Positions 1 to 55,340 of a stretch of 55,340 nt of DNA are shown piece by piece. The position numbers were made by a program, and so were the translations under genes. The notes below the pieces were generated by a model that worked only from the letters and a program-made list of their open reading frames with translations, made no database searches and was not told where the DNA came from. Position 1 is the stretch's first letter; each line of letters starts with the position of its first letter. This DNA comes from Candidatus Roizmanbacteria bacterium (GTDB taxonomy: Bacteria > Patescibacteriota > Microgenomatia > UBA1406 > GWC2-37-13), in assembly GCA_902200405.1 (NCBI GenBank), contig CABIKN020000001.1:1-55340 (forward strand), written 5' to 3'.

Positions 1-79
1 AGAAAAGAAATTGAATCGTTAAGGACTTTGGGGTACTAATTGTCCTAAGTCAGGAGCATACTTTGAACGAAGCCAATAA

Positions 80-805
80 TTAGAATTTTTCAAAGAAAAT
101 ATTTTCCTGCAGAACATTTTTCACTTGTAAAAACTGCCTTAAAGCTTCAACAACTAATCGCCCTCCACAAAGATAAAACTCAAGATTATTTATTTGCTCG
201 ACTGTTAAATTATTAAACTGTTTTATGAAGCAAGAATCGACATGTCCTAGATCAAAAAAACTTCTATCGGCTGAAGGAACAACTTCAAGATTTTGCTCTC
301 GAGAAAGGCAGATCTTAATATTTACTCCTACCATGGAAATTTCCCTTAACTCGTTTAGTAAATAAACATCTTTAAATGATTTTAATCCCCAAAATAAGTA
401 CGCTTTCTTATTTTTTATTATTGAATTTAACATTGATCTGACTGGTGCAATTCCTGTTCCTGTTATCAAAAAAACTTTTTCTTTTACATTTTCTCTTAAA
501 CTAAACATTCCCGCTGGCCCTTGAAATACTACTTCTGTTTTTTCGCTCATTGAAAACAAATAATTCGAAGCTAGTCCACCAGGGACAATCTCAATAATTA
601 ATTCGAAGCTTGTCTTACTGTTATTAGATGAAGCAATTGAGTAAAGACGAGAAACAGGACCTTTATCTGATGGAACTTTGAGCATAACATACTGTCCAGG
701 AATAAAAATTATTTCTTTTGGCTCCAAAAGATCAAAGTGATAGAGATAGGTATTCGAGTTTAACTGAGTTTTTTTAGTAAGTATAGTATTGTAGGTTGAC
801 AGCAT
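80..805 (-). CDS. FAD/NAD(P)-binding oxidoreductase (ferredoxin reductase-like)
   Basis: A flavoprotein of the ferredoxin-NADP reductase fold that would move electrons between NAD(P)H and a protein or small acceptor in the cytoplasm. Visible motifs are the flavin-binding RLYSIASS, the nucleotide-binding GTGIAPVRSML and a late CGG motif (YLCGGRLVVEALRQFL). The usual iron-sulfur extension is absent. A TTG at 877 would add 24 residues but overlap the upstream ATPase gene by 35 bases; the ATG at 805 gives a normal family N-terminus (MLSTYNTILTKK) and no overlap, so I prefer it. It follows the VirD4-like gene and may be its operon partner. The physiological acceptor cannot be told. Confidence 0.8.
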   Translation of the reverse strand: MLSTYNTILTKKTQLNSNTYLYHFDLLEPKEIIFIPGQYVMLKVPSDKGPVSRLYSIASSNNSKTSFELIIEIVPGGLASNYLFSMSEKTEVVFQGPAGMFSLRENVKEKVFLITGTGIAPVRSMLNSIIKNKKAYLFWGLKSFKDVYLLNELREISMVGVNIKICLSREQNLEVVPSADRSFFDLGHVDSCFIKQFNNLTVEQINNLEFYLCGGRLVVEALRQFLQVKNVLQENIFFEKF

Positions 806-842
806 ATTTAAATAGTTAAACGGTTTAATACTTAACTGTTTT

Positions 843-3206
843 TTATAGTCTCGCTCTCTGATTAATCTCTGCTTCAACTAACTCTCTCGGCCGACCGAAT
901 TTTAAACGGGAAAGTTGAATAATCGCTTGAGCAATTTTTGGGTTGGCTCCGGCTTTAAATTCTTTAATGTCTTTAGTCATATCAACTGAAAAAGGCGGGA
1001 CAGGCTCATTATCAACAATTGTTTTCATGTAAGCATGAAATCTTTCGATATTAATTAGATCCGTTTCGCCAAAGACAGGTTGATACTCTCTTTGCATATA
1101 CGAAGCATCGGTGACGCCGACTCGAAACGAAATCAATGTTCCAACATTTCCAAAAACAGCATTTTTAACTTCGTCATCCATCTGTCCGATAAACTGATTG
1201 GCGACTGTCAAATTAAGGTGATATTTTCGAGCTTCAGATAAAATGGTCGCAAAGTCCGGAGTAGCAAAATTCTGGAACTCATCCACATAAAGAAAAAAAT
1301 CACGGCGTTTATCCTCAGGAATTTCTTGACGGCTCATAGCTGCAATCAAAATTTTAGGGATAAGAACCAGTCCTAAAAAGCTGGAATTTTCTTCTCCTAG
1401 TTTTCCTTTTGATAAATTAATTAATAAGATTTTTCCCTCGTCCATTACTTTTCTAAAATCAAAAGCCGAATCAGACTGGCCAATAATATTTCTCATCGTT
1501 TTATTGGTAATGAAACGACCGAACTTGGAAACAATATAGTCGAGAACTTCTGATTTGTGAAAGTCTGAAGTTTGAGCAATTTGATCGGTCCAATAGCGCC
1601 TCACGATCGGATCTTGGACTTTTGGTAATAATTCCTGGACATATTTTGGATCAGTTAATACTCGGACTATTTCAACAAAAGTTGAACCTTTTTCGCTCAT
1701 GACAGTCAACATGGCATTGCGGACGGCATGTTCAAATCGTGGACCAATAATTCCGGTTCTTTGCGGATCATAAAGCTTATACATCAAATTAATTATTGAG
1801 GTAGTAATAAAATGTTTTTGGTCTTCCGTCTTTGCTTCCAATAAATTTAAACCCATTGGTCGTTCAACGTCGGACGGATCAAAATAGATCACGTCTTCCG
1901 CACGCTCAGGAGGAATATATTTAATAATATCGTCGATCAGATCTCCGTGCGGATCAATCACGCAGACACCGTGACCAGCCTTAATATCTTGGATGGCCAT
2001 ATCGTGAAGAAGGACAGATTTACCAACGCCTGTTTTCCCAATAATATAGACGTGACGTCTACGATCTTCTACGCCAATCGTAACTGGGCGCTTGACTCCT
2101 CTATAATAACCGCTACCAATGGCCGTTCCACCTGTTTGAGGGACTTCGATTGGAACTGGGGCAGTCTTTGCTTTCAACCACTGAATATGGGGCGTTTCAA
2201 CAGTTTTATTGGGAAAATGAAAAATAGTGGCTAGTTCGTCTGTGGATAAAATGGAGATTGATTTTCCAAAAGGCCAAAAACCTACATCAATTATGGGGAA
2301 AAATTTATAGATAAAATCAATCATAAAAACACCTTTAAAAAAATCTTTTGTTCCACTAAAATTGTTTGAATCAGAATTAAATTGAGTAAAAGCATTCTTC
2401 ATATTTTTTAAATGGGTATCAGCCATATCTTTGGTTTTGGCTGTCACCACAAAACGGATCATTGTTTCAAACCCAGATTTAGAGCACTTATCTTCAATTT
2501 TTTCGAGTACCTTCGGGTCCGTTTTAAAAGTGGCTTTTTCCGGATTGGCCTCATTTTTTTTAGTACTAGCAACATAGCTTTTACCAGATTTTTTCCATTT
2601 TGAGCCAGCTGGACGAATTAAAATTTGGATAATACCCCCTTCATTATCATCCAATTTTGATAGGGCTGAAGTAATTGCTGAAAGAGAATCAGTTGGTAGG
2701 TCACGATAAAGACGAACAGGCATATAGGAATCTTCTTTTTGAACTAATCCACCAAAGACTACCTTGCCTTGTTCGGAAAAAATATTAGGTTCATCCACTT
2801 TTCGAATATCGGCCATTGGATAATAGCTATAGATTGTTTTTTCAATCAGATCAATAATCCGATTAGGAGCGGAGACATAAAACCTGATTTCCGCCTTTTT
2901 CCCAATAATTTCAAAAGAAATAACGTCGTCAACTTCCAGAAATGACCAAAAACCTGACTTTTTGAGCGATGAAAAAGAGGAAAACATTTGGTCGGCAGCA
3001 TCAATCTTTATTTCATTTTCTTTAGCTAACTTTACTTCAAGCGTCACCATTTCAAGCGATATTTGTTCTCTTTTTTTTAAGCGAAAATAAATGACTATTA
3101 AATAAATAAGAATAAAGGTTAGTCCGGCTGCGAGGAGGGCGGCTACAGTCGCCAAACTTATTGTAATCAGCCTGTCAGTATATATTTGATAGTCAATTTG
3201 GTCCAT
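843..3206 (-). CDS. VirD4/TraG-like type IV coupling ATPase
   Basis: A membrane-anchored DNA-pumping ATPase of the VirD4/TraG/HerA group, 787 residues. One hydrophobic segment (about residues 12-42) anchors it. A long middle region of unknown fold follows, then the motor domain with Walker A GKTGVGKS near residue 390 and Walker B LYVDEFQNF near residue 640, followed by the conserved ANQFIGQ. In conjugation systems this protein brings substrate to the channel. PrgI, TraC-like and VirB4 genes lie 1.7 kb away on the other strand. No relaxase is visible, so DNA export, import or protein secretion are all possible. Its start lies 26 bp from the divergent gene at 3233. Confidence 0.85.
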   Translation of the reverse strand: MDQIDYQIYTDRLITISLATVAALLAAGLTFILIYLIVIYFRLKKREQISLEMVTLEVKLAKENEIKIDAADQMFSSFSSLKKSGFWSFLEVDDVISFEIIGKKAEIRFYVSAPNRIIDLIEKTIYSYYPMADIRKVDEPNIFSEQGKVVFGGLVQKEDSYMPVRLYRDLPTDSLSAITSALSKLDDNEGGIIQILIRPAGSKWKKSGKSYVASTKKNEANPEKATFKTDPKVLEKIEDKCSKSGFETMIRFVVTAKTKDMADTHLKNMKNAFTQFNSDSNNFSGTKDFFKGVFMIDFIYKFFPIIDVGFWPFGKSISILSTDELATIFHFPNKTVETPHIQWLKAKTAPVPIEVPQTGGTAIGSGYYRGVKRPVTIGVEDRRRHVYIIGKTGVGKSVLLHDMAIQDIKAGHGVCVIDPHGDLIDDIIKYIPPERAEDVIYFDPSDVERPMGLNLLEAKTEDQKHFITTSIINLMYKLYDPQRTGIIGPRFEHAVRNAMLTVMSEKGSTFVEIVRVLTDPKYVQELLPKVQDPIVRRYWTDQIAQTSDFHKSEVLDYIVSKFGRFITNKTMRNIIGQSDSAFDFRKVMDEGKILLINLSKGKLGEENSSFLGLVLIPKILIAAMSRQEIPEDKRRDFFLYVDEFQNFATPDFATILSEARKYHLNLTVANQFIGQMDDEVKNAVFGNVGTLISFRVGVTDASYMQREYQPVFGETDLINIERFHAYMKTIVDNEPVPPFSVDMTKDIKEFKAGANPKIAQAIIQLSRLKFGRPRELVEAEINQRARL

Positions 3207-3216
3207 TAAAAAAGTA

Positions 3217-3222
3217 TATAAT
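3217..3222. promoter_or_regulatory. Shared -10 region of a divergent promoter
   Basis: TATAAT on the plus strand ends 10 bases before the ATG at 3233. The surrounding stretch TATATAATATAT is nearly palindromic and also gives TATTAT on the minus strand, about 10 bases before the ATG at 3206. Both genes therefore appear to start from overlapping -10 boxes with almost no 5' leader. Confidence 0.6.
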
Positions 3223-3232
3223 ATATGAGCTT

Positions 3233-3688
3233 ATGAAACAGCATGAAAAAATTAAAAATCCCTTCGACTTCGCTCAGGGCAAGCAAATATCAAAAATTTT
3301 TGAGTTTTTATTTATTGTTTTAATATTTATTTTTTTATTTTTGAATTTAGCTTACAGTCAGTATATTTCTCCGCTTTACTCGAAGATTACGAGCAATGAT
3401 AGATCCGCTATCATTACTTTTTTGCAAAAAATAAAAAGCCTGCCCGATTATCAAAATATTCTAGTAATGAATGATAATATTTATGGACAAACTATCAAAA
3501 CAGAAATTTATGCTGATGAAAACAAAAAAAAAGAGATGATAAATAATCTTGAACAACAATTGGCTATTAATCCGAAAGCAAGAGATATTCTTTACAGTCT
3601 TTATCAGCTATATTTGGCCGAAGGAAACAAAAATAAAGCGAATGATTATTTGAGAAGGGCGAAGGCGGTTGATCCTGTGTTAAAATAA
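3233..3688 (+). CDS. Membrane-anchored TPR-like protein with an embedded palindromic repeat
   Basis: A 151-residue protein of unknown function. The first 26 residues are charged, then one hydrophobic segment (about residues 24-42) leads to a short extracytoplasmic or periplasm-like helical domain. Its C-terminus (about residues 90-150: LEQQLAINPKARDILYSLYQLYLAEGNKNKANDYLRRAKAVDP) reads like one or two tetratricopeptide helices. Residues 10-17 (PFDFAQGK) are encoded by a dispersed palindromic repeat (see the repeat entry at 3260), so the extreme N-terminus is a recent addition or the true start lies later. The -10 box TATAAT sits 10 bases before this ATG, which supports the annotated start. 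Confidence 0.6.
   Translation: MKQHEKIKNPFDFAQGKQISKIFEFLFIVLIFIFLFLNLAYSQYISPLYSKITSNDRSAIITFLQKIKSLPDYQNILVMNDNIYGQTIKTEIYADENKKKEMINNLEQQLAINPKARDILYSLYQLYLAEGNKNKANDYLRRAKAVDPVLK
3260..3279. repeat. Dispersed palindromic repeat inside a coding region
   Basis: CCTTCGACTTCGCTCAGG flanked by C and G. The same unit recurs at 31207-31228 and, split into halves, at 25343-25383. Here it is read in frame as PFDFAQGK. It resembles REP-type units common in many uncultured bacterial genomes. Confidence 0.7.
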
Positions 3689-3690
3689 TT

Positions 3691-3755
3691 GTTAGGTGTT
3701 AAGTGTTATGTGTTAGGTGTATTTTCCCCATAACTCATAACTCCTAACTCATAAC
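3691..3755. repeat. Inverted repeat built of 7-base units
   Basis: The left arm (3691-3719) is made of GTTAGGT-like heptamers and the right arm (3726-3755) of their complements (CATAACT). About 22 of 29 positions pair, so the transcript could fold into a long imperfect hairpin just before acyP. Similar arms occur at other intergenic sites here. Confidence 0.55.
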
Positions 3756-3758
3756 AAT

Positions 3759-4058
3759 ATGCTTAAACAAGTTCATCTCTATATCAAAGGTGATGTGATT
3801 GGTGTTGGATTTCGTGCATGGACAAAAATTCAGGCGAAAATTATTGGAGTAACCGGTTGGGTAAAGAATGTTCATATTCATGAAGATATCTATGGAACAG
3901 GCGGCGGTGTTGAAGCCCAAATTCAGGGAGAAGAAGAGAAAGTCAAACAAATAATCGAATTAATAAAAAATGGGCCGCCGGTTTCTCATGTATCCGGTGT
4001 TCAAATTTTTTGGCAAGAACCAAAAGAAATATTTGATGAGTTTAAGATTGTTAAATAA
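3759..4058 (+). CDS. acyP: Acylphosphatase
   Basis: A 99-residue cytoplasmic enzyme that hydrolyses acyl-phosphate bonds, normal length for the family. The N-terminal phosphate-binding loop reads GDVIGVGFR with the catalytic arginine kept (the usual V-Q-G is V-I-G here). GWVKN supplies the catalytic asparagine, and GGGVEAQIQG and the late GPPVSHVSGV match family positions. Its end overlaps the convergent radC stop by 8 bases. The start lies directly after the heptamer inverted repeat, with no clear ribosome binding site. Confidence 0.9.
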   Translation: MLKQVHLYIKGDVIGVGFRAWTKIQAKIIGVTGWVKNVHIHEDIYGTGGGVEAQIQGEEEKVKQIIELIKNGPPVSHVSGVQIFWQEPKEIFDEFKIVK

Positions 4059-4743
4059 TATTTTCTTCCTTGAAACTAAAATAACCATCTTTAGTTATTA
4101 TTAAATGGTCGGCAACTTCTATTCCGAGAAGTTTTCCTGCCTTGACCAAATTTTGAGTCACAACGAGGTCGTCTTCTGAAGGCTTCAATTCCCCCGAGGG
4201 ATGATTATGACAGATAATAATTGCGGCCGCGTGATTTTTAATGGCCACTTCAAAAGTTTCCCGGGGATGGATTAGACTGGAATTTAACGTTCCAACCGAA
4301 ACTGTGTCAATGTTAATAATTTTGTTGCGGTTATCTAATGATGCCACCATAAAATATTCTTTATGAAAGTTAATAATTTTTTCTTTTAAAAGAGGGAAGA
4401 GATCTTTAGGTGATTTAATTATCACGCTTTTATTTATATTCAAATTCCCTTCTTGGGTTAAACGTTTGGAAATTTCAAAACAGGCTTTGAGCTGACAGGC
4501 TTTGGCTAAGCCTAAACCTTTGACCTTCTTTAATTCTTCAATTGATGCTTCTGATAATTTATCTAAAGTACCAAAAATTATAATTAATTTTTGAGATATA
4601 TTATTGACTGGTTCACCCTTAACTCCTCGGCTAATTATCAAAGTTAGTAATTCTTGAAGGGATAAAGATTCAATACCATATTTGACAAGACGTTCACGTG
4701 GTCGTTCTTCAGTAGGTAGATCATGGAGAGAATATACTTTCAC
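4051..4743 (-). CDS. radC: RadC family protein (JAB/MPN-type DNA metabolism protein)
   Basis: 230 residues, full length for RadC. An N-terminal helix-hairpin-helix region (about residues 60-92, VKGLGLAKACQLKA) should bind DNA. The C-terminal JAMM metal site is intact: the upstream glutamate lies in the HPRETFEVA region and HNHPSGELKPSEDD carries the zinc ligands. RadC proteins have long been linked to DNA repair and recombination, but the biochemical role is still unclear. The gene is preceded by the 23-bp element it shares with recA (4774-4796). It overlaps acyP at the 3' end. Confidence 0.92.
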   Translation of the reverse strand: MKVYSLHDLPTEERPRERLVKYGIESLSLQELLTLIISRGVKGEPVNNISQKLIIIFGTLDKLSEASIEELKKVKGLGLAKACQLKACFEISKRLTQEGNLNINKSVIIKSPKDLFPLLKEKIINFHKEYFMVASLDNRNKIINIDTVSVGTLNSSLIHPRETFEVAIKNHAAAIIICHNHPSGELKPSEDDLVVTQNLVKAGKLLGIEVADHLIITKDGYFSFKEENII

Positions 4744-4773
4744 TCAAATAGAGTATTTAAAAGTATTGTTTTA

Positions 4774-4796
4774 GTCAACCGCTTATAACCTACAAA
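4774..4796 (-). promoter_or_regulatory. 23-bp promoter-like element, copy 1 (radC)
   Basis: Read toward radC it contains TTATAAGCGGTTGAC, so its end forms a -35 box TTGACT. Seventeen bases later a weak -10 (TACTCT) precedes radC. The same 23 bp occurs upstream of recA (34948-34970, one mismatch) and of the four-helix-bundle gene (46111-46133, identical). It begins two bases beyond the tRNA-Ala 3' end. Confidence 0.6.
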
Positions 4797-4797
4797 G

Positions 4798-4868
4798 TGG
4801 ACCTACGGGGAATTGAACCCCGCCCTCATCCATGCCATGGATGCATTCTACCGATGAACTATAGGCCC
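4798..4868 (-). tRNA. tRNA-Ala(GGC)
   Basis: A 71-base cloverleaf. The acceptor stem GGGCCTA pairs with TAGGTCC and has the G3-U70 pair that identifies alanine tRNAs. The anticodon stem is CATCC/GGATG with loop ATGGCAT, anticodon GGC. The T arm is CGGGG-TTCAATT-CCCCG. CCA is not encoded. A long plus-strand frame running through it is an artefact. Confidence 0.95.
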
Positions 4869-4940
4869 TGTAAATTCTTGAAACAAATTATACCAAGAAT
4901 TTACAGGGTAAACCCTTCTAATTTTAGTTATACTAAATTT

Positions 4941-5756
4941 ATGGAACAACATGCGATTCCCAGACAGATAACCAGTTTTGAATTCAAATTGATTGGTTTT
5001 TTGACGATTAAACAGTTTATTTATTTGCTTGTCACTATCCCCACCGGAATATTGATTTTTTATATTTTCCCTGTTCCAATTTTAAACTTCCTCTTAGGTT
5101 TAATCGTTGCCCTGATTGGTGTTGCATTCGCTTTTGTTCCAATTAACGATCGACCGATGGAAGTCTGGGTAAGAAACTTAATTAAAAGATTAACTTCTCC
5201 AACACAGTATTTTTTTAAAAAACAAAATCCCGCTATTTATTTTCTAAAAGATCTTGTTTTTACTAATGATCCTCATCGAGTCATGTCTCATATTGATTCT
5301 CAACAGAAACTATCAAAATATTTAAATAATAAAACTCAAGTAAATAATCGAAATCGGAATCAAGAAATCAGCAATCTTTTCACTGATTCTTTTGCATCGT
5401 TATTGGGTAAGAAAAGTAAACCTCAACCAGTTGCTCCTAAAGAACCTCCTTCAATAATCGCACCTCAACAGGCTAAAGTTAAGACACCTTTTCTTACTGG
5501 ACTCGTAAAAAATTATAAGCAGACGGCTTTGATTGGGGTTCTTATTTATATAAAAAAAGGAATAACTTCCGATCCGATTAGAATATTAAAAACCAATTCT
5601 CATGGAATTTTTGCAACATATAATCCTCTTCCTTCATCAGATTATTTTTTTGAAGTTAAGGATCCCAAAGGAAATTTCTTTTTTGATACAATGAAAGTTA
5701 AGGTAGAAAACACCAATGAGAAACCTGTTGAAATTGTTTCTAAAGAACTAATCTAA
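4941..5756 (+). CDS. PrgI family protein (VirB3-like T4SS component) with C-terminal extension
   Basis: A 271-residue membrane protein. The N-terminal 100 residues match PrgI, the VirB3-like inner-membrane partner of VirB4: IPRQITSFEFKLIGFLTIKQ followed by two hydrophobic segments (about residues 27-47 and 49-70). An extra C-terminal half has a flexible linker (residues 140-180) and a beta-rich carboxypeptidase-regulatory-like module. I chose the ATG at 4941 because an upstream in-frame start at 4797 would read through the tRNA gene, and because TATACT ends 6 bases before 4941. It is first in a tight operon with the TraC-like and VirB4 genes (gaps of 1 and 2 bases). Confidence 0.8.
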   Translation: MEQHAIPRQITSFEFKLIGFLTIKQFIYLLVTIPTGILIFYIFPVPILNFLLGLIVALIGVAFAFVPINDRPMEVWVRNLIKRLTSPTQYFFKKQNPAIYFLKDLVFTNDPHRVMSHIDSQQKLSKYLNNKTQVNNRNRNQEISNLFTDSFASLLGKKSKPQPVAPKEPPSIIAPQQAKVKTPFLTGLVKNYKQTALIGVLIYIKKGITSDPIRILKTNSHGIFATYNPLPSSDYFFEVKDPKGNFFFDTMKVKVENTNEKPVEIVSKELI

Positions 5757-5757
5757 T

Positions 5758-6414
5758 ATGCCAACTAATAAACCAACATCCCCCGTTAAGGCTTCTACAC
5801 AATCTTTTATTGAAATAGAAGAAATAAAAGATGATGTTGTTTTAATGAAAGATTTTTCTGCGGCAACAGTCATTGAAGTCGGAGCTGTGAACTTTTGGCT
5901 TCTATCAAGCGAGGAACAATCATCGATGATCTACGCCTATTCTGAACTATTAAATTCCCTTTCTTTTCCTGTTCAGATTCTTATTCTTTCTAAAAAGATT
6001 GATGTTTCAACATATTTGGATTATTTGGAGGGAAAAATAGATAAACAGAGTATTGATATACTAAAAAAAAGAATGGTTGGCTATCGAGAGTTTATTAAAA
6101 GCGTAATCAAAATAAACACGGTTTTGGAAAAGCGCTTTTTTTTCATTGTTCCTTTTTCTCCCCTCGAAATGGGAATAAGTGGTGCCAATCCAGGATCACT
6201 CAACAAAGAATATGTCTTTACTCGTGCAAAAACTGCCCTTTATCCAAAGCGCGATAATTTGCTCCGCCTAATAACTAAAATCGGTTTAAATGGCAGCATT
6301 TTACAACGTCAAGAACTAACTGAACTTTATTACAATCTCTATAACCCATCAGCGACCGGTCGACGACTCGCACCAATCGAGAGTTACACTGATGTTGTTA
6401 TGTCAACAGGATAA
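5758..6414 (+). CDS. TraC-like / VirB4 N-terminal-like protein
   Basis: A 218-residue soluble protein lying between PrgI and VirB4. It has no Walker motifs. The region IYAYSELLNSLSFPVQILILSKKID and later RFFFIVPFSP reads like the N-terminal non-ATPase domain of VirB4/TraC proteins, here as its own gene. It would act on the cytoplasmic face of the secretion machine with the ATPase that follows 2 bases later. Assignment rests on context and sequence style, so the name is tentative. Confidence 0.6.
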   Translation: MPTNKPTSPVKASTQSFIEIEEIKDDVVLMKDFSAATVIEVGAVNFWLLSSEEQSSMIYAYSELLNSLSFPVQILILSKKIDVSTYLDYLEGKIDKQSIDILKKRMVGYREFIKSVIKINTVLEKRFFFIVPFSPLEMGISGANPGSLNKEYVFTRAKTALYPKRDNLLRLITKIGLNGSILQRQELTELYYNLYNPSATGRRLAPIESYTDVVMSTG

Positions 6415-6416
6415 TT

Positions 6417-8186
6417 ATGTTTAATCTATTTCCCAAACCTACAAACAACCCTGCACCGGCCAACAATCTTAAATCTGTTGGTAGTGGTAACATGGCTGAT
6501 TTTTTGGCAGCTGGATCTGTCTCGACTAAAGATTTAATTGCTCCGTCTTATGTCGAGGTTGATTTTAATAGTCTCAAAATTGATGATCGTTTTTATCGAA
6601 CTTTGTATGTTGTTGGTTATCCTCGCTATGTCTCCCCAAATTGGCTCTATTCTCTGATTACTTTTGACCATCCTCTTTATATTTCTATGTATATCTATCC
6701 AACTGAATCCAAAAACGTTCTTGATGATATGAAAAGAAAGATCGCTGAAATGGAGGCAACTATCGAAGGTGATATTAAAGCTGGGAAGGTAGTTGACCCA
6801 ACGGTCCAAGTAGCGCTCGATGACGCCCTAGCCCTCCAAGCAGAACTGGCAAAGGGATCAGAACGATTTTTTCAGTTTGGACTTTACATTACCGTCCCCG
6901 CCGACTCACTGGAAGAATTAAATAGGGTGACTAAGGAAATCGATTCAGTATTATCCTCTCTTTTGATTACGTCACGCCAAGCAACCCTTGAAATGGAAGA
7001 GGGATTTAAGTCAACATTACCGATCTTCTATGATAAATTAAGTGTTTGGCGTAATATGGATTCTACTTCACTGGCAACAACCTTTCCATTTGCAACCGCT
7101 TCCCTTACCCGTAACGAGGGAATTCTCTATGGCCTTAACCAACACGATGGATCTTTGATCATTTTTGATAGATTTACTTTAGAAAATGCCAATGCGGTAA
7201 TTCTTGGAAAGTCTGGAGGAGGAAAAAGTTTTATGGTTAAACTTGAAGCCTTGAGATTGTTAATGATGGGAACAGATGTTATTATTATTGATCCTGAAAA
7301 TGAGTATGAAAAATTAGTTCCGGCTGTCGGTGGAGAATACGTAGCTTTTTCCTCAGCCTCTACGTATAAGATTAATCCGTTTGATTTAGAAAAAACCAAT
7401 GCCGGCCCGGATGAACTTTCCAATAAGATTCTCGATCTTCATTCTTTAATGCGAGTAATTATGGGGGAATTGACACCATCACAAGACGCTTTGTTGGATA
7501 GGGCCTTAGTTTTGACCTATCGAGAAAAAGGGATTACCCAAGATCCAGAAACATTCTCACTTGAGCCGCCTCTTCTTGAAGATCTATTTAAAGTGTTTGC
7601 CGGGATGGAAACCCCAGAGTCGAGGGAAATGGCTGATCGACTTGAAAAGTTTGTCTCAGGTTCTGCGTCCGGCATATTTAATCAACATTCAAATTTTGAC
7701 ATAAAAAATCCTTTCACGGTTTTTGGTATTCGCGACCTTGAAGAGAACTTGAGACCAGTTGCAATGTATATTGTTTTAGACTACATATGGAATCGTGTGA
7801 GAAGAGAAAAGAAAAAAAGAGTCTTAATAGTGGATGAGGCATGGTATCTGATTAAACAAAAAGATTCCGGCGCCTATCTTCATTCTTTTGCTAAGCGTGC
7901 CCGTAAGTATCAAATGGGCTTAACCACCATTACCCAAGACGTAGAAGATTTCCTAGCTACCGACGAAGGAAGGGCTATTATCACCAACTCATCCCTACAA
8001 ATAATTTTAAAACAATCAACTGCGGCAGTTGAAATAATTGCAAAAACATTCTTCTTAACTGGAGGTGAAAAACACTTTTTGCTTCAAGCAGGTATTGGAG
8101 AGGGCCTTTTCTTTGCTGGTCATTCCCACGTTGGCTTCAAAGTTATTGCTTCAGATGAGGAAAAAGGATTGATCGATAATAAATAA
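6417..8186 (+). CDS. VirB4-like type IV secretion ATPase
   Basis: A 589-residue ATPase powering assembly or substrate movement in a type IV secretion-like machine. An N-terminal domain (to about residue 230) precedes the motor: Walker A ILGKSGGGKS near 264, IIDPENEYEKL shortly after, Walker B RVLIVDEAWYL near 468, and a TTITQDVEDFL stretch after it, all usual for VirB4/TraC/ConE. There is no transmembrane segment; PrgI would anchor it. It closes the PrgI-TraC-VirB4 operon and meets the S1-like gene tail to tail. Confidence 0.9.
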   Translation: MFNLFPKPTNNPAPANNLKSVGSGNMADFLAAGSVSTKDLIAPSYVEVDFNSLKIDDRFYRTLYVVGYPRYVSPNWLYSLITFDHPLYISMYIYPTESKNVLDDMKRKIAEMEATIEGDIKAGKVVDPTVQVALDDALALQAELAKGSERFFQFGLYITVPADSLEELNRVTKEIDSVLSSLLITSRQATLEMEEGFKSTLPIFYDKLSVWRNMDSTSLATTFPFATASLTRNEGILYGLNQHDGSLIIFDRFTLENANAVILGKSGGGKSFMVKLEALRLLMMGTDVIIIDPENEYEKLVPAVGGEYVAFSSASTYKINPFDLEKTNAGPDELSNKILDLHSLMRVIMGELTPSQDALLDRALVLTYREKGITQDPETFSLEPPLLEDLFKVFAGMETPESREMADRLEKFVSGSASGIFNQHSNFDIKNPFTVFGIRDLEENLRPVAMYIVLDYIWNRVRREKKKRVLIVDEAWYLIKQKDSGAYLHSFAKRARKYQMGLTTITQDVEDFLATDEGRAIITNSSLQIILKQSTAAVEIIAKTFFLTGGEKHFLLQAGIGEGLFFAGHSHVGFKVIASDEEKGLIDNK

Positions 8187-8194
8187 GTGGGCAT

Positions 8195-9280
8195 CTATCG
8201 ATACATGACTGGTTTTTCTGTTTGAGGAAGAATCAAGCTCATTCTGCGTTCTTTTTTGGAAACTCGTTCAATAAAGGCTTTGATTTTCTGGCCAATTTTA
8301 AGATCTTCGTCTCCTTTTAATTTTGAGATGTGAATTAGACCTTCAATCCCCGGTTCTAATTTAACAAAGTAACCATACTTTTCTTTTCTGGTCACCTCAC
8401 CTTCAACCTCTCTATCTTTTGGATATTTTTCTTCTATTATTTCCCAAGGATCTTTTTGAAGTCTTTTAAGAGAAAGGTTTAGTTTAAAATCGGTCATATT
8501 TTTTTCAACGACAAATACATCAATTGTATCGCCAACGGTTACGAATGAGGCGGCATTAGAAACTTTTTCCCATGAAATTTCGGAAATATGAATCAAGCCT
8601 TCGACACCCTCAACTTCACAAAAGACACCAAATTCTGAGGCTCCTAATACTTTTGCTTTATATATTTTAGCTTCTTTTATCGCTTCAAACTTTTTCACTA
8701 AATCTTTATGAGAAATTTTCAAAACTGAGGCTTTTTGTGAAACGACTAGGCGATTTTTTTCTTTATCTACTTCGAGGATCTTTACTTTTACCTTCTGACC
8801 GCGCATCTTTTCTGGTTGAGAAATAAAAGGTTCGGTCAACTGGATTTTAGGAATAACCCCTCTTATTCCCATAAAGTTGATAAAGATACCACCCTTACCA
8901 TATTCTCCGCACATAACATCGATCTCTTCTTCATTGTCTCTTTTTTTAATAAGGATATCCCATTTACCTTTGTCGAAGAATTTCCTTAATGAGACAACTG
9001 GAAAACCATTTTTTGATTCCTCGCTAATTATTCGCACTAGGATTGTGTCCCCAACGTTTAGATAAGGTATATATGTAGAGATCTCTTTAATTTCAAGCTC
9101 ACCTAAAATTGCATGGGCCTTTCCCCCAACATCAAAAATTATTCCCTTTTTTGAGATTGATGTGATTTTAGCTTCAATTTCTTTCCCCTTTTTAAGCAAG
9201 GCTGGCTTAGTTTTTTTAAGAAGTGAGTCCATGATATTGAGACTGACTTTTTTAGTTTTTATTTTTTTTTCTTCCTTCAT
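8195..9280 (-). CDS. rpsA: Ribosomal protein S1-like (four S1 domains)
   Basis: A 361-residue RNA-binding protein with four S1 (OB-fold) repeats, at about residues 30-105, 115-190, 205-275 and 290-355. The last two carry the typical GVFCEVEGVEGLIHISEIS and GYFVKLEPGIEGLIHISKL. Gram-positive and reduced-genome S1 proteins often have four repeats rather than six. It would help mRNA docking on the 30S subunit. It is one of the few genes here with a Shine-Dalgarno-like AAGGAG, placed about 11 bases before the ATG. Confidence 0.88.
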   Translation of the reverse strand: MKEEKKIKTKKVSLNIMDSLLKKTKPALLKKGKEIEAKITSISKKGIIFDVGGKAHAILGELEIKEISTYIPYLNVGDTILVRIISEESKNGFPVVSLRKFFDKGKWDILIKKRDNEEEIDVMCGEYGKGGIFINFMGIRGVIPKIQLTEPFISQPEKMRGQKVKVKILEVDKEKNRLVVSQKASVLKISHKDLVKKFEAIKEAKIYKAKVLGASEFGVFCEVEGVEGLIHISEISWEKVSNAASFVTVGDTIDVFVVEKNMTDFKLNLSLKRLQKDPWEIIEEKYPKDREVEGEVTRKEKYGYFVKLEPGIEGLIHISKLKGDEDLKIGQKIKAFIERVSKKERRMSLILPQTEKPVMYR

Positions 9281-9366
9281 TATTAATATTTCTCCTTTTT
9301 ACACCTATATAAGAACAACAATATACCAAATAAATATGACGTTAGCAAGAGAGGTTTAATAATTCC

Positions 9367-9395
9367 TTGAAATAACAACTATTTTGTGTTATATT
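9367..9395 (+). promoter_or_regulatory. Promoter of the Xer-like gene
   Basis: TTGAAA (9367-9372), a 17-base spacer and TATATT (9390-9395) make a near-consensus sigma-70-type promoter. Ten bases separate the -10 from the ATG at 9406, so transcription should begin within a few bases of the start codon. Confidence 0.7.
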
Positions 9396-9405
9396 ATAGG
9401 GTGTT

Positions 9406-10269
9406 ATGGAAAATATATTACTTCCGTCTTTGGCTGATAGGTTTGTAAAACACCTAGAATCCCAAGAAAAATCGTCTTTTACTATCGTGGCCTATAAGAA
9501 GGATCTTGAACAGTTTGTTGGCTATTTAACAACTCAAGAAATTTCAGATATCAAAGAGGTAAAAACGGCACATATTAATGGTTTTATTAATAAACTAATC
9601 ACCGATGGTTATACAAAGAAGTCCGCCTCAAGAAAACTTAACTCCATTCGAACTTTTTTTCGTTACCTAAAAAATGATGCTATCATCGACCAAAACCCAT
9701 CCCTTGATGTTTCTCATCCAAAATATATTCAGTCTTCCCCCCGAATTTTTTCAAAACTTGAATATAGGGCATTAAGAGATTTTGCCAAAGAAGAGCCTAG
9801 AACATATGCTCTCGTTGACATTCTTCTTCAAACAGGAATGAAAATTGGAGAATTAGCTGGGTTAAAAACTGAAGACATTAAAGATGCGACTATTCATATC
9901 TGCCAGTATGGAAAAACTCCAACCCGAGAGATTCCATTGAATAAAACTGTAAAAAAATCTATTGAGGATTATCTTAAAAATCGTTCTAGTCAAAAAAATG
10001 ACGGTCATCTTTTTATTACCCGAACCGGACATCCCTTACTCATTAGAAATATCCGCCAAATTATTTCCCGTTGTTTTCGGGAGGTTGGTATTGAAAAAGC
10101 AACCGTCAACGATTTTAGAAATACTTTTATTGCCCATCAGCTAAAAAATGGTGCATCTGTCGAATATATTGCCAGGTTGGTTGGTCACCGAAGATTATCT
10201 TCAACAGAACGCTTCCTCAACGTCGTTAAGGAAGAAATCCAAAAGAAAGAAGGACTTGGGGAACTCTAA
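9406..10269 (+). CDS. Xer-like tyrosine recombinase with lost catalytic residues
   Basis: A 287-residue protein with the full XerC/D layout: an N-terminal SAM-like DNA-binding domain (residues 5-90, SFTIVAYKKDLEQFVGYL) and a C-terminal catalytic fold. Key catalytic positions have changed. The first arginine motif reads QTGMKIGEL (usual R is K), the HxxR motif reads NDFR (H is N, R kept), the GH motif is kept (VGHRR), and the nucleophile position reads TERFLNV (usual Y is F). Without the tyrosine it should not cleave DNA. It may be a DNA-binding or structural protein at the origin. It lies directly upstream of dnaA, with no frameshift, so it is under coding constraint rather than an obvious pseudogene. 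Confidence 0.8.
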   Translation: MENILLPSLADRFVKHLESQEKSSFTIVAYKKDLEQFVGYLTTQEISDIKEVKTAHINGFINKLITDGYTKKSASRKLNSIRTFFRYLKNDAIIDQNPSLDVSHPKYIQSSPRIFSKLEYRALRDFAKEEPRTYALVDILLQTGMKIGELAGLKTEDIKDATIHICQYGKTPTREIPLNKTVKKSIEDYLKNRSSQKNDGHLFITRTGHPLLIRNIRQIISRCFREVGIEKATVNDFRNTFIAHQLKNGASVEYIARLVGHRRLSSTERFLNVVKEEIQKKEGLGEL

Positions 10270-10316
10270 GCTACTTAATACTACTAATACTACAAATAAA
10301 TACAGTTTTTTTCTTC

Positions 10317-10345
10317 TTGACAATCGCTGTGGACTTGTTTATTAT
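10317..10345 (+). promoter_or_regulatory. dnaA promoter
   Basis: TTGACA (10317-10322), a 17-base spacer and TATTAT (10340-10345). The predicted start point falls inside the DnaA-box palindrome at 10347-10365, the arrangement expected for DnaA repressing its own gene. Confidence 0.75.
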
Positions 10346-10346
10346 T

Positions 10347-10365
10347 TGTGGATAAGTTATCCACA
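10347..10365. promoter_or_regulatory. Inverted pair of DnaA boxes
   Basis: TGTGGATAAGTTATCCACA is a perfect palindrome of two consensus 9-base DnaA boxes (TTATCCACA) separated by one base. It sits just downstream of the dnaA -10 box. Confidence 0.85.
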
Positions 10366-10375
10366 TTGTTAAATT

Positions 10376-11710
10376 ATGTCCTTATTATCCTCTTATTGGG
10401 ATGGGTTTATAGAAAACTTGGGAAAAAATAAAGAAAATAACCCGGTGATGTATCCCTTATTAAAACAAGCAAAGGTTGTTAAGTTCACCGATGATAAAGT
10501 AACTCTTTCTATAAGTAGTCCAGGAGCACAGATATTTTTAGAAAAAAGAACAAATGAGATTGAGGCGTCTTTTTTTGAATTTTCCCAAAAAAAAATTGAA
10601 ATAGATTTTATTATAAAAAATTCTACTAATAAATCAGTAGTGGCACCCCTCCTATCTTTTGAGCCTAGTATAGAAGATGTTTTTGCTAAAGCAGGCTTAA
10701 ATAAGAAATATAATTTCGACAATTTTGCTGTTTCGACAACAAATCAGGTTGCTTATGCGGCCGCTCAAGCCGTTGTTAAAAATCCCGGGATGGCTTACAA
10801 CCCATTATTTCTATATGGTGGTGTCGGAGTAGGAAAAACACACATAGCTCAGGCTGTCGCTAAAAAAATCTTAGAGGCTGATCGCAACAAAAAGGTGTAT
10901 TTTTGCCCTGGTGATAACTTTACTAATGAGCTGATCGAGTCTATCCGTGGAAAGTCGACCGGGCATTTTCGAAAAAAATACCGCTATTTAAATCTGCTGA
11001 TTGTCGACGACATACAATTTATTGCAGGGAAAAATGCTGTTCAGGAAGAATTTTTTCATACCTTTAATTCTATAGCCTCAGCAGGTGGACAAATTATCCT
11101 AACGTCTGATCGGCCACCAAGCGCAATTAAAAACCTCGAAGATCGGCTCCACTCAAGATTTTTGGGCGGATTGACCGTCGACATTCAAGCTCCTGATTTT
11201 GAGTTAAGATCGGCTATTTTATTGATCAAAGCTAAAGAAAAGGGAATCGATGTTGATATTGAAGCAATTAAAATTATTGCGGAGCGCGTTGTTGACTGTC
11301 GTGGTCTTGAGGGGGCTTTACTTTCAATCTATGCTAAAGTGTTGGGAATAAAAGAAAAAATAGACCTAGAAGCAGTGGAAATGTTTTTTTCACAAAATGG
11401 GGGAGAAAAGAAAAAAAGAGTCAACCCTTCGGAGGTTATAAAAACAGTTTGCTCTTTTTATAACATTAAACAGTCTCATCTTAAAGGCCCTTCAAGAGCT
11501 GCTTCAATTGCTTTTTACAGACAGATCACCATGTATTTGCTAAAAAAGGAGTTGGGGATGACTTTGAGAGAAGTTGCTGAAATTTTGAATAGAAAAGACC
11601 ATACTACCGCCCTTCACGCCGAACAAAAAATTAGCAACTTAATTCTTCGTGACCAAAATTTAAAAAAAGAGGTTGACACAATCACCCAATCATTATTTAA
11701 ACCAACATAG
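10376..11710 (+). CDS. dnaA: Chromosomal replication initiator DnaA
   Basis: 444 residues with the standard domain order: N-terminal DnaB-interaction domain (1-90), short linker, AAA+ ATPase with Walker A GGVGVGKTH (near residue 150), Walker B LLIVDDIQF, and the C-terminal helix-turn-helix with the signature DHTTALHAEQKI. DnaA opens the origin and loads helicase. The ATG lies 10 bases after the DnaA-box palindrome and lacks a ribosome binding site. dnaN follows after 120 bp. Confidence 0.97.
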   Translation: MSLLSSYWDGFIENLGKNKENNPVMYPLLKQAKVVKFTDDKVTLSISSPGAQIFLEKRTNEIEASFFEFSQKKIEIDFIIKNSTNKSVVAPLLSFEPSIEDVFAKAGLNKKYNFDNFAVSTTNQVAYAAAQAVVKNPGMAYNPLFLYGGVGVGKTHIAQAVAKKILEADRNKKVYFCPGDNFTNELIESIRGKSTGHFRKKYRYLNLLIVDDIQFIAGKNAVQEEFFHTFNSIASAGGQIILTSDRPPSAIKNLEDRLHSRFLGGLTVDIQAPDFELRSAILLIKAKEKGIDVDIEAIKIIAERVVDCRGLEGALLSIYAKVLGIKEKIDLEAVEMFFSQNGGEKKKRVNPSEVIKTVCSFYNIKQSHLKGPSRAASIAFYRQITMYLLKKELGMTLREVAEILNRKDHTTALHAEQKISNLILRDQNLKKEVDTITQSLFKPT

Positions 11711-11830
11711 TTTCCACCGCTTTTACACATATATTTTTTTCATTTCTTTTTGTCTTGAAAATCTATCTTGGTTTTTATACACTTATACACACACTCTATT
11801 ACTACTATAAATAAATATAAAACAATAAAA
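11711..11830 (+). other. dnaA-dnaN intergenic region with DnaA-like boxes
   Basis: An AT-rich 120-bp gap. It holds TTATACACT (11775-11783) and TTATACACA (11783-11791), each close to the DnaA box TTATCCACA, plus ACTACTATAAATAAATA, another trinucleotide-like run. It may be part of the origin or simply the dnaN promoter. Confidence 0.4.
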
Positions 11831-12928
11831 ATGAAAATCCTTTTACAAAAAAATGAATTTTTAGAAAAGTTAGAATCGTCATCTCGTTTTACATCTTCTA
11901 AGTTATCATCGTCGACTTCACTTCAAGGAGTTTGTCTTATTGGAGAAGAAAAGAAAATTAATTTTTATTCAACAGATCTAAACTATTATTATCACTCAGT
12001 TTTAAAAAATGAAGCAGACGATAAATTCAAAATAATTATAGAGCCAAAAAAAATTATTGAATTTTTATCTCTACTTCCGGAAGCTAAAATAGAGACAGAT
12101 ATAAAAGAAAAAGCTATTGTAATAACACAGGGAAAAATAAAAGGACAGTTTCCGCTTTTTTCCAATCAAGACTTTCCTTTCCCTCCAAAAAATACCGAAG
12201 AAAGACAGAAGATAAAAACCTCATTTTTTAAAGAAAACCTTCCATTTCTTTTTTTTGCTGTTTCTGGGGATGAGACCCGACCCGTATTAACAGGAGTTAA
12301 TTTTGTAACAAATGACGAAAGCCTACAGCTTGTAGCGACCGATGGTTTTAGACTTTCCCTTTTAACTTTAAAAAGAGATCTTCCCTTTGCTTCAATGATC
12401 ATTCCCGCTGGTTTTTTGATCAACGCCCAGAGATTTATTAGTAAAGAATTAGAGATAGAATTTAGTTATTTAAAGAATGAAAAACTTTTAGCGTTTTTTA
12501 TTGGAGACAATGATATCTATGTTAGAATGATCGAGGGAGAATATCCCCCGTTTGAAAAGGTTATTCCAACCGAAAAAAAAACCACAGTTACGATTGATTC
12601 AGACGAATTTTTAAGGAGTGTTAAGCTTGTTTCTGTTTTTTCTAAAGAGTTTTCAAATATAGTGATAATGGAGGTGGAAAAAGAATCGGTAAAATTTGTT
12701 CCAAAGGTTGGGCAGGGGGAAGAAGATGTTGTTTATCAAGAGGCAAAAATAGAGGGAGAACCTCAAAAAATTGCCTTTAATTACAAGTATCTAATTGATT
12801 TTTTGAGCCAAACATCAAAGAAAAAGATTATTATTGAACTATTGAGGTCAGATGCCCCAGCAGTTTTTAAAATAGAAGGCGTCAATAATTTTTTTCACAT
12901 AATCATGCCGGTGAGAATACAAGAATAA
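11831..12928 (+). CDS. dnaN: DNA polymerase III beta clamp
   Basis: A 365-residue sliding clamp, normal length, made of three repeated clamp folds. Landmarks are VSGDETRPVLTGV, LVATDGFRLSLL, the FIGDNDIYVRMIEGEYPPFEKVIP stretch and the C-terminal HIIMPVRIQE that helps form the polymerase pocket. I start at the ATG at 11831 (MKILLQKNEFLEKL); an in-frame start at 11768 would add 21 atypical residues and run through the DnaA-like boxes. The PIN gene begins 1 base after its stop, so the two are co-transcribed. Confidence 0.95.
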   Translation: MKILLQKNEFLEKLESSSRFTSSKLSSSTSLQGVCLIGEEKKINFYSTDLNYYYHSVLKNEADDKFKIIIEPKKIIEFLSLLPEAKIETDIKEKAIVITQGKIKGQFPLFSNQDFPFPPKNTEERQKIKTSFFKENLPFLFFAVSGDETRPVLTGVNFVTNDESLQLVATDGFRLSLLTLKRDLPFASMIIPAGFLINAQRFISKELEIEFSYLKNEKLLAFFIGDNDIYVRMIEGEYPPFEKVIPTEKKTTVTIDSDEFLRSVKLVSVFSKEFSNIVIMEVEKESVKFVPKVGQGEEDVVYQEAKIEGEPQKIAFNYKYLIDFLSQTSKKKIIIELLRSDAPAVFKIEGVNNFFHIIMPVRIQE

Positions 12929-12929
12929 T

Positions 12930-13556
12930 ATGGAAAATTTTATATTAGACACAAACCTTTTTTTTAATATCGGAGCAGGTCTTGAGATGGGAAAGACCAC
13001 ACAGGAAATTGTTGTAAAGCTTACAGAGACAATAAAAAAACTTAAAAAAAAATCTAAAGCAGTTTTTTATATGCCACCAAAAATCGTCGATGAGTTTTTG
13101 AGTTTTTTTGAAGACAAAAACCAGGAATTTATAAAAGACTTTTTATCTAATATTAATATCAAGTCACCTAATCCTTCTGGGACAGATTTTTCCAGTAAAG
13201 TGTTCTATCAACTAGTAGAAGATATTCGCAACCGCAGTTATAGAGGATTAAATATTGCGGAGGAAGAAATTATTCAGGCGGGAGAAATGACCTCCAATAA
13301 AAAATTTGAGTCAAAAAAAGATTTTCAGATAGTAATTGGAAAATTTATAAAAAACTTTCGAGATCGTTATCGTAACGCAACAAGGACGGGCTTTTTGGAT
13401 AGTGTTGCCGATCTCGACCTGATCGTTTTGTCCAAAGAGGTTGATGGGTTTTTAGTAACAAGTGATGAAGGGGTTTTGTCTTGGGGGAGAACTTTTGGAA
13501 TTAAAGAGATGCCCGCTTCAATCTTTCGGAAACGGCTTGAAGATCTTCTTCTCTAG
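12930..13556 (+). CDS. RNA-ligase-partner family PIN-domain protein (UPF0278-like)
   Basis: A 208-residue PIN nuclease-like protein. It begins with the acidic motif ILDTNLFFN and ends with LDSVADLDLIVLSKEVDGFLVTSDEGVLSWG, giving the set of acidic residues that bind metal in PIN domains. The extra central helices and FYMPPKIVDEFLSFF match the archaeal family called RNA ligase partner (TIGR03875/UPF0278), known mainly beside archaeal RNA ligases. No RNA ligase gene is in this window. It starts 1 base after dnaN and overlaps the convergent membrane gene by 56 bases. Its substrate is unknown. Confidence 0.75.
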   Translation: MENFILDTNLFFNIGAGLEMGKTTQEIVVKLTETIKKLKKKSKAVFYMPPKIVDEFLSFFEDKNQEFIKDFLSNINIKSPNPSGTDFSSKVFYQLVEDIRNRSYRGLNIAEEEIIQAGEMTSNKKFESKKDFQIVIGKFIKNFRDRYRNATRTGFLDSVADLDLIVLSKEVDGFLVTSDEGVLSWGRTFGIKEMPASIFRKRLEDLLL

Positions 13557-14055
13557 ACACCTCTTCTTCGTCGGGAACAAGAACAGAAACCCAATCTAAC
13601 ATTTTGTCCGTGATAGTTTTATGGGGAGTTTCTTGATAAAGGAGATGAGTAGATAATATATTAATTAATTTTTTCTTCATTTCCTCGGTGGGGACAACTA
13701 AATAAAGGTGGTAAAAATATGGGGATTGTGAAACAACGGTCAAAGTATAAAATCCAAATCTTTTCCCAAAATAAAAATGAGAAAGCATTTCCCAGCGCAG
13801 GGTAACCCCAGCCGCGTCAATTCCGAAGGTTGTAATTTTGTTTTCTACATCAGGAGGCGGTGTGATAGTTAAGACATAAAAAATAAAAACCAATGCCCAA
13901 ATAGGAATGATTAGAATTTTATCACCAAAGAAAAAGACGATGAGAGACAATAAAAAAGCCACTGCTAAATAAAACCGAAGAATAAGAGAAGACTGCTTTT
14001 TGTATGGACGCAAAGGTGCTCTCCACGAAAACTTTACCTGAGGATTTAATTCCAT
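13501..14055 (-). CDS. Conserved membrane protein, two transmembrane segments
   Basis: 184 residues, no recognised family. Two hydrophobic segments (about residues 28-45 and 49-67) form a hairpin, followed by a cytoplasmic, possibly PH-like beta domain (FGIDAAGVTLRWEMLSHFYF ... YHLYLVVPTEEMKKKLINIL) and a charged tail. The ATG at 14055 was chosen because TATATT ends 5 bases before it; starts at 14061 and 14100 are also open. Its 3' end overlaps the PIN gene by 56 bases. Confidence 0.55.
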   Translation of the reverse strand: MELNPQVKFSWRAPLRPYKKQSSLILRFYLAVAFLLSLIVFFFGDKILIIPIWALVFIFYVLTITPPPDVENKITTFGIDAAGVTLRWEMLSHFYFGKRFGFYTLTVVSQSPYFYHLYLVVPTEEMKKKLINILSTHLLYQETPHKTITDKMLDWVSVLVPDEEEVSREEDLQAVSERLKRASL

Positions 14056-14195
14056 ATACATAAATATACAACATAAGTGAAAATAAATAAATCCGACCAA
14101 TACTACAAATAAACAAATACTACCAATCCGACCAATAAGTCAATAAATAATTTAATAAATTAATAATCTAATTATTTGTTTTCTTTGTCTTTATA

Positions 14196-14204
14196 TGCTA
14201 TAAT
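14196..14204 (+). promoter_or_regulatory. Extended -10 promoter
   Basis: TGCTATAAT is an extended -10 element (TGn-TATAAT). Nine bases separate it from the ATG at 14214, predicting a leaderless mRNA. Confidence 0.65.
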
Positions 14205-14213
14205 AAATACTAT

Positions 14214-14615
14214 ATGGATAGTTTTAACAAGGTAATTTCGTTTGCTTTGGGGCTCGTTGTTGTTTTAGTGTTTTTCGCTGTGGTCACAGGTAAAATTAAT
14301 TTAAAAAGCAAAACAACCTCCACGATAGCTTCAAAATCAACCATAAGTCCAACTCCAGCTCAAAAAAACAGTGGTGGTTTTTTTGGCCTTTTTAAATCTA
14401 ATCCTAGCCCGACCCCTACTCAAAAGCCAATATCTTTTATTACAACAAATACTGGTGAAAATAATGTTTACAAACAAAACGATCAAGTCGCCAATTCTTC
14501 AACGGCAAAATCAATCCCTGCGACCGGTTTACCAACCTTATTTATTCCCCTACTTCTATCAGGTTTAGTAGGAGGAAGCTTCTTAAGAAAAGCAGGCAAA
14601 AGCAGAAACAGTTAA
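14214..14615 (+). CDS. Small surface protein with an LPXTG-like anchor
   Basis: 133 residues. An N-terminal hydrophobic segment (about residues 8-26) acts as signal or anchor. A low-complexity Ser/Thr/Pro/Lys linker follows, and the end has a sortase-type arrangement: IPATG, a hydrophobic stretch, then RKAGKSRNS. The motif departs from LPXTG at the first position. It opens the surface-apparatus locus. No sortase gene is in the window. The function is unknown; wall or pseudomurein-like anchoring is inferred from the tail only. Confidence 0.6.
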   Translation: MDSFNKVISFALGLVVVLVFFAVVTGKINLKSKTTSTIASKSTISPTPAQKNSGGFFGLFKSNPSPTPTQKPISFITTNTGENNVYKQNDQVANSSTAKSIPATGLPTLFIPLLLSGLVGGSFLRKAGKSRNS

Positions 14616-14736
14616 GTATTAAACTGTTAAAACCTAAATAAACTTTTAAACACTAAACTAATAAATAAAACACATGTTTAATGTTTATGGTTTAATAGTT
14701 TTTTTAACTGTTTAAGTTTTAATCGTTTAACTGCTT
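14606..14736. repeat. Inverted repeat between convergent genes
   Basis: AAACAGTTAAGTATTAAACTG near the left end is answered by AACTGTTTAAGTTTTAATCG near the right end. The arms straddle the stop codons of both convergent genes and could act as a bidirectional terminator. They are of the same periodic, AT-rich type seen at 43585-43683. Confidence 0.5.
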
Positions 14737-15298
14737 ACTCCCCGAACCCCGGTATCTTAAGTATCCCGGAGGCAATAAATTTAACAACGAAGACCGATCC
14801 TAAGGTAAATATTAAGCCGGCAATTGCCCCGTAAACAACCCTTCTTCCATAATTAAGCCTATCAGGACTGGATTGTGATGTTGTAATGATAAACGAACCG
14901 TATATGAGATAAAGAAAAGCGATACCGCCAGACATAGAAAAAATTATATTTAGAAGTGTTTGAACAACTCCTCCAACCGCTCCTTCTTGACTAAAGCCAC
15001 CGCCGCTTTTTATACAACCTAAAAACGTATACTGACGCCCGGTAGCAGGTGAGGCTGGAAGATTGGTTTCAGGATCAACTTCTAAGCTGTCCATAGCGGC
15101 CGGATCAGGGTTAATATTTGGATAAAGACATTTCTGGCAAGCTGGCCAACTTTGCGGAGCAGGATTGGGTGGGCAATAACCGCAAAGATCACAAGCGGCA
15201 TAGCGGGGACCTGCAACCGTTGGTGCTTGTGCAAAAGACTGACGACTGACAAAAGCAACCAACAGAAAAAATATAATAAATACGAATATTTTTTTCAC
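14735..15298 (-). CDS. Cysteine-rich VirB2/TrbC-like membrane protein
   Basis: 187 residues. A signal peptide (residues 1-23, ending SFAQA) leads to a cysteine-rich extracytoplasmic segment (CDLCGYCPP ... CQKCLYP ... FLGC) likely held by disulfides or a metal. Two hydrophobic helices (about residues 110-135 and 147-172) are joined by a short polar loop, the layout of VirB2/TrbC pilins. It sits among SpoIID, cohesin and VirB6-like genes, so it is probably a structural part of the same machine. The cysteine domain is not typical of VirB2. Confidence 0.6.
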   Translation of the reverse strand: MKKIFVFIIFFLLVAFVSRQSFAQAPTVAGPRYAACDLCGYCPPNPAPQSWPACQKCLYPNINPDPAAMDSLEVDPETNLPASPATGRQYTFLGCIKSGGGFSQEGAVGGVVQTLLNIIFSMSGGIAFLYLIYGSFIITTSQSSPDRLNYGRRVVYGAIAGLIFTLGSVFVVKFIASGILKIPGFGE

Positions 15299-15368
15299 GG
15301 TGTTTTTAGTATAGCAAAAATTGCTGGTTGAGTTAATGATTGTATAGCTATATTGTTATAATGAATTT

Positions 15369-17036
15369 ATGAGAAGATTAATTCTTTGGGTATTTTTATT
15401 GGTAACATTTTTTTCATTTTTTATATTAGTAAAAGCAGATGAAGACGAAATAGATGATATAAGAAATGCAATTCATTTATTAAATAAAGATCTTTCAAGT
15501 AAAGAGGTAAATTATCAAGACCTAAACACAAGATTGAGTGGTATCAAAAATAAAATAGTTAACTTAGAGTTTGAAATAGAGAAAAAAGAAATAGAAGTTA
15601 AAAAAGGAGAGGAGGCATTAGCCTATCAAAAAAATCTTCTTAATGAAAGGGCAAGGTCATATTATAAAAACATTAATAAAAATTCGACACTTTTTTTAAG
15701 CGTTCTGGTAGCCGATGATCTATCGGCTTCACTCCGAAAAATATTCTATCAAAAATCAATCGTTGACGAAGATAAAAGAACAATTATTAAAATTGTTTTG
15801 TATGTAAAAAATCTCGAAGATACTAAAAAAAATTTAGAGGCAGAAAAGATAGGGTTGGCAAAATTAAAAATAGAGGTTGATAGACAGTCTCAAATTATTG
15901 CTGGACAAATCAGTCAAACTCGTTCTAAAATTGCCGAGCTAACCGCAAGACAACAACAATTAATTGCCCAAAAATTAGCCAGTCTAAATATTTCTCGATC
16001 ATCTTCAAGTGGAGGAAGATGTGATAGCGATCTAACCAACGGCCGTGATCCTGGATTTTCTCCGAAGTTTGCCTTTTTTACCTATGGTGTTCCTAATCGT
16101 GTTGGGTTGAATCAGTACGGCGCTAAAGGAAGATCTGTATTCCAAGGTCATGAAGATATTTTAAGAGCTTATTATGAAAATATTAATTTTGAAACTCGTG
16201 ATAATGTAAATATTAAAGTTCAGGGATATGGAGAAATGCCGATTGAAACATATTTGTTGGGAATTAAAGAAATGCCGGAAGATTGGCCAATGGAGGCTTT
16301 AAAATCCCAAGTAATTGCAGCGAGAAGTTATGCTTTGGCTTATACCAACAATGGTGCTGGAGAAATTTGTACAACTGAATCTTGTCAGGTATATAGCCAA
16401 CCAGAAAAAATAGGACAATGGAAAACTGCAGTTCAAGAAACCGCAGGAAAAGTAATGACGCAGGGAGGAAATCCAATCAAGGCTTGGTATTCTTCGACTC
16501 ATGGTGGATATATTTTAAAGACTTCTGAGATTGGTTGGTCAGATACCTCTTGGACAAAACATTCTAATGATTTTGAAGGATCGATTGGAAGTTTTTCCGA
16601 TTTAAATTCCAAAGCCTATGATCGCGACTCACCTTGGTTTTATTGTGATTGGGGCTCAAGAAGTCAGTATGCTAAAACCGCTTGGTTGAAGTCAGAAGAA
16701 CTTGCAGATATTGTTAATACAATTCTTTTAGCTAAAGTTGATTCTTCAAAACGCGAACATCTCTATCAATCGGATAATCCGCCATCTGGCACTGATAATT
16801 GGGGTCATGATAAAGTTAAACAAGAGTTGAAGGCTCGGGGACAAAGTATTTTTAATTCAATTAACGATGGTTCGGTTTCTGCTGATTTTTCCTCAGGAAG
16901 AGTTAATTCGGTCAGTTTTTCTGGTGATGCTGGAAATATAACTTTTTCTTTGAACGAGTTTAAAGATTGGTTTAATTTAAGGGCGCCGGCTAATATTCAA
17001 ATTGTTGGTCCGCTTTTTAATGTTGAAAAGAGATGA
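15369..17036 (+). CDS. Secreted coiled-coil SpoIID-domain protein
   Basis: 555 residues. A signal peptide (1-23) is followed by a long coiled coil (about 28-205, rich in K/E/Q heptads as in EnvC or PcsB), then a SpoIID/LytB domain (about 235-500) with VGLNQYGAKGRS, QGYGEMPIETYLLGIKEMPEDWPMEALKSQVIAARSYALAY and STHGGY. SpoIID enzymes cut peptidoglycan or stimulate amidases. A coiled coil joined to a wall-cutting domain suits local wall opening, for a secretion channel or for division. TATAAT ends 6 bases before the ATG, so the mRNA is predicted leaderless. The cohesin and VirB6-like genes follow. Confidence 0.85.
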   Translation: MRRLILWVFLLVTFFSFFILVKADEDEIDDIRNAIHLLNKDLSSKEVNYQDLNTRLSGIKNKIVNLEFEIEKKEIEVKKGEEALAYQKNLLNERARSYYKNINKNSTLFLSVLVADDLSASLRKIFYQKSIVDEDKRTIIKIVLYVKNLEDTKKNLEAEKIGLAKLKIEVDRQSQIIAGQISQTRSKIAELTARQQQLIAQKLASLNISRSSSSGGRCDSDLTNGRDPGFSPKFAFFTYGVPNRVGLNQYGAKGRSVFQGHEDILRAYYENINFETRDNVNIKVQGYGEMPIETYLLGIKEMPEDWPMEALKSQVIAARSYALAYTNNGAGEICTTESCQVYSQPEKIGQWKTAVQETAGKVMTQGGNPIKAWYSSTHGGYILKTSEIGWSDTSWTKHSNDFEGSIGSFSDLNSKAYDRDSPWFYCDWGSRSQYAKTAWLKSEELADIVNTILLAKVDSSKREHLYQSDNPPSGTDNWGHDKVKQELKARGQSIFNSINDGSVSADFSSGRVNSVSFSGDAGNITFSLNEFKDWFNLRAPANIQIVGPLFNVEKR

Positions 17037-17063
17037 ACAATATTGTTATATTAAGATAATAGT

Positions 17064-17621
17064 ATGAAAACTTTTTTAGTACTGATGCTGTGTTTTTTTT
17101 CATTTATCTTTTATGTTTTGCCAGCCCATGCCTTAACTTTTGATTTGGTCGCCCCTTCAGGAGAACTAACTAGAGGTCAAGATGTTAAGTTTACAGTAAA
17201 TATAAATACGGAAGGTAAGTCGATGACCAACACAGCAATTGGGATGACATATGAAACTCAATATCTAGAATATGTTTCGGTTGTTCCGGGAGATAGCTTT
17301 ACGACAGTTTCCGCTGATGTTCAAGGAGATGGGAAGTTCATTATTACAGGAACGTCAACGACTCCATATTCTGGTTCAGGAGTATTTGCTTATGTGACTT
17401 ACAAATTAATTGCTACCGGACCCGGGTCGACTAAACTTTGTGCTCTGTATAATCCACAAACCCCAACCGTAACTCTTGCTCCCGCAGGGCCTACTTCCCC
17501 GCCAGCTCCGACGGCATTACCAAAAACCGGAGAAAGCAATTCTACCGTCCAGGGAGCCATACTTGCTTCCCTATTCTTCGTTGCCGCAGGTGTAAGCCTT
17601 TTTGTTTTTAAAAAAACATGA
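17064..17621 (+). CDS. Cohesin-domain protein with LPXTG sorting signal
   Basis: 185 residues. A signal peptide (1-23, ending AHA) is followed by one cohesin-like beta sandwich (about 24-135: VKFTVNINTEGKSMTNTAIGMTYETQYLEYVSV). After a Thr/Pro linker the end is a textbook sortase signal: LPKTGES, a hydrophobic run, then FKKT. Cohesins bind dockerins or act as adhesion modules; here surface adhesion is likely. It overlaps the VirB6-like start by 4 bases (ATGA), so the two are translationally coupled, which ties the adhesin to the secretion machine. Confidence 0.75.
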   Translation: MKTFLVLMLCFFSFIFYVLPAHALTFDLVAPSGELTRGQDVKFTVNINTEGKSMTNTAIGMTYETQYLEYVSVVPGDSFTTVSADVQGDGKFIITGTSTTPYSGSGVFAYVTYKLIATGPGSTKLCALYNPQTPTVTLAPAGPTSPPAPTALPKTGESNSTVQGAILASLFFVAAGVSLFVFKKT

Positions 17622-19759
17622 GAAAATTTTTATCATTATTTGTTATTGTTTTTTTTACCCTTCTTTTTTTTCCGATTAACCCGGTCTCAGCCCAGACTTT
17701 GCCACAAACTCCGTTTCAAATTGCCCCGCAACTTTGCGGTTGTCCGAGCGAACTAAATAATATCTATAAAGAGAAGGCAACAGGAGAGACATGTATTAAC
17801 ACTCGGGATTCAACAGCTGCATTTACGGAGTTTAATCAAAACCCTCGAACAAAACATCTATGGATAGAAGATTCAGAAGTTACCGCTCAAGGTAAGTCCA
17901 ATGATCGAGCCCGTCAATTTATTTATTGGGTAGTTACTCATTCAGCCATTGATAATCACCCGGTTTTAATAAAAGTCTGGTCTACGGCCAGGAACATGAG
18001 CTACTTTTTTGTGATTCTAACCGCCGCACTTTTAGGCTTGGGAATAATCGTCGGACAACGAACCAACTTTGAAACCGGAATAAAACTTTGGCCGGCAATT
18101 ACAAAAATTTTAATGTCGATCCTCTACATCTCTTTTTCCGCCACAATAATTTTTACCGTGATCCAACTATCAGAAATAATAATGAAGTTTTTTATTGAAA
18201 ACTTAGGAGGAAAAGACCTTTTTAATATATATTTTTCCGGCATAAGTCAAGAAACAAATTATGTAGATTTTTTTGGTTGCCGCGACTTAAATATTCGCGT
18301 ACAAGAAGCAGTTAAGACCGAGATGTTCTTATTAAAACTAACTAATATAAGTTACTATCTAATGGGTGGAATGTTACTACTTCGTAAAATAATACTTTGG
18401 TTTCTACTTTTTGTTTCACCTTTTTTAGCAGTTCTATTGTCCTTCTCATTTGTTAAAAATGTAGGAATGATTTGGATAGGAGTTTTTTTCCAGTGGGTTT
18501 TTTATGGCCCACTACTCGCCCTATTTTTAGGAGGAATGGCGTCAATTTGGAAATATGGAATTCCTTTTGTATTTGATTTTTCCCGAGTCGATACTGCTGC
18601 AGGTTATATCTATCCGACGGCAATAAATATTCTTTATGGAGGGCCAGCTCAAAAACTCTCGGTCACAAATAACGGCAACTACGTCGATACTTTTGTCGAG
18701 TATGTGATCACACTAATAATGCTTTGGGCCGTTGTGGTTTTTCCTTGGTGGCTACTTCGTATTTACAGAGATTATTGTTGTGAAGGAATTAATGCTATGA
18801 AAAATATGATGTTGTCCAATCTTAACCCCGGACACCCTGGTAGTCCTTCACCTTCTCCAACACCCGTTCCTATCAGTTCAAATGTTGGAGTGGAGATGAA
18901 AATGTCAAGAGATATTGGGGCAACGGTTAAAACAAGGATAGAAACAGTAGAGGAAATTAAAAGAGCAAAAACCGAAGATATTAGCAGGTCTCTTAATATT
19001 AAAGCATCAAATATTACCGATATTGCCCACTTTGAGACAAATAAAACTCTAAATGAAGCAACAAACAAAAATATTAATTTCTTAAAAAATCCAATCCAGG
19101 CTTCAACTTCAGCAGAGAGACAAAGATACATGAATATTAGAAGCGAACTTTCCAGTCGGGCTTTAAAAGCTGATCCGATTGCCAGTCGATTAATAAAATC
19201 ATTTATTGTTGCTAAAATCAACATCGCTGAAAAAGAAAACATAATAAAAACATTACCAAAGACTACAGAAGCTTTGACTTCCAACACGAGAAAAAACATT
19301 GAGGAAATAATCGCCGTTTCTCCAACGGTGACATTGGATGAATATGAGCAGGTAAAAAAAATGTGGACCAATACTTATGAAAAGGGAGAAATTCCGAAAA
19401 CGGAGAATCTTCTTTCGAGAAGTGAATGGGTGGAATATGATATTGTTCTAATTACCAACACACTAAATAAATTATTATCTGATGATAAGGCACTAAAGGC
19501 TCAAGCCCTTGACGAAATTGGTTTTATTTTACCGATATTTTTAATTAATAATCTTTCCGGAGATCAGTTAGTCACCTATCTTAAGGCAAAAATTGAGGCG
19601 GCAAGAACGGTTAAAACTCTAATAAATAGAGAAAAAGAAGTCACAGAAAGGCTTAAAGCTGGGGCGGAAGAAAAGTTAGACGTCATGAAGCCGAAGAAGA
19701 AAGAGGCTGAGAAGACGATGGAGATGAAAGAAGAATTAAAATTATCCAATGATCAATGA
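17618..19759 (+). CDS. VirB6/TrbL-like polytopic membrane protein
   Basis: 713 residues. A signal peptide (1-26, ending VSAQ) leads to a short cysteine-containing loop (CGCPSELNNIY ... CINTR). About six hydrophobic helices follow between residues 120 and 390 (for example YFFVILTAALLGLGIIVG and LWFLLFVSPFLAVLLSFSFV). After a PSPSPTPVP linker a 310-residue helical, lysine/glutamate-rich tail lies in the cytoplasm. This matches the VirB6/TrbL class that forms the inner-membrane channel of type IV secretion systems. It is coupled to the cohesin gene by ATGA and overlaps the convergent peptidase by 7 bases. Confidence 0.7.
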   Translation: MRKFLSLFVIVFFTLLFFPINPVSAQTLPQTPFQIAPQLCGCPSELNNIYKEKATGETCINTRDSTAAFTEFNQNPRTKHLWIEDSEVTAQGKSNDRARQFIYWVVTHSAIDNHPVLIKVWSTARNMSYFFVILTAALLGLGIIVGQRTNFETGIKLWPAITKILMSILYISFSATIIFTVIQLSEIIMKFFIENLGGKDLFNIYFSGISQETNYVDFFGCRDLNIRVQEAVKTEMFLLKLTNISYYLMGGMLLLRKIILWFLLFVSPFLAVLLSFSFVKNVGMIWIGVFFQWVFYGPLLALFLGGMASIWKYGIPFVFDFSRVDTAAGYIYPTAINILYGGPAQKLSVTNNGNYVDTFVEYVITLIMLWAVVVFPWWLLRIYRDYCCEGINAMKNMMLSNLNPGHPGSPSPSPTPVPISSNVGVEMKMSRDIGATVKTRIETVEEIKRAKTEDISRSLNIKASNITDIAHFETNKTLNEATNKNINFLKNPIQASTSAERQRYMNIRSELSSRALKADPIASRLIKSFIVAKINIAEKENIIKTLPKTTEALTSNTRKNIEEIIAVSPTVTLDEYEQVKKMWTNTYEKGEIPKTENLLSRSEWVEYDIVLITNTLNKLLSDDKALKAQALDEIGFILPIFLINNLSGDQLVTYLKAKIEAARTVKTLINREKEVTERLKAGAEEKLDVMKPKKKEAEKTMEMKEELKLSNDQ

Positions 19760-20853
19760 TCAATTATCAATAGTTGTTTGCTAAATTTCGTTAGGACTTC
19801 AATTTGTTTGTTTTCCTTTATTAAAATCGTATCCTCTATCCTCATCCCCCATTTATCATTAAGGTAGACTCCTGGTTCAATCGTGACTACTTGATTAGGT
19901 AATAAGACATCGGTTGAAGTAAACGAAATTTTTGGAAACTCATGAATTTGTAACCCAACGCCATGACCAGTGGAATGAGGGTAGGTTGTAGTGGATAGGT
20001 TGTAGTTAGTAGTCAAAACTTTACGGCAGTACTGGTCGACGGAGACAGGGCTACTGTCAGTTTTTAATTGTTCAATCGTTTTTGTTTGGGCTTCAAGTAA
20101 CTTATTATAAATATTAACAATTTCCGTTGATTGTTTTCCAACAAAAATCATTCTGGTTGTATCTGAATGATAATCTTTGAATTTTGCTCCGTAATCTATC
20201 AGGATAATAGAATTTTTTTTAACATTTTCATTATTGCCGGCTCTAGTATCATAGTGAGGAACAGCTGAATTTTTATCGATTGCAACGATTGGATAAAAAG
20301 ATATATCATAATCTTTTTCTTTTAACCAAAATTCTATCTTAAAGGCGATTTCTTTTTCAGAAGTTCCAGGACGAATAATTTTTATAATATCTTTGAGACA
20401 TTGATCAGCAACATTACAGGCGTTTCTTAAATTATTAATTTCTTCTTCATCTTTTATTTCCCGGATTTTAATAATTAATTTTTCCAAAGAAATCAGCTCG
20501 ACATTTGTTAGAAAGTCTTTAATTCTTTGTAATTCATTAACTTTTAGATCATCCCCCTCAAATCCCAGTCTTTTTATTTTTTCTTCTTCAACAATTTTAG
20601 TCAAATGCTTTATTAATCCCTCGTTTGGAGTTATAAGTTTTGAAGTTAATAATTTATTATCCACCTTATATCTGCTATCGGTAAATAGATAAATATTATT
20701 TTTTGTTACTAGTCCCCACGCTTCTCTCTCATCGGCAGTCAACGTCTTAAATCCGGTCAAATAAAGAAGGTTGTAAAAATTTGAGATCAAAAATCCATCA
20801 ATATTTTTTTCTACCAAAATTTTTCTCAATTTTTCGACTCGTTTTTCAAACAT
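19753..20853 (-). CDS. pepP: Xaa-Pro aminopeptidase (M24 metallopeptidase)
   Basis: 366 residues from the ATG at 20853. A creatinase-like N-terminal domain (1-125) precedes the M24 pita-bread domain with all five metal ligands: LIDYGAKFKDYHSDTTR (two Asp), HSTGHGVGLQIHEFP (His), VTIEPGVYL and MRIEDTIL (two Glu). It removes N-terminal residues before proline. The frame stays open to 20937, but the extra residues (TPVWIPTSAGMT) come from a dispersed repeat, so they are not native. TATGAT lies just upstream of the chosen start. Confidence 0.92.
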   Translation of the reverse strand: MFEKRVEKLRKILVEKNIDGFLISNFYNLLYLTGFKTLTADEREAWGLVTKNNIYLFTDSRYKVDNKLLTSKLITPNEGLIKHLTKIVEEEKIKRLGFEGDDLKVNELQRIKDFLTNVELISLEKLIIKIREIKDEEEINNLRNACNVADQCLKDIIKIIRPGTSEKEIAFKIEFWLKEKDYDISFYPIVAIDKNSAVPHYDTRAGNNENVKKNSIILIDYGAKFKDYHSDTTRMIFVGKQSTEIVNIYNKLLEAQTKTIEQLKTDSSPVSVDQYCRKVLTTNYNLSTTTYPHSTGHGVGLQIHEFPKISFTSTDVLLPNQVVTIEPGVYLNDKWGMRIEDTILIKENKQIEVLTKFSKQLLIIDH

Positions 20854-20880
20854 AATATTTAATTTTATCATACCTCCCAA

Positions 20881-20913
20881 CGTCATTCCCGCGGAGGTGG
20901 GAATCCAGACTGG
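20881..20913. repeat. Dispersed GTCATTCCCGC-type palindromic repeat
   Basis: GTCATTCCCGCGGAGGTGGG continuing with AATCCAGACTGG. It forms an ATTCCC/GGGAAT hairpin of a repeat type found in many bacterial genomes. It abuts the pepP promoter and extends that frame with PVWIPTSAGMT. Confidence 0.65.
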
Positions 20914-20973
20914 GGTTTTTCCTTGCTCAAAAAGCACGCAAAAAAATAAGACGTTAAGATATAATTAGGGTCA

Positions 20974-21540
20974 ATGAAGGAAATAATTGGTTTTATCACA
21001 ATCATTCTTGCTTTTGTTGCTCTGTATCCATATATTGTTGACATTTTTCGTAACAAAACCAAACCCCACGTTTTTACTTGGATTATTTGGGCAATCGCCA
21101 CAATACTTGTTTTTTTTGGACAGTGGCAGAAAGGTGGAGGCCCCGGAAGCTGGACAACTGGGGTTACTGGCATACTAACAATATTTATTGCCTTAATTTC
21201 CCTTAAAAAAGGAAGTAAGGATATAACGAATTCAGATAAAATAATTTTTATTGGAGCTTTATTAACAATCATTCCGTGGCTATTAACAAAAGATCCGACT
21301 TTATCTGTCATACTTTTAACCTTGATTGATGTTCTCGCTTTTTTCCCAACAATCAGGAAGACGATTAACGATCCTCAAAGTGAAACATTTATCAGTTATT
21401 TTTTGAATGTATTTCGTCATGGTCTTTCCATATTTGCTTTAACAAAATATAATCTTGCAACGTATATTTTTCCAGCAGCACTTGTCATCATGAACTTAGT
21501 TGTTGTCATTATGATTTCAAAATCAAATCATAAAAAATGA
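20974..21540 (+). CDS. Polytopic membrane protein, possibly PQ-loop/SemiSWEET-like
   Basis: 188 residues, six or seven hydrophobic helices. Two halves look related: LYPYIVDIFRNKTKPHVFTWIIWAIAT and FFPTIRKTINDPQSETFISYFLNVFRH, each a helix, a polar proline turn and a second helix, like the PQ-loop or SemiSWEET repeat. A small-solute transporter is possible but unproven. TATAAT ends 8 bases before the ATG. Its end overlaps the next transporter gene as ATGA. Confidence 0.6.
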   Translation: MKEIIGFITIILAFVALYPYIVDIFRNKTKPHVFTWIIWAIATILVFFGQWQKGGGPGSWTTGVTGILTIFIALISLKKGSKDITNSDKIIFIGALLTIIPWLLTKDPTLSVILLTLIDVLAFFPTIRKTINDPQSETFISYFLNVFRHGLSIFALTKYNLATYIFPAALVIMNLVVVIMISKSNHKK

Positions 21541-22415
21541 AGTTTTCAAATAAACAAAAAGGAATTTTTGCTTTGATTTTATTGGCTTTTCTTTTTGCTT
21601 CAATGGGTGTTTTTTCCCGCTATTTGAAAACAAGTTTTACACTTTTTCAACAGGTTTATTTGAGAATAGGGGTAGCTTTTTTATTAAGTTTGATAATTTT
21701 TAACAAGAAAATTGACTTAAAAAAAATTAAAAAACTTCCGATTCGCGAATGGCTGGTGTTAATATTTAGATCTTTGACAACTCACTTGTTCGGAGTTTCC
21801 CTTTTTACATATGGTATTTTAAACGCAAAATATAGCAATGTGTCTTTTATTAGCGCTCTTCCACTGACAGCGGTTTTTGGTTTTATTCTACTTAAGGAAA
21901 AATTCAGTTATCAAAAATTACTTTATGTATTTTTGGCATTTTTAGGAGTAATCTTTATTTCTGCTTCGGACTTTAATAATGTTTTTAATTGGGGCAAGGG
22001 TGAATTGGTAACTTTAATATCGGTGGCATTTTTTAGCTTAAGTTACATTTCGCGAAAATGGCACTCAAAAATTTTAAATAATTATGAAATAACCACGTTG
22101 ATTTTTTTTATTTCATTAATTTCAATTTTGTTTACTTCTATAAGCTTAAAAGAAGGGTTACCATTTAATAATTGGTCATATTTTATACTGTTGGTGGTTT
22201 TTGGGGCGGGAGTTTTTAATGTGGGTAACTTATTTTTAACTAATTATGGCTTTGAAAGAGTTAAGGCAGTTCTAGCAAGTAATCTACTTGCTTTAGAATT
22301 GATTTTTGCTTTATTAATAGGCTTTTTATTTTATCGTGAGCTGCCAAATTTGAAAGAAATAATCGGCGGGTCTTTAATATTACTTAGCGTAATTCAGATG
22401 AATAAGTTAAAATGA
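21537..22415 (+). CDS. EamA/DMT family transporter
   Basis: 292 residues with ten hydrophobic helices in two five-helix EamA repeats (about 8-135 and 150-290). Typical phrases are FLFASMGVFSRYLKTSF at the start of the first repeat and LLALELIFALLIGFLFYRELPNLKEIIGGSLILLSV at the end of the second. Such proteins export or import amino acids or other metabolites; the substrate is not readable. Translationally coupled to the gene before it by an ATGA overlap. Confidence 0.85.
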   Translation: MKFSNKQKGIFALILLAFLFASMGVFSRYLKTSFTLFQQVYLRIGVAFLLSLIIFNKKIDLKKIKKLPIREWLVLIFRSLTTHLFGVSLFTYGILNAKYSNVSFISALPLTAVFGFILLKEKFSYQKLLYVFLAFLGVIFISASDFNNVFNWGKGELVTLISVAFFSLSYISRKWHSKILNNYEITTLIFFISLISILFTSISLKEGLPFNNWSYFILLVVFGAGVFNVGNLFLTNYGFERVKAVLASNLLALELIFALLIGFLFYRELPNLKEIIGGSLILLSVIQMNKLK

Positions 22416-22419
22416 AAAT

Positions 22420-23829
22420 ATGCTCAGAAGATTGGTAATATTCATGTTTATTCTGGTAATTGCGATTCCGTTATTATTCTATTCTTTCTTATATGCTTCA
22501 CGAGCATCTTCAGTAAAAGCAAATATTGTTATTGATGTGGATAAAACTACTGGTCCATTTCCTGACCGTTGGAAAGCGTTAGCTCAGGGAGGTGAGGAAT
22601 CAGGGGTAAGGATGCTGGAAAACGTTGTTTCTAAAATTTCCGGACTTTACCCAAAATATATCCGCCTTGACCATATCTATGATTTTTATGATGTTGTTAC
22701 CCGTAGCCCTTCAGGTAACTTAACTTTTGACTTTTCCAAACTTGATCAGACGGTCTGTGATATTTATAATACCGGCGCCAAACCGTTTTTTTCTTTAGGC
22801 TATATGCCTCCGATCATGTCTGATGACGGGTCACTTATTGGTAAGCCAAAAAATTGGAATGAATGGACTTTCTTAGTTCAAAAAACCGTCGAGCATTATA
22901 GTAGTAAAGATACAGTTTTACCATGTGGAGCGTTGGAGGATTTTTGGAAAACTGATATTTATTATGAAGTTTGGAATGAACCGGACTTAGAAAGTTTTGG
23001 TAAATGGAGATATACGGGCGGAGACAAAAGTTATAGTGAACTTTATTTTTATTCGGTTAAAGGGGCTCAACAGGCGCAGGACATATTACCTTATAAAATT
23101 GGCGGCCCTGTCACAACAGCTTTATATAAAAACTGGATTCAAAAGTTTCTAGACTACGTGATCGCTAATAATTTAAGAATTGATTTTATTAGCTGGCATC
23201 ACTATTCAAAAAAAACTAATGACTTTACTCAAGATATAATTAATTTAAATAAATGGTTAGGAGAAGATCCAAAGTATGACCGTTATGAAAATTTGCCAAA
23301 GATAATTTCCGAGTGGGGTTATGACAGCGAAAAAAATCCGATCGCCGATACCGATGTTGGAGCTGCCCATACAGTTGCCTCACTTCGAAATTTAATCAGC
23401 ACTCGATTGGAGCAGTCATTTTTATTTGAAATTAAAGACGGCCCGACTCTTTCTTGGGGAATTCTAACCTATCAAGGACAAGAAAAGCCACGTTATAAAG
23501 CGCTGAAGCTTCTTAATGCCTTAGATGGAAATCAAATAATAGTTGAAGGAGAAGGAACGAATGTAAGTGCCATTGCTAGCGTGAATGATGACAAGATTGT
23601 ATCAATTTTAACTAACTATGATGAATCCGGCCGCAACTATGAAGCGGTACCAGTAACTTTCAAAAATTTAATCGGAACCAATTACAAACTGACAAAAACA
23701 TTCTTGGATGGAAGGTCAGATGTTTCATTAAATTTAAAACCGGTTATTGGAGAATTAAAATTAAACGGAGAAAAGGCAGTTATAATGCCAGCCAATACTA
23801 TAGTGGCACTGGAATTAATTAAGATGTGA
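22420..23829 (+). CDS. Membrane-anchored glycoside hydrolase (GH39-like)
   Basis: 469 residues. An N-terminal hydrophobic anchor (about 5-27) holds a TIM-barrel glycosidase outside the cell. The acid/base motif YEVWNEPDLESFG and the nucleophile motif PKIISEWGYD are typical of clan GH-A, and the overall layout suits GH39 (xylosidase or iduronidase type). The C-terminal 100 residues form a beta sandwich. It could trim surface glycans or host polysaccharide. It is last in the 20974-23829 operon, starting 4 bases after the EamA gene. Confidence 0.75.
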   Translation: MLRRLVIFMFILVIAIPLLFYSFLYASRASSVKANIVIDVDKTTGPFPDRWKALAQGGEESGVRMLENVVSKISGLYPKYIRLDHIYDFYDVVTRSPSGNLTFDFSKLDQTVCDIYNTGAKPFFSLGYMPPIMSDDGSLIGKPKNWNEWTFLVQKTVEHYSSKDTVLPCGALEDFWKTDIYYEVWNEPDLESFGKWRYTGGDKSYSELYFYSVKGAQQAQDILPYKIGGPVTTALYKNWIQKFLDYVIANNLRIDFISWHHYSKKTNDFTQDIINLNKWLGEDPKYDRYENLPKIISEWGYDSEKNPIADTDVGAAHTVASLRNLISTRLEQSFLFEIKDGPTLSWGILTYQGQEKPRYKALKLLNALDGNQIIVEGEGTNVSAIASVNDDKIVSILTNYDESGRNYEAVPVTFKNLIGTNYKLTKTFLDGRSDVSLNLKPVIGELKLNGEKAVIMPANTIVALELIKM

Positions 23830-23835
23830 TAATCT

Positions 23836-24042
23836 TTATTTTTTCATGAAAATAGTCGGCAATGGCTTACTTTTGGCAGCTTCTTTGATCTGCATAAAGC
23901 CTTCGGAAATAATCTGATTAAGATACATTATTTTTCGGTAAAGAAAAAATTCGCCTAAAAATAACAAAATAAAACTGATTAAAATGATGATAGTCATTGT
24001 CATCATGTGCCCCCTGATATAGCGGTTAATTTTGTGTTCCAT
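23836..24042 (-). CDS. Small single-pass membrane protein
   Basis: 68 residues, no recognised family. One hydrophobic helix (about 15-37, MTIIILISFILLFLGEFFLY) is flanked by a basic N-terminus and a lysine-rich tail. It is convergent with the glycosidase (6-base gap) and divergent from the YetF-like gene, which leaves little room for anything else here. Its reality rests on that fit and on the clean helix. Confidence 0.45.
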   Translation of the reverse strand: MEHKINRYIRGHMMTMTIIILISFILLFLGEFFLYRKIMYLNQIISEGFMQIKEAAKSKPLPTIFMKK

Positions 24043-24080
24043 AAATTTAAAACTAGTAACATATACAGTATAATCATTTT

Positions 24081-24581
24081 ATGTTAATTTCAATAGCGGT
24101 TCGTTCAATTGTCGTTTATTTATTTGTAATATTAGCCATTAGGCTTTTTGGCAAAAAAGAACTTACCCAGCTCTCCGTCGTTGACTTGGTTTTTATTTTA
24201 CTTATCAGCAATTCTTTGCAGACGGCCATGGTCGGGAGTGATATGACTTTAATCGGAGGATTAGTGGCGGCATCGTCACTATTTATTGTTAATTGGATTT
24301 TGAAGAACTTGATCTATAAATCAAAAAGAATCAGTGAAACAATTCAAGGTAGCCCGATAATGTTAGTTTATCAAGGTAAAGTGTTTCAAAAACACCTTGA
24401 AAAAGCCCAGATTTCGCTTGACGAATTGGAAGCAGCAATACGAGAACATGGGGTCAAAGACATAGAAGCAGTTGATCTGGCGATACTTGAGGTAGATGGT
24501 AATATTAGCGTGCTTTCCAGTAACTTTTCAAAAAAAACTAAAAGACATCGTATGCAAAAATCATTAACCTCCAGCGATTAA
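24081..24581 (+). CDS. DUF421 / YetF family membrane protein
   Basis: 166 residues. Three hydrophobic helices (about 5-22, 32-50, 55-75) precede a small cytoplasmic domain. The phrases RLFGKKELTQLSVVDLVFILLISNSLQTAMVG and ISLDELEAAIREHGVKDIEAVDLAILEVDGNISVL are diagnostic of the YetF family, whose biochemical role is unknown. TATAAT ends 6 bases before the ATG. A NUDIX gene follows after 2 bases. Confidence 0.85.
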   Translation: MLISIAVRSIVVYLFVILAIRLFGKKELTQLSVVDLVFILLISNSLQTAMVGSDMTLIGGLVAASSLFIVNWILKNLIYKSKRISETIQGSPIMLVYQGKVFQKHLEKAQISLDELEAAIREHGVKDIEAVDLAILEVDGNISVLSSNFSKKTKRHRMQKSLTSSD

Positions 24582-24583
24582 TA

Positions 24584-24994
24584 ATGAATAAAATTATTGA
24601 AACTGTTGCCCTAATTCATATTAAAAATAAAAAACTTTTATTGGTTCGACCAAAATCAAAAAAGATTTTTTATATGCCGGGTGGAAAACTTGACGATGGC
24701 GAAGATAATTTGAAGGCATTAATAAGGGAAATAAAAGAAGAAGTAAAGCTTGATATTGATCCAAAGACAGTTGATTTTTATGGGACTTTTGAAGCTCAGG
24801 CTTACGGAAAAGATAAAGGAGTAATAGTCAGGGTTCATTGTTATACCGCTTCTCATACTGGCAACGTCCAATCAAGCTCAGAGATTGATGAAACCGCCTA
24901 TTTCTCCCACGAGGAATATGTCAAAGGCCTCGATCCCGCCCCTGCAGTTAAACTGATTCTTGAGGATTTGAAAAAGAAAGGTTTGGTTGAATAA
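24584..24994 (+). CDS. NUDIX hydrolase
   Basis: 136 residues, compact cytoplasmic pyrophosphohydrolase. The Nudix box runs from GGKLDDGEDNL through REIKEEVKLD, with the metal-binding glutamates present. The nearest well-known relatives clean oxidised nucleotides or sugar nucleotides, but the substrate cannot be read from the sequence. It is co-transcribed with the YetF-like gene (2-base gap). Confidence 0.88.
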   Translation: MNKIIETVALIHIKNKKLLLVRPKSKKIFYMPGGKLDDGEDNLKALIREIKEEVKLDIDPKTVDFYGTFEAQAYGKDKGVIVRVHCYTASHTGNVQSSSEIDETAYFSHEEYVKGLDPAPAVKLILEDLKKKGLVE

Positions 24995-25084
24995 AATTTG
25001 AGGACAAACTTTTGAATCATTAAATAAGTCTTTTATTTCTAAATGCGAATCCGGAAGAAGATTTTAAATATTTTCAAAAATTCC

Positions 25085-25333
25085 TTACAAGAGACCTTTA
25101 ATTAAACTTTCTTTTTTCACCCTAGACCAACCTTTTAATTGAATCTCTCTCTTACGAGCTTCGGATTTATTTATATATTTTTCGGAATATATTAAGGTGA
25201 CAGGTAACTTTGAAAGTAAATATTTTGATCCGATTTCAGAATTATGAAGTAATACTCGTTTTTGTAAATCATTAGTGATTCCTACGTAGTATGATTTATC
25301 TTTACAAATCAAAATATATGTAAACCAAAACAT
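25085..25333 (-). CDS. GIY-YIG nuclease-like protein (UPF0213 type)
   Basis: 82 residues, the length of a stand-alone GIY-YIG domain. The YIL and YVGITNDLQKRVLLHN motifs carry the catalytic tyrosine and arginine region, and KLPVTLIYSEKYINKSEARKRE has the conserved glutamate. Such small proteins are abundant and mostly uncharacterised; some may act on branched DNA. It sits beside the compound repeat downstream of ssrA. Confidence 0.85.
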   Translation of the reverse strand: MFWFTYILICKDKSYYVGITNDLQKRVLLHNSEIGSKYLLSKLPVTLIYSEKYINKSEARKREIQLKGWSRVKKESLIKGLL

Positions 25334-25342
25334 TTTTTTGTG

Positions 25343-25455
25343 CCCTTCGACTTTGGTTCGTTATACTCACCATTCGCTCAGGGTTTCGACTCGCCAAAAT
25401 ACGTTAGGTGTTTACACTGAGCGAGCCCTATATAAATATATAGGGCGAGTCGAAG
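25343..25455. repeat. Compound palindromic repeat downstream of ssrA
   Basis: Pieces of the TTCGACTTCGCTCAGGG family are nested here: CCCTTCGACTT and CGCTCAGGG lie 20 bases apart, then TTCGACTCGC (25385-25394) faces GCGAGTCGAA across about 50 bases. It looks like several REP-type units inserted in opposite orientations. Confidence 0.55.
25425..25446. terminator. Hairpin after ssrA
   Basis: GCCCTATATA and TATATAGGGC form a perfect 10-bp stem with a 2-base loop. It lies about 10 bases beyond the tmRNA 3' end in the direction of transcription. There is no T-run, so it may be a processing signal or a weak terminator. Confidence 0.5.
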
Positions 25456-25842
25456 TGGAGATGGCGAGAATCGAACTCGCGTCCGAGAAAACACCGATAA
25501 AAAAGTTTAGCTTAGAATAGATTATTTTTACTCTATTCCGATAGCTTATATAATCAAAGCTCATCGGAAAGCTAGTTATAAATTGTGGACTCAATGACTA
25601 ACTAGAAAAGTCATCTCGCCTTATTCCGATTGGTTTACCCCTCTATAAATTGAATCGGACGAAATCTAGAGAGAGTCTTGGAAAAGACTTATGCAAACAG
25701 AAATGCAGGTTGTGCACCCTGTAGATAAGCCGCTTCTTCAGGTGATAAAGTATTTTTATCAGTTAAGTTTTTCCATTTAACGCATAGGTGCGTCTAAGCC
25801 ATTTTTAAAAGTGCAAATTTCCCGTCGATGCCTTGCATCCCC
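25456..25842 (-). ncRNA. ssrA: tmRNA
   Basis: A 387-base tmRNA that rescues stalled ribosomes. The 5' end GGGGATG pairs with CATCTCC at the 3' end, with the G-U pair used for alanine charging. The 5' segment GCATCGACGGGAAATTTGCAC and the T arm GACGCGAGTTCGATTCTCGC are strongly conserved tmRNA parts. CCA is not encoded. The best tag frame ends EEAAYLQGAQPAFLFA followed by TAA near tmRNA base 154, unlike the usual ALAA ending. It begins 1 base after the smpB stop codon, so the two are almost certainly transcribed together. Confidence 0.93.
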
Positions 25843-25843
25843 A

Positions 25844-26290
25844 TTAACTCTTAATATATTCTTTCATTTCTCTTTCTTCCCTTACTTTTATATCTCTTTG
25901 TTTTTCTACTTTTCTTTTTTCGATATCTTTTCTACCCTTTACCAAAGCTATTTCTAACTTGATATGAGGCCCTTTATTATAGCAGGAAACTGGTGCCAAA
26001 GTCAATCCGCCCGAGGCCATTTTTATCTTTAACTTTAGTAATTCCTTTTTATGTAATAATAATTTTCTAGACCTTTTTGACTCATAAGTATCATTTCTGG
26101 CAAATTTGTAAATAGGAATATCAGCATTGATTAAAAAAATCCCTCCATCCATTATCCGGACGAAGGCATCATCAATTCTCAGACCCCCAGACCTAATTGA
26201 TTTAACTTCAGCCCCTGTCAAAACAATTCCTGCTTCATATTTTTCAATTTCTTTATAGTCACGATGAAATTTACGATTAATGATTTTCAT
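25844..26290 (-). CDS. smpB: SsrA-binding protein SmpB
   Basis: 148 residues, normal length. SmpB carries tmRNA into stalled ribosomes. The N-terminus NRKFHRDYKEIEKYEAGIVLTG continues into EVKSIRSGGLRIDDAFVRI, the family hallmark, and the basic tail (KEEREMKEYIKS region) fits the mRNA channel. TATAAT (26297-26302 on the minus strand) ends 6 bases before the ATG, predicting a leaderless smpB-ssrA transcript. Its stop is followed by the tmRNA after one base. Confidence 0.95.
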   Translation of the reverse strand: MKIINRKFHRDYKEIEKYEAGIVLTGAEVKSIRSGGLRIDDAFVRIMDGGIFLINADIPIYKFARNDTYESKRSRKLLLHKKELLKLKIKMASGGLTLAPVSCYNKGPHIKLEIALVKGRKDIEKRKVEKQRDIKVREEREMKEYIKS

Positions 26291-26323
26291 AAAACCATTA
26301 TAACACCAGACAATAAAAGAAAA

Positions 26324-26569
26324 TTAACGTAAGATTTTATCGGTTGGGGTAAGAAATGCTGAAGGAGTTGCCGTAAGTTCTTCTTTGGTGATTTTTGGAC
26401 AAGCAGTAAATCGACACTTTGGTCCGCTTCGGCGAACCGTTGATCCATCAGCACAGATAAAAGTCTCCTTAGTACAAGTAATTATTTGAGGCTGCGGAAA
26501 CCCTGAGATTATGTACATTATCGTAGCTAAAATGACGATGATTATTAAAGTGATCAGACTTTTGTTCAT
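26324..26569 (-). CDS. Small secreted or membrane-anchored disulfide protein
   Basis: 81 residues. A hydrophobic N-terminus (about 4-24) is followed by a four-cysteine motif, ITCTKETFICADGSTVRRSGPKCRFTACP, spaced like a small Kazal-type or thyroglobulin-like knot seen in many short bacterial surface proteins. The tail is Thr/Pro-rich. The function is unknown. It lies between the serine operon and smpB on the same strand. Confidence 0.6.
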   Translation of the reverse strand: MNKSLITLIIIVILATIMYIISGFPQPQIITCTKETFICADGSTVRRSGPKCRFTACPKITKEELTATPSAFLTPTDKILR

Positions 26570-26595
26570 GGAGCTTTCTTTTTAAAATATTATTT

Positions 26596-27429
26596 TTACT
26601 CAAAATTAACAGTTGCCTCTTCATAAAGTCGCGATCGTTTTTTAAGCAAAATTTTATCCTGTTCTTCGTTTTGTTGTTTCAGCGATTTTTTATTATTAAA
26701 AACACTCAAAGAAAGATCGATGTTAAGGACTCTATTTTTAACTAAATGACGGGTAATTCCGGTTGGTAAAAGAACTTTGGATTTAGCTGATTCAATAATT
26801 TGTTGAGGTGTGAATGTGGGAAAAATAACAATGATATTATCATTAGGATATTGTTTAAAAAACTTCTTTACTGTGTCACTATTTAAAGTATAGGGAAGGG
26901 CTCCACGAGAAAGATTATTTTTATAAAAAGAAACCAAATAGTTCATCCGTTTAATTTTTTCAGAAAAACTTCCACCAGTTGAAATAAAAAAAACTTCTTT
27001 TTTATTAGTAACAACCGTACAAAGTCGGCCAAAATCTTTTTCCTTGATGTATCGATGTCCGACCTGATCCATTTTTCCTTGGCTAACAATGAGAGACTGA
27101 TCTTTTTTAATAAAATCTATAAACTTTTTTATGTCTCCATTAAAAATATGAAGCCAAGAAGATAACCCTATTTCTTCCTGATTATTATAGTCAACAACTT
27201 GTGCGGTTATAGTTTTTATTCCGAGCGTCTTAAAAGAATAGATCCTATTCATACCATCAAGTTGGAGATATTGTTTATTACCGAGTGAGGCAACAATGAT
27301 GGGATTACTAAGGGTTTGACTTTTTTTAAGGAAATTAACCAATTCCTTACTATTTGTAGGATCAAGTTCTTCGTGGGTTAAAATATCCTTAATTCGGATC
27401 ACTTCTAACTGAAAACGGTCGGTTTTCAT
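26596..27429 (-). CDS. SbnI/SerK-like free L-serine kinase (ParB/Srx fold)
   Basis: 277 residues resembling Staphylococcus SbnI and archaeal SerK, kinases that turn free L-serine into O-phospho-L-serine. Shared landmarks: THEELDP (the HE glutamate is the proposed catalytic base), LQLDGMNRIYSFKTLGIKTI (DGxxR nucleotide-binding loop), LSSWLHIFNGD (the tryptophan near the serine site) and LPTGITRHLVKNRVLNIDLSL near the C-terminus. It is not a plasmid ParB: the HTH domain is missing. It follows serA by 3 bases and an aminotransferase before that, so it probably joins serine to the phosphoserine pathway. ATP or ADP as donor cannot be told. Confidence 0.78.
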   Translation of the reverse strand: MKTDRFQLEVIRIKDILTHEELDPTNSKELVNFLKKSQTLSNPIIVASLGNKQYLQLDGMNRIYSFKTLGIKTITAQVVDYNNQEEIGLSSWLHIFNGDIKKFIDFIKKDQSLIVSQGKMDQVGHRYIKEKDFGRLCTVVTNKKEVFFISTGGSFSEKIKRMNYLVSFYKNNLSRGALPYTLNSDTVKKFFKQYPNDNIIVIFPTFTPQQIIESAKSKVLLPTGITRHLVKNRVLNIDLSLSVFNNKKSLKQQNEEQDKILLKKRSRLYEEATVNFE

Positions 27430-27432
27430 AAA

Positions 27433-28323
27433 TTATTTTTTATTCAAAATTTTAATAATTTCATCAATGACTATTTTTGTACCTTTTTTTAAAGCTTCAG
27501 TGGTTGAAGCGGCAATATGAGGAGTAAGAATGACGTTTGGCAATTTTCTCCAAGGAGAAACGGGTGGTAAAGGTTCCTGCCAAAAAACATCAAGGGCAGC
27601 TCCGGCAATTTTTTTCTCTTGAAGTAATTTAAAGAGAGCTTTTTCCTCCACTACCCCACCCCGTGAAGTATTAATAAAGAAGCTGGTCGGTTTCATCAGT
27701 AAAAGCAGATCGTTATTTATTAGATTTTTCGTGGTATTGTTCAAGGGCAAATGGACGGTAATAATATCACAGTGTTTAAAAATATATTTGAGAGAATTAG
27801 TTTTTTCGGTCCGGCTATAGTAATCAATTTTGGCTCCAAAAGCCTTAAATATTTTTTCTACCCTTTTTCCGATGTGGCCATAACCGATAACCCCAACTTT
27901 TTTGCCCTCGATTTCCTCTCCTTTAAGCTCTTTTTTAATCCAGAGACCTTCTCTCATCGATGAATATGCAGGTTGCAGTTTTCGTAACAAAGATAATATT
28001 AAGCCAAGTGTGAGTTCTGTAACAGCTTCAGAATTTGATTCAGGTGAATTTAATATGAAGATCTTTCGTTTTTTTGCCTCTAAAATATCAATATTATCAA
28101 GACCACTACCAACCCGGGCAATCACTTTTAGATTATGTCCACGGTCGATAACATCTGCCGTTACCTTAGTTCGACTACGAACAATTAAACCATCAAAGTT
28201 TCCAATTAGATTAATTAACTTTGAGGGAGTGATTTCAGGCTGATAGTTAAAAGAAAATTTTGGATTCTTAATCTGATCAATAACACTTTTATCGACCTTA
28301 TCAGCTATTAAGATATTAATCAT
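27433..28323 (-). CDS. serA: D-3-phosphoglycerate dehydrogenase (short form)
   Basis: 296 residues, D-2-hydroxyacid dehydrogenase fold. The NAD site is GVIGYGHIGKRV; catalytic Arg, Glu and His lie in INTSRGGVVEE, ALDVFWQEPLPP and LTPHIAAST; the substrate-side motif is RSRTKVT followed by ARVGSGLDNID. It would interconvert 3-phosphoglycerate and 3-phosphohydroxypyruvate. There is no C-terminal ACT domain, so no serine feedback site is visible. Its place between an aminotransferase and a serine kinase makes SerA far likelier than another hydroxyacid dehydrogenase. Confidence 0.85.
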   Translation of the reverse strand: MINILIADKVDKSVIDQIKNPKFSFNYQPEITPSKLINLIGNFDGLIVRSRTKVTADVIDRGHNLKVIARVGSGLDNIDILEAKKRKIFILNSPESNSEAVTELTLGLILSLLRKLQPAYSSMREGLWIKKELKGEEIEGKKVGVIGYGHIGKRVEKIFKAFGAKIDYYSRTEKTNSLKYIFKHCDIITVHLPLNNTTKNLINNDLLLLMKPTSFFINTSRGGVVEEKALFKLLQEKKIAGAALDVFWQEPLPPVSPWRKLPNVILTPHIAASTTEALKKGTKIVIDEIIKILNKK

Positions 28324-28326
28324 AAT

Positions 28327-29406
28327 TTAAGACATTTCCTTTAATGATTTTTTAAAAGAATCTACAACTTGATCAAGGTCTAATTTTGTTATGTAACCCA
28401 TATGGGCAACTCTGACAATTTTTCCTTTAAGCTCTCCCATACCACCTGCAATTACCAACTGATATTTGTCTTTTAAAATATTTCTCCACTCTTTTTCATC
28501 GACTCCAGTTGGTGGAAAAAGAGCAGTAATGGTTGGTGACGCTTCAGCATCTGCGACTAATAACTTTAGCCCAAGTTTTTTAATTTCACTTCGAAAGTAA
28601 TCTCGCAACTCAATATGTTTTTGAAAAACTTTTTCTTTTCCCTCTTTTTTCAATAGGTCTAAAGATGTTCGAAGACTATACAAAACCGATACAGCTGGTG
28701 TGGCCGGGGTCTGGTTTTTTTGACTAAATTTTTCATAGAGGGAAAGGTCAAAGTAATATCTTGGAAAGGTAGATCTTTGATGTTTTTCCCAAGCATATGG
28801 CGAAACGGCAACCATAGCAATTCCCGGAGAAGCCATCCATGCTTTTTGAGAAGCGGAAATCAAAACATCAATTCCTAAACTATCCATAGGAAGATCAGTT
28901 CCTCCTAAAGCACTTACAGAATCAACCAACAACAACGGTTTTGACGAGTGAGCCTTAACGATATGGGCGATTTCAAATAAATTATTTAAAACTCCAGTTG
29001 AAGTTTCATTGTGAGTAATAAAAACGCCTGCAATTTTATCCATTGTTGAGAGAGTTTTTTGAACATTTTTAACACCAGTTCCATCGACAAATTTAACCTG
29101 AGTGACTTTTAGACCAAAACGTCGGCCGATTTCTGCCCAACGATTACCAAACTCACCGCAGGTAAAAAAAACAACTTGGTCTCCTGGCGAGAAAAAATTA
29201 ACGATGGCTGTTTCGAGTCCGGCTGTGCCTGAAGCAGTTAATAGGTAAATAGGATTTTTTGTTTGATAAAAATATTGAAGACCCAATATTATTTCTTGAT
29301 GAATTTTTTCATAACTTTTTCCTCTGTGGCTGATCATTTGTTGAGAGAGTGAAGAGAGTACTTGTGGGAGCAATGGGGTTGGTCCTGGGATCCTCAAGTT
29401 TGCCAT
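28327..29406 (-). CDS. Class V aminotransferase (phosphoserine or serine/alanine-glyoxylate type)
   Basis: 359 residues, PLP enzyme of the alanine-glyoxylate/serine-pyruvate branch. It starts with IPGPTPLLPQVLSSLSQQMISHRG, has the cofactor loop SGTAGLETAIVNFF, the LVDSVSALGGTDLP aspartate and the PLP lysine in SASQKAWMASPG. Many organisms use this branch as phosphoserine aminotransferase. With serA and the serine kinase 3 bases apart from each other, that role is the best guess. I start at 29406: TTGATA, 17 bases and TATTAT lie just upstream, with 9 bases to the ATG. Confidence 0.82.
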   Translation of the reverse strand: MANLRIPGPTPLLPQVLSSLSQQMISHRGKSYEKIHQEIILGLQYFYQTKNPIYLLTASGTAGLETAIVNFFSPGDQVVFFTCGEFGNRWAEIGRRFGLKVTQVKFVDGTGVKNVQKTLSTMDKIAGVFITHNETSTGVLNNLFEIAHIVKAHSSKPLLLVDSVSALGGTDLPMDSLGIDVLISASQKAWMASPGIAMVAVSPYAWEKHQRSTFPRYYFDLSLYEKFSQKNQTPATPAVSVLYSLRTSLDLLKKEGKEKVFQKHIELRDYFRSEIKKLGLKLLVADAEASPTITALFPPTGVDEKEWRNILKDKYQLVIAGGMGELKGKIVRVAHMGYITKLDLDQVVDSFKKSLKEMS

Positions 29407-29415
29407 AGTGAAGAA

Positions 29416-29444
29416 ATAATACCGCAATTATATTAAAATATCAA
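29416..29444 (-). promoter_or_regulatory. Promoter of the serine operon
   Basis: TTGATA (29439-29444), exactly 17 bases, then TATTAT (29416-29421), all read on the minus strand. The start codon at 29406 follows 9 bases after the -10. A plus-strand TATATT (29429-29434) for the divergent ligase gene lies within the same 40-bp gap. Confidence 0.75.
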
Positions 29445-29446
29445 TA

Positions 29447-30649
29447 ATGATTAATAGGCTTTTGTTTTATTTATTTTTACTGCTTCTACCAACACAATTG
29501 GGCAAACATTTTTTTCTTGACTTTTCTTATCTTTCCGGAGTTCGGGTAGATTATCTTGCTCCAACAATTTATCTGACAGACATATTGGTTTTGCTATTGG
29601 CGATTTTTAATTTCAAAACCATATTTAAATTCTTCAAAAATAAAAAAGTTATCATTGGTTTATTTCTTTTATTAATTAATGTTTTGCTTTCACGTCTTCC
29701 AGTGGTTTCTTTTTATTGGTTTATAAAAATTATTGAGTTTTTGATAATTTTTTCCTTGGCTAAAAAAATCTTGATGACTTTAAAAGAAAAATATATTTTA
29801 GCCACCTTACTTATATCAGGTTTATTTCAACTATTTTTATCCTTAGTTCAATTAATCAATAAACATTCGGTTCAAGGATTATTTTATTATTTTGGTGAGA
29901 GATTATTATCTCTTTCAGCGCCGGGGGTCGCAAAAGCTTCGCTTGGCGGGATTGAATTTTTACGTCCATATGGAACTTTTTCCCACCCAAATTCACTATC
30001 AGGATTTTTTTTGCTTTTGTATTTTTTTGTACTAACATACAAAAAATTTAATCGTTATTTAGTATTAAAATATTTATTTTTATTGGTTTCAAGCCTTCTA
30101 ATCTTTATTTCTTTTTCAAAAATAGCCATTTTATCTTATTTGTTTTTAAACGGCATTTATTACATATTAACAATTAAATCTACTAAGGTTGTTTGCAAGC
30201 CTTGTATTATTGCGAGAATACTAATTATTATTGTGGTTTCTTTTATCTTTCTTCAGGCAACCACAGATCCTTTAACCATTAACAAAAGAATTGAATTAAT
30301 GAAAAATTCAACAGCGATTATTCTTCGCTATCCGATCCAGGGAGTTGGTCTAGGAAGCTATTTAATTGAACAAGCAAAATATTCTTCTAAATATTATTTA
30401 TTTTTTAATCAACCGGTTCATAATATTTTTCTTCTTTTTATAAGCGAAACGGGCTTAATAATCAGCGGATTAATCTTTTTATTTTCATTTAAAACAATTA
30501 GTCAGTTTATTAGAACAAATATTTATATATTTCTAACATTAGTTTTAACAGGATTATTTGATCACTATTGGTTAACTTTACAGCAAAATTTTCTTTTGAT
30601 GGGACTGGTTATGGGAGTGATTCTATCTCGGACTTTACCTGTTGATTAA
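29447..30649 (+). CDS. O-antigen ligase/polymerase family membrane protein
   Basis: 400 residues, about eleven hydrophobic helices. A large loop (about residues 140-180) and the later motif YPIQGVGLGSYLIEQAKYSS ending in PVHNIFLLFISETGLI match the Wzy/WaaL ligase family, which polymerises or attaches surface polysaccharide. It suggests a glycan-coated envelope, in line with the UbiA and GtrB-type genes in the window. Its 3' end overlaps the convergent DUF5667 gene by 41 bases. Confidence 0.82.
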   Translation: MINRLLFYLFLLLLPTQLGKHFFLDFSYLSGVRVDYLAPTIYLTDILVLLLAIFNFKTIFKFFKNKKVIIGLFLLLINVLLSRLPVVSFYWFIKIIEFLIIFSLAKKILMTLKEKYILATLLISGLFQLFLSLVQLINKHSVQGLFYYFGERLLSLSAPGVAKASLGGIEFLRPYGTFSHPNSLSGFFLLLYFFVLTYKKFNRYLVLKYLFLLVSSLLIFISFSKIAILSYLFLNGIYYILTIKSTKVVCKPCIIARILIIIVVSFIFLQATTDPLTINKRIELMKNSTAIILRYPIQGVGLGSYLIEQAKYSSKYYLFFNQPVHNIFLLFISETGLIISGLIFLFSFKTISQFIRTNIYIFLTLVLTGLFDHYWLTLQQNFLLMGLVMGVILSRTLPVD

Positions 30650-31157
30650 GATCAGATAACTGTATCAAGGACTGATTTAATCCCTGCGGGAGGATTTTTA
30701 TTAATTCTTCGATTAATTCCTTGTGTTTAGCATTGCTTAATTTTAAAGTTTCAATGAAACTGGAAGGAGCCTGAGCCCCCTGTTTTTTAGCAGACCTTAA
30801 TAATTCTGGTATTTTAATAAAATATTTTTCTCCTTTTACAAAAGTATCAATCGCTAATTGGTTTTTCCCCTTTAAGGCAAGGGCTAAGGACATAGAAGCT
30901 CTTTTATCAGAGTTCAGAAGATAAAGCTCAGCCTTTTTTAAATTATCTCTTGTTAAGAAATCGGTAATTCTATCTCGAATAATTTTTGTTGCATAAAGAG
31001 GACTGTCAGGTAGTAAGCCTGGATAAGGTAGATTATAGATAACTTTTTCCTGTGGAATCTTTACTAATGTTTCCGAGGCTCCCAGGACAAAGTATGTAAT
31101 AAATGGAACGATGATAACAAATGCAATTAGCGAGACGTAACGCCCAAAATTCTTCAT
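30609..31157 (-). CDS. DUF5667 domain protein
   Basis: 182 residues from the ATG at 31157. One hydrophobic segment (about 9-26) directs it to the membrane or outside. The rest is a helical DUF5667 domain: LPYPGLLPDSPLYATKIIRDRI followed by long helices with KRASMSLALALKGKNQLAIDTFVKGEKYF. This domain is common in uncultured Gram-positive-like lineages and has no known function. TATAAT ends 12 bases before the start. Confidence 0.75.
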   Translation of the reverse strand: MKNFGRYVSLIAFVIIVPFITYFVLGASETLVKIPQEKVIYNLPYPGLLPDSPLYATKIIRDRITDFLTRDNLKKAELYLLNSDKRASMSLALALKGKNQLAIDTFVKGEKYFIKIPELLRSAKKQGAQAPSSFIETLKLSNAKHKELIEELIKILPQGLNQSLIQLSDLNQQVKSEIESLP

Positions 31158-31182
31158 AAGTATGTATCCATTATACAACAAA

Positions 31183-31201
31183 CCCCGCCTTTTGGGCGGG
31201 G
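31183..31201 (-). terminator. Rho-independent terminator of the HU gene
   Basis: CCCCGCC pairs with GGCGGGG around a five-base loop. Read on the minus strand, downstream of the HU gene, it is followed by TTTGTTG. The promoter of the next gene starts right after it. Confidence 0.8.
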
Positions 31202-31206
31202 ATGTT

Positions 31207-31228
31207 ATCCTTCGACTTCGCTCAGGAT
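31207..31228. repeat. Dispersed palindromic repeat, copy 2
   Basis: CCTTCGACTTCGCTCAGG between AT and AT, the same unit as at 3260-3279. A separate perfect palindrome, GATTTCGATTGAATCGAAATC (31229-31249), follows directly and reaches the end of the HU gene. Confidence 0.7.
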
Positions 31229-31247
31229 GATTTCGATTGAATCGAAA

Positions 31248-31520
31248 TCACTTAACCATTCTTTTCAAACTTTTTCCAGCGGTAAAACCAGGTGTTTTTG
31301 TGGCTGGGATTTGGATTTCGGCTCCAGTTTGAGGATTGCGTCCTTTTCTGGCGGCTCGACGTCTAACCATAAAAGTACCAAATCCGGTTACGACTATTTT
31401 CTCACCTCGCTTCATTGCGTCAGACATGGTGGAGAAAACTGTGTTGACGGATTCTTTGGCGGCTTTAGCTGTTAAACCAGCTTTTTTTGCTACTTGTGCG
31501 ACTAAATCTGCTTTTGTCAT
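31248..31520 (-). CDS. hup: HU family DNA-binding protein
   Basis: 90 residues from the ATG at 31520 (MTKADLVAQVAKKAGLT). HU is a dimeric nucleoid protein that bends DNA. It has the usual helix-turn-helix dimer core, GFGTFMVRRRAARKGRNPQTG leading into the beta arms (IQIPATKTPGF) and the closing GKSLKRMVK. AGGTG stands a few bases before the ATG as a Shine-Dalgarno-like site, unlike most genes here. A terminator follows at 31183-31201. Confidence 0.95.
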   Translation of the reverse strand: MTKADLVAQVAKKAGLTAKAAKESVNTVFSTMSDAMKRGEKIVVTGFGTFMVRRRAARKGRNPQTGAEIQIPATKTPGFTAGKSLKRMVK

Positions 31521-31671
31521 TAGTATCACCTACTTTCTATTGACTAAACTTATAAATGAAAATAAATTACAGTAATAGATTAGTCGTTTTTAGGCGTCCT
31601 GTCAATCTATATTTAGAATATCTTATTATAACAATCTATATCAAATGTAGGGCACTGGGACGAGGTAAAAT

Positions 31672-31702
31672 AGGGTCAGACCCTTGATGAGGGTCTGACC
31701 CT
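31672..31702 (-). terminator. Hairpin after rny (dispersed-repeat type)
   Basis: AGGGTCAGACCCT and AGGGTCTGACCCT form a perfect 13-bp stem with the 5-base loop TGATG. On the minus strand, downstream of RNase Y, it is followed by ATTTTA. It works as a terminator by shape, but it is also a known type of repeated palindrome. Confidence 0.65.
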
Positions 31703-31710
31703 AGATAAAG

Positions 31711-33135
31711 TTAAATTTTTGTTGTTGCTTCAGCTCGAGTTTCACGAATAACCGTGACTTTAATTTGGCCTGGAAATACTTCAAATTTTTGTTCTAATTC
31801 TTCTCTTATTTTTTCCGCGGTAACCAAAGCTTCATCATCAGTTATTTCGTCGGGCTTGACAATGACTCTTAATTCTCGACCAGCCTGTAAAGCGTAGGCT
31901 TCTTTAACACCTTTTTTTGTTTTAGCAATATCTTCTATGGTTTTAATTCGTTTTAGATATTCACCAAAATCTTCGTGACGTGCACCTGGGCGTCCACCGG
32001 AAACTGCATCAGCAATATAAACAACAACCGCCTCAAGAGAAGTAAAAGGAACATCTTCATGATGACTAGCGACACAATCTATCACTTTTTGGGGAAAGCG
32101 ATTTTTTTTCAAAACTTCGACACCCAAATCAATATGAGATCCTTCCTTATCAGTTACAACTTTACCTATATCATGAAATAAACATCCGAGTTTAACTAAA
32201 TTAACATCAAGATGAAGCTCATGAGCTAAGGCAACACCGATTCTTGTTTCTTCTAAGGTATGCGCAATCATATTCTGACCATATGAATAGCGGTATTTAA
32301 ATCGACCTAATAATTGTGTTAATTCAGTAGGCAGATTGTAGACACTAACACTGTGGGCGAGCTCTTCACCCGCTTTAAAAATAATCTTATCTACTTCTTC
32401 TCGGGTTTTTTTTACTATCTCTTCGATTCTTTCCGGTTGAATACGCCCATCTTTAATTAATCGTTCTAGAGACATTCGAGCAACTTCTCGACGGATGGCA
32501 TCAAACGAAGATAATTTAATTACTTTTTCTTCTTCAAGATCAACGTCAACTCCTGTTGCAATTTCAAAAGCCCTGATGTTTCGACCCTCTTTTCCAATAA
32601 TTCTACCCTTATAATCTTCGTTTGGAAGATTAATAACAGACAGTGTATATTCGGAAACATAGTCAATTGCACCATAACGAATTGCATCAACCAATATTTG
32701 TTTAGCTTTATCGTCGGCAGTTAATTTAACTTCTTCTTCAGCTGCTTTTATTTTTTTAGCCACTTCCCCTTTTAATTTATCTTCCCAACCGCGGAGCAAC
32801 AGATCCTTAGCTTGATCTTTTGTTAAGGCAGAAATTTTTTCCAACTTCTGTAGCATTTGATCTTTTTTTATTTCTAAGTCTTTTTTGATTGATTCGACAT
32901 TATTTTTTAGATCTTGGACTGATTGTTTTTCGCGAATAACTTGATTGTCTTTTTCTTCAATTTGCTCTTCACGGTGTGCTAATCTCTTTTCGACCTCGAT
33001 CGCACCGGTAGCAATTTTTCTTGCGTCTTCTTGGGCTTTAAAAGTAATTGTTTGTGCCTCGGCCTTGGCTTTTGCTAGTAATTCCTCCCTTTCTTTTTTT
33101 AAAGAAGTGAATTTCTTGAAAAATTTTATTAACAT
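31711..33135 (-). CDS. rny: Ribonuclease Y without membrane anchor
   Basis: 474 residues. A long N-terminal coiled coil (about 10-160) is followed by the KH domain (RIIGKEGRNIRAFEIATGVDVD) and the HD nuclease domain with FHDIGK and ASHHEDV, closing with RAEATTKI-type tail. RNase Y starts the decay of many mRNAs. Classical RNase Y has an N-terminal membrane helix; here the protein begins MLIKFFKKFTSLKKERE, at most an amphipathic helix. TATAAA ends 5 bases before this ATG, so a longer, anchored form is unlikely. Confidence 0.93.
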   Translation of the reverse strand: MLIKFFKKFTSLKKEREELLAKAKAEAQTITFKAQEDARKIATGAIEVEKRLAHREEQIEEKDNQVIREKQSVQDLKNNVESIKKDLEIKKDQMLQKLEKISALTKDQAKDLLLRGWEDKLKGEVAKKIKAAEEEVKLTADDKAKQILVDAIRYGAIDYVSEYTLSVINLPNEDYKGRIIGKEGRNIRAFEIATGVDVDLEEEKVIKLSSFDAIRREVARMSLERLIKDGRIQPERIEEIVKKTREEVDKIIFKAGEELAHSVSVYNLPTELTQLLGRFKYRYSYGQNMIAHTLEETRIGVALAHELHLDVNLVKLGCLFHDIGKVVTDKEGSHIDLGVEVLKKNRFPQKVIDCVASHHEDVPFTSLEAVVVYIADAVSGGRPGARHEDFGEYLKRIKTIEDIAKTKKGVKEAYALQAGRELRVIVKPDEITDDEALVTAEKIREELEQKFEVFPGQIKVTVIRETRAEATTKI

Positions 33136-33159
33136 AGGAATTTATATGAAGCTTGGAAG

Positions 33160-33300
33160 GAAGAAAAATATTAAAAATTAAAAATCAAAGACTGAAATCA
33201 CAAACTACAAATCAGAGAGAGAAGAAAAAAATTTGTATTTTGGTCTGTCATTTGAAATTTATAATTAATATTTAACTTTTATAACACCAAGCAATTTCTA
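33160..33300. repeat. AT-rich degenerate inverted repeat
   Basis: Units such as AAAATTAAAAATCAAAG on the left are loosely complementary to TTGAAATTTATAATTAATATT on the right. It fills the gap between rny and recX. No coding region is visible there. Confidence 0.35.
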
Positions 33301-33312
33301 ATTAAGGACATT

Positions 33313-33789
33313 TTACTCTTTATTTATTAAATCTTCAAACGCTTTTTTACTTGTCTCGTAATTAAACCCTCTCCGAGAGAGAAGATTTATGGCTTTTTCG
33401 AAGCGTTTTTGTTTTGGTAGGTTTTTTATTATTTCCCAACGGCGGGCAAGAGCTTTTTCGGCCAGTTCATCTTCGTTGATTTCAATATTGGAAAAATATT
33501 CGTCAACCAGTTCGCGATCAACCCCAAATTTATTTAACTCTTGTTTGATAGCGTAAATTCCTTTAACCTTTGTTTTGGTGCGTGAATTAACTAAATAATC
33601 AATAAATACTTTGTCATCTAAAAATTTTAGTTCTATTAGATGATTAATAATTTTATCAACTGCAACGTGAGACCAGTGAGTCGTCCTGACTTTTTTGTAA
33701 AGATGTGTGCGGGTTTCTTTAATAGTGCGGGGACGGAATTTAAGATAGAAAAAGGCAATGTTTAAAAGTGGAATCAAATCATCTTTCAT
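33313..33789 (-). CDS. recX: Regulatory protein RecX
   Basis: 158 residues of three-helix repeats. Typical phrases are YLKFRPRTIKETRTHLYKK, LKFLDDKVFIDYLVNSRTKTKVKGIYAIKQELNKFGV and a last repeat ending RRGFNYETSKKAFEDLI. RecX binds RecA filaments and damps their activity. It lies 118 bp downstream of recA on the same strand, the usual order, although an inverted repeat separates them. Confidence 0.9.
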   Translation of the reverse strand: MKDDLIPLLNIAFFYLKFRPRTIKETRTHLYKKVRTTHWSHVAVDKIINHLIELKFLDDKVFIDYLVNSRTKTKVKGIYAIKQELNKFGVDRELVDEYFSNIEINEDELAEKALARRWEIIKNLPKQKRFEKAINLLSRRGFNYETSKKAFEDLINKE

Positions 33790-33905
33790 AATTGACCTAA
33801 TTAACCTAATTGATTTAATTTCTAATCAATGACCAAGCGCTAATTTCCAATAAAAATTGGACATTGGACATTATTTAGGTCAATTAGAATAATTAGTAAT
33901 TAGAA
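33790..33905. repeat. Inverted repeat between recA and recX
   Basis: TTGACCTAATTAACCTAATTG on the left faces AGGTCAATTAGAATAATTAG on the right, and TCCAATAAAAATTGGA in the centre forms a small perfect stem. The whole gap could fold as one long hairpin. It may reduce recX expression relative to recA. Confidence 0.5.
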
Positions 33906-33907
33906 AT

Positions 33908-34891
33908 TTATTTTTTGATTAGCTGTTTCAGTATCTGTTCTCTCACCTTACTATCTTTCATCAAAATTTCTTTAACCTCTGCTTTTCCGTGTCCTAAGAC
34001 TTTGTCTTGGTATTTTATAAATGAGCCACTTTGAACCAAAAGTCCGGCAGCAATGGCGGCATCTACTATCCCCTCTTCTTTATCAATTCCTGACGAAATT
34101 ATCACAACCTCAGCTTCTTTAAAAGGTGGAGCAACTTTATTTTTAATTACTTTTACTCTGATACGAGTGCCATAAACTACATTGTTTTTTTTTAAAGTTT
34201 CAATCTTTCGGACGTCCATGCGGATACTACAATAGAATTTCAAAGCCAGTCCTCCTGGTGTTGTTTCTGGATTACCGAAGAAAACTCCAATTTTTTGTCG
34301 AAGTTGGTTGGTAAAAACAATCGTTGTCTTTGATTTGGAAACGATTCCTGTTAGCTTTCGTAAAGCTTGGGACATCAAACGAGCCTGAAGGCCCATCTGA
34401 GCATCACCCATCTCCCCTTCAATTTCTGCCCTTGGAACAAGAGCTGCAACCGAGTCAACAACTATCAAATCTATTCCTCCTGACCTGACCAAGGTTTCTG
34501 TAATTTCCAATGCCTGTTCTCCGGTATCAGGCTGAGAAACTAAAAGATCATCAAGTTTTACTCCAAGTATTTTTGCCCAAGCTGGGTCAAGCGCATGTTC
34601 AGCATCAATGAATGCCGCTACTCCACCGACCTTTTGAGCTTCAGCAATTAATGACAGACAAACTGTAGTTTTTCCGGCTGCCTCTGGACCAAATATTTCA
34701 ATAATGCGCCCTCTAGGTATTCCACCAACGCCAAGTGCGGTATCAAGGGTTGGGATACCAGTTGAAATAACATCAACTGGGACAACTGTCCCCTGGCCCA
34801 ATCTCATAATTGATCCCCTTCCAAACTGTTTTTGAATAGCATCAATCGCCATTGTAACCGCTTGTTTTTTCTCTGAATCCTGTGACTTCAT
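33908..34891 (-). CDS. recA: Recombinase RecA
   Basis: 327 residues, full core. Walker A is GPEAAGKTT, followed by the DAEHALDP loop, Walker [11 protein letters not shown], the L1/L2 DNA-binding loops ([24 protein letters not shown] and [10 protein letters not shown]) and a short C-terminal lobe. RecA drives homologous recombination and would also handle incoming DNA if the T4SS-like machine and ComF/ComM serve uptake. It is preceded by the 23-bp element shared with radC (34948-34970). Confidence 0.98.
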
Positions 34892-34947
34892 ATTTTTTTA
34901 ATTTAAAATTTTATAACCTTATAACTTTATAAACTATTATTTTTTTT

Positions 34948-34970
34948 GTCAACCGCTTATAAGCTACAAA
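34948..34970 (-). promoter_or_regulatory. 23-bp promoter-like element, copy 2 (recA)
   Basis: Read toward recA it contains TTATAAGCGGTTGAC and supplies the -35 box TTGACA; TATAAA lies 15 and TAAAGT 17 bases later. It differs from the radC copy at one base, which here makes GCTTATAAGC (34955-34964) a perfect palindrome. It overlaps the stop codon of the upstream ubiA-type gene. Confidence 0.65.
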
Positions 34971-35884
34971 AGATAGATCAGGCTAATAACGATAATACCC
35001 CAAAGAGCTATTGTCACAATTAAAGGAACATCGGTAGTAATTGTTCGTTCTGGCCTTTCCCCTTCAGCTTTTTCATATAATAATTGGGCATAACGGGCGA
35101 CTCCGTAGACGACTAAAGGAATAGTAATCATCAACCACTTTCTCGCTTCAAATCCAGGGAATGCTTGATTAAAAAACCTAGAAACTATTGTTTCCGCCTG
35201 AGGTGGCCTTTCAACATAAGCATAGGTAGAATAAGCAATGATTGTTGCCGTGCCAAAAGTATAGGTGAGAAAATCTAAAAAATGCTCATTATAACGGTAT
35301 AGAGATAGTCTCGCTTTAACTCCATGAGCAACCAATTCAGCATGGCGCTTGACCGAAGCCATAAAAAGAGAGCCAAAAAATATTGTTAAAAGAAGCCAGA
35401 TTGGAATATGATATCCAGTTGCGATTTCACCGGCAAAAGTTCGAATCATAAAAGAAAATGAGATAGTAAAAATATCGATAACAGGTTGTTTTTTTAATGT
35501 AAATGAATAGAAAAAATGAAGGATTATAAAAAATAAGCTTAAGAAAAAAAACGGTAAAGAAAAAAATAAGGCCAATATTAATGAGATTAAACTTAAGACA
35601 AAAACTATGGAAGTAGCTTCAGGCAGAGAGAGGTCACCTGATGCAATCGGTCTGAATTTTTTCAACGGATGCATTTTATCGAAAGGATAATCAATGATGT
35701 CATTCAAAACGTACGAGGTTGAAGAAAGCAGACAAAAAATAAGAAAAGCGCTAAAAGATTTTATTAATAAATCAGGATTAAAAAGTTGGCCGGAAAAAAT
35801 TATTGCCGTAAAAATAACAAAATTCTTTAACCATTGATTAATTCGAAGAGCGTAAAAATATGTTCGTAGTTTATTATTTTTCAT
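34964..35884 (-). CDS. UbiA family prenyltransferase (DPPR synthase-like)
   Basis: 306 residues, about eight hydrophobic helices. The first Asp-rich motif NDIIDYPFDKMHPLKKFRPIASGDLS and the start RINQWLKNFVIFTAIIFSGQLF match decaprenyl-phosphate phosphoribosyltransferase, which places phosphoribose on a polyprenyl phosphate carrier for arabinan-type glycans. It therefore points to a lipid-linked pentose donor for surface polymers. TATAAT ends 9 bases before the ATG, within an ATTATATAAT palindrome that also serves the divergent isomerase gene. Confidence 0.82.
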   Translation of the reverse strand: MKNNKLRTYFYALRINQWLKNFVIFTAIIFSGQLFNPDLLIKSFSAFLIFCLLSSTSYVLNDIIDYPFDKMHPLKKFRPIASGDLSLPEATSIVFVLSLISLILALFFSLPFFFLSLFFIILHFFYSFTLKKQPVIDIFTISFSFMIRTFAGEIATGYHIPIWLLLTIFFGSLFMASVKRHAELVAHGVKARLSLYRYNEHFLDFLTYTFGTATIIAYSTYAYVERPPQAETIVSRFFNQAFPGFEARKWLMITIPLVVYGVARYAQLLYEKAEGERPERTITTDVPLIVTIALWGIIVISLIYLL

Positions 35885-35893
35885 GACTATTGA

Positions 35894-35903
35894 ATTATAT
35901 AAT
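35894..35903. promoter_or_regulatory. Overlapping divergent -10 boxes
   Basis: ATTATATAAT is a perfect palindrome giving TATAAT on both strands. The minus-strand box stands 9 bases from the ubiA-type start (35884); the plus-strand box stands 23 bases from the isomerase start (35927). Confidence 0.6.
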
Positions 35904-35926
35904 ATTTTTATTTATCATAGTATCCT

Positions 35927-36970
35927 ATGAGCAACAATGATGATTTGGTTGTAAAGTCAGTTAATTTTTTTTCTAAGCAAATTCATGATTCGCTTGAAGG
36001 AGCTTTAAAAATTGAGGTCCCAACAGAATTCAGACAGATAAAAAATATAGTTGCCTGTGGTATGGGCGGTTCACGTTTTCCACACTACATCATTAAAGAA
36101 CTTTTTAAAGGAGAGATTAGTGTTCCATATAATTTTAATGATGATTATAATCTTCCAGGATATGTTGATGAAAATACATTAGTTATCCTTTCATCATATT
36201 CAGGAACGACCGAAGAGGTTTTATTTTGTGGAGAAAAAGCTCTAGAAAGAAAAGCAAAAATAATTGCGATTTCTGCTGGAGGTCCATTAAAAGATTTCAT
36301 TACAAAGATAAATAGTCCTGGATATTTTTTTGATCCTATTTATAACCCATCAGGTCAACCAAGAATTGGTTTTGGATATTTGGTCGGTGGAATTATGGGT
36401 CTGCTTTTTAATTTAGGCGTCTTAAAATTTGATAAACAAATAGTGATTGATAGTATTGCTAATTTAGATAAGGTGACAAGTAATTTTAAAATAGAAATCG
36501 AAGATAAAGATAATCCGGCCAAACAAATGGCTGCAAAAATTCTTAATAAATATCCCTACTACATTGTTTCGGAATTTTTAACAGGAATTGGAAATGCAAT
36601 TGCTAATCAGACGAACGAAACAGCCAAATCCATTTCATCGTTTAGAATTATTCCGGAATTGAATCATCATATGTTGGAAGGTCTAAAGAATCCCAAAGAG
36701 CTGGCAAAACTTTCAACATTTGTTTTCTTTTTTTCAAAATTATTTTCGCCATCAATTCAAAAAAGATTTTTAATCACGAAAGAAGTTATTGAAAAAAATA
36801 ATATTGAAACTTTGTGGCATGAATTGAAAGGGAAAAATAAAGTCGAACAAGCATTTGAATTAATGGCTTTCGGCAGCTATCTTTCAATGTATCTGTCAAA
36901 AATGTATGGGGAAAACCCAACCGCCATCCCCTACGTCGATTACTTCAAGAAAAAACTATCAGAGGTTTAA
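35927..36970 (+). CDS. Bifunctional phosphoglucose/phosphomannose isomerase
   Basis: 347 residues with two SIS domains. CGMGGSRFPHYIIKELF and LSSYSGTTEEVLFCGEKAL are the phosphosugar-binding loops, and PELNHHMLEGLKNP carries the catalytic region of the PGI/PMI family first known from archaea. It interconverts glucose-6-P, fructose-6-P and mannose-6-P, feeding glycolysis and surface sugar synthesis. Its end overlaps the convergent hydrolase by 4 bases. Confidence 0.88.
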   Translation: MSNNDDLVVKSVNFFSKQIHDSLEGALKIEVPTEFRQIKNIVACGMGGSRFPHYIIKELFKGEISVPYNFNDDYNLPGYVDENTLVILSSYSGTTEEVLFCGEKALERKAKIIAISAGGPLKDFITKINSPGYFFDPIYNPSGQPRIGFGYLVGGIMGLLFNLGVLKFDKQIVIDSIANLDKVTSNFKIEIEDKDNPAKQMAAKILNKYPYYIVSEFLTGIGNAIANQTNETAKSISSFRIIPELNHHMLEGLKNPKELAKLSTFVFFFSKLFSPSIQKRFLITKEVIEKNNIETLWHELKGKNKVEQAFELMAFGSYLSMYLSKMYGENPTAIPYVDYFKKKLSEV

Positions 36971-37566
36971 CTATTTTTGTCAATAAAACTTTTGACACTT
37001 TTCAAAAGTAGCGGAAATTTAACAAATTTTTTGTCCGTTCCTACATTAAAATGTCCTGCGTTTTTAACAACAATTAAATTAGCATTTAATTTTTTTGCTA
37101 TTTCTTGACCTTCAGATACTGGGGTGTCGTCATTAGTTGATTGATGAACTTCAAAATATCGAGAACCTTTTTTTATTTGCTTCCAGTCAAACGGAACTTT
37201 ATGAAAAGAATCAATCTTTTTATTATTTTTTGGATACCATAAAAAATTAATCCAAGGAGCAATCAAAAATGTTCCTGCGATAGACTGTTTAATTTTTGCG
37301 AGGTAGTGATATGTAAAAACACAACCCCTTGAATGAGCAATAAAAATGGTGTCACTGTCAATATATTTATTATAATCATTTAAGGTTTCTATCCATTCAG
37401 AAAGATTGTGTCCGCCATAAGAAGAATCTTGTTTTTCAATCGGGGGAATTGGAAATTGAGGAATAAAAACTCTATGACCTAATTTTGATAGCTCTTTCTT
37501 TAACCAGGGAAACCAGTTATTTTGAGGAGAACCATAACTGCCATGGATGATAAAAATATTTCTCAT
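36967..37566 (-). CDS. RBBP9/YdeN-type serine hydrolase
   Basis: 199 residues, small alpha/beta hydrolase. The entry loop IIHGSYGSPQNNWFPWLKKEL, nucleophile elbow AHSRGCV (serine), the late DDTPVSEGQEIA (aspartate) and NAGHFN (histidine) form a complete triad. Natural substrates of this family are poorly known. TATAAT ends 8 bases before the ATG, so it has its own promoter although it follows the FAD oxidoreductase gene by 9 bases. Confidence 0.85.
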   Translation of the reverse strand: MRNIFIIHGSYGSPQNNWFPWLKKELSKLGHRVFIPQFPIPPIEKQDSSYGGHNLSEWIETLNDYNKYIDSDTIFIAHSRGCVFTYHYLAKIKQSIAGTFLIAPWINFLWYPKNNKKIDSFHKVPFDWKQIKKGSRYFEVHQSTNDDTPVSEGQEIAKKLNANLIVVKNAGHFNVGTDKKFVKFPLLLKSVKSFIDKNS

Positions 37567-37575
37567 ACAAGGAGA

Positions 37576-38829
37576 TTATATCATTTTGGCGACTTCTTTA
37601 CCTAACTTGACAGCGTAGTTAGTTCCCCTATCATAAGGATAAGTCATATCAAGGTTAGCGATGAAAAAGTTTTTTTCTGGAGTGATGAAGTCAGGTTTAT
37701 TTTCCTCAAAATCTTTATTAAAGATCGGTTGAGCAAATGGGGCTTTGAACAAAAAAGAATTTAAAATTGAAAATTGAAAATTGAAAATTTGATCTAAACT
37801 TGGTTTAACTAAGTTTAATATTTCTTCTTTATCCATTTTTAATAGTTTACTATCCCCGTCTACATACCAACCAATATAAGCAATATGTTTATTATTATAA
37901 TTTTTTTTATCGGCAAAATTTGTATGTTGAGCCAAGATCATAAAAGGAATTTTATCAGTACAAATATTTAGCCAATAAGTTTTATCAAGAATCGGCTTGT
38001 CAGTTTCCAAAATCAAAGTGATTGCATGTAAATATTTAAGTTTGTTAAATCGAGATAAATATTCTTTAGAAAAAATACTTGAAGTTAATTTAGTTAAAAC
38101 TGGTGTAGGCAAAGTTGAAATAATTTTATCGTAAGAAATATTGTTAATTATAAATTTATCTCCCCGCTTCTCTATACTTTTTATTTCAAAATTATTTTTT
38201 ATATCAACTTTTAGATTAACTAACTGTTTTTCTAAGTAATTAATAAACTCTTGAAATCCGCCTTCAATATATCCTAATGCTTTTGTTCTCTTATTAATTC
38301 TAGCCCAAATAAAGACGGCCGAAATAATTCCCGCATATTTACCGAACTTTCCCCGAAAAAGTTGTTGCCATAGGACATTCCAAACTTTATTTCCCATAGT
38401 TTTTTTCAAAAATTCCTCTGAAGTTATCCTTTTATAAAACGGCAGATATGGAGATAGTTTAAGAAAAACAATCACGATTCCAGCTCGTAATTTATCTAAT
38501 AAGGGAAGATAGGGGAAGCGAAGTAAATCTATAGGGGTGTCTAAGGGGATGATTGTTCCATCATTAAACAACGAAGCCGTTTCGGGTGATCGGAAAAATA
38601 TTTTATTAAAACCAATTTCTTTAGCAAAGTTTAAAATATCGTAGTCGTTGGCAAACAAATGATGGTAAGCCCGTTCTAAATACCAATCCCAGTCATTGCC
38701 TTTAAAACCGGAGGCTAAGCCGCCCAACACCCTTTCCTTTTCCATTAAAGTTATTTGATGACCATTGTTAGCCAAAAAATAGGCAGCGGTCAGGCCAGTA
38801 ACTCCCCCTCCGAGAATAGCTATTTTCAT
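37576..38829 (-). CDS. FAD-dependent amine-oxidase/protoporphyrinogen-oxidase-like protein
   Basis: 417 residues from the ATG at 38829, where the dinucleotide-binding motif begins at once (MKIAILGGGVTGLTAAYFLANNGHQITLMEKERVLGGL). It resembles the NAD(P)/FAD oxidoreductase group that includes UDP-galactopyranose mutase and carotenoid enzymes; the tail IANLDMTYPYDRGTNYAVKLGKEVA binds FAD. In CPR genomes such genes often sit near glycan genes. The reaction cannot be fixed. Confidence 0.8.
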   Translation of the reverse strand: MKIAILGGGVTGLTAAYFLANNGHQITLMEKERVLGGLASGFKGNDWDWYLERAYHHLFANDYDILNFAKEIGFNKIFFRSPETASLFNDGTIIPLDTPIDLLRFPYLPLLDKLRAGIVIVFLKLSPYLPFYKRITSEEFLKKTMGNKVWNVLWQQLFRGKFGKYAGIISAVFIWARINKRTKALGYIEGGFQEFINYLEKQLVNLKVDIKNNFEIKSIEKRGDKFIINNISYDKIISTLPTPVLTKLTSSIFSKEYLSRFNKLKYLHAITLILETDKPILDKTYWLNICTDKIPFMILAQHTNFADKKNYNNKHIAYIGWYVDGDSKLLKMDKEEILNLVKPSLDQIFNFQFSILNSFLFKAPFAQPIFNKDFEENKPDFITPEKNFFIANLDMTYPYDRGTNYAVKLGKEVAKMI

Positions 38830-38877
38830 ATTTTTATTAATAATTCCCGCAAATATACCGTAGATAAAACGCAATAA

Positions 38878-39855
38878 TTATTTATTTGAATTTTTTTTGG
38901 ACTCAATTAAGATCGTTTCTATAAACATGGTTGAAGGAACCGCTAATATTATTCCAATAATTCCGGCTAATTTTCCACCGATCACCATAGCAATTAATAT
39001 AATAATCGGGGGTAAGCCTGTTGCTTTTTTCATAACTATAGGAACGATCAAATTGTTTTCTAATTGCTGAATAACAAGGTAGAGGATAGCACAATATAGG
39101 CCTATAACAGGGGAATAAGAGAGGCCAATTAATATAGCAGGAATCGATGAAACGATCGGACCAAGGCTGGGAATGACTTCAAGGAGCCCTGCCAAAACGG
39201 CCAGAGCCAAGGCATATTTTAAACCAATAATATTCAGTCCAACATAGGTCATTGTTCCAACAACAATCATTAAGATTATTTCTCCCCAAAACCAGCCACT
39301 CATTCTTTTCTGAGCCCGTTCCGATATTAAATTAATTTTATTTAATTCTATATCGTTAAAAAAAATTCCTAATAATCTTTGAGCAAGGTTTTTTTCTAAA
39401 AGAAAATAGAAACCAAAAAATAAAGTTGAAGTAACAAAGATAACATTAGAGAAAGCCAACTTGATTAGATTGATTGTCTCATTAGCTAAACTAGGAATAT
39501 TATTGGAAAGAAAATTTAAATTAAAATTAGTAGACAAAGTCGGCAATACCTTAGTGATAATATTGGGTAAATTCTTAAAAAGAATAATAATTTCTCCCGC
39601 TAAAGGGGGTATAATCAAGGCGAATAAATAAAAAATAGTAAAAATAAAGATAAAATAAATTATAAAAGAACTAATCGATCGAGGTATTTTTTTTGTTTCT
39701 AAAAAATCAACAGGTTGACGTAAAGCCCCAGCAATAATAAAAGCAATAAATAACGAAAAGATTAAGTCTTTTATTAACCAAACAACACCGAGTAATAAAA
39801 TAAGACCAATTGTAAAAATAATTGTTTTTGAAGAGATTTCTATTTTCTGTGGCAT
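38878..39855 (-). CDS. AI-2E family transporter-like membrane protein
   Basis: 325 residues, about seven to eight hydrophobic helices. Diagnostic stretches are AFIIAGALRQPVDFLETKKIPRS, GLLEVIPSLGPIVSSIPAILIGLSYSP and QQLENNLIVPIVMKKATGLPPIIILIAMVIGGKLAGIIGIILAVP. Members of this family export autoinducers or ions (TqsA, PerM); the substrate here is unknown. TATAAT ends 7 bases before the ATG. Confidence 0.88.
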   Translation of the reverse strand: MPQKIEISSKTIIFTIGLILLLGVVWLIKDLIFSLFIAFIIAGALRQPVDFLETKKIPRSISSFIIYFIFIFTIFYLFALIIPPLAGEIIILFKNLPNIITKVLPTLSTNFNLNFLSNNIPSLANETINLIKLAFSNVIFVTSTLFFGFYFLLEKNLAQRLLGIFFNDIELNKINLISERAQKRMSGWFWGEIILMIVVGTMTYVGLNIIGLKYALALAVLAGLLEVIPSLGPIVSSIPAILIGLSYSPVIGLYCAILYLVIQQLENNLIVPIVMKKATGLPPIIILIAMVIGGKLAGIIGIILAVPSTMFIETILIESKKNSNK

Positions 39856-39868
39856 ATGAGATATTATA

Positions 39869-40546
39869 TCATCCTTTTGCTAAAGCTAAAACATAAACTT
39901 TTTTAGCTCCGGCCCTTTTTAAAGTTTTAGCAGCTTCCCGAACGGTTGAGCCAGAAGTTACGACATCATCAACTAATATTACATTAGGGTAAGGACATCT
40001 TAACGAAGTGAATACACCTCTTGTATTTAGATATCTAGTTTTTTTGTTTTTTAGTTGTGCTTGTGAAGTTGTTTCTTTTTTCCGAATTAATAGATCAACA
40101 ATTAGGAAATGTAAATATTTTTGAAAATATACGCTAATGAATTTTGCCTGATTAAAGCCTCGTTCGTTATATTTATTTTTTGAGAGAGGAATTGGTTGAA
40201 TAACAAAATCTGTGGAAAGCCTCTTGTAGAAGCCTAACTTTGTAACTGCTTGAGGTTCAATAATTTTATAAAATTCTTGCCAGACCTGCACGGCCAATCG
40301 ATACTTAATATTTTTAATAATTCTCTTTAGGATCGGGTTGTAATGATATATAACAAGTACTCCATCAACGTCTAACTTTTTTGTACAGTTAGGATGGGTT
40401 AGGCCGAAAAGAGAAGGTTTTTTGCAATAAAGACAAGTATCTAATGCTATTGGTTTTAATTTATCTTGACAGGATTGACAAAGATAGATACCAATATATC
40501 CACAGCCAAGACAAAATTTTGGAAAGAGAAGATCGATGAGAAACAT
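39869..40546 (-). CDS. comF: ComF family phosphoribosyltransferase-like protein
   Basis: 225 residues from the ATG at 40546. An N-terminal double zinc-finger-like segment (CLGCGYIGIYLCQSCQDKL and CLYCKKPS) is followed by a phosphoribosyltransferase fold with VILVDDVVTSGSTVREAAKTL, the PRPP loop. ComF is needed for DNA uptake in competent bacteria and interacts with replication-restart proteins. It belongs with ComM (46616) and RecA as evidence for transformation. Upstream, ATTATA units recur three times, giving possible -10 boxes 4 and 13 bases from the start. Confidence 0.85.
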   Translation of the reverse strand: MFLIDLLFPKFCLGCGYIGIYLCQSCQDKLKPIALDTCLYCKKPSLFGLTHPNCTKKLDVDGVLVIYHYNPILKRIIKNIKYRLAVQVWQEFYKIIEPQAVTKLGFYKRLSTDFVIQPIPLSKNKYNERGFNQAKFISVYFQKYLHFLIVDLLIRKKETTSQAQLKNKKTRYLNTRGVFTSLRCPYPNVILVDDVVTSGSTVREAAKTLKRAGAKKVYVLALAKG

Positions 40547-40736
40547 AACGATTATAGTCATTATAACGGTTATAAACATTATAAATAGTTCACAGATTTA
40601 AAAGAACTTATATTAGTTTTTGATTAAAAGTGTATTTTGAGGCTAAATAATTTATCAATAGAAATTGATATAGTTTTGATATATTTAGACCTCTTGATAA
40701 CTGCCAGGTAGTGTTTTAAATTTAATATCGCACTAT

Positions 40737-41201
40737 ATGTTTTGTATTTTTTGTCAACATCATGATACAGAGGTAATTGAAACAAGAGTATCTGAAGATG
40801 GAACAACGGTCAGAAGAAGAAGGTCGTGTTCAAAATGTGATAAACGCTTTACAACATATGAGAGACTTGAAGAGTTACCAATAGTGGTTATTAAAAGAGA
40901 TGGAACAAGGCAACGATTTGATAGAGAGAAACTAAGAAGCGGACTTTTCAAATCATGTGAAAAAACAATTGTAACTGCTGAAAAAATTGATAGAATAATT
41001 AACGAAGTTGAAAGAGAGCTGAAAGAGAAAGATGAAACAGAAATAGAGAGTAAAGTAATTGGTAATTTATCAGCCAAGCGATTAAAAAAAATTGATAAAG
41101 TTGCCTATATTAGATTTTCCTCGGTCTTTCGAAGATTTGTTGATCTAGATGACTTTGAGGAAGAGTTAAAAAAAATTAATCCGATTAAATCGGTAAAATA
41201 A
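40737..41201 (+). CDS. nrdR: Transcriptional repressor NrdR
   Basis: 154 residues, normal length. A zinc ribbon with CIFCQHHDTEVIETR and RRSCSKCDKRFTTYE is followed by the ATP cone (VIKRDGTRQRFDREKLRSGLFKSC). NrdR senses ATP/dATP and represses ribonucleotide reductase genes. It is separated from nrdJ by 1 base, so it is likely to regulate its own operon. The 157 bp upstream are AT-rich; no convincing NrdR box could be defined by eye. Confidence 0.95.
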   Translation: MFCIFCQHHDTEVIETRVSEDGTTVRRRRSCSKCDKRFTTYERLEELPIVVIKRDGTRQRFDREKLRSGLFKSCEKTIVTAEKIDRIINEVERELKEKDETEIESKVIGNLSAKRLKKIDKVAYIRFSSVFRRFVDLDDFEEELKKINPIKSVK

Positions 41202-41202
41202 T

Positions 41203-43584
41203 ATGAAATTGAAAGGACTTGCGGAAAAGGTTTTTTTGGATCGTTATTCATTAAAGGATAAAGCTGGTAAGGCATTGGAAAAACGACCAGAAGAGATGTG
41301 GGGCAGAATTGCTAAGGCTGTAGCTAAGGTAGAAAAAAAATCAAAACAAAAAAAGTGGGAAAAAGATTTTTATTCAGTATTAAAAGATTTCAAATATGTT
41401 CCAGGCGGAAGAATTTTATCAGGAGCAGGAACGGGTTATGATGTCTCTTTTTACAACTGTTTTGTTATCCCATCTCCAGAGGACTCAAGAGGGGGAATCC
41501 TTAAAACTTTAGGGCAGATGGTGGAAATTATGGCTCGCGGCGGCGGTGTTGGCATTAATCTTTCATCTCTTCGTCCTCGAGGGGCAAGAGTTAAAAAAGT
41601 CAATGGTTTTTCATCAGGTCCTATAAATTGGGCTTCGCTTTTTTCAGTTGCAACCCGCGATATTATTCAACAGGGTGGAACTAGAAGAGGCGCCTTAATG
41701 CTTATGCTTTGGGACTGGCATCCTGATATTGAAGAATTTATCACCGTTAAACAAGACCTATCAAAAATCAACGGGGCTAATCTTTCTCTATGTGTCTCCG
41801 ATACTTTTATGGAGGCAGTTGAAAAAGACTCCGACTGGCCATTAGTATTTCCGGACATTAAAGATCCGGAATATGATGAAAAATGGACTGGTGACTTAGA
41901 TGCTTGGAAAAAAATGGGAAAAAAAGTTATCGTCCATAAAGTTGTTAAAGCAAGAAAGCTTTGGGACCTAGTTGCCACGGCGGCTTGGAAATCAGCTGAA
42001 CCTGGAGTGGTTTTCATGGAAAGATACAATAAATTACACAATAACTATTACTGGAATAAGATTATCTGTGTTAATCCTTGTGGTGAAGAAGGGCTGCCAG
42101 CATGGGGGGTTTGTAATTTAGGATCGATCAATCTATCAGCTCTTGTTAAAGGGCACGATATTGATGAAAAAGGTAAATTTGATTTTAATGCTTTAAAAAG
42201 TATTGTACGGACCGCAGTTCGTTTTCAAGATAATGTTGTTGATATGGACCCCTATGTCTTTGAAGGTATTCGCAAGACTCAACTTGAGGGAGAGCGAAGA
42301 ATAGGACTTGGAACAATGGGATTGGGTGATGTTTTGATCAAATTACATTTGCGCTATGGTTCTCCGGAATCCCTTGAATTTATTGACAAGGTTTATAAAA
42401 TGATTAGGGACGAAGCTTACCAGGCATCATCGGAATTTGCTCGCGAAAAAGGCAGCTTTGCTAAATATGATCAAAAACTTTATCTGGCAGGAAAATTTAT
42501 AAGTCAGTTGACCGACGATGTCAAAAAGTTAATTAAGAAAAATGGAATAAGAAATTCGGTGCTTTTAATGCAGGCGCCCACAGGGTCAACTTCTCTAATG
42601 GCAGGTACAACCAGCGGTATTGAGCCGGTCTATGAATTTGAATTTATCAGAAAAGATAGAATAGGAACACATGTTATTCGCCATGATCTTTACGATGGTT
42701 GGTACAATAAGCATGAAAAAGAAATAAAAGACGGGAAATTAAAAAAGCCGGAGTGGTTTGTCTCGGCTAATGAACTAACACCAGAAGACCATGTAAAAGT
42801 TCAGGGAGCGATTCAAAAATATGTCGATGCTTCAATTTCCAAAACGGTTAATGCACCAAATTCACACACAGTTGAAGACGTAAAAAGACTTTATAACTTA
42901 GCTTATAAACTAGGATGTAAGGGAATCGCTTATATGAGAGATGGCTCTAGACCGGGTGTTCTTGAGCGAAAACCTGATCCAGCTGAAGCCAAAGCAAGTA
43001 AAGAAGTAGTTTGCCCCCCTCCTTCCTATACCATTAAACCTCGACCGATGGTTGTTCACGGTGCCACTTATAGGATCAATACACCGGTTGGAATTGCTTT
43101 TATTACCTTAAACACCAATGGCGGTAATCCTCCGGAACCTTTGGAAATCTTTATCAACGTTGGTAAGGCGGGAAGCGATGTCTACGCAATGGCAGAGGGT
43201 TTAGGAAGAATGATTTCGGTGGCCCTGCGTTTTTCATCTCATATTTCTGTTTCTGATCGAGTTAACGAAATTATTACCCAGTTATCAGGAATAGGAGGAG
43301 CAAGAACAATGGGTTTTGGTAAGGATAGAATAAGAAGTTTGCCGGACGCTGTTGCTAAAGTATTATCAATGCACTACGGAATGAATGGGGAGAAAAAAAC
43401 CAATGGAGTTGTTAAGGAAGATCCAAAATTAGTAACCACAACGACTCAACCGGAATTAATTCAACCAGAAGTGGCCGTGGCAAGATCGACCTCTTTTGAT
43501 ATCTGTCCTTCTTGTGGTGAAGTAACTTTAGTCCACGAAGAGGGTTGTAAAAAATGTTATGGATGCGGGTACAGCGAGTGTTAA
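41203..43584 (+). CDS. nrdJ: Adenosylcobalamin-dependent (class II) ribonucleotide reductase
   Basis: 793 residues. It reduces ribonucleotides to deoxyribonucleotides using adenosylcobalamin, so no oxygen and no R2 subunit is needed. Active-site parts seen: CFVIPSPEDSRGG (first cysteine), IMARGGGVGINLSSLRPRG, NPCGEEGLPAWGVCNLGSINL near residue 290 (radical-site Cys and Glu), APTGSTSLMAGTTSGIEP, and the C-terminal CPSCGEVTLVHEEGCKKCYGCGYSEC zinc-ribbon and redox tail. The next gene makes its cofactor. It is the main dNTP source visible here. Confidence 0.95.
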   Translation: MKLKGLAEKVFLDRYSLKDKAGKALEKRPEEMWGRIAKAVAKVEKKSKQKKWEKDFYSVLKDFKYVPGGRILSGAGTGYDVSFYNCFVIPSPEDSRGGILKTLGQMVEIMARGGGVGINLSSLRPRGARVKKVNGFSSGPINWASLFSVATRDIIQQGGTRRGALMLMLWDWHPDIEEFITVKQDLSKINGANLSLCVSDTFMEAVEKDSDWPLVFPDIKDPEYDEKWTGDLDAWKKMGKKVIVHKVVKARKLWDLVATAAWKSAEPGVVFMERYNKLHNNYYWNKIICVNPCGEEGLPAWGVCNLGSINLSALVKGHDIDEKGKFDFNALKSIVRTAVRFQDNVVDMDPYVFEGIRKTQLEGERRIGLGTMGLGDVLIKLHLRYGSPESLEFIDKVYKMIRDEAYQASSEFAREKGSFAKYDQKLYLAGKFISQLTDDVKKLIKKNGIRNSVLLMQAPTGSTSLMAGTTSGIEPVYEFEFIRKDRIGTHVIRHDLYDGWYNKHEKEIKDGKLKKPEWFVSANELTPEDHVKVQGAIQKYVDASISKTVNAPNSHTVEDVKRLYNLAYKLGCKGIAYMRDGSRPGVLERKPDPAEAKASKEVVCPPPSYTIKPRPMVVHGATYRINTPVGIAFITLNTNGGNPPEPLEIFINVGKAGSDVYAMAEGLGRMISVALRFSSHISVSDRVNEIITQLSGIGGARTMGFGKDRIRSLPDAVAKVLSMHYGMNGEKKTNGVVKEDPKLVTTTTQPELIQPEVAVARSTSFDICPSCGEVTLVHEEGCKKCYGCGYSEC

Positions 43585-43683
43585 GTCAAAATTCAAAATG
43601 CAAAAATCAAAAATGAAAGTCAAAATTAAAAAGTTTGGAACTTTGAACTTTTTACTTTAACTTCTAACTTTTGACTTTTAACT
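43585..43683. repeat. Heptamer-periodic inverted repeat inside the nrd operon
   Basis: The left half is built of units like AATTCAA and AAATCAA, the right half of units like ACTTTTG and ACTTCTA, each about 7 bases long. The halves are complementary and would fold into a long imperfect stem between nrdJ and the adenosyltransferase gene. Confidence 0.55.
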
Positions 43684-43684
43684 T

Positions 43685-44206
43685 ATGCCAATATACACAC
43701 GTACTGGCGACTTCGGAACAACCGGTCTTTATGGTGGGAAAAGAATTTCCAAGGCTGACTGCCAAATTGAGACTTACGGATCAATTGATGAACTGACTTC
43801 TTATATTGGATTGGTGGTTACTAAATTAAAAAATAAACAGGACAAAAATTTATTGATAAATATTCAAAGAAACCTTTATCAAGTAATGGGTTTTTTATCA
43901 GGAGCTAAAATTAACTTGCTGTTTTTGAAAGAAAAAGTTTCAGATTTTGAAAAAACTATCGATGAAATTGAAAGCCAACTTCCCAAACTAAACAAATTTA
44001 TTATTCCAGGCGGTAATGAAATTTCCTCCCTATTCCAAATACTTCGAGTTCTCTGTCGAAAAGCTGAGAGAAGAAATATTGATTATTTCAATAAAAAACC
44101 AATTGCGGATAACGAATTACTGATTATAAAATATCTCAATAGACTTTCTGATTTATTTTTTGATTTAGCCCGGAAGTATGGAAAAGACAATGAAGTTGTT
44201 TTATAA
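43685..44206 (+). CDS. Cob(I)alamin adenosyltransferase (PduO type)
   Basis: 173 residues, normal length for the PduO/MMAB family. The ATP-binding start YTRTGDFGTTGLYGGKRISKADCQIETYGSIDELTSYIGL is highly conserved, and LCRKAERRN carries the cobalamin-side arginines. It attaches the adenosyl group to cobalamin, providing the cofactor for NrdJ directly upstream. No corrin ring synthesis genes are visible, so B12 is probably scavenged. Confidence 0.92.
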   Translation: MPIYTRTGDFGTTGLYGGKRISKADCQIETYGSIDELTSYIGLVVTKLKNKQDKNLLINIQRNLYQVMGFLSGAKINLLFLKEKVSDFEKTIDEIESQLPKLNKFIIPGGNEISSLFQILRVLCRKAERRNIDYFNKKPIADNELLIIKYLNRLSDLFFDLARKYGKDNEVVL

Positions 44207-44217
44207 TCTCTACACCA

Positions 44218-44745
44218 ATGAAAAAAACAAAACTAAAATCAGCGGGTTCATACTTGTTAATAATTTTATTAGCAGTCGTTGCCCGTCTTATTCCTCATGC
44301 CCCGAACTTTGCTCCGATTGGTGGGTTGGCTTTATTTTCAGGATCGCATTTTAAAAAGAAAATTGCTTTGTTAATTCCATTGGCAGCAATGTTTCTCTCT
44401 GATATATTTTTGGGATTTCACAAAACGATTCCATATGTTTATGTGAGTTTTATAATTATTACTTTAATCGGGGGATTGATAAAAAATAACAAATGGCAGT
44501 CATTGGCATTGGCGAGTTTAATATCTTCATTTCTATTTTTCCTAATAACCAACTTTGGGGTTTGGGCAAGTTTTGATATGTATCCAAAAACAATTGACGG
44601 CTTAATACAAAGTTATGCTATGGGAATTCCATTTTTCCGCAACACAATTCTTTCTGATTTATTTTATTCTTTCTCATTTTTTTACGGATATAGATTTTTA
44701 TCGAACTTCAATTTTAAAAAACAAACCTTGCCAAGCCTTTTCTGA
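44218..44745 (+). CDS. DUF6580-like membrane protein, possible vitamin transporter component
   Basis: 175 residues, about five hydrophobic helices. ARLIPHAPNFAPIGGLALFSGSHFKKK followed by PLAAMFLSDIFLGFHKTIPYVYVSF is typical of the DUF6580 family, which resembles S components of ECF vitamin importers. Standing 11 bases after a cobalamin adenosyltransferase gene, it may help take up B12 or a precursor. No ECF energising module (A, A', T) is in the window. The transport role is inference from context. Confidence 0.65.
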   Translation: MKKTKLKSAGSYLLIILLAVVARLIPHAPNFAPIGGLALFSGSHFKKKIALLIPLAAMFLSDIFLGFHKTIPYVYVSFIIITLIGGLIKNNKWQSLALASLISSFLFFLITNFGVWASFDMYPKTIDGLIQSYAMGIPFFRNTILSDLFYSFSFFYGYRFLSNFNFKKQTLPSLF

Positions 44746-44764
44746 CCTCGGAGGTTAGAAAAGG
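44736..44764. terminator. Bidirectional terminator hairpin
   Basis: CCTTTTCTGACCTC pairs with GAGGTTAGAAAAGG, interrupted only by one G-T pair. It lies between convergent genes and includes the stop codon of the left one. A and T runs on both sides allow it to work in either direction. Confidence 0.75.
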
Positions 44765-44773
44765 CCGGTTATA

Positions 44774-45256
44774 TCAACCTAAAATAGGAAGGGGGAATTT
44801 TTCTTTCAAATATTTTTTATATAACTCCAAGTTATCTCCATGGTCGAAGGCGATTTCTTCTTTAGTCGGAAGTTTTTCCAGATCAAACCATTTCAGATGA
44901 GAAACTTCCTCGTCTGATTTGCCGGTTTGTTTGACCGCATTGGCAATAAAAATGATGTCAACGTTTTGTCTGTCTTCCATCGGACGATTCGGGTTATCAT
45001 TAATTCGAAAAAGTTTTAGATCATTTATTTCCCAACCACTTTCTTCCATTACCTCTCTTTTAATTGCCTGAACTAAATTCTCATCTCTGTCAAAAAATCC
45101 ACCGATTAAACCCCATTTTCCAAATTCAAGAATAGGTTTTCCGTTAAAGGTACCCCTTTTTCCAAGAAGAATTTGACTAACTTTTACAACAATTGCATTG
45201 ACAGTGATATGGCGAAGTGAAGTTTTATTGCCATTTTCAAAAGAACAAGTGATCAT
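44774..45256 (-). CDS. NUDIX hydrolase
   Basis: 160 residues. The Nudix box runs from GGFFDRDENLVQ into REVMEESGWE with all catalytic glutamates. The N-terminal beta strands (IVVKVSQILLGKRGTFNGKPILEFGKWGLIGGF) suggest an NMN/ADP-ribose or GDP-sugar type enzyme, but the substrate is not certain. It is the partner of a very tight divergent promoter: its ATG lies 20 bp from that of the next gene. Confidence 0.85.
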   Translation of the reverse strand: MITCSFENGNKTSLRHITVNAIVVKVSQILLGKRGTFNGKPILEFGKWGLIGGFFDRDENLVQAIKREVMEESGWEINDLKLFRINDNPNRPMEDRQNVDIIFIANAVKQTGKSDEEVSHLKWFDLEKLPTKEEIAFDHGDNLELYKKYLKEKFPLPILG

Positions 45257-45262
45257 AAGTAT

Positions 45263-45270
45263 ATTATAAT
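45263..45270. promoter_or_regulatory. Overlapping divergent -10 boxes in a 20-bp gap
   Basis: ATTATAAT holds TATAAT on each strand. The plus box (45265-45270) ends 6 bases before the ATG at 45277; the minus box (45263-45268) ends 6 bases before the ATG at 45256. Both mRNAs should be leaderless. Confidence 0.7.
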
Positions 45271-45276
45271 CAAATT

Positions 45277-45693
45277 ATGTCAACAAAAAACTATACCGCA
45301 ATTGATGATCTGTTGAAAAAAAACAAAAAGAACGACGGTATTAGTTTGTCAAAAGAATCAGAACCGATCGCTGCGGAAAAATTTGAAATAAAAGAACCAG
45401 TTGAGGATAATGTTGAAGAAGAGGTGAGACCATTTGTCAGTCCTAGGGCAGAAACGATAGAACTTCCTCCGGATTTAAAAGCGTTAGGATTGGAGGCAGT
45501 CAGTCATTCAAAATTTCCAAGTTATAAAAATATTAAGCTCCCGCTAAGCGACGAGAAAATTATTGTTGGTCAAAAAGCGCCGTTTACAACCGGTATCCGT
45601 TGGTTATCAACTTTGGCCCTCTATATTCTTGCCCAAGCTCATTTAGGACTGAAGGTAGTCCATGGAAGAGTGATACGAGTGCTGAAACGTTAG
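45277..45693 (+). CDS. Conserved hypothetical protein, disordered N-terminus
   Basis: 138 residues, no recognised family. The first 80 residues are charged and probably disordered. The last 55 (SYKNIKLPLSDEKIIVGQKAPFTTGIRWLSTLALYILAQAHLGLKVVHGRVIRVLKR) look folded, with one amphipathic helix. Because of the strong promoter and tight packing it is likely to be real. Its end overlaps the thioredoxin gene by 4 bases. Confidence 0.55.
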   Translation: MSTKNYTAIDDLLKKNKKNDGISLSKESEPIAAEKFEIKEPVEDNVEEEVRPFVSPRAETIELPPDLKALGLEAVSHSKFPSYKNIKLPLSDEKIIVGQKAPFTTGIRWLSTLALYILAQAHLGLKVVHGRVIRVLKR

Positions 45694-46007
45694 GAAACTT
45701 TCTTAATTTCCGCCAAAAATCCTTCTTTACTTTGAGCTCCAACAAATTGACCAGCGACTTGACCATCTTTAAAAATTAAAAAAGTTGGAATAGAAAATAC
45801 TTGATATTTCGAAGATAATTCCTGATTTTGGTCAACATCAACTTTAACAAATTTTACGTTTTTTACTTCTTCAGTTAACTGTTCAATTATAGGTCCGGTC
45901 ATTTTGCAAGGACCACACCAAGTGGCATAAAAATCAACTAAAACAACCCCTTTAGCTTTTAATACTTCAGTTTCAAAATTATTATTATCGAGATGAGCAA
46001 CGACCAT
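45690..46007 (-). CDS. trxA: Thioredoxin
   Basis: 105 residues, standard size. The active site is WCGPC in VDFYATWCGPCKMTGP, and the cis-proline is in YQVFSIPTFLIFKDG. It reduces protein disulfides in the cytoplasm and could regenerate NrdJ. A clear promoter precedes it: TTGACA, 17 bases, TAAGAT (46044 down to 46016), with 8 bases to the ATG. Confidence 0.96.
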   Translation of the reverse strand: MVVAHLDNNNFETEVLKAKGVVLVDFYATWCGPCKMTGPIIEQLTEEVKNVKFVKVDVDQNQELSSKYQVFSIPTFLIFKDGQVAGQFVGAQSKEGFLAEIKKVS

Positions 46008-46110
46008 AGGTTAATATCTTAGTACGGGATATTTTTAATGTCAAATGTAAATTGATAGCATAAGTATCAATCGGTAAATATATCCTTTTTCAACAATCCA
46101 ATTACATGTA

Positions 46111-46133
46111 TTTGTAGGTTATAAGCGGTTGAC
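46111..46133 (+). promoter_or_regulatory. 23-bp promoter-like element, copy 3 (four-helix-bundle gene)
   Basis: Identical over 23 bases to the radC copy (opposite strand). TTATAAGCGGTTGAC provides the -35 TTGACA (46129-46134); exactly 17 bases later comes TATAAA (46152-46157). Confidence 0.7.
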
Positions 46134-46138
46134 AAAAA

Positions 46139-46176
46139 AAGTTTATCAAGTTATAAAGTTTGTCAAGTTTATCAAG
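46139..46176 (+). repeat. Left arm of a long inverted repeat
   Basis: Made of 9-base (one 8-base) units such as AGTTTATCA and AGTTTGTCA. It is largely complementary to the right arm at 46571-46609, with the four-helix-bundle gene between them. Confidence 0.65.
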
Positions 46177-46214
46177 GGAAATATTTATTAATTAAAAACT
46201 TGATAAATATTTTT

Positions 46215-46565
46215 ATGAAATTTACACGATTCGAAGAAATAATAGCTTGGCAAAAATCAAAAAAATTATCACTTTTAATTTATAAAGAATTTAAAAATTG
46301 TCGAGATTATGGTTTTAAAGATCAAATTCAAAGAGCAACTATTTCCATAATGAATAATATTGCCGAGGGTTATGAAAGAAATAGTAATAAAGAATTTCGA
46401 AACTTTCTATTTATTTCTAAAGGTTCATCTGGGGAGGTCAGATCAATGCTTTATATTTCAAAAGATTTAAATTATATTTCTAATCCTGTTTTTATTGATC
46501 TAAATAATAGAGTTTTTGAAATTTCTAAAATTATTTCAGGTTTGATCAAATCGCTAAGGATTTAA
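46215..46565 (+). CDS. Four-helix-bundle protein (23S rRNA intervening-sequence family)
   Basis: 116 residues of the family encoded inside 23S rRNA intervening sequences and by Avd genes of diversity-generating retroelements. Typical stretches are FEEIIAWQKSKKLSLLIYKEFK, DQIQRATISIMNNIAEGYER and KEFRNFLFISKGSSGEVRSMLYISKDL. It probably binds nucleic acid as a pentamer. Here it stands alone, with no rRNA or reverse transcriptase nearby, between inverted arms of 38-39 bases. I start at the ATG at 46215, the conserved N-terminus. Confidence 0.85.
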   Translation: MKFTRFEEIIAWQKSKKLSLLIYKEFKNCRDYGFKDQIQRATISIMNNIAEGYERNSNKEFRNFLFISKGSSGEVRSMLYISKDLNYISNPVFIDLNNRVFEISKIISGLIKSLRI

Positions 46566-46570
46566 TACAT

Positions 46571-46609
46571 CTTGATGAACTTGAAAAACTTGACAAACTT
46601 GATGAACTT
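46571..46609 (+). repeat. Right arm of a long inverted repeat
   Basis: Four 9-base units: CTTGATGAA, CTTGAAAAA, CTTGACAAA, CTTGATGAA. Complementary to the left arm at 46139-46176 with few mismatches. Confidence 0.65.
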
Positions 46610-46615
46610 ATTATT

Positions 46616-48136
46616 ATGTTAGCAAAAATATTTTCCGGTACGGTCATCGGACTTGATGGAATATTAATTGAGGTTGAAGTTGACGTGGCCTCAAAAGGTT
46701 TTCCCGGTTTTACAATTGTTGGTTTACCAGATAAGGCGGTAGGAGAGGCTAAAGAAAGAGTTAGAGCAGCTATTAATAATGCTTCTTTTCAAATTCCAGA
46801 CACTAGAATTACTGTAAATTTAGCTCCTGCCGATATTCCAAAAGTCGGCTCTGCCTTTGACCTGCCAATAGCAGTTGGAATTCTCACTGCCTCCGGAATG
46901 ATTAAAAAAGATGTTTTATCAGAGAGCCTTTTTATAGGAGAGCTATCTTTAAAGGGTGATGTTCGTAGGGTGCCAGGGGCAATATCAATTGCCCTACTTG
47001 CCAAGTCAAAAAAAATCAAAAAAATTTTTGTTTCAAGAGAAAATATATCCGAAGTTGTTTTGGTTGATGGAATTGAAGTTTATCCTGTTGATAGTTTAGT
47101 TGATTTAATTTTACATTTGAATGAAGTTAAATTAATTTCACCCTTTCCACATAAAGATTTTATCAGCCTTATCAAAGAAGAAAAATATGACAATTTATTT
47201 GAAGATATTAAAGGCCAAGAGACGGCCAAGCGGGCGCTTGAGATTGCCGCCGCCGGATTTCATAATATTATTCTCAAAGGTCCACCAGGGACAGGAAAAA
47301 CACTTTTGTCACGAGCTTTTCCTTCAATTCTTCCACCAATGCAAAAAGAAGAAATTCTCGAGGTGACAAAAATTTATTCGGTGGCAGGACTACTTCATAA
47401 TCAAAGCTTTATTGCAAGTCGGCCATTCCGCTCACCTCATCATACGACGTCCCGCATTGGTTTAGTTGGAGGAGGATCAAATCCAACTCCCGGTGAAATC
47501 TCTTTAGCTCATCGAGGAGTTTTATTTTTGGATGAAATTCCAGAGTTTCCCAGAACAACTCTTGAAAGTCTTCGTCAACCCTTGGAGGATGGGTTTATAA
47601 CGATATCAAGAGCATCGGGGACTCTAATTTTTCCATCAAGATTTTTATTATTGGCCGCCTCAAATCCTTGTCCCTGCGGATATCTAGGACACGAAAATAA
47701 ACCCTGTCATTGTTTGCCGGGAACAATTTTAAAATATCAGAAAAGATTATCCGGCCCACTCTTAGATAGGATTGATCTTCATATTGATGTTCCTTCAGTG
47801 CCGGAGGAAAAATTAACCAGTGATATTTTAAGTGAGTCCAGTCAAAAGGTAAGAACGCGGGTAGTCAAAGCTCGGGAAATTCAAAAAAAAAGATTTAAAA
47901 ATCTAAAGATTTTTAACAATGGAGAAATGTCATCAGCACAAATAAAAAAATTTTGCCAACTATCACCCGAAGCAGTTAATCTATTAAAACAGGCGATTTC
48001 CAAGTTGTCTTTATCAGCCCGAAGTTACTTCAAAACGATTAAAATTGGGCAAACTATTGCCGACCTTAATGGAGTAGAAAAAATTAAAGATTCGTACATT
48101 GCAGAAGCTTTACAATTCAGGTCACACGATGAGTGA
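46616..48136 (+). CDS. comM: YifB/ComM family AAA+ ATPase
   Basis: 506 residues. An N-terminal Lon-protease-like fold (about 1-165: VEVDVASKGFPGFTIVGLPDKAVGEAKERVRAAI) precedes the Mg-chelatase-like AAA+ module with Walker A GPPGTGKT near residue 221 and Walker B VLFLDEIPEF; CPCGYLGHENKPCHC is the family's cysteine motif. ComM is a helicase that extends branch migration when incoming DNA is integrated during transformation. It overlaps a small VirB2-like gene by 8 bases, which suggests that uptake and integration genes share an operon. Confidence 0.92.
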   Translation: MLAKIFSGTVIGLDGILIEVEVDVASKGFPGFTIVGLPDKAVGEAKERVRAAINNASFQIPDTRITVNLAPADIPKVGSAFDLPIAVGILTASGMIKKDVLSESLFIGELSLKGDVRRVPGAISIALLAKSKKIKKIFVSRENISEVVLVDGIEVYPVDSLVDLILHLNEVKLISPFPHKDFISLIKEEKYDNLFEDIKGQETAKRALEIAAAGFHNIILKGPPGTGKTLLSRAFPSILPPMQKEEILEVTKIYSVAGLLHNQSFIASRPFRSPHHTTSRIGLVGGGSNPTPGEISLAHRGVLFLDEIPEFPRTTLESLRQPLEDGFITISRASGTLIFPSRFLLLAASNPCPCGYLGHENKPCHCLPGTILKYQKRLSGPLLDRIDLHIDVPSVPEEKLTSDILSESSQKVRTRVVKAREIQKKRFKNLKIFNNGEMSSAQIKKFCQLSPEAVNLLKQAISKLSLSARSYFKTIKIGQTIADLNGVEKIKDSYIAEALQFRSHDE

Positions 48137-48536
48137 AATAGGCATTGACAAGGGAAAATTGATTCTTTATACTTTTTTACATATGTTTAACTTCTTAACT
48201 GTGATGGCGCAAGATGTTAGTTATGCTCCGGTTGCCTTGGGATTTAAAATTCCTGTGTTTAATGAGGTATTAACTTTTGTAATTAGATTTTTCTTTATTA
48301 TAGCAGGTCTTGTTGCCCTTTTATATTTATTGCTTGGAGCACTAGCTTGGATTACATCAGGCGGTAATAAAGAATCAGTTGATAAAGCTAGAGAAAAAAT
48401 TCAAGCGGCATTGGTTGGACTAATTCTTATTTTTGTCGTCTTAGCAATAGTTGCAGTTATTGAAAACATCTTTTTTCCTGGTAATTCAGGTTTAGGAATC
48501 ACCAAACCTATTGTTTTCCCAGGTTTGATTAATTAA
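48129..48536 (+). CDS. VirB2/TrbC-like small membrane protein 1
   Basis: 135 residues. A hydrophobic N-terminus ending VMAQ looks like a cleaved signal, followed by two helices (about residues 48-72 and 90-115: FVIRFFFIIAGLVALLYLLLGALAWITSGG and KIQAALVGLILIFVVLAIVAVI) with a short polar turn GGNKESVDKAREK. This layout fits VirB2-type pilins. Starts at 48129 (used; overlaps comM by 8 bases) and 48183 are both possible. It is followed by a paralogue. Confidence 0.65.
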   Translation: MSEIGIDKGKLILYTFLHMFNFLTVMAQDVSYAPVALGFKIPVFNEVLTFVIRFFFIIAGLVALLYLLLGALAWITSGGNKESVDKAREKIQAALVGLILIFVVLAIVAVIENIFFPGNSGLGITKPIVFPGLIN

Positions 48537-48560
48537 GGACGATCATTAAATTAATATTCT

Positions 48561-48941
48561 GTGTTTAATATATTTTTACCCGCTTTTACAGTTTTTGCTC
48601 AGATTCAAGATTGGGAAACAGGTCCGTCTGGGAACTGTGTTGTTGACGGTGTTCCAACTTTAAAATGCTTAGAGATAGTCTTTGGCAATATTCTTTTTAT
48701 GTCCTCGTTTTTTATTATCATTGTCCTTTTTATTATGTTTGTGGTCGGTTCATTCCGATATTTAACTTCATTTGGTAATGCTGAGGCTATTAAAAAAGCT
48801 CAGGGAACTCTGAAGTATGCGCTTATTGGTTTTATCTTATTTGTCAGCGCATTTTTAATAATGACGATAATTCAGACACTATTCTTAGGAGGGACTGACA
48901 ACAAAAAAAATAATTTATTTGAATTCAAGATAGGACAGTAA
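48561..48941 (+). CDS. VirB2/TrbC-like small membrane protein 2
   Basis: 126 residues, GTG start. The signal-like N-terminus ends VFAQ; two helices (about 45-72 and 88-110) are linked by FGNAEAIKKAQGTLKYALIG, the same plan as the preceding gene (turn of charged residues, then GLILF/GFILF). A small extracytoplasmic loop with two cysteines (GNCVVDGVPTLKC) is added. A paralogue pair of pilin-like proteins is likely. Confidence 0.62.
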   Translation: MFNIFLPAFTVFAQIQDWETGPSGNCVVDGVPTLKCLEIVFGNILFMSSFFIIIVLFIMFVVGSFRYLTSFGNAEAIKKAQGTLKYALIGFILFVSAFLIMTIIQTLFLGGTDNKKNNLFEFKIGQ

Positions 48942-48960
48942 AACTAAACAGTTAAACCGT

Positions 48961-49110
48961 TTACTTAGATGGTGTGATAAAAATTACCTTAACCCCCTTA
49001 TCTTCTGGAATAGGTGAAGCCATTTTGTTTTTTTCCTTAACAAAGTTATATAAAACAAATATAAGAAGGGAAATTCCAACAGCGATTAAGACAATACCTA
49101 ATCTTTTCAT
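48961..49110 (-). CDS. 49-residue single-pass membrane peptide
   Basis: A short gene, MKRLGIVLIAVGISLLIFVL followed by YNFVKEKNKMASPIPEDKG and a short beta-like tail. The hydrophobic helix covers about residues 4-22. Its ATG overlaps the TGA of the glycosyltransferase gene (ATGA), so it is translated by coupling. That overlap and the clean helix support it. It may be a small partner of the glycosyltransferase, as small membrane proteins often are in GtrA/GtrB systems. Confidence 0.6.
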   Translation of the reverse strand: MKRLGIVLIAVGISLLIFVLYNFVKEKNKMASPIPEDKGVKVIFITPSK

Positions 49111-50039
49111 AGATTCCTTTTTTCTTTAATAATGTATTTTGGTCTCTTTTGTACTTCCTGATATATCTTACCAACATATTCACCGATTATTCCAATTGTG
49201 ATCAGTTGAATACCGCCAATAAACATAATAGCTGTAAAAAGGCCGGCCCAGCCGATGACAAAAGATTGGGGTGAAATAGCCTTTTGGATAAGTTCATATA
49301 TTATTCCCAAGAAACCAAATATACCGGACATAAATCCAAAATAAGTAGCGATTCTGAGCGGCTTGATAGAAAAAGAAGTAATTCCCTCCAGGGCAAAATT
49401 CAACATCTTAAAAAAACCGTAATGGGTTTCCCCGGAAAATCTTTTTTCTCTTTTAAAATAGACAAATTCAGTTGGGTATCCGCCCCAAGAAACTAAACCC
49501 CGTAAAAAACTTGGACGTTCGGAAAGATTATTTAAAAATTCAACAACTTGTTTGTCAAGGAGTCGAAAGTCACCCACTTCTTGAGGAATTGGTGTGTCTG
49601 ATAAAAAATTGATTAATCGATAAAAAATTGTTGCTGTAGTTTTCTTAAAAAAATTATCACCTTGTCTTTCATTTCTTTTTGCGTAAACAATTTTTGCCCC
49701 TGATTGCCATTTTTCAATCATTTGAGGGATAATCTCCGGAGGATCTTGTAGATCAGCATCAATTGTAATTACACAATCGCCATGGGCGACCTCATAACCG
49801 GCAACGAGCGCCATTTGATGCCCAAAATTTCTATAAAATGAAATTAATTTTATGTCTTTATTTTTAACTAATTGTTTTTTAATGATGGACGAGGTTTTAT
49901 CTTTTGAACCATCGTCAACAAAAATAATTTCATACTGATAATTTTTTAAAATAGGAATAAGGCGTTTTAGTAGAGGGTCAATATTCTGTTCCTCGTTAAA
50001 AACCGGAATGATGACAGAAAGTAAAAATTTATTGTCCAT
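49107..50039 (-). CDS. GtrB/DPM1-type glycosyltransferase family 2
   Basis: 310 residues. The GT2 domain begins LSVIIPVFNEEQNIDPLLKRL; catalytic ITIDADLQDPPE carries the DXD and the ED-type motif, and two hydrophobic C-terminal helices (about 228-255 and 265-290) anchor it. Such enzymes move a sugar from a nucleotide donor to polyprenyl phosphate for later surface glycosylation. The tiny membrane peptide gene is coupled to its end. Confidence 0.9.
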   Translation of the reverse strand: MDNKFLLSVIIPVFNEEQNIDPLLKRLIPILKNYQYEIIFVDDGSKDKTSSIIKKQLVKNKDIKLISFYRNFGHQMALVAGYEVAHGDCVITIDADLQDPPEIIPQMIEKWQSGAKIVYAKRNERQGDNFFKKTTATIFYRLINFLSDTPIPQEVGDFRLLDKQVVEFLNNLSERPSFLRGLVSWGGYPTEFVYFKREKRFSGETHYGFFKMLNFALEGITSFSIKPLRIATYFGFMSGIFGFLGIIYELIQKAISPQSFVIGWAGLFTAIMFIGGIQLITIGIIGEYVGKIYQEVQKRPKYIIKEKRNL

Positions 50040-50064
50040 GAAGAAATTATAGCAAATTCTTATG

Positions 50065-50326
50065 TTACGGGGCCGGGAGTCGAACCACGGTCTAGGAGAT
50101 TATGCAAACTGTATTCTCCAATTGCTTGGAGTGTCGGACTGTGTCTTCACCCCGCTTGAAGCGGGGGTTGGCGTTCAGTCTCTACAGGCTCCTGATTTTA
50201 TCAGGATTCCCGCGGCGTTTTCCTGTTTAATTAGGAGTTCGCCGTTATAAGCCAATTATCATACAAAATTACTTTCATATGAGCCCATTATTTTAAGCCT
50301 CCTGTGCAGCCGTACACTACCCCGTA
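50065..50326 (-). tRNA. tRNA-CAU (Met-type) interrupted by a group I intron
   Basis: Two exons, 50296-50326 and 50065-50104, form a 71-base tRNA. The acceptor stem TACGGGG/CCCCGTA is perfect. The D arm is GTGT...GCAC, the anticodon stem GGAGG/TCTCC, and after splicing the loop reads CTCATAA, anticodon CAT. The T loop is TTCGACT; its stem pairs only if one T is bulged (CCG-T-GG with CC-CGG). CCA is not encoded. The CAT anticodon could be elongator Met, initiator Met or Ile with modified C; U1-A72 pairing argues against initiator. Confidence 0.78.
50105..50295 (-). other. Group I intron (191 bases) in the tRNA anticodon loop
   Basis: A self-splicing type intron inserted after U33. The upstream exon ends in U and the intron in G, as the group requires. 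P1 can form from GGCTTA with TGGGCT, placing a U-G wobble at the splice site. The core reads GGCGAACTCC early, then CTGTAGAGACTGAACGCC and GTGAAGACACAGTCCGACA, closely parallel to the known bacterial tRNA introns (subgroup IC3, as in Azoarcus tRNA-Ile). It carries no open reading frame. P8 is the CCCCGC/GCGGGG hairpin. Confidence 0.85.
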
Positions 50327-50388
50327 TTGTTAAATTACGTTTAAATTATACATTAATTTTAATATTTATGTTGATAAAAATCGAATAT

Positions 50389-50397
50389 GCTATAATG
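50389..50397 (+). promoter_or_regulatory. Extended -10 promoter
   Basis: TGCTATAAT, an extended -10 element, 14 bases before the ATG at 50412. TTGATA lies 14 bases further upstream, too close for an ideal -35. Confidence 0.55.
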
Positions 50398-50411
50398 TAA
50401 TATATATCTCT

Positions 50412-51092
50412 ATGGCTAAGTCAAAAGAAAAACTAAAAGCAAGAAAATTAAGAAGAAAAGGGGAAAGCATTAAGAAGATATCAAAACTTGTCAAAGTTTC
50501 GGTTAGCACTGCAAGTTTGTGGTGTCGTGATATAGAGCTTACAAATAGTCAAATAGAAAATCTTCGTAAAAGACAAACAGATCCTTTTTATGGAAAAAGA
50601 TTGGATTATTATCTGAAAAAGAAAAAAGAATTTAATCTAAAACTTCTAAATCTAAAAAATGAAGGAATAAGCTCAATAGGTAAATTGACTAAGAGAGAGA
50701 TATTTATAATTGGTATAGCATTATATTGGGGTGAAGGATTTAAGAAAGACAGTTTGGTTGGCTTAGCAACTCTTGATATAAATATTGCTAAATTTTTTAT
50801 TTTTTGGTTGAATAAGTCATTTGGCATTACCACGAAAGATCTTATATTAAGAGTAACAGCTAATATTTCTTATAAAAGTAAAATTAATGAATTAGGCAAA
50901 TATTGGTCAAGAGAACTGAAGATACCAGTAAATCAATTTTCAAAACCATTCTTTCAAAATGCTAAATGGAAAAAAGAATATGAAAATAAAAACGACTATC
51001 ATGGAGTTTTAAGGATAAGAGCAAGAAGAAGTATTGATTTACTAAGAAAAATATTTGGGTATATTGAGGGGATTAGCTTGTCAGTTAAGTAA
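50412..51092 (+). CDS. HTH protein with LAGLIDADG-like LYWGEG motif
   Basis: 226 residues. An N-terminal helix-turn-helix (about 8-45, GESIKKISKLVKVSVSTASLWCRD) is followed by a domain starting IFIIGIALYWGEGFKKDSLVGLATLDINIAKFFIFWL, which resembles the first half of a LAGLIDADG homing nuclease (helix, acidic Gly-Glu-Gly turn, beta strands), and a second half ending GVLRIRARRSIDLLRKIFGYIEG. It is divergent from the tRNA gene carrying a group I intron, 86 bases away. It could be a free-standing homing-type nuclease or a DNA-binding regulator; catalysis is not shown. Confidence 0.6.
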   Translation: MAKSKEKLKARKLRRKGESIKKISKLVKVSVSTASLWCRDIELTNSQIENLRKRQTDPFYGKRLDYYLKKKKEFNLKLLNLKNEGISSIGKLTKREIFIIGIALYWGEGFKKDSLVGLATLDINIAKFFIFWLNKSFGITTKDLILRVTANISYKSKINELGKYWSRELKIPVNQFSKPFFQNAKWKKEYENKNDYHGVLRIRARRSIDLLRKIFGYIEGISLSVK

Positions 51093-51101
51093 ATACGATG
51101 A

Positions 51102-51129
51102 TTACTTCGATGTATCGATACGTCGAAGT
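51102..51129. terminator. Hairpin between convergent genes
   Basis: TACTTCGATGTATCG faces CGATACGTCGAAGTA, a nearly perfect palindrome around TATCGATA, then TTACTTTT on the right. It separates the HTH gene from the FtsB-like gene and could stop transcripts from both sides. Confidence 0.6.
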
Positions 51130-51130
51130 A

Positions 51131-51469
51131 TTACTTTTCAAAATACACCTCCCACCACTGTTTCCAGTTTGGAAATGGCGTTGGGGTAATGGAGGTAGGA
51201 AAAATTGGAGGAAAGGGAATAATCAGAGCGATTTCATTATCTTTTAATAAATTTAAATCATTACGGATAGTCTTTTCAATTTCTTCAGTACTTTTTTTTC
51301 GGACAACCTCGGTTTTTAATTCAATATTACGTTTTGTTTCTTTGTCGAAATTTTGTTTATATTGTTGATAGAAATTAAGCTTGCTTTTATAACCGAACAA
51401 ATTTCTGAGAAGTGAAGTGAATAAAAAAATAAGCAGAAAGACAAAGATTATATTCTTAATCAACTTCAT
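51131..51469 (-). CDS. FtsB/DivIC-like septum protein
   Basis: 112 residues from the ATG at 51469. A short basic start, one hydrophobic helix (about 5-23, NIIFVFLLIFLFTSLLRNLFG), a coiled-coil stretch (NFYQQYKQNFDKETKRNIELKTEVVRK) and a Pro-rich end follow the FtsB/DivIC plan, a divisome linker on the outer face of the membrane. Its ATG overlaps the YqeY stop (ATGA), so it is translated by coupling; the longer frame is therefore not used. Confidence 0.68.
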   Translation of the reverse strand: MKLIKNIIFVFLLIFLFTSLLRNLFGYKSKLNFYQQYKQNFDKETKRNIELKTEVVRKKSTEEIEKTIRNDLNLLKDNEIALIIPFPPIFPTSITPTPFPNWKQWWEVYFEK

Positions 51470-51909
51470 GATTTGATTATACCTTGTAGCGTCTTCATTA
51501 TTCTTCCCGGATCGGCTTTTGATTTCAACTCTTTCATACAAATTCCAATAATAGTTTTTTGATTATTATCAAAGACAGCTTGATTTTGTTTAATGACTTT
51601 ATCAATTTCTTGTTTCAGTTCCTCATCACTAATTTCAGCAGGTAAATAAACAGAGGCGTTTTTTAATTGCTCTTTACTATCATCCGCAAGTTCTTTTCTT
51701 CCACCTTTTTCAAATGCTTCAACAGATTCTTTTAGTTCCTTGATTACTTTTCTTAACACCACCAATGTTTCTTCATCGGTGAGCTCTGATTTTTTATCAA
51801 TCTCTTTATTCTTTATCTGTGCTAGAATAAAACGGAGAACACTGAGTTTGGTCTTTTCACCCCCCTTAAGGGCGGTGATCTGATCATCTTGAAGTTTTTG
51901 TCTTAACAT
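51466..51909 (-). CDS. GatB/YqeY domain protein
   Basis: 147 residues, all helical: LRQKLQDDQITALKGGEKTKLSVLRFILAQIKNKEID at the start and KSKADPGRIMKTLQGIIKS at the end, matching the YqeY family. It resembles the tail of the GatB subunit of amidotransferase and may bind tRNA; the role of stand-alone YqeY is unknown. TATAAT ends 6 bases before the ATG, in a 17-bp divergent gap. Confidence 0.88.
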   Translation of the reverse strand: MLRQKLQDDQITALKGGEKTKLSVLRFILAQIKNKEIDKKSELTDEETLVVLRKVIKELKESVEAFEKGGRKELADDSKEQLKNASVYLPAEISDEELKQEIDKVIKQNQAVFDNNQKTIIGICMKELKSKADPGRIMKTLQGIIKS

Positions 51910-51914
51910 TTAAT

Positions 51915-51921
51915 TATTATA
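51915..51921. promoter_or_regulatory. Overlapping divergent -10 boxes in a 17-bp gap
   Basis: TATTATA contains TATTAT for the plus gene (51915-51920, 6 bases before 51927) and TATAAT for the minus gene (51916-51921, 6 bases before 51909). Confidence 0.7.
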
Positions 51922-51926
51922 CAACT

Positions 51927-52331
51927 ATGAGGAGAAAAATAAACAAGGATGTTGTGACACTTTTTGGAAATATTCAAAAAGTAATTTTAGCCAAACCAGC
52001 CATCAATCAAATGTTTGATGATGTCCAGATGATGAAGTTTAAGATTAGGCCAATTCAAGGAGACTTGATGTCTTTTGATTTAAAAAATAAACAGTTTATT
52101 GAAAGCTTGTGGAGTTTGGGTAAATTAGACGAATTTTTTTATAGAGAAGTTCCAACTCTTTCCAAGAAAGAAAAGGAAGTTTTTATGAAACTATTTGACA
52201 GTTTATATTTTAAATATCAACAACAGTTAAACCAAACCAATCTTCAACAAAGAAAAGTTACTCTGACAAGAACTGGCCTGTTAGAATTGGAGATTTATAA
52301 AGAAAGAAAGTTGAAACAAAAAGTAAATTAA
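51927..52331 (+). CDS. Conserved hypothetical protein
   Basis: 134 residues, no recognised family, helical and soluble, with many lysines and glutamines. VVTLFGNIQKVILAKPAINQMFDDVQMMKFKI and LSKKEKEVFMKLFDSLYFKYQQQL are the most structured parts. It overlaps the exonuclease-like gene by one base (TAATG), so it is probably expressed with it. No function can be offered. Confidence 0.55.
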   Translation: MRRKINKDVVTLFGNIQKVILAKPAINQMFDDVQMMKFKIRPIQGDLMSFDLKNKQFIESLWSLGKLDEFFYREVPTLSKKEKEVFMKLFDSLYFKYQQQLNQTNLQQRKVTLTRTGLLELEIYKERKLKQKVN

Positions 52332-52909
52332 TGAAAAAATTTCCGGTCGTAATTGATCTAGAAACTAAACATACTTTTAGAGAATTTTCTGAGCATGCTA
52401 AACTTGGGATTACCGTTTTTGCTTTATTTGACTATCGTGATAATTCTCAAAAAATATTTACAGAAAAAGACCTTAGCGATCTATTTCCAATACTCGAGAA
52501 TTGTTCATATATAATCGGTTTTAATATAAATAGTTTTGATCTACCAGTTCTCCAACCATATTATCCTGGAGATATAAAACATTTTAAAACGTTTGATATC
52601 TTAGATGATATTAAGCGAATTTTAGGTCATAGGTTATCACTGAACGATACAATCAAGGCAACGCTTGACAAAAAGAAAACGGGCCATGGACTGGAAGCGA
52701 TTGATTTTTACAAGGAAGGAAAGTGGGAGGAGCTGAAAAAATATTGTCTGGATGATGTGATGTTAACTAAAGAACTTTTTGATTATGGAGTTAATAATAA
52801 AAAAATTTCTTATTTAAATGAAAATGGCAAGGTAGATATTAAAGTTGATTGGGCAAAATATTTAGAAGATGAAGGACGGGGGGAGATGCCGTTGACATTG
52901 CCGTTTTAA
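52331..52909 (+). CDS. RNase H-like 3'-5' exonuclease domain protein
   Basis: 192 residues of the DEDD exonuclease fold. Acidic residues sit where expected: VVIDLETKHTF (Asp, Glu), IIGFNINSFDLPVL (Asp) and KKYCLDDVMLTKELFDYG (last Asp with a preceding Tyr). It resembles the PolB-exonuclease-related YprB/RNase_H_2 group. It probably trims DNA or RNA, role unknown. Coupled to the gene before by a TAATG overlap. Confidence 0.72.
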   Translation: MKKFPVVIDLETKHTFREFSEHAKLGITVFALFDYRDNSQKIFTEKDLSDLFPILENCSYIIGFNINSFDLPVLQPYYPGDIKHFKTFDILDDIKRILGHRLSLNDTIKATLDKKKTGHGLEAIDFYKEGKWEELKKYCLDDVMLTKELFDYGVNNKKISYLNENGKVDIKVDWAKYLEDEGRGEMPLTLPF

Positions 52910-52911
52910 AT

Positions 52912-53490
52912 ATGATAACAACAGATAACATTTTAAATGTAAAAAAACCTAAATTAAAAGCTGAGATAATTGATGTGTTAAAAAATCGCTTTAGCCCGAG
53001 AGTTTTTTCGGATGAAGAAGTTAATAAAAAAGATTTCAATTCAATTATTGAAGCTGTTCGCTGGACGCCTTCATCAAGCAATCGTCAACCTTGGTTTTTT
53101 TATGTAGCTAAAAAAGGCGGTAAAGAATTTGAAAAAGTATTGAGTTGCTTAAATAAAGATAATTATTGGGCAAAAAATGCAAGTTATTTACTAGTTGGTT
53201 GTTATCTTGACGAAGATGAAAAGGGAAAAAATAATTATGGACAGTATGATTTAGGTCAGGCGGTTATGAGTCTGGTAGTTCAAGCACAGTCTCTGGGATA
53301 TTACACGCATCAAATGGGTGGGTTCAATAAAGACATGATAAAAGAAGTCTTAGTTATTAAATTCCCGGTTTTTCCGTGGGTTGTTGTTGCGATTGGAAAA
53401 ATTGGAGATTATTCAAATGTTGACCAAATTTTGATTGATAAAGATAATAAAGAAAGAAAAAGGAAAGAAATAATTAGTCAAAAAATATAA
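52912..53490 (+). CDS. Nitroreductase family flavoprotein 1
   Basis: 192 residues. The FMN-binding start NRFSPRVFSDEEVNKKDFNSIIEAVRWTPSSSNRQPWFF and LGQAVMSLVVQAQSLGYYTHQMGGF are hallmarks of the nitroreductase fold, which works as a dimer with FMN. Physiological substrates are usually unknown. A close paralogue lies 6 bases downstream, so a local duplication is likely; the two differ in the active-site strand (SSSNRQPW against SGHNYQPW). Confidence 0.88.
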   Translation: MITTDNILNVKKPKLKAEIIDVLKNRFSPRVFSDEEVNKKDFNSIIEAVRWTPSSSNRQPWFFYVAKKGGKEFEKVLSCLNKDNYWAKNASYLLVGCYLDEDEKGKNNYGQYDLGQAVMSLVVQAQSLGYYTHQMGGFNKDMIKEVLVIKFPVFPWVVVAIGKIGDYSNVDQILIDKDNKERKRKEIISQKI

Positions 53491-53496
53491 AAGTTT

Positions 53497-54078
53497 ATGA
53501 AAATTACAACACAAGAAATAATCAAAATAAGAAAACAGCAAGTTCGTTATCCGCTTATTCAGCCAATCGCAGATCGATTTAGCCCACGGCATTTTTCCAG
53601 TGAAAAAATTCCAAACAAAGTTATTGACTCGATTTTTGAAGCCGCTCGTTTAGCTCCTTCAGGGCACAACTATCAGCCCTGGTTTTTTTATTGGACAAGA
53701 AATACCGGCAGAACTTTTGAAAAAATTATCTCTTGTTTCCCCCAGTCAAATTATTGGGCAAAGACAGCATCGGTTTTAATCGTCGCCTGTTATCTCCCAA
53801 CTATTGACGGAAAACGGGATAAGTATGCTTTATACGATTTAGGAGCATCGGTTATGTCTTTAATTCTACAGGCCCAGCATCTAGGATTTTATGCCAGACA
53901 GATTGGGAACTGTGATACAAAAAAATTAAAAGAATTATTAAATTTAAATAAAGACCATAAGCCTTTTGTTGTTGTTGCCTTAGGTAAAATCGGCGATTAT
54001 TCTAAAGTTGAAGAAATCTATTTGAAAAAAGATTCTCAACCCAACATTAAAAAGACAGATATAACAAAAAATATATAG
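53497..54078 (+). CDS. Nitroreductase family flavoprotein 2
   Basis: 193 residues, paralogue of the gene before it: DRFSPRHFSSEKIPNKVIDSIFEAARLAPSGHNYQPWFFYW and LGASVMSLILQAQHLGFYARQIGN. The same domain plan, FMN site and length; identity is moderate, so the duplication is not recent. The two may form a heterodimer. The Dus gene follows immediately. Confidence 0.88.
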   Translation: MKITTQEIIKIRKQQVRYPLIQPIADRFSPRHFSSEKIPNKVIDSIFEAARLAPSGHNYQPWFFYWTRNTGRTFEKIISCFPQSNYWAKTASVLIVACYLPTIDGKRDKYALYDLGASVMSLILQAQHLGFYARQIGNCDTKKLKELLNLNKDHKPFVVVALGKIGDYSKVEEIYLKKDSQPNIKKTDITKNI

Positions 54079-55020
54079 ATGAATTATCCAATAATTGGTC
54101 TTGCTCCGATGGATGGCGTGACGGATGCTCCATTCCGTTATATTACAGACATTTATGGAAAGCCAGATATTATTTATACTGAATTTACATCTGTTAAAGG
54201 ATTAATTCTGGGAAAGCCTGCAATTCAGAGAATGTTACTACGTCATAAAACAGAGACGAAAACTATTGCCCAATTTTTCGGCTGCGAACCAGAATATTTT
54301 TATCAGGCCGCGCTTGTTGCTATAGAAAAAGGATTTGATGGGGTCGATATAAATATGGGTTGTCCTGACAAAAGCGTTTTTCGCCGTGGGGCAGGGGCAG
54401 GATTAATTTTACAACCAAAACTTGCCAAAGAAATTATTTTATCGGTCAAAAAAGCCGTTAAAGATGGCAAGGAAAAATTAAAAATAAAAAAAGATATTAC
54501 TGTTTCAGTTAAGACTCGAACGGGTTATAAAATTCCCCAGACGAAAGAGTGGATAAGTCAACTACTTGAGGCAGAGCCCGACGTTATCTGCCTTCATGCA
54601 AGGACTTTTGCCCAAAAATATTCAGGTCTAGCCGATTGGAGTCAAATAGGAATTGCTGCCGATTTAGCAAGAAACACAAAAACAAAAATATTTGGTAATG
54701 GAGATATAAAAAGTCGGGAGCAAGCTTTGGAAAGAATTAAAGAATATAATTTGGCCGGTGTTTTAATTGGTCGGGCAGCTTTAGGTAATCCTTGGATTTT
54801 CAAAGGAACAATTCCAACGACCGAAGAAAGGTTTAAGGCGCTTCTTAAACATTGTAAAAAATTTAGAGAATTTTTTCCCGACGCCGATCTAAGTATTATG
54901 AGAAAACATCTGGCTTGGTATGTAAAAGATTTTCCTCATGCCGCCGAAGTGCGAAACGAACTAATGCAGGTAAAAAGTATTGATGATGTGAAAAAAATTC
55001 TTTCTAAAATTATCTTGTAG
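54079..55020 (+). CDS. dus: tRNA-dihydrouridine synthase
   Basis: 313 residues. The FMN TIM barrel starts GLAPMDGVTDAPFRYI; the catalytic cysteine is in VDINMGCPDKSVFRRGAGAGLI; CLHARTFAQKYSGLADWSQI and FGNGDIKSREQALERI continue the barrel; GVLIGRAALGNPWIFKG closes it. It reduces uridines in tRNA D loops. The helical C-terminal tRNA-binding domain is present but short. It directly abuts the second nitroreductase gene. Confidence 0.93.
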   Translation: MNYPIIGLAPMDGVTDAPFRYITDIYGKPDIIYTEFTSVKGLILGKPAIQRMLLRHKTETKTIAQFFGCEPEYFYQAALVAIEKGFDGVDINMGCPDKSVFRRGAGAGLILQPKLAKEIILSVKKAVKDGKEKLKIKKDITVSVKTRTGYKIPQTKEWISQLLEAEPDVICLHARTFAQKYSGLADWSQIGIAADLARNTKTKIFGNGDIKSREQALERIKEYNLAGVLIGRAALGNPWIFKGTIPTTEERFKALLKHCKKFREFFPDADLSIMRKHLAWYVKDFPHAAEVRNELMQVKSIDDVKKILSKIIL

Positions 55021-55076
55021 ACGGTCGTCCTTAAGATAATTATTAATTATTTTTCCCACCTCGAAACAGAAAAATC

Positions 55077-55106
55077 GACGCGGTGGCAGGGGACGATGGG
55101 TGCGTC
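55077..55106 (-). terminator. Possible terminator of the partial gene
   Basis: On the minus strand GACGC and GCGTC form a short stem around an imperfectly paired, GC-rich interior, followed by GATTTTT. It stands 5 bases beyond the stop of the gene entering from the right. Confidence 0.4.
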
Positions 55107-55110
55107 AGGA

Positions 55111-55340
55111 TTATTCTTTAAAAAGAAAATATAGAAACTTATCTACTATGTTTCTAATTGTAGCTGCTCCTTTGACTTCAGGTAGGGGACCTAACGAAGA
55201 GTCCTGTGGAAGTGGCCCTTGATTCTGCTGTTCTGGCGGAGGAGGTCCTTGATTTGGGGGCATGTCCTGACGATCTTGAGAATTTTCAGAAGGACGAAAT
55301 TCTTCAGGTCGTTTAAATTCGGACGAACCTTGTGGAGGAC
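55111..55340 (-). CDS. Partial Pro/Gln-rich protein, C-terminus only
   Basis: The last 75 residues of a gene that begins outside the window. Most of it is low-complexity and probably disordered (QDMPPNQGPPPPEQQNQGP), then a short helix, AATIRNIVDKFLYFLFKE, closes the protein. The reading frame is open across the whole stretch and has a hairpin after the stop. Nothing can be said about function. Confidence 0.55.
   Translation of the reverse strand, partial: PPQGSSEFKRPEEFRPSENSQDRQDMPPNQGPPPPEQQNQGPLPQDSSLGPLPEVKGAATIRNIVDKFLYFLFKE

Follow-up and report, generated by a model that had tools for sequence, protein, structure and literature searches.

An aminotransferase-SerA-SerK-like operon of Roizmanbacteria and Gottesmanbacteria as a candidate route from serine to 3-phosphoglycerate

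Introduction

The conversion of free serine to 3-phosphoglycerate through SerK, an aminotransferase and SerA has been proposed for Thermococcus with genetic support (Makino 2016, PMC5120207). In Thermococcus kodakarensis the kinase is TK0378, which uses ADP only as the phosphoryl donor, SerA is TK1966, and the aminotransferase TK1548 was assumed to carry out the transamination step (PMC5120207). In some Desulfurococcales serK is found close to the genes for SerA and an aminotransferase, in Thermococcales it is unlinked, and clear SerK homologues were not found in bacteria in that study (PMC5120207).

A survey of the 2-hydroxyacid dehydrogenases has reported that the SERA subfamily keeps an aspartate in the bB-aD loop, which goes with NAD(H), and binds the substrate phosphate by an Arg-Ser motif, whereas the fingerprint [ST]R[ST]X[RK] in the same loop marks NADP(H) enzymes (GHRA); NAD+ is used by almost all native dehydrogenases (PMC6303947). 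The TrpB2 enzymes, which also bear on the present locus, have been reported to depend on O-phospho-L-serine (Busch 2014, as cited in PMC11917138).

Results

The locus and its transcription unit

The window, i.e. the whole stretch of 55,340 nucleotides that was analysed, belongs to contig C1 of a Roizmanbacteria (Patescibacteria) metagenome-assembled genome of 1.18 Mb and 93% completeness (G000). Three intact open reading frames are located on its minus strand: a class V (AGXT-like) aminotransferase, AT (28327..29406, starting with ATG, with an upstream TTG at 29427 in the open reading frame list), a short SerA of the 3-phosphoglycerate dehydrogenase type without ACT domain (27433..28323) and a SerK/SbnI-like putative free-serine kinase of 277 amino acids (26596..27429). 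The one-strand arrangement with 3 bases between each neighbouring pair, as described in an earlier sequence-only reading of this DNA, was reproduced from the coordinates. The neighbours of the kinase gene are AT, SerA, an O-antigen ligase-like gene and SmpB, and the siderophore gene context of SbnI was not found around it.

Purifying selection acts on all the three genes, with dN/dS of 0.055-0.079 for the kinase and about 0.09-0.134 for AT in comparison to four relatives and 0.055-0.073 for SerA in comparison to three, these values being approximate due to the high dS. The same reading had also assigned a single strong promoter to the operon, which reduces to a consensus match of 10/12 (TTGATA-17-TATTAT, 29416..29444, minus strand) placed 10 bp upstream of the AT start codon; promoter scanning of the region gave 13 sites against 11.0 +/- 2.8 expected by chance.

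The third gene product

The assignment of the third protein to the SerK/SbnI type is well supported by family and fold. The archaeal SerK model NF053625 (62.5 bits, E 3e-17) and the SbnI model NF033589 (55.4 bits, E 6e-15) were its best NCBIfam matches and both were matched by 21/21 homologues, with scores far under the equivalog cut-offs of 380 and 350 bits, respectively. A profile built from the 21 homologues matched SbnI structures with E 1e-28 and SerK structures with 1e-10 to 1e-12. The AlphaFold2 model (pLDDT 89) had SbnI as its best fold match (TM 0.69 by query length, E 2e-17), followed by SerK in the Foldseek comparison (TM 0.63-0.64 by query length, E 1e-14 to 1e-15, about 245 columns). 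The two kinases cover 240-280 alignment columns of the model, whereas Noc, ParB and sulfiredoxin structures cover only the N-terminal 80-90 residues or so. The Pfam ParB_N match remained at 16.8 bits, below the cut-off of 26.3, and a ParB identity was rejected on these grounds; the placement with SbnI and SerK suggested earlier thus holds.

The motifs HEEL, DGMNR, SSW and TGITRH, on which the kinase call had rested, were all found and are mostly conserved. Glu20 (27370..27372, minus strand) aligns without gaps to position 20 of SbnI and to the catalytic Glu30 of SerK, which is mutated in two forms of the enzyme with solved structures (E30A and E30Q), and Asp58 of the DGMNR motif (27256..27258, minus strand) aligns likewise to position 58 of SbnI. 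E20, D58, G59, R62, W92 and H94 are invariant in the 21 homologues, so the expected catalytic glutamate is retained, and T226 and H228 are nearly so. The TRH of the TGITRH motif (26746..26754, minus strand) is common to SerK, SbnI (as TRF) and the mini-SerK proteins described below, and the C-terminal GxTR and R-Y-E segments align with SbnI. Free serine as the substrate, and the nucleotide donor, are predicted from these similarities.

Aminotransferase and SerA

AT matched Pfam Aminotran_5 with E 4.5e-27 and its best PDB match was 2dr1, a hypothetical serine aminotransferase (E 1e-61). The PLP-binding lysine K188, part of an invariant SQKAW motif, is itself invariant in 12 homologues. The score against the SerC model TIGR01364 was only 39 bits of the 443.6 cut-off, which places the protein with AGXT-like class V enzymes instead. 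It is predicted to be a phosphoserine:2-oxoacid aminotransferase, the phosphoserine specificity being presumed.

SerA matched the PGDH model TIGR01327 (E 6e-88, 296 bits, under the equivalog cut-off of 454) over model positions 1-302 of 525, as well as 2-Hacid_dh_C (E 4e-58), and its best PDB match was the PGDH structure 1wwk (E 1e-69). The catalytic R221/E250/H269 along with R49 and S50 are invariant in 12 homologues. The latter two belong to VRSRTK (28165..28182, minus strand), the SERA-subfamily Arg-Ser motif with its phosphate-binding role (PMC6303947), and a phosphorylated substrate is likely for the operon SerA because this motif is kept.

In the bB-aD loop, the NAD aspartate is replaced: SRTEK (27802..27816, minus strand), which fits the NADP(H) fingerprint, occupies the position of YD[PI] in 1wwk, 2ekl and human PHGDH. 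The sequence-only reading was silent on this loop. Among 17 distinct SerAs of SerK operons, [ST][RK] is found in 14, the full fingerprint in 9 and an acidic residue in 1 (the Asp of G093), whereas the loop is acidic in 20/20 SerB-fused SerAs (Fisher p 1e-9 for 20/20 vs 1/17, with relatedness ignored). One SerB-SerA fusion that was examined contains an ACT domain, in contrast to the operon SerA. The NADP(H) motif also occurs in the AT-SerA pair of G193, where no SerK was found. On the basis of the loop fingerprint, we infer that the operon SerA is an NADPH-dependent phosphohydroxypyruvate reductase, and it may alternatively carry out an NADP+-linked oxidation.

Conservation and genome context

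The genomes compared are metagenome-assembled with uneven completeness, and their content was judged by family searches. The AT-SerA-SerK order is kept in eight Roizmanbacteria (G000, G002, G006, G008 with a frame break in SerA, G010, G014, G015 and G019) and is also found in the distant Gottesmanbacteria. G012 retains the kinase with AT and SerA missing, and AT-SerA pairs without kinase occur in G162 and G193. Over the 374 genomes of the class, the kinase was detected in 19 (E below about 1e-28, truncated or interrupted copies counted). It co-occurs with the operon-type AT in 11 genomes (p 5e-12) and with the operon SerA clade in 13 (p 8e-18), p values that come from genomes which are not phylogenetically independent and mostly belong to one family.

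No SerB was found on the window contig or within the operon, in line with what had been noted for the window, and a SerB-like gene is present elsewhere in the same genome, on contig C30. Its product is PSPH-like, with 114 bits to human PSPH and 88 bits to TIGR00338 (cut-off 144). No match to TIGR00338 above the cut-off was obtained in any genome searched, and G015 (97% complete) gave no strong SerB-like match. SerB-like phosphatases were found in 11/19 SerK genomes vs 43/355 others, a positive association, and in the Gottesmanbacteria G058 and G151 a SerA-SerB fusion adjoins the operon.

The SDH_alpha serine dehydratase was found in none of the 22 SerK genomes by the family search. When sda and serB were looked for in the window genome, the former was absent and the latter had a SerB-like counterpart outside the operon. 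An IlvA-like threonine dehydratase is present in three Roizmanbacteria genomes, and enolase and SHMT are each encoded in 21/22 SerK genomes.

TrpB2 and the mini-SerK proteins

PF00291 matches of about 455 amino acids, initially considered as threonine synthase, turned out to be TrpB2. This enzyme is encoded in 8/8 Roizmanbacteria operon genomes (the G014 copy being a contig-end fragment) vs 4/12 other genomes of the genus (p 0.005), an association drawn from 20 genomes that are related and unevenly complete. A mini-SerK of about 130 amino acids, which keeps HE, DGHHR and TRH/TKH and lacks a middle region of about 100 residues, is encoded next to trpB2 or overlapping with it in G004, G005 and G637, and at a distance of one gene in G000. 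This adjacency, together with the distribution of TrpB2, supports O-phosphoserine as a product of SerK-like proteins. The TrpB2 link had gone unmentioned in the sequence-only reading.

Discussion

The operon is judged, with moderate confidence, to serve serine assimilation, in which the SerK-like kinase, AT and the NADP(H)-type SerA convert serine to 3-phosphoglycerate. The kinase would phosphorylate free L-serine to O-phosphoserine with ATP (as SbnI) or ADP (as archaeal SerK) as the donor, AT would pass the amino group of phosphoserine to a 2-oxo acid to give 3-phosphohydroxypyruvate, and SerA with its NADP(H)-type loop would reduce this to 3-phosphoglycerate, which could enter lower glycolysis or gluconeogenesis. 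On general thermodynamic grounds, this direction is favourable both for the transfer of a phosphoryl group from a nucleotide to serine and for the reduction of phosphohydroxypyruvate. The direction from serine to 3-phosphoglycerate is favoured because the loop of the operon SerA is of the NADP(H) type, whereas that of the biosynthetic SerAs fused to SerB is acidic. The conserved AT-SerA-SerK order, the lack of an ACT domain in the operon SerA, the absence of SDH_alpha and the near-universal presence of enolase and SHMT in the SerK genomes also speak for serine assimilation, as does the genetic evidence from Thermococcus (PMC5120207). Gene order, family and fold, the conserved catalytic residues and the loop exchange are observed, whereas the substrates, the direction, the cofactor and the role in the cell are what we infer for the operon. 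Several points weigh on the other side: the kinase scores lie far under the SerK and SbnI cut-offs, the loop rule is a sequence fingerprint, AT falls outside the SerC family, and the TrpB2 association offers another possible use of O-phosphoserine.

Among the other explanations, supply of O-phosphoserine is a serious rival or a second role of the operon, although as an explanation in its own right we regard it as rather unlikely. Here SerK (from serine) and possibly SerA with AT (from 3-phosphoglycerate) would feed TrpB2 for tryptophan and a CBS/cysteate-synthase-like PLP enzyme. The reported substrate of TrpB2, its presence in every Roizmanbacteria operon genome and the mini-SerK/trpB2 neighbourhood speak for it, and in the window genome the CBS/cysteate-synthase-like gene adjoins a cystathionine lyase/synthase-like gene. 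However, seven Gottesmanbacteria operon genomes checked carry only a distant TrpB1-type enzyme (29-34% identity to TrpB2), no TrpB candidate was seen among the PLP matches of G116 and G133, and G010 (97% complete) has no CBS/CysK-type match beyond TrpB2; the NADP(H)-type SerA would also be left unexplained. G058 is one Gottesmanbacteria operon genome with TrpB2. TrpB2 supply cannot be the general role of the operon, because most Gottesmanbacteria operon genomes are without TrpB2, and O-phosphoserine may be drawn off by this enzyme in Roizmanbacteria as well. Cysteine synthesis as a general role was also rejected, CBS/CysK-type genes being absent from G010, G042, G084, G256 and several less complete genomes.

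Serine biosynthesis is improbable in our estimation. SerA and a class V aminotransferase are ordinary partners in serine synthesis and could run from 3-phosphoglycerate to phosphoserine, from which a reversed kinase, recovering a phosphoanhydride, or a phosphatase would release serine; the sub-threshold TIGR00338 scores in the genomes searched and the lack of a strong SerB-like match in G015 would fit this. Formation of a nucleotide phosphoanhydride from phosphoserine is, however, unfavourable, and the NADP(H) loop and the missing ACT domain of SerA speak against oxidation. Since SerB-like proteins associate positively with SerK, a kinase replacing the phosphatase is argued against and was rejected as a general rule; the PSPH-like protein of the window genome and the fusions beside the operon in G058 and G151 point the same way. 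Thus, of the two directions raised in the earlier reading, the serine-catabolic shunt is the better supported by the SerA loop, and serine synthesis by a reversed kinase in place of SerB is not borne out. A non-phosphorylated route appears still more doubtful. In this case AT would act as a serine:glyoxylate/pyruvate aminotransferase and SerA would reduce hydroxypyruvate, with the third protein serving as glycerate kinase or as regulator. AT does match the AGXT-type serine-pyruvate/glyoxylate aminotransferases best, and GHRA hydroxypyruvate reductases typically carry the NADP(H) fingerprint (PMC6303947), but SerA is nearest to PGDHs with the SERA-specific phosphate motif retained, and the kinase is nearest to the two solved free-serine kinases with its catalytic residues conserved. 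A purely regulatory function of the third protein, as a ParB-like or SbnI-like DNA-binding protein that controls the SerA-AT pair and is no kinase, is very improbable; the weak ParB_N match and the DNA binding also reported for SbnI (PMC7139808) could be read in its favour, whereas the short N-terminal extent of the ParB/Noc matches and the invariant kinase active-site residues oppose it.

If serine assimilation is the correct explanation, the operon would connect serine to central carbon metabolism in cells that lack the classical serine dehydratase, and its conservation in ultra-small bacteria with a reduced metabolism would carry free-serine phosphorylation beyond siderophore clusters. The opposite loops of SerB-linked and SerK-linked SerAs make the pathway direction testable with three small proteins. 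A more specific picture, which we put forward tentatively, is a dedicated NADPH-driven route from serine to 3-phosphoglycerate in a single bacterial operon, with SerA re-tooled as a phosphohydroxypyruvate reductase, in some Gottesmanbacteria beside a separate SerA-SerB biosynthetic fusion with an acidic loop of the NAD type, and within a wider CPR O-phosphoserine economy including mini-SerK and TrpB2.

The combination of genes, earlier described as unusual, is less so, as the same pathway and clustering have already been proposed for archaea (PMC5120207). While the concept has been known since 2016, the occurrence of such an operon in bacteria and its retention in two CPR lineages appear to be new when judged against the open-access literature, in which a paper on an AT-SerA-SerK operon in CPR bacteria was not found, as do the contrast between the cofactor loops and the pairing of mini-SerK with TrpB2. 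The locus shares with the Thermococcus SerK system the three predicted activities, the proposed route from serine to 3-phosphoglycerate, the kinase fold and the catalytic glutamate, and differs from it in being bacterial and tightly arranged as an operon, with a kinase far under the archaeal SerK cut-off; the archaeal PGDH structures 1wwk and 2ekl have Asp in the loop, which in the operon SerA is of the NADP(H) type. Staphylococcus SbnI is the best fold and profile match of the kinase, with position-identical E20 and D58 and the GxTR and R-Y-E segments; it is encoded in the gene cluster for staphyloferrin B, where it supplies SbnA, whereas the operon kinase is partnered with AT and SerA. The GHRA NADPH hydroxypyruvate reductases have the loop fingerprint in common with the operon SerA, which groups by sequence with the PGDHs and keeps the phosphate-binding Arg-Ser. 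The intermediates of the proposed operon route are those of the SerA-SerC-SerB pathway; on the other hand, the operon has no SerB, its aminotransferase is AGXT-like rather than SerC, its SerA has neither the ACT domain nor the NAD aspartate, and SerB-like functions reside in other genes or fusions.

Upstream region and related loci

In the window, only 40 bases (29407-29446) separate the start of the class V aminotransferase from a divergent O-antigen ligase-like gene (29447), and the operon mRNA could be nearly leaderless, since the distance from the end of the promoter-like site to the aminotransferase ATG is 10 bases.

The short SerK-like proteins (mini-SerKs, ~130 aa) are candidate O-phosphoserine suppliers for tryptophan synthesis. 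They adjoin TrpB2, a tryptophan synthase beta type reported to depend on O-phosphoserine, at L122:5185-5574, L123:6017-6415 and L126:4809-5213, and in the window genome TrpB2 lies one gene away (contig C34, L121:4586-4978). In genome G637 this pair of genes is contained in a shikimate-pathway gene run. The window genome also carries an amino-acid racemase nearest to the cysteate racemase CuyB (L121:5035-5736). On its contig C32 (L093:1483-3581), a cystathionine gamma-synthase/lyase-like gene comes after the one for a CBS/cysteate-synthase-like PLP enzyme.

In the relative G012, SerK is kept and adjoins an 835-codon open frame (L019:7479-9983), which encodes a TIGR00375-like protein, apparently interrupted by an intein, and fills the place of the aminotransferase and SerA in relatives. 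An in-frame TAG interrupts the SerK homologue of G025 (L023:7065-7838) and the SerA of G008 (L015) has a frame break; either decay or assembly error may account for both.

Gottesmanbacteria carry SerA-SerB fusions of ~600 aa with SerA as the leading part (L075:8122-9936, L080:2645-4435 and L103-L107), and in two genomes the fusion gene is divergent from the SerK operon. SerB-SerA fusions of about 630-640 aa, with the Asp of NAD type, are found in Roizmanbacteria relatives and other families (L101, L102, L108-L118); the one checked for it has a C-terminal ACT domain. One class thus holds both fusion orders of the same enzyme pair.
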